From Tardiphaga sp. (GTDB lineage Bacteria; Pseudomonadota; Alphaproteobacteria; Rhizobiales; Xanthobacteraceae), in contig JAQGJF010001104.1 in the NCBI GenBank assembly GCA_028290765.1, positions 1-11,824 on the forward strand: DNA of 11,824 bases, read 5' to 3'. Of the stretch, positions 1 through 11,824 are shown piece after piece. The notes beneath the pieces are model-generated. The model did not search any database. It was not told the origin of the DNA and saw nothing but the letters and a program-made list of their open reading frames with translations. Each line of letters opens with the position of its first letter. The stretch's first letter is position 1. The translations under genes and the position numbers were made by a program.

Positions 1-1427
1 GAACAGTTCAACAGCGCGTTGAGGATCGGCCAGTCGGCGATCGCGTCGGAGCCGTCCTTCATGTTCTCGGTCTCGCGATGCGGCAGCGCTGCGGAGCCGG
101 AATCGAGGTGATCGCGGGTGAAGGCGATCGGTGCCGAGATTTTGCCGCTGGCGACGGCCTCGTTGACCAGCAGCGCCAGCCGGCTGCGCTCGCCATAGCC
201 GAGCCAGCCGATGCGGGCTGGCAAGCCGGTGAACTGGACGTGTTCGCGCGCCTTCTCGATCCACGACGCGATCGGATGGTTGGAGGAGAACGTCTCCAGG
301 ATCATGTCATCTATGGTGTAGATATCCTGCGGATTGCCAGACACCGCGATCCAGCGGAACGGCCCGATGCCCTGGCAGAACAGCGGGCGGATATAGAGAT
401 CGACGAAGGAGCGCATCCGGAACGCGTCCGTGACGCCGGCGGTCTTGGCTTCGGCGCGCAGGCTGTTGCCGTATTCGAACACGATGGCACCGCGATCGAG
501 GAAGTCCAGCATGGCGCGGACATGGACGGCGACGGACTTTTGCGCCAGCGCGATCAGCCCTTTCGGATCGTCCTTGCGCATCGCGCGCGCCTGTTCCAGC
601 GACAGTTCGGCCGGTACGTAGCCCTTCAGCGGATCGGGAAAGGTCTGATCGGTGACGATGTCGGGCACGATGCCGCGCTTCGCCAGTTCCGGCAGCACCA
701 CCGCCGAATTGGCGCACAGCGCCAGCGCCAGCGGCCGTCGTGCATCGCGCGCGGCCTGCCACTGCGCGATGGCGTCGTCAAGATTGTCGGTGGTGGCGTC
801 GCAATAGCCGCTGGCGATGCGCCGGTCGATGCGGGCCTGATCGACCTCGATCACCAGCGTCGACGCGCCCGCGAGCTTGCCGGCAAGCGGCTGCGCGCCG
901 CTCATGCCGCCGCAGCCGGAGGTCAGCAGCAGGCGTCCATTGAGCGTGCCGCCAAAATGCTGGCGGGCGATCGCCATGAAAGTTTCGAACGTGCCTTGCA
1001 AAATTCCCTGGCTGCCGATGTATTGCCAGGCGGCGGCGGTCATTCCGGGATAGACAGTGAGACCCATGTCGTCGAGTTTGCGACGATTTTCCTCCCCGCT
1101 CCATTCGCCGACGATATTGCCGTTGGCCATGATGACCAGGGGTGTCGTGCTCTGGCCCGGAAAGACGCCGATCGGCTTGCCCGACTGCATCACAAAGGTC
1201 TGGTCCTCGCGCAGCGTCGTCAGCGTCGCGACGATGCGGTCAAAACTTTTCCAGTCGCGCGCCGCCCGGGCGATCGACATGTAAATCACCAGATTGTCGG
1301 GATCCTCGGCGTTTTCGAGATTGTTTTCCAACAGGCGCAGGATCGCCTCCTGGCGCCAGCCCTTGCAGCGCAGGGTGGTGCCGCGTTCGGCCTTCACTTC
1401 CTTGCCGCGGCGCACGGGAATGTTCAT
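1..1427 (-). CDS. Urocanase-family hydratase with remodelled active site (putative S-methyl-thiourocanate/thiourocanate hydratase), C-terminus cut by window edge
   Basis: Reading down from an ATG at 1427 gives 475 residues open to the left edge; urocanases are about 555 long, so some 80 C-terminal residues are missing. Family landmarks are clear: SGKPIGVF, YIGSQGILQGTFETF, GGMSGAQPLAG (about 173-183), LFCQGIGPFRW (Cys351), RDHLDSGS and NALLN. Urocanases use tightly bound NAD+ as electrophile to add water to urocanate. This one departs from that family where it matters: YGG is YMS at 49-51, GGMGGAQ is GGMSGAQ (Ser176), QTSAHDP is QTFPDP (Phe263), and the active-site Cys of FQGLPARIC (about Cys410 in Pseudomonas) is Gly407 in FTGLPARIGW. 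I infer hydration of a bulkier urocanate analogue, such as S-methyl-thiourocanate, rather than histidine catabolism. A GGAGGAG ribosome site precedes the start, one base after the GST stop, so it is translationally linked. Family certain; substrate inferred. Confidence 0.85.
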   Translation of the reverse strand, partial: MNIPVRRGKEVKAERGTTLRCKGWRQEAILRLLENNLENAEDPDNLVIYMSIARAARDWKSFDRIVATLTTLREDQTFVMQSGKPIGVFPGQSTTPLVIMANGNIVGEWSGEENRRKLDDMGLTVYPGMTAAAWQYIGSQGILQGTFETFMAIARQHFGGTLNGRLLLTSGCGGMSGAQPLAGKLAGASTLVIEVDQARIDRRIASGYCDATTDNLDDAIAQWQAARDARRPLALALCANSAVVLPELAKRGIVPDIVTDQTFPDPLKGYVPAELSLEQARAMRKDDPKGLIALAQKSVAVHVRAMLDFLDRGAIVFEYGNSLRAEAKTAGVTDAFRMRSFVDLYIRPLFCQGIGPFRWIAVSGNPQDIYTIDDMILETFSSNHPIASWIEKAREHVQFTGLPARIGWLGYGERSRLALLVNEAVASGKISAPIAFTRDHLDSGSAALPHRETENMKDGSDAIADWPILNALLNC

Positions 1428-1428
1428 C

Positions 1429-2034
1429 TCAAGTCTCCTCCACCAGCGGGACCCAGCCGGGCTGAGCCTTGACCCGGGCGAGCCAGGCGTTGATCGCTGG
1501 AAACCGTGCCATGTCGTAGCCACCCTGCGTCGCCATCGACACGTAGCCGAACAGGCCGATATCGGCGATGCCATAGCGGTCGTCGACCAGCCAGTCGTGG
1601 GCGGCGAGCCACGCATCGGCCTTGGCCAATGCCGGATAGGCGCTTTCCTGAAAGTCGGAGATGCGGCTCGCCATCTGATCGGCCATGCCGCGCAGGTGCC
1701 AGATTCGCGGCAGCGCCAGCGCCCGGAGCAGGTCGGCCTGTTCGAAGGTCAGCCAGCTCATCACCTCGGCGCGCAGAAAGCGATCGTCCGGCAGAAACCG
1801 CGTGCCTTCGGCGAGATACAGCATGATCGCCGCGGATTCCACCAGCGTGCGGCCATCCTCGAATTCGAGCACGGGCACGCGGGCGAAGCGGCTTTTTGCG
1901 CGGAACGCTGGGTCAGCGGTATCACCCTTGGCCAGATCCAACGTGACGCGTTCGAACGGGATGCCGAGCTGGGTCAGCAGGATACGGACCTTCCAGGCGT
2001 TGCCGGACAACCGGGTGTCGTAGAGACGCAACAT
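1429..2034 (-). CDS. Glutathione S-transferase-like protein
   Basis: 201 residues, the usual length for a soluble bacterial GST. The N-terminal thioredoxin-like domain (about 1-75) starts MLRLYDTRLSGNAWKVR, with Ser10 as the likely glutathione-activating residue. It carries the cis-proline motif RVPVLEF (Pro54) and the Glu66-Ser67 pair that binds the gamma-glutamyl group. The rest (about 85-201) is the all-helical domain, with the GIADIGLFGY stretch where the N-capping Asp of the family normally sits. It lies 14 bp after the DUF917 gene and one base before the urocanase-like gene, so it is clearly in the operon. Role in the pathway is not known. Possibilities are glutathione-dependent handling of a sulfur or methylthio group released by the neighbours, or isomerisation of an unsaturated acid. 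GST class and substrate cannot be told from sequence. Confidence 0.88.
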   Translation of the reverse strand: MLRLYDTRLSGNAWKVRILLTQLGIPFERVTLDLAKGDTADPAFRAKSRFARVPVLEFEDGRTLVESAAIMLYLAEGTRFLPDDRFLRAEVMSWLTFEQADLLRALALPRIWHLRGMADQMASRISDFQESAYPALAKADAWLAAHDWLVDDRYGIADIGLFGYVSMATQGGYDMARFPAINAWLARVKAQPGWVPLVEET

Positions 2035-2048
2035 CTTCGAAGCCTTTC

Positions 2049-3122
2049 TTAGAGATAAGAGCGCATGTCGACGCCCATGGCTTTCTCGACCTCGGGGAAG
2101 ACGGCCGGGTCAAGCGCCCCCTTGCCGACCGGGAATTTCGAGCGGTGCGCGATGATGACGGCAACCCTGGAGCCGGGCTTCGATTCCGAAATCGACACGC
2201 ATTCGCCGGTGACCGGGTCCAGCGTGCCTATCATATCCGGGAAGGTGGCGACGCGCTGGCCACCGAAATCCGCGGTCATGAATTCATTGTAGACGCCGAG
2301 CACGGCTTCGCCGTCCTTGCCGCGCACGGTCATCTGGCCGAGATCGAAGCCGCCGCCATATTCCACATTGTTCTGCGTGACCTCGCCGTCCACCAGCAAT
2401 TGCCCGCCGAGGAATTCCACCGTGGCGCGGACGCGGTCGGCGCCCTTGGCCGCCAGCATGGCGCGGCCGAGGGCGAGCTGGAAACTGATGGCGCCGGGCG
2501 CGCCGTTCTCCTTGATGAAGCCGGCGGTCAAGGGACCGCGCGCGGCATAAATCAGCCCGCCATTGATCACTGCCGCCTGTCGCATCACGTTGGAGGTGCG
2601 GACAATGTCGCCCTCCGCAACGACCGCGAATTCATTGTCCTCGGCCTTGCTGCCGCTGCAGCCGATCTGGGTGATCGACAGATCGAGCCGCGAGGCCAGC
2701 CCCATGCCGCCCATCTTCACGGTGGGATGGCCGCGGCCGTTCGAGGCGGCATCGATGTAATCGAGCCCGAGTGCTGACGCGACCAGCCAGGCGTTGAAGC
2801 CGGGCACATGACCGCAGATCACGCCGACCGGCGGCTTATCCAATTTCTCGATCAGCCGCCGCGCCGCATTGATCGAATCGCGCGGCTTGATTTGCCAGTT
2901 GGCGAAGCCAGGCGCGCCAACCGCGGTCGCGGTGATGACCGTGGCCTCCGGGTCGAGCTCATCGAGCGCGACCAGGTGCACGCCGCCATAGTCCAGCGCC
3001 ATCTGTCCGAGCCCGCGGTTCTTGGCAACCGCGTTCCGGCCGCTGCCGCCCGCCGACAGGAACAATCCCCCCACCAGCCCCGCTTCCACATCTTCCGCCG
3101 TCAGCATCCGCGTCATCGTCAT
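2049..3122 (-). CDS. DUF917-family protein (putative S-methyl-thiohydantoin desulfurase type)
   Basis: 357 residues, matching the usual 350-380 of the family. The N-terminal domain opens with a glycine-rich segment (18-28, GGLFLSAGGSG) in place of the common GTGGGG-type motif. The middle holds GHVPGFNAW and a DAASNGRGHPTVKM segment. The C-terminal domain has the pattern GGGFDLGQMTV, YNEFMTA, TFPDMIGTLDPVTGE (293-307) and GSRVAVI. This layout is what I recognise as Pfam PF06032 (DUF917), which to my memory was renamed after S-methyl-thiohydantoin desulfurase. Such an enzyme would convert S-methyl-thiohydantoin propionate to hydantoin propionate plus methanethiol, exactly the step after a thiourocanate-type hydratase, which is encoded two genes downstream. 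DUF917 proteins are also found beside hydantoinases, so another hydantoin-like substrate is possible. No signal peptide; cytoplasmic. Start: ATG at 3122 after AAGG; a second ATG at 3116 is equally usable. It begins 21 bp after livF. Confidence 0.8.
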   Translation of the reverse strand: MTMTRMLTAEDVEAGLVGGLFLSAGGSGRNAVAKNRGLGQMALDYGGVHLVALDELDPEATVITATAVGAPGFANWQIKPRDSINAARRLIEKLDKPPVGVICGHVPGFNAWLVASALGLDYIDAASNGRGHPTVKMGGMGLASRLDLSITQIGCSGSKAEDNEFAVVAEGDIVRTSNVMRQAAVINGGLIYAARGPLTAGFIKENGAPGAISFQLALGRAMLAAKGADRVRATVEFLGGQLLVDGEVTQNNVEYGGGFDLGQMTVRGKDGEAVLGVYNEFMTADFGGQRVATFPDMIGTLDPVTGECVSISESKPGSRVAVIIAHRSKFPVGKGALDPAVFPEVEKAMGVDMRSYL

Positions 3123-3143
3123 TCAGCCTTCGTTTTACCGTGA

Positions 3144-3857
3144 TCAGACCGGTTCGTTCATGCCGAGGAAGGTCGCAAACATCGAGCCCGCCGCCTTGGC
3201 CTCGGCCGCCGTGCCTTGATAGACCTGCACGCCGGACGACATCACACAGACCTTGTCGGCGACATCGAGGGCGCGCGCGGTGTTCTGTTCGACCAGCACG
3301 ATGGTCAGGCCTTCCCGCTTCAATTGAAGCAAGGCGTCGAGGCACAGATCGACCATCTTCGGCATCAGGCCGAGCGAGAGTTCGTCCACCAATAGCAGCC
3401 GCGGCTCGGCCATCAGCGCCCGCCCGATCGCCAGCATCTGCTGCTCGCCGCCGGACAGCGACCCGGCAAGTTGGGTGCGGCGCTCATGCAGCCGCGGAAA
3501 GATACTGAAGACGCGATCGCGCTTGGCGGCGTCGCGGCCGATCGGGCGGGCATAACCGCCGACGGTCAGGTTTTCGTCGACCGTCAGATCGGAAAACAAC
3601 TGCCGGCCCTCGGGCACGATCGAGATGCCGAGTCCGACGCGATCGATGGCGCGGCGCGCCGTGATGTCTTCGCCGTCAAGCCAAATGCGGCCGCCGTGAA
3701 TATCGACGTGGCCCATGATCGCCATGATGGTGGAAGTCTTGCCGGCGCCGTTCGGTCCCAGCAGGGCGAACACCGAGCCTGCAGGCACGTCGAAGCTGAC
3801 GTCGTGGACCGCCTCGACGGAGCCATAGCCGCAATTGAGGTTTTCAAGTTTCAGCAT
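3144..3857 (-). CDS. livF: ABC transporter ATP-binding subunit, LivF type
   Basis: 237 residues, the normal LivF length. Walker A is GPNGAGKT (34-41), the signature is LSGGEQQ, and Walker B is LLLVDELSLGL, with Leu where most relatives have Pro (DEPSLGL); the catalytic Glu is kept. VEQN before the switch His region and the LivF hallmark ISIVPEGRQLF are present. It pairs with LivG to power uptake through LivH/LivM. I chose ATG 3857 (MLKLENLNCGYG), where homology begins, over ATG 3887, which adds ten unconserved residues (MLMSAAEWWR). With this start the gene overlaps the end of livG by 14 bp, arguing for translational coupling. The substrate cannot be read from the ATPase; the catabolic genes that follow suggest an imidazole- or hydantoin-type amino-acid derivative. 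Confidence 0.93.
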   Translation of the reverse strand: MLKLENLNCGYGSVEAVHDVSFDVPAGSVFALLGPNGAGKTSTIMAIMGHVDIHGGRIWLDGEDITARRAIDRVGLGISIVPEGRQLFSDLTVDENLTVGGYARPIGRDAAKRDRVFSIFPRLHERRTQLAGSLSGGEQQMLAIGRALMAEPRLLLVDELSLGLMPKMVDLCLDALLQLKREGLTIVLVEQNTARALDVADKVCVMSSGVQVYQGTAAEAKAAGSMFATFLGMNEPV

Positions 3858-4611
3858 GCGCCACCATTCCGCCGCCGACATAAGCATCGTGCACCACCGG
3901 ATCGGCCATCACCGCGCGCGGCTCGCCGTCGCCGATGACGAGGCCATTGTTTAACACGATCAGCCGCCGGCAGATCCGCATCACTTCTTCCAGATTGTGC
4001 TCGACCAGGATCACGGTGATGCCGTGCTTGTGCACATCGGAAATGGTCTCGACCTGTCTGGAGGCCTCGGTATGGTTGAGGCCGGCCAGCGGCTCGTCGA
4101 GCAGGATGATTTTCGGATCGACCGCCAGCGCGCGCGCCACTTCGAGCCGCTTCATCTGGCCAAGCGGCAGCGAGCCGGCCAGCTTGCGTTCGGTGCCGGC
4201 CAGTCCGACCAGACCGAGGATGTGGGCGGCCCGCTCGCTCTCGCGGCGCCGGTCGATATGCAGCATGGCGCCGAACGGGTTGGCGGTGCGGCGAATGCCG
4301 GCGCCGAGCACGACATTGTCGAGCACGGTCATTTCGCGGAACGGCCGCACGATCTGGTGGGTCAGCGCGAGACCGCGGCGGACCCGCGCCGCGGTCGCAT
4401 CGTTGGTCACATCGGCGCCGCCGAGCATGACCTTGCCGCGGTCGGGCCGCAGCAGCCCGGCCACGATCTTGATCAGCGTGGTCTTGCCGGCGCCGTTCGG
4501 TCCGATCAGGCCGACGAAATCGCCCTCTTCCACGGCAAAGGACACGCCGGCGACGGCCTGCACGCCGCCGAAGCGGATCGCGACGTCGTCGAGCTGCAGC
4601 GCCACGCTCAT
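3844..4611 (-). CDS. livG: ABC transporter ATP-binding subunit, LivG type
   Basis: 255 residues, typical of LivG. Walker A is GPNGAGKT (37-44), the Q-loop region reads ALTHQIVRPFREMTVLDNV, the signature is LPLGQMKRLEVARAL, a divergent form of LSGGQ common in this subfamily, and Walker B is IILLDEPLAGLN followed by LVEHNLEEV with the switch His. It is the partner of LivF on the cytoplasmic face of the LivHM channel. The ATG at 4611 overlaps the livM stop as ATGA and has an upstream AGAGG ribosome site. A much longer open frame runs upstream to 5373 but only reads through livM in the wrong frame, so it is not used. Confidence 0.94.
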   Translation of the reverse strand: MSVALQLDDVAIRFGGVQAVAGVSFAVEEGDFVGLIGPNGAGKTTLIKIVAGLLRPDRGKVMLGGADVTNDATAARVRRGLALTHQIVRPFREMTVLDNVVLGAGIRRTANPFGAMLHIDRRRESERAAHILGLVGLAGTERKLAGSLPLGQMKRLEVARALAVDPKIILLDEPLAGLNHTEASRQVETISDVHKHGITVILVEHNLEEVMRICRRLIVLNNGLVIGDGEPRAVMADPVVHDAYVGGGMVAHAET

Positions 4612-5456
4612 GTTCCTCTCACCCGGAGTACGAGCCCACGCACCATGGCCGCGAGCCCGCCGGGCGCCAGCCGGATCACCAGCACCAGCAGGCCGCCGAA
4701 CACCAGCAGGCGGTAGTCGTTGACGAAACGAATGGCTTCCGGCAGCAGCGTCAACCCGATCGCGGCCACCACGACGCCCCAGGTCGAGCCGATGCCGCCG
4801 ATCACCACCATCGCCATCAGCATCACTGAAAAGATGAAGTCGAACGCGTCGGCTGTGATGAACTGCGTGAAGAACGTGTAGAGCCCGCCGGCGAGGCCGG
4901 CCAGCGCGGTTCCAATGCCGAACGCCGCCAGCTTGTAGGCCCCGGCATTGATGCCAAGCGTGGCGGCGGCGCCCTCGTCCTCGCCGACCGCGCGAAACGC
5001 AAAGCCCATCCACGACCGGCTGATGTAGAAGCTGAGCGCAATGGTGGCGCAGGCAAACAGCAGGATCATGATCATGTTGCCGGAGGCGCCGAGCCCGGTG
5101 GCGGGAATGCCGCTGATCCCCATCTCGCCGCCGAGCCACGACTGTTTGCGGACGAAGCCGATGAACAGGAAGTTGACCCCGATGGTCGTAACCGCCAGAA
5201 AGTCCGAGCGCACCCGCAGCGAGGCGAAGCCGACGACGATGCCGAGCAGGCTGCCGGTAACCAGCGCCGCCAGGATCGCCAACGGCACGCTGGCGGTGGC
5301 GACCATCGCCAATGCAGCCGCATAAGCGCCGGCACCGAAGAACGCGCCATGGCCGAGGCTGACCTGGCCGCAAAAGCCGCTGATCATGTTCAGGCTCACC
5401 GCCAGGATGACGTTGATGCCGACGATCGAGATGATGCTGATCTCGTAGGCGGTCAT
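4608..5456 (-). CDS. livM: Branched-chain amino-acid-type ABC permease, LivM type
   Basis: 282 residues, very hydrophobic, with about eight predicted membrane segments. The N-terminal motif NMISGFCGQVSLGHGAFFGAGAY (about 23-45) is the LivM hallmark (GQ-SLGHGAF-GAGAY). The cytoplasmic coupling loop, which contacts an ATPase, is around residues 150-172 (FRAVGEDEGAAATLGI). The C-terminal half has IGGIGSTWGVVVAA and ends with a short basic tail (LVLRVRGT). It forms the channel with LivH. It is shorter than enteric LivM (over 400 residues), as is usual for rhizobial paralogues without the N-terminal extension. Its ATG overlaps the livH stop as ATGA and its own stop overlaps the livG start in the same way, so the three are translationally coupled. 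Confidence 0.94.
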   Translation of the reverse strand: MTAYEISIISIVGINVILAVSLNMISGFCGQVSLGHGAFFGAGAYAAALAMVATASVPLAILAALVTGSLLGIVVGFASLRVRSDFLAVTTIGVNFLFIGFVRKQSWLGGEMGISGIPATGLGASGNMIMILLFACATIALSFYISRSWMGFAFRAVGEDEGAAATLGINAGAYKLAAFGIGTALAGLAGGLYTFFTQFITADAFDFIFSVMLMAMVVIGGIGSTWGVVVAAIGLTLLPEAIRFVNDYRLLVFGGLLVLVIRLAPGGLAAMVRGLVLRVRGT

Positions 5457-6322
5457 GCGGTGCGCGCCCCGGTAAAACCCTGCGGCCGGATCATCAGCAA
5501 AACGATGAGCGCGAGGAAGGCGATGGCGTCGCGGTCGAGCCAGGCGCCGATGAAGATGGTGCCGTAAGCTTCGACCAGGCCCAGCACCAGGCTCGCCACC
5601 AGTGTGCCGCGCACGCTGCCGAGCCCGCCGAGCACGATGATGGCGAGCGCCTTGTAGCTGACGACGAAGCCGATCGCCGGATCGACCAGATTGTTCATCA
5701 GCGCAACCAGCCCGCCGGCCACCGCGGCCAGCGCCGATCCGATGGCGAAGTTGAGGTAGCGCACTTTAATGGGATCGATGCCGAAGCTCGCGGCGATCTG
5801 CGGCTTCGACACCGTGGCGCGCCAGCCGACCCCGATGCGGGTCCGGGTCGTGAACAGATGCAGCCCCGCGAACACGATCGCAGCCGCGACCACGATGGCG
5901 ATCTGCACCGCGCTGATCGTGATACCGGCGAAATTGAAGGTCGTGAACGAGAACGCATTGCGGCGAAAGGTGACGCCCTGCTCGCCGAACATGATGCGGA
6001 AGCCATCCTGCATCAGCACCAAAAGCCCGACGGACGCGATCATCGGCACGTCAGGGCGATATTTCAGCAATGGCTCATACAGCAGCCGATAGATCGCCAT
6101 CCCGAACAGCGGCGTCGCGATGAGCGAGGCCAGGAAACCGAGCGCGATCGAGCCGGTGGCATTGGCCACCAGCACCGTGACATAGGCGCCAAGCGCAAAC
6201 ACCGCGGCATGCGCCACGTGCAGGATGCGCAGCAGGCCATACACCAGGGTCAGGCCTACCGACATCATGGCGTACATGCAGCCGAAGCTGATGCCGGTGA
6301 CGGCCAGATCGATGTAGTACAC
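5453..6322 (-). CDS. livH: Branched-chain amino-acid-type ABC permease, LivH type
   Basis: 289 residues, hydrophobic throughout, with the LivH opening GISFGCMYAMMSVGLTLVYG and the following LLRILHVAHAAVFALGAY (the usual motif is I-N-AHG/A-). The coupling loop lies at about 166-185 (GWRATVSKPQIAASFGID), and the C-terminal motif VLGGLGSVRGTLVASLVLG is typical. It is the second half of the membrane channel. The start is GTG at 6322, preceded by AAGGA at a suitable distance; no in-frame ATG fits better. It follows the only large gap in the operon (6323-6534), so translation here starts independently of the binding-protein gene. Confidence 0.93.
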   Translation of the reverse strand: MYYIDLAVTGISFGCMYAMMSVGLTLVYGLLRILHVAHAAVFALGAYVTVLVANATGSIALGFLASLIATPLFGMAIYRLLYEPLLKYRPDVPMIASVGLLVLMQDGFRIMFGEQGVTFRRNAFSFTTFNFAGITISAVQIAIVVAAAIVFAGLHLFTTRTRIGVGWRATVSKPQIAASFGIDPIKVRYLNFAIGSALAAVAGGLVALMNNLVDPAIGFVVSYKALAIIVLGGLGSVRGTLVASLVLGLVEAYGTIFIGAWLDRDAIAFLALIVLLMIRPQGFTGARTA

Positions 6323-6366
6323 TCAGTGATCCTTGTTGTTTGTGAACGAGCGGTTGTCTCTTACTT

Positions 6367-6502
6367 ATCCCTCCCCCTTGTGGGGAGGGTGGCCGGCCGA
6401 CAGGCCGGTCGGGTGGGGGTAGACACGAAGGGACGGCATGTGTGGCACCCCCACCCCGGCCTCCGCTGCGCTCGGCCGACCCTCCCCACAAGGGGGAGGG
6501 AT
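6367..6502. repeat. Long palindromic intergenic repeat between the binding-protein and permease genes
   Basis: The outer arms 6367-6390 and 6479-6502 are a perfect 24-bp inverted repeat. Each arm is itself partly palindromic (CTCCCC-TTGTGGGGAG type). Inner arms 6411-6420 and 6447-6456 also pair (GGGTGGGGGT with ACCCCCACCC), and the right side carries the sequence CTCCGCTGCGCTCGGCCGAC. The whole can fold into one long, very stable hairpin on either strand. I remember near-identical elements scattered between genes of Bradyrhizobium and relatives, so I call it a dispersed palindromic repeat. There is no T-run after it in the operon direction, so it is not a standard intrinsic terminator. It sits where enteric operons such as malE-malF carry REP elements that protect upstream mRNA, which could keep binding protein in excess over the membrane subunits. 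Confidence 0.85.
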
Positions 6503-6534
6503 CGCACTTCGGCATTACCCAATAAAGTTCGCCA

Positions 6535-7719
6535 TCACTTCTCCGGCGGCGCGAACGCGGTCAGGTCGGTGATCTCGCCGGCCGATTTGAACTTGCCGTC
6601 CTTGATGACGTTGACGGCGATCGGCATGAGCATCTCATGAAGGCTGTTGAAGCCGTTCAGGGTGCCCTCCAGCATCGGGAAGTCCTTGGTGGCGGCGATC
6701 GCGTCGCGGACCTTGGCCGGATCGGTGCTGCCCGCGCGCTTGATGCCGTCGGCCATCAACCTGACCGCCGAATAGGTGATCGCGGCGACGCCTTCCGGCG
6801 AATAGCCGGCGCGGGTCTTGAAGCCGGCGAAGAACTTCTGCAGCGACTCGTCCTTGCGGTCGCGATCGAAGCTGTCGATGATATAGGTCCCTTCGGCCGC
6901 CGGTCCCGCGATCTCGATGAACTTTTCGGAATCGAAGGCCTGCGAGCCGATGATCGGCACCGTGATGCCGGCGGCGCGCAGCTGCGCAACCAGGGGACCG
7001 CCGGTGAAGAAGTAGCCGGTGGCGTAGACCGCATCGGGATTGTCGCGCTTCACGCTGGCGACGATCGAACCGAACTGGCGATCCTTCAGCGAGTAGCTGT
7101 ATTTGTTGAGGACCTCGATGCCGTATTTCGGCGCGGCCTCGAGGAAACCGTCCATGGTGGCCTGGCCGTAGTCATTGTCCATGGTGATGGTGGAGATCTT
7201 CTTCAGGCCAAGGTTCTTGCCGATGTAGAGCGCGGTCGCGGTACCCTGCGGCGGACCGAGATGCACCATTCTGAACATGTAATCGCCCGACTTGGTGATA
7301 TCCGGGTGCACACCGTAGGCAGCGATCATCACCACGCCGGCCTTCTGGAACACCGGTGCCGCGGCGCGGCCCGAGGCCGAATAGCTGCCATTGACCACCA
7401 GCTTCACGCCATCTTCGCCGATCAGCTTGTTGGCGGTGAAGATCGCCTGGTCCGACTTGGCCTGGTCGTCATAGGTGACGAGTTCCAGCTTCTGGCCGAG
7501 CACGCCGCCGGCGGCGTTGATGTCCTCCACCGCCATCTGGCCGGCGATCTGCGCGGATTTGCCGTCGGTGGCGGCGGGGCCCGTCAGGGGAACCTGGAAG
7601 CCGATCTTGATGTCGGCACGCGCCGGCATCGCGGTGGCGGCGCCGAGCACGAGGATGCTGGCAAAACTCATCAGAAACTTGGCGCTGAACGCCGACGCCT
7701 TGAAGCTGGATTTCAACAT
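6535..7719 (-). CDS. Periplasmic substrate-binding protein of Liv-type ABC transporter (livK-like)
   Basis: 394 residues, normal for the type I amino-acid receptor family (Peripla_BP_6). The signal peptide covers 1-35: Lys-rich start, hydrophobic stretch around 15-31, and cleavage after MPARA before DIKIG. The mature protein begins IKIGFQVPLTGPAA, with the binding-lobe stretches INAAGGVLGQKLELVTYDDQ, VNGSYSASGRAAAPVFQKAG and TMDNDYGQ. It binds substrate in the periplasm and delivers it to LivHM. The ligand is not readable by eye. I chose ATG 7719, which has GGAG six bases upstream, over ATG 7749, which has no good ribosome site and would add ten residues before the signal. It follows the UbiD gene by 45 bp and is separated from livH by the palindromic repeat. 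Confidence 0.93.
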   Translation of the reverse strand: MLKSSFKASAFSAKFLMSFASILVLGAATAMPARADIKIGFQVPLTGPAATDGKSAQIAGQMAVEDINAAGGVLGQKLELVTYDDQAKSDQAIFTANKLIGEDGVKLVVNGSYSASGRAAAPVFQKAGVVMIAAYGVHPDITKSGDYMFRMVHLGPPQGTATALYIGKNLGLKKISTITMDNDYGQATMDGFLEAAPKYGIEVLNKYSYSLKDRQFGSIVASVKRDNPDAVYATGYFFTGGPLVAQLRAAGITVPIIGSQAFDSEKFIEIAGPAAEGTYIIDSFDRDRKDESLQKFFAGFKTRAGYSPEGVAAITYSAVRLMADGIKRAGSTDPAKVRDAIAATKDFPMLEGTLNGFNSLHEMLMPIAVNVIKDGKFKSAGEITDLTAFAPPEK

Positions 7720-7764
7720 GGCTTTCTCCGTTGGAAGCAATCGTTTCATTTTTGGTCGCCGTCC

Positions 7765-9150
7765 CTAGACAAGCTGATTTTCGCGAAGGATTTTGCGTGC
7801 GCGCGCCACCGCCGCTGCCGGCGGTCGCGCCAGTTCCCAGTCCGGCCGGTCGCCCGGATGACGCGTTGCATCGATGCCGAGCTTGGTGATGGTACCGCCC
7901 TGCTCGATCGGCTCGGATCGATCCGCACGCACCGCCGGAATGATGACAAAATCCCGGTCCGGCTTCACCCGTGTTGCGCTGGCCCATTCGACCTGCTGGG
8001 TGTTCCAGGGATCGATGTCGTCGTCGACCACGATCACCTGCTTGATCAGATTGACCGCCGCCCACACCGCGAACATCGCCTTGCGCGCTTCGCCCGGCCG
8101 CGGCGCCCGCAACGACACCACCGCGTGCAAACGGCCGGCGCCGCCCAGACCGACGGCGACTTCGGCAACCGACGGCACCGCGCCACGGATGGCGCGCAGC
8201 AATCCGGCGGCAATCGCGACACCACCGAGCAGGCAATGCTCGGGATGATATCCCGGCAACACCACCTGAAACATCGCGTCACGACGTCGCGTCAAAGCCG
8301 AGAAACTCGCGACGATGCCGGCGCCGTAGTCTTCATACATGCCGTGGAACTCGCTCACCGGTCCTTCGGTAAAAGGTTCGCCGGCGTCGAGCGTTCCTTC
8401 CAGCACGCACTCGCAATGCGCCGGCACCAGCAAATCCGACTGCGTGCAGCGCGTCACCTCGAGCGGCTCGCCCAGCAGCGCGCCGGCGATCGGGAGTTCA
8501 TCGTCGCCGAGGCCGAGGTAGAGGCATGCCGCCACCAGCACTGCCGGGTGATTGCCGATGCACACCGCGATATCGAGCTTCTCGCCGCGCGCATGGGCCG
8601 CCCGCGCCAGCACCGCGAGGTGGTGATTGGGCGCGATGCCGACGAAAGCCCGGTTGGCGCCGAGCGGCATCAAGCGGGCGATTGACAGATTGGTGTGGCC
8701 GCTGACGCGATCCTTGGCGACGATCGCGCCGGCCGTAATATACGGTCCGGCTTCCTTTTCGAAGAAGCGCGGAATCGGCAATTCGTCAGCCAGCGAGGGC
8801 GCGGCGATGATTGCCTGCTGGCAGGGGGCCGACGATACCAGGCGATGCGGCAGCGGATTCTCGATCGCGGCAATCAGCGAGGCCTGCAATGTATCGAGAG
8901 GACTGCTCAATCCCATGGCAAAGCGAGGCAGCGAATTGAGCAGATTGCCCACGATCGGCATCGCGTGAATACCGCTACGCGTCTCGACCTGGGAGAAGCG
9001 CAACGCCGGCCCGTCATCGATCTCGCCGAGGCAGCCGGCGATCTCATAATCCAGGCTTACCGGCTGCGAGATGCTGACGAGGTCGCCTGAAGCTTCGAGG
9101 CCGGACAGGAACGCCCGCATCGACTGGGAATGCGTCGCCTCGCGGTCCAT
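7765..9150 (-). CDS. UbiD-family prenylated-FMN decarboxylase
   Basis: About 461 residues, usual for UbiD/Fdc enzymes, which reversibly decarboxylate unsaturated or (hetero)aromatic acids with prenyl-FMN and a divalent metal. The opening MRAFLSGLEASGDLVSI is the family's N-terminus. Cofactor and catalytic residues align with the fungal ferulate decarboxylase pattern: Asn154 and Arg159 with the same spacing, His177, Glu231 in GEPLEVTRC, and Glu262 and Glu267 in EGPVSE, giving the full Glu-Arg-Glu network. It should therefore be active. UbiX, which makes the cofactor, is not in the window. As first gene of the operon, facing the LysR regulator, it is probably the main regulated target. Substrate unknown; acrylate-like or heteroaromatic acids are plausible beside a urocanase homologue. 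Start is uncertain: in-frame ATGs at 9207, 9192, 9150 and 9120 all lack a strong ribosome site; 9150 or 9120 fits homology best. Confidence 0.9.
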   Translation of the reverse strand: MDREATHSQSMRAFLSGLEASGDLVSISQPVSLDYEIAGCLGEIDDGPALRFSQVETRSGIHAMPIVGNLLNSLPRFAMGLSSPLDTLQASLIAAIENPLPHRLVSSAPCQQAIIAAPSLADELPIPRFFEKEAGPYITAGAIVAKDRVSGHTNLSIARLMPLGANRAFVGIAPNHHLAVLARAAHARGEKLDIAVCIGNHPAVLVAACLYLGLGDDELPIAGALLGEPLEVTRCTQSDLLVPAHCECVLEGTLDAGEPFTEGPVSEFHGMYEDYGAGIVASFSALTRRRDAMFQVVLPGYHPEHCLLGGVAIAAGLLRAIRGAVPSVAEVAVGLGGAGRLHAVVSLRAPRPGEARKAMFAVWAAVNLIKQVIVVDDDIDPWNTQQVEWASATRVKPDRDFVIIPAVRADRSEPIEQGGTITKLGIDATRHPGDRPDWELARPPAAAVARARKILRENQLV

Positions 9151-9367
9151 GGCGTTCTTCGCCTGCACGTCAATCCACCCCACAGCACCCATGAACGGCG
9201 TCAGCATCGAATTCGTCGTCAGATCGCCGCTGATCCGCTTACGATCATATCGGCCATCGCGCCCGGGTCCATCGGCCTATCCCGCGAACCAGGGCATAGG
9301 TAAAAACGAAGGACCGGATGACGCCGCCCCGATCGGAGGCTATGCTGCGCCAAACCGGCGAGAAACG
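9151..9367. promoter_or_regulatory. Divergent promoter/operator region between the UbiD operon and the LysR-type regulator
   Basis: This 217-bp stretch separates the two divergent start codons and should hold both promoters, as is usual for LysR-regulated units. Its left part could instead be coding if the UbiD protein starts at 9207. Visible structure: a direct repeat ATCGGCC at 9249-9255 and 9271-9277, 22 bp apart (two helical turns), and an imperfect palindrome at 9276-9300 with arms CCTAT and ATAGG and further CCC/GGG pairing inside. These are candidate operator elements; no convincing -35/-10 pair is recognised by eye. Confidence 0.45.
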
Positions 9368-11218
9368 ATGGTCGAACTCCGCACCCTGGCCTACTTCATC
9401 ACCGCCTGCCGATCCGGCAGCTTTGCCCAGGCCGCCGGCGATCTCGATATCGCGATTTCGACGCTCAGCACCACCATCAAGACGCTGGGCGAGGATCTCG
9501 GCCTGACTTTGTTTCGGCGCATCAACAATAATCTCTATCCGACCGACGCGGCGCGCAGCCTGATGCGCGCCGCGGAGCCGCTGCTGATGGCGGAGCAGTT
9601 TGCCCGGCGTTTCGTCGCCGCACCGCCCAAGACCAGGCTCAAGCAGCTGACCATCGACATCAGGCTGAGTTTTACGATCGGCGGCATCAGCAAGGCGTTG
9701 CGCCGCGCCATCGACACTACGGGCGCCGAACGCGCGGATATCTTTGTCGACCCGGCGTGGACCGACGACAAGGATCTTCCCCACATCGCGGCCCTGGCGG
9801 AAGATTGGACCTCGCCCGAGCGCAGCTATCTAGCCATCGGCCTCGGCGACACCAGCCAGCGCAAGTCCAAACACGCCACCACCTTGCTCTCCGATCCGTG
9901 GGTCTTTGCCTGCCGGCTGCCGGCCGGTACGCAAAACCCGCCTGATGCCGCCGACCTGATCGCAGGTCGCATCGTCGTGCCGCTACTGTCGCCGCCGCTG
10001 ACGGAACAGGCCGACCGCTATTTCAGCCAGCACAAAATCAGTGGGGTGCGCTTTCTCAACGACCACCCGGGCGACCTGCCGCGCCTGATCGACGACTATC
10101 CCGACGCCGCATTGTTCGTGCCGCGGAGCTTGATCTCGCCGCGGCTTGGCCTGTCCAATATCGCGGTGGTGGCCCCGAATAAGCCGCTGGCGATGAACAT
10201 CGTCGCGCGCGCGGCGGAGCCCAACGCCGTGACGAATTTATTCATACGCCATCTGAAGGGAGCGCTCGGAATTGGGGATCGTTCACCGGTCGAACGCCCG
10301 GTCATCACCTTGCGGCAGATTCAATATTTCAACATGACCTGTCGGCTCCGGCGCATATCCGCCGCGGCGCGCGGTTCGCGCATCAGCCAGCCGGCGCTCA
10401 GCGAACAATTGCACAAGCTCGAAGCGTCGCTCGGCGGCGCACTGTTCGAACGGCACGGCGACGGCGTCATCCCGACCACCAGGGGCGAACGCCTGGCCAC
10501 CATCGCCACGCTGATCGAGCAGGGCTTCCGCCGTCTCTCCAGCAGCGACGCCGGTGCGGCACCACCGCAGAGCCGGCGCATTGCGGTCGGAATTCTTCCA
10601 TCGGTCAACCAGCACGGCTTCCTCGTCAATCGCATTACCGAAGCCATCGTCGACGTTCAGGCGCGCCATCCCGCGTTGAAACTGGTGATCCAGGAAGCGC
10701 CGAACAGCACGCTGCAGGACTGGGTGATGCGTGGCCTCGTGGGTGTCGCGATCGTCGAAACCGTACTGCCGCATATGCCACGGCTGCCGCTCGGATCTTC
10801 GGAAGGCCTCGCCGCGATCGTGCATGCCAAACATCGCCTGCTGCCGCCCGGCCCGGTGAGTCTCGCGGACCTGATGCTCTTGAAGCTGGCGCTGCCGACC
10901 AATCGCTTCGGGCTGCGCCAGTTGCTCGAGAGCGCGGCGGAGGAACGTGGCCTGAAAATCCAGCCCTATCTGGAGATCGATTCGCTGCCGATGGCGGTCG
11001 GCGTCCTGGCGCGGCTGCCGGTCTGCACCGTGCTGCCGCCGTCCGCGGTCGCCCCGGAAATCGCCTCCGGCGATCTGGTCGCGCACCCGATCGTCGATCC
11101 GGTGATATCGCGGCGGCTGTTCGTGATCTATTCCGGCGAGCGGACGTTGAGCGAGCCGGAACGTGGGCTGGTCAATTCGTTGCGGCGGAAATTATCGGAG
11201 CATGGCAGCGCGGAATAA
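9368..11218 (+). CDS. Tandem (double) LysR-type transcriptional regulator
   Basis: 616 residues, twice the usual ~300. The first unit starts at residue 1 with a LysR winged helix (HTH about 18-41, SFAQAAGDLDIAISTLSTTI, then GLTLFRR), followed by an effector-domain-sized stretch to about 300. A second LysR winged helix begins at about 312 (ITLRQIQYFNMTCRL), with HTH about 328-350 (RISQPALSEQLHKLE) and GGALFERHGDGVIPTTRGERL. A second effector-binding domain runs from about 370 to 610. The join is in frame with no stop, so this is a true fusion or internal duplication. The second HTH is closer to the family norm (SQPALS); the first (AISTLS) has drifted. Start ATG 9368 begins directly at the HTH; the frame is open to 9071 but that extension runs into the divergent gene and looks noncoding. 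Likely an activator of the divergent operon, responding to its substrate or an intermediate. Convergent with the amidase gene, 20 bp away. Confidence 0.9.
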   Translation: MVELRTLAYFITACRSGSFAQAAGDLDIAISTLSTTIKTLGEDLGLTLFRRINNNLYPTDAARSLMRAAEPLLMAEQFARRFVAAPPKTRLKQLTIDIRLSFTIGGISKALRRAIDTTGAERADIFVDPAWTDDKDLPHIAALAEDWTSPERSYLAIGLGDTSQRKSKHATTLLSDPWVFACRLPAGTQNPPDAADLIAGRIVVPLLSPPLTEQADRYFSQHKISGVRFLNDHPGDLPRLIDDYPDAALFVPRSLISPRLGLSNIAVVAPNKPLAMNIVARAAEPNAVTNLFIRHLKGALGIGDRSPVERPVITLRQIQYFNMTCRLRRISAAARGSRISQPALSEQLHKLEASLGGALFERHGDGVIPTTRGERLATIATLIEQGFRRLSSSDAGAAPPQSRRIAVGILPSVNQHGFLVNRITEAIVDVQARHPALKLVIQEAPNSTLQDWVMRGLVGVAIVETVLPHMPRLPLGSSEGLAAIVHAKHRLLPPGPVSLADLMLLKLALPTNRFGLRQLLESAAEERGLKIQPYLEIDSLPMAVGVLARLPVCTVLPPSAVAPEIASGDLVAHPIVDPVISRRLFVIYSGERTLSEPERGLVNSLRRKLSEHGSAE

Positions 11219-11238
11219 GGCGACCATGACGGCGAACC

Positions 11239-11824
11239 CTACCCCTTCCGCGCCAGCGACCCATCGATCGCCTTGACCGCCTGATAGATCACCGCCGCAC
11301 CGGCGGCGATGGCTTCGCGGTCGGCCCATTCTTCCGGCGTGTGGCTCTTGCCGGCGCGGCACGGCACGAACACCATGGCGGACGGACAGATCCGGCTCAT
11401 GAACGCCGCGTCGTGACCGGCGCCGCTCGGCAGATCGGCTTCGCTCAGGCCGAGATCGCGCGCGCCGTCGCGCAAGGCGGATCGCAGATTCGGATCGCAT
11501 GCGGCCGGCGCGCCGTCGGACAGGGTTTCGAAGGTTATCCGCGTGACGCGCGCGGCGGCGGCGTGCGCCAGGCTTTCGCGGTCGATCGCCTCGACGAAGC
11601 GTTTCGTCAGCGCCGGGTTGGTGGTTCGCGCATCGACGATCAGTCGCGACCGTCCCGGCACGATATTCGAGGCCGAAGGCTCGACCGTCAGGATGCCGAC
11701 GGTGGCGACGAAATAATCCGGTCCCTCGGCGGCAAGACCCTCGGCCACCCGGCGCACCGACGAAACCGTCGCCGCCGCCGCCACCAGCGCGTCGTGACGC
11801 AAATTCAGCGGCGTGGTGCCGGCA
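11239..11824 (-). CDS. M20-family N-carbamoyl-L-amino-acid amidase / allantoate amidohydrolase-like, N-terminus beyond window
   Basis: About 195 C-terminal residues of a protein normally 400-420 long; the frame is open to the right edge, so the true start and most metal ligands are outside. Present: AGTTPLNLRHDALVAAAA (substrate-binding and dimer region), VGILTVEPSASNIVPG, the lid-domain stretch LIVDARTTNP, SGAGHDAAFMS, and MVFVPCRAGKSHTPEEWA, whose His (codon at 11341-11343) is the last metal-ligand position of the family. These mark the carbamoylase/allantoate branch of the M20 metallopeptidase-like hydrolases, which split N-carbamoyl amino acids to amino acid, CO2 and ammonia. Beside a urocanase-like hydratase and a DUF917 protein, N-carbamoyl-glutamate is the natural guess. 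Allantoate or another ureido acid cannot be excluded. It lies on the same strand as the operon but beyond the regulator, so it has its own promoter further right. Confidence 0.88.
   Translation of the reverse strand, partial: AGTTPLNLRHDALVAAAATVSSVRRVAEGLAAEGPDYFVATVGILTVEPSASNIVPGRSRLIVDARTTNPALTKRFVEAIDRESLAHAAAARVTRITFETLSDGAPAACDPNLRSALRDGARDLGLSEADLPSGAGHDAAFMSRICPSAMVFVPCRAGKSHTPEEWADREAIAAGAAVIYQAVKAIDGSLARKG

Follow-up and report, generated by a model that had tools for sequence, protein, structure and literature searches.

Both ergothioneine and its S-methylated form occur widely, and the known bacterial ergothioneine route begins with the release of trimethylamine. The route through S-methyl thiourocanate hydratase and S-methyl thiohydantoin desulfurase is reportedly the work of the Seebeck group, and BagA and BagN form an ammonia-lyase plus UbiD pair in a further pathway.

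The window, by which we mean the whole stretch of 11,824 nucleotides analysed here, has in common with the S-methyl route both signature enzymes (models NF058531 and NF058532) and ErtE, with ErtD found in relatives. It adds a UbiD-family decarboxylase and a fused double LysR-type regulator, and an ergothionase-type lyase was not found in eight relatives; apart from this missing lyase, its trunk matches the known S-methyl route. The ergothioneine utilisation clusters (L057-L062 and L065-L074) share with the window the ErtD/ErtE trunk and a paralogous hydratase and desulfurase, but theirs are the non-methyl enzymes; they have a lyase without the MIO motif wherever this is readable, and neither the glutathione S-transferase-like protein (GST) nor the UbiD of the clade described below. 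The S-methyl route itself is already known, and what is new here is that UbiD clade, which carries the signature EGxVSE and is linked to ErtD.

Organization of the locus

All of the genes named in the earlier note are present, and all except the regulator lie on the minus strand (Table 1). From UbiD through to the hydratase, neighbouring genes either share 4 to 44 bp or stand 14 to 21 bp apart, the sole wider gap (212 bp) falling between the binding protein and LivH; the oppositely oriented regulator stands between ErtE and UbiD. The operon includes, as had been noted, a full Liv-type importer with a binding protein, two permeases and two ATPases. The same gene order is found again in six relatives, one of which (locus L006) starts inside UbiD, and the regulator's pattern of two HTH_1 stretches and one LysR_substrate match recurs in loci L052 and L055. 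A megablast of the window against plasmids gave short matches only.

Table 1. Predicted gene products of the window; coordinates include stop codons, and start codons are our choice.
Product	Position	Strand	Models and remarks
S-methyl thiourocanate hydratase (urocanase paralogue)	1-1454	-	NF058531; C-terminal end lost at left window edge
Glutathione S-transferase-like protein (GST)	1429-2034	-	PF13417, PF00043
S-methyl thiohydantoin desulfurase (DUF917 / S-Me-THD)	2049-3122	-	NF058532
LivF-type ABC ATPase	3144-3887	-	PF00005; NF008626 best but below cut-off
LivG-type ABC ATPase	3844-4611	-	PF00005; NF008449 best but below cut-off
LivM-type permease	4608-5456	-	PF02653
LivH-type permease	5453-6322	-	PF02653
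Liv-type substrate-binding protein of importer	6535-7749	-	PF13458, 1.8e-63
UbiD-family decarboxylase, ErtD-linked clade	7765-9207	-	PF01977 and TIGR00148 over cut-off
Fused double LysR-type regulator, divergent from UbiD	9368-11218	+	HTH_1 x2, LysR_substrate x1
N-carbamyl-L-glutamate amidohydrolase ErtE	11239-11824	-	NF058540; N-terminal half lost at right window edge

Survey of related loci

ErtD was placed at 59 positions, of which all 37 over the cut-off (including that of genome G003) and 2 of the 22 below it were examined; the ErtD-like-only loci L046-L048 were left out of the comparison of locus contents. Co-occurrence counts exclude the window, L028, L033, L042, L044, L045, L056, L091 and L092, these being truncated, lacking a hydratase, duplicates, half of another locus, or ErtD-like only. 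Since the window and L028 are the only excluded loci with a hydratase, 45 of 47 hydratase clusters remain. The loci are not independent of one another, and the identity thresholds for locus contents are our own choice.

Enzymes of the S-methyl trunk

The earlier note had proposed hydratase, thiohydantoin desulfurase and N-carbamoyl-glutamate amidase steps, and NF058531, NF058532 and NF058540 are indeed the best models for the three proteins. The desulfurase scores 553.2 bits with NF058532, above the NCBIfam cut-off of 450, and 281 bits with the thiohydantoin desulfurase model (cut-off 440). The truncated hydratase, whose closest solved chains are 8q9v/8q9u, scores 851.5 bits over 467 of the 535 positions of NF058531, a model whose cut-off of 880 is set for full length; this is the best of three models, the others being thiourocanate hydratase (652) and HutU (624). 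Full-length S-methyl hydratases from outside the window's own subgroup (L027 and L028) reach 952 and 946 bits with NF058531. The half-gene of ErtE covers the C-terminal 186 of the 418 positions of NF058540 (cut-off 520) and gives 217 bits, the best of 21 models, and the full-length ErtE of locus L022 gives 599.5 bits. Because of these scores of the desulfurase, hydratase and ErtE, chance matches are not an issue.

The earlier note had suggested that a hydantoinase might lie next door. ErtD, which lies outside the window, directly precedes ErtE in all seven UbiD-type S-methyl relatives with DNA at that place; six of these score 730 to 744 bits (cut-off 600), and the seventh is split over two DNA pieces and was matched by BLAST only.

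Of the two substrate classes first put forward, ergothioneine-like and S-methyl-ergothioneine-like compounds, it is a trunk of the S-methyl-thiourocanate type that is supported. Ergothioneine proper was considered as substrate and rejected, the non-methyl models scoring only 652 (hydratase) and 281 (desulfurase); on these model scores plain ergothioneine appears disfavoured.

Predicted pathway

From the gene families, their order, their co-occurrence and the failure to find an ergothionase-type lyase in eight relatives we infer the reactions, the compound that is imported and what GST and UbiD do. The operon, of a Bradyrhizobium/Xanthobacteraceae type, would draw nitrogen and carbon from S-methyl-2-thiourocanate, converting it to glutamate, a reading to which we give a probability of nearly four in five. 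The Liv-type importer would take up a carboxylate. The hydratase is predicted to add water to S-methyl thiourocanate, giving S-methyl-thiohydantoin propionate, from which the desulfurase would take off methanethiol to leave hydantoin-5-propionate; ErtD would then open the hydantoin, and ErtE would strip the carbamoyl group to yield L-glutamate. UbiD may open a second feed branch which, with a lyase, would make a substrate for the ErtD/ErtE trunk out of a related amino acid or betaine that resembles histidine. The lyase expected to partner UbiD is present in most sister clusters and absent from the window operon. A point against the reading as a whole is that the known S-methyl route has no place for a UbiD step.

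GST probably assists the S-methyl branch in a glutathione-dependent manner, and may act on methanethiol or on a substrate isomer. It is present in 11 of 11 S-methyl hydratase clusters counted and in none of the 34 others, and the UbiD-free S-methyl clusters L027, L029 and L030 carry it too; its nearest solved structures are 3m3m and 3m8n. The earlier suggestion of a variant, based on the presence of UbiD and GST, can be sharpened: GST tracks the S-methyl branch, and UbiD tracks the ErtD module. Locus L028 (Paracoccus seriniphilus), left out of the count, has an S-methyl hydratase but neither GST nor desulfurase close to it, and would be an exception to the GST rule.

UbiD might instead belong to the main line, decarboxylating a precursor to S-methyl thiourocanate and so serving as the entry step in the lyase's place. 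UbiD and lyase do tend to exclude each other among the 45 hydratase clusters (a lyase accompanies UbiD in 2 of 10 clusters, against 27 of the 35 that lack UbiD; Fisher p 0.0017, for clusters that are not independent), and in Thalassospira UbiD adjoins a TRAP importer with no lyase in the 25 kb examined. A lyase is present, however, in 12 of the 14 UbiD loci that have no hydratase, and UbiD is therefore not simply a substitute for it; in addition, we know of no natural example of a carboxylated thiourocanate. We regard this main-line role as unlikely.

Search for an ergothionase-type lyase

The ergothionase that the note had likewise thought might be next door was not found in the relatives. 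Of the two absences named in the note as refuting its reading, that of the lyase is borne out in these genomes and that of the hydantoinase is not. A lyase of family PF00221 without the MIO motif occurs in none of the eight UbiD-type S-methyl relative genomes, two of which are MAGs and for none of which completeness figures are given; five have no match to this HAL/ergothionase family, to which the PDB chain named ergothionase belongs, and in the other three every copy found carries the MIO motif (ASG). Genome G122 likewise has no PF00221 lyase without that motif. The same search recovered the cluster lyases in eight of eight control genomes.

These searches bear on whether the operon degrades S-methyl-ergothioneine itself, with the trimethylamine lyase elsewhere in the genome. 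In its favour, Agrobacterium plasmid pAt15955 has a HAL-family lyase lacking the MIO motif after the same S-methyl genes, but that lyase matches solved HALs better (273 bits) than it does ergothionase (169 bits), and with no such lyase in the eight genomes or G122 and a control that recovered all eight, we consider this reading improbable. Growth on S-methyl-2-thiourocanate is still the reading that we prefer. Direct import of S-methyl thiourocanate is proposed solely because the lyase is missing; an unrelated lyase, or a HutH-type copy (G003, G004 and G154) if its specificity is relaxed, could make this compound in the cell. That Bradyrhizobium-type bacteria have an S-methyl operon with no lyase suggests that certain soil bacteria feed on intermediates left over by others.

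An ordinary histidine-utilisation (hut) locus, with the urocanase paralogue acting on urocanate, is very improbable and was rejected on the hydratase model scores: L002 does hold hutU, hutI and hutF, all over cut-off, in the same 21-kb locus, and HutU-like genes occur in L001, L006, L023 and L025, but the HutU of L002 fits the HutU model (960 bits) better than the S-methyl one (721), the reverse of the window hydratase, and hut needs neither desulfurase nor hydantoinase.

The ErtD-linked UbiD clade

A homologue search shows that close relatives of the window UbiD exist, and this UbiD groups with 23 further UbiDs of such loci in a single clade (100/99), distinguished by EGxVSE where 12 outgroup UbiDs have EGPFGE. 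It keeps NxSxxR, VPAxxExVLEG and EGxxxE, and with them what we take, from Fdc1, to be the catalytic Arg and two Glu and the metal-site Asn and Glu; the Glu of the VPA motif is Asp in clade members L064 and L075. The solved UbiDs 6h6v and AnInD are of the same family and have the same presumed catalytic residues. The best match among solved chains is 6h6v (268 bits), presumably the 2,5-furandicarboxylate decarboxylase HmfF; it has EGPFGE in place of EGxVSE, AnInD (7p9q) has EGPFAE and E. coli UbiD EGPYGD, and unlike 6h6v and AnInD the clade UbiD keeps company with a hydantoin module.

The clade occurs in at least 10 of 397 Hyphomicrobiales genomes, this and the ErtD genome counts being lower bounds, with few candidates scored per genome (at most 4 among the matches listed). 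Since ErtD lies within 8 kb in all 10, a chance association was rejected. In Rhizobium tropici (L054) a clade UbiD has no ErtD or ErtE in the 25 kb examined.

The 14 loci with a clade UbiD and no hydratase and desulfurase mostly have a HAL-family lyase, UbiX, ErtD and ErtE, and therefore suggest an undescribed branch feeding the same trunk. UbiX is nearby in 2 of the 10 loci with both UbiD and hydratase and in 13 of these 14 (that of L064 is only 37% identical), which supports the predicted use of prFMN. As in the BagA/BagN pair, lyase and UbiD genes overlap or lie at most 13 bp apart in L064, L075 and L093; unlike that pair, they are joined to hydantoinase and carbamoylase. In A. vitis-type loci other genes separate lyase from UbiD.

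We tentatively propose, at somewhat less than even odds, that the EGxVSE clade, together with UbiX, a lyase of the HAL/ergothionase family and, in many cases, a fused double LysR, forms an undescribed route into the ErtD/ErtE trunk that uses neither urocanase nor desulfurase, and that in the window operon the UbiD and regulator of this route have been naturally fused to the S-methyl-thiourocanate route, bringing two histidine-derived compounds to one trunk. Cis-trans isomerisation, ring decarboxylation, vinyl formation and reverse carboxylation were considered as roles for UbiD. No literature joining UbiD to ergothioneine or hydantoin catabolism was found among the matches listed, and PMC9516567 concerns biosynthesis and is not relevant here. 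The clade suggests a decarboxylase that acts on a new class of substrate, and lyase, UbiD, UbiX, ErtD and ErtE offer a concrete set of genes with which to look for it. Loci L042 and L095 are two halves of one locus which, when joined, has the lyase, ErtD, ErtE and the double LysR.

Gene content of the window

All of the genes in the 11,824-base window lie in a single minus-strand series, with one regulator facing the opposite way. Of the NCBIfam desulfurase models, the S-methyl one fits the desulfurase at 553.2 bits (cut-off 450) and the non-methyl one at 281 bits (cut-off 440). For the truncated hydratase, 467 of 535 positions align to the S-methyl model at 851.5 bits, compared with 652 bits for thiourocanate hydratase and 624 bits for HutU; the solved chains closest to the hydratase are 8q9v and 8q9u. 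The half gene for ErtE (N-carbamyl-L-glutamate amidohydrolase) gives 217 bits with the ErtE model, the top of 21 models. From UbiD onward the genes overlap or are separated by at most 21 bp, the one wider gap being the 212 bp that separates LivH from the binding protein. This gap contains a perfect inverted repeat whose 24-nt arms stand 88 nt apart; it may be a small inserted repeat, since its 21-nt core was found in one of 107 loci (L072).

Features of the window in gene order
Feature	Position	Strand	Remarks
ErtE-type amidase		minus	first in order; truncated
Fused double LysR regulator	9368-11218	plus	two HTH_1 stretches in a single reading frame
UbiD		minus	after regulator
Liv-type importer		minus	after UbiD; binding protein, two permeases, two ATPases
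Inverted repeat	6367-6390, 6479-6502		binding protein/LivH gap
S-methyl thiohydantoin desulfurase		minus	after importer
GST		minus	between desulfurase and hydratase
S-methyl thiourocanate hydratase		minus	last in order; truncated

Relatives of the operon

Scanning genomes for close desulfurase relatives identified six loci with the gene order of the window—three in Bradyrhizobium, one in Rhodopseudomonas and two in MAGs (one Xanthobacteraceae, one unclassified proteobacterial)—one of which (L006) starts within UbiD. Within one genus the desulfurase exceeds its cut-off in six of 195 genomes: three found previously, two further UbiD-type genomes (G058 and G154), and one (G122) lacking a window-type UbiD, its top UbiD match being only 34% identical. 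The hydantoinase that the earlier note expected beside the window is indeed found in these relatives, as ErtD (hydantoin-5-propionate amidohydrolase) immediately precedes ErtE in all seven UbiD-type S-methyl relatives having DNA beyond the window edge; six score 730 to 744 bits (cut-off 600), and the seventh (L023) is a BLAST match at 92%. A further cluster in Rhodopseudomonas B29 (G006), L022, combines a non-methyl hydratase (1017 bits, cut-off 930) and a non-methyl desulfurase (604 bits, cut-off 440) with ErtD and ErtE, and additionally has the double regulator and a UbiD.

Lyases

The ergothionase that the earlier note expected was not found: searching eight UbiD-type S-methyl genomes (G001-G006, G058 and G154) for the HAL/ergothionase family PF00221 gave no match in five, and all copies in the other three (G003, G004 and G154) have ASG, the Ala-Ser-Gly at which the MIO prosthetic group forms. 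The identical search recovers the cluster lyase in eight of eight genomes known to have one. G122 has a single PF00221 copy, also with ASG.

The PDB chain named ergothionase (6s7j/6s7q) is itself a member of PF00221, because it is the top solved match of the lyases of both L032, an ergothioneine cluster, and L075, a hydratase-free UbiD cluster. The MIO-forming site is readable in 23 of the 25 non-methyl lyase-bearing clusters (all except L059 and L062); none of the 23 has Ala-Ser-Gly, and most have GCADIG or GAADIG. In contrast to those of L032 and L075, the lyase in the S-methyl cluster of Agrobacterium matches solved HALs (273 bits) better than ergothionase (169 bits). The lyase of the Lichenihabitans S-methyl cluster (L030, 18790-20322) exceeds the HutH cut-off and, unlike its Agrobacterium counterpart, keeps the MIO motif, which suggests a free-amine substrate.

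Genes for hutU, hutI and hutF, each over cut-off, adjoin the operon in L002 (15902-20290), and HutU-like genes do so in L001, L006, L023 and L025. As no PF00221 lyase was found in G001, G002, G006 or G058, relatives with hut genes beside the operon may use urocanate without HutH.

GST

In a count over 45 hydratase clusters, all 11 of the S-methyl type have GST and none of the 34 non-methyl ones does. It tracks S-methyl chemistry rather than UbiD, because it is also present in the UbiD-free S-methyl clusters L027, L029 (Agrobacterium) and L030. Excluded from the count is L028, a Paracoccus seriniphilus plasmid locus with an S-methyl thiourocanate hydratase (13924-15576, 946 bits) and no desulfurase or GST close by. 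L029 (18665-20995) and L027 (2982-5327) each include a BisC/TorA-like molybdopterin S/N-oxide reductase, which might reduce a substrate S-oxide.

Cluster types

Type A clusters combine a lyase, ErtD and ErtE with a non-methyl desulfurase and hydratase. Type B clusters (14 loci) have UbiD without hydratase or desulfurase, together with a lyase (12), UbiX (13), ErtD (12), ErtE (11) and the double LysR (7), although one locus, L095, is a half whose missing genes are in its other half, L042. Each of the seven regulators matches that of the window over 1200 bases or more, and the double HTH was confirmed in two (L052 and L055). Five of the 12 type B lyases have ASG and would be expected to act on a free amino acid, two have ACG, and the five with neither would be expected to act on a betaine. 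Type C (ten loci and the window) has UbiD, hydratase and desulfurase, with a lyase close by in two of the ten, both ASG. Type D (L031, 5517-7907, and L077) joins an acyl-CoA dehydrogenase and a CoA transferase to the non-methyl trunk; these and TRAP genes stand in place of the lyase, as if thio-imidazolepropionate were fed in.

In hydratase clusters, UbiD and a lyase tend to be mutually exclusive, a lyase being present in 2/10 with UbiD and 27/35 without (Fisher p 0.0017). Eight hydratase clusters have neither, of which no fewer than two (L063 and L080) are on short contigs.

The UbiD clade

The closest solved relative of the window UbiD is 6h6v (268 bits), the furan-dicarboxylate decarboxylase HmfF; the Arg and Glu residues that are catalytic in Fdc1 are kept. 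In a tree of 36 UbiDs, with long branches from the clade to three outgroup rows and L022 at half length, all 24 from these loci form one clade (100/99) separate from 12 hand-picked others (five plasmid-borne, seven from genomes used here), and hydratase-bearing loci occupy two distinct positions within it. EGxVSE is present in all 23 readable clade members (L022 ends ahead of the site), compared with EGPFGE in all 12 outgroup UbiDs.

A search of 397 Hyphomicrobiales genomes detected the clade in at least 10 (E ≤ 1e-90 with an Ensifer query) and ErtD in at least 52 (E ≤ 1e-140), with all 10 within the 52 (hypergeometric 7e-10, computed ignoring relatedness of the genomes). The UbiD-to-ErtD gaps in the 10 are 0.6 to 7.9 kb, and ErtD is slightly below the curated cut-off in G650 and G803. 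Rhizobium tropici (L054), outside this sample, breaks the pattern: it has UbiD, UbiX, a lyase and the double LysR, with no ErtD or ErtE within 25 kb.

Proposed pathway

The trunk of hydratase, desulfurase, ErtD and ErtE, ending in glutamate, is already known; the entry step into it varies from cluster to cluster. For the window, whose operon has a Liv-type importer and no lyase, the simplest reading is that S-methyl thiourocanate itself would be imported and carried by these four enzymes to glutamate. UbiD would most likely handle a second compound entering at ErtD, as its clade accompanies ErtD/ErtE and a lyase even without the thio-specific enzymes. Lyase and UbiD genes overlap or are at most 13 bp apart in L064, L075 and L093, which suggests consecutive steps; A. 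vitis-type loci have other genes between them. Within the UbiD/lyase/ErtD cluster of L093, positions 5713-6222 match PF18631, the C-terminal domain of cucumopine synthase (3.9e-25).
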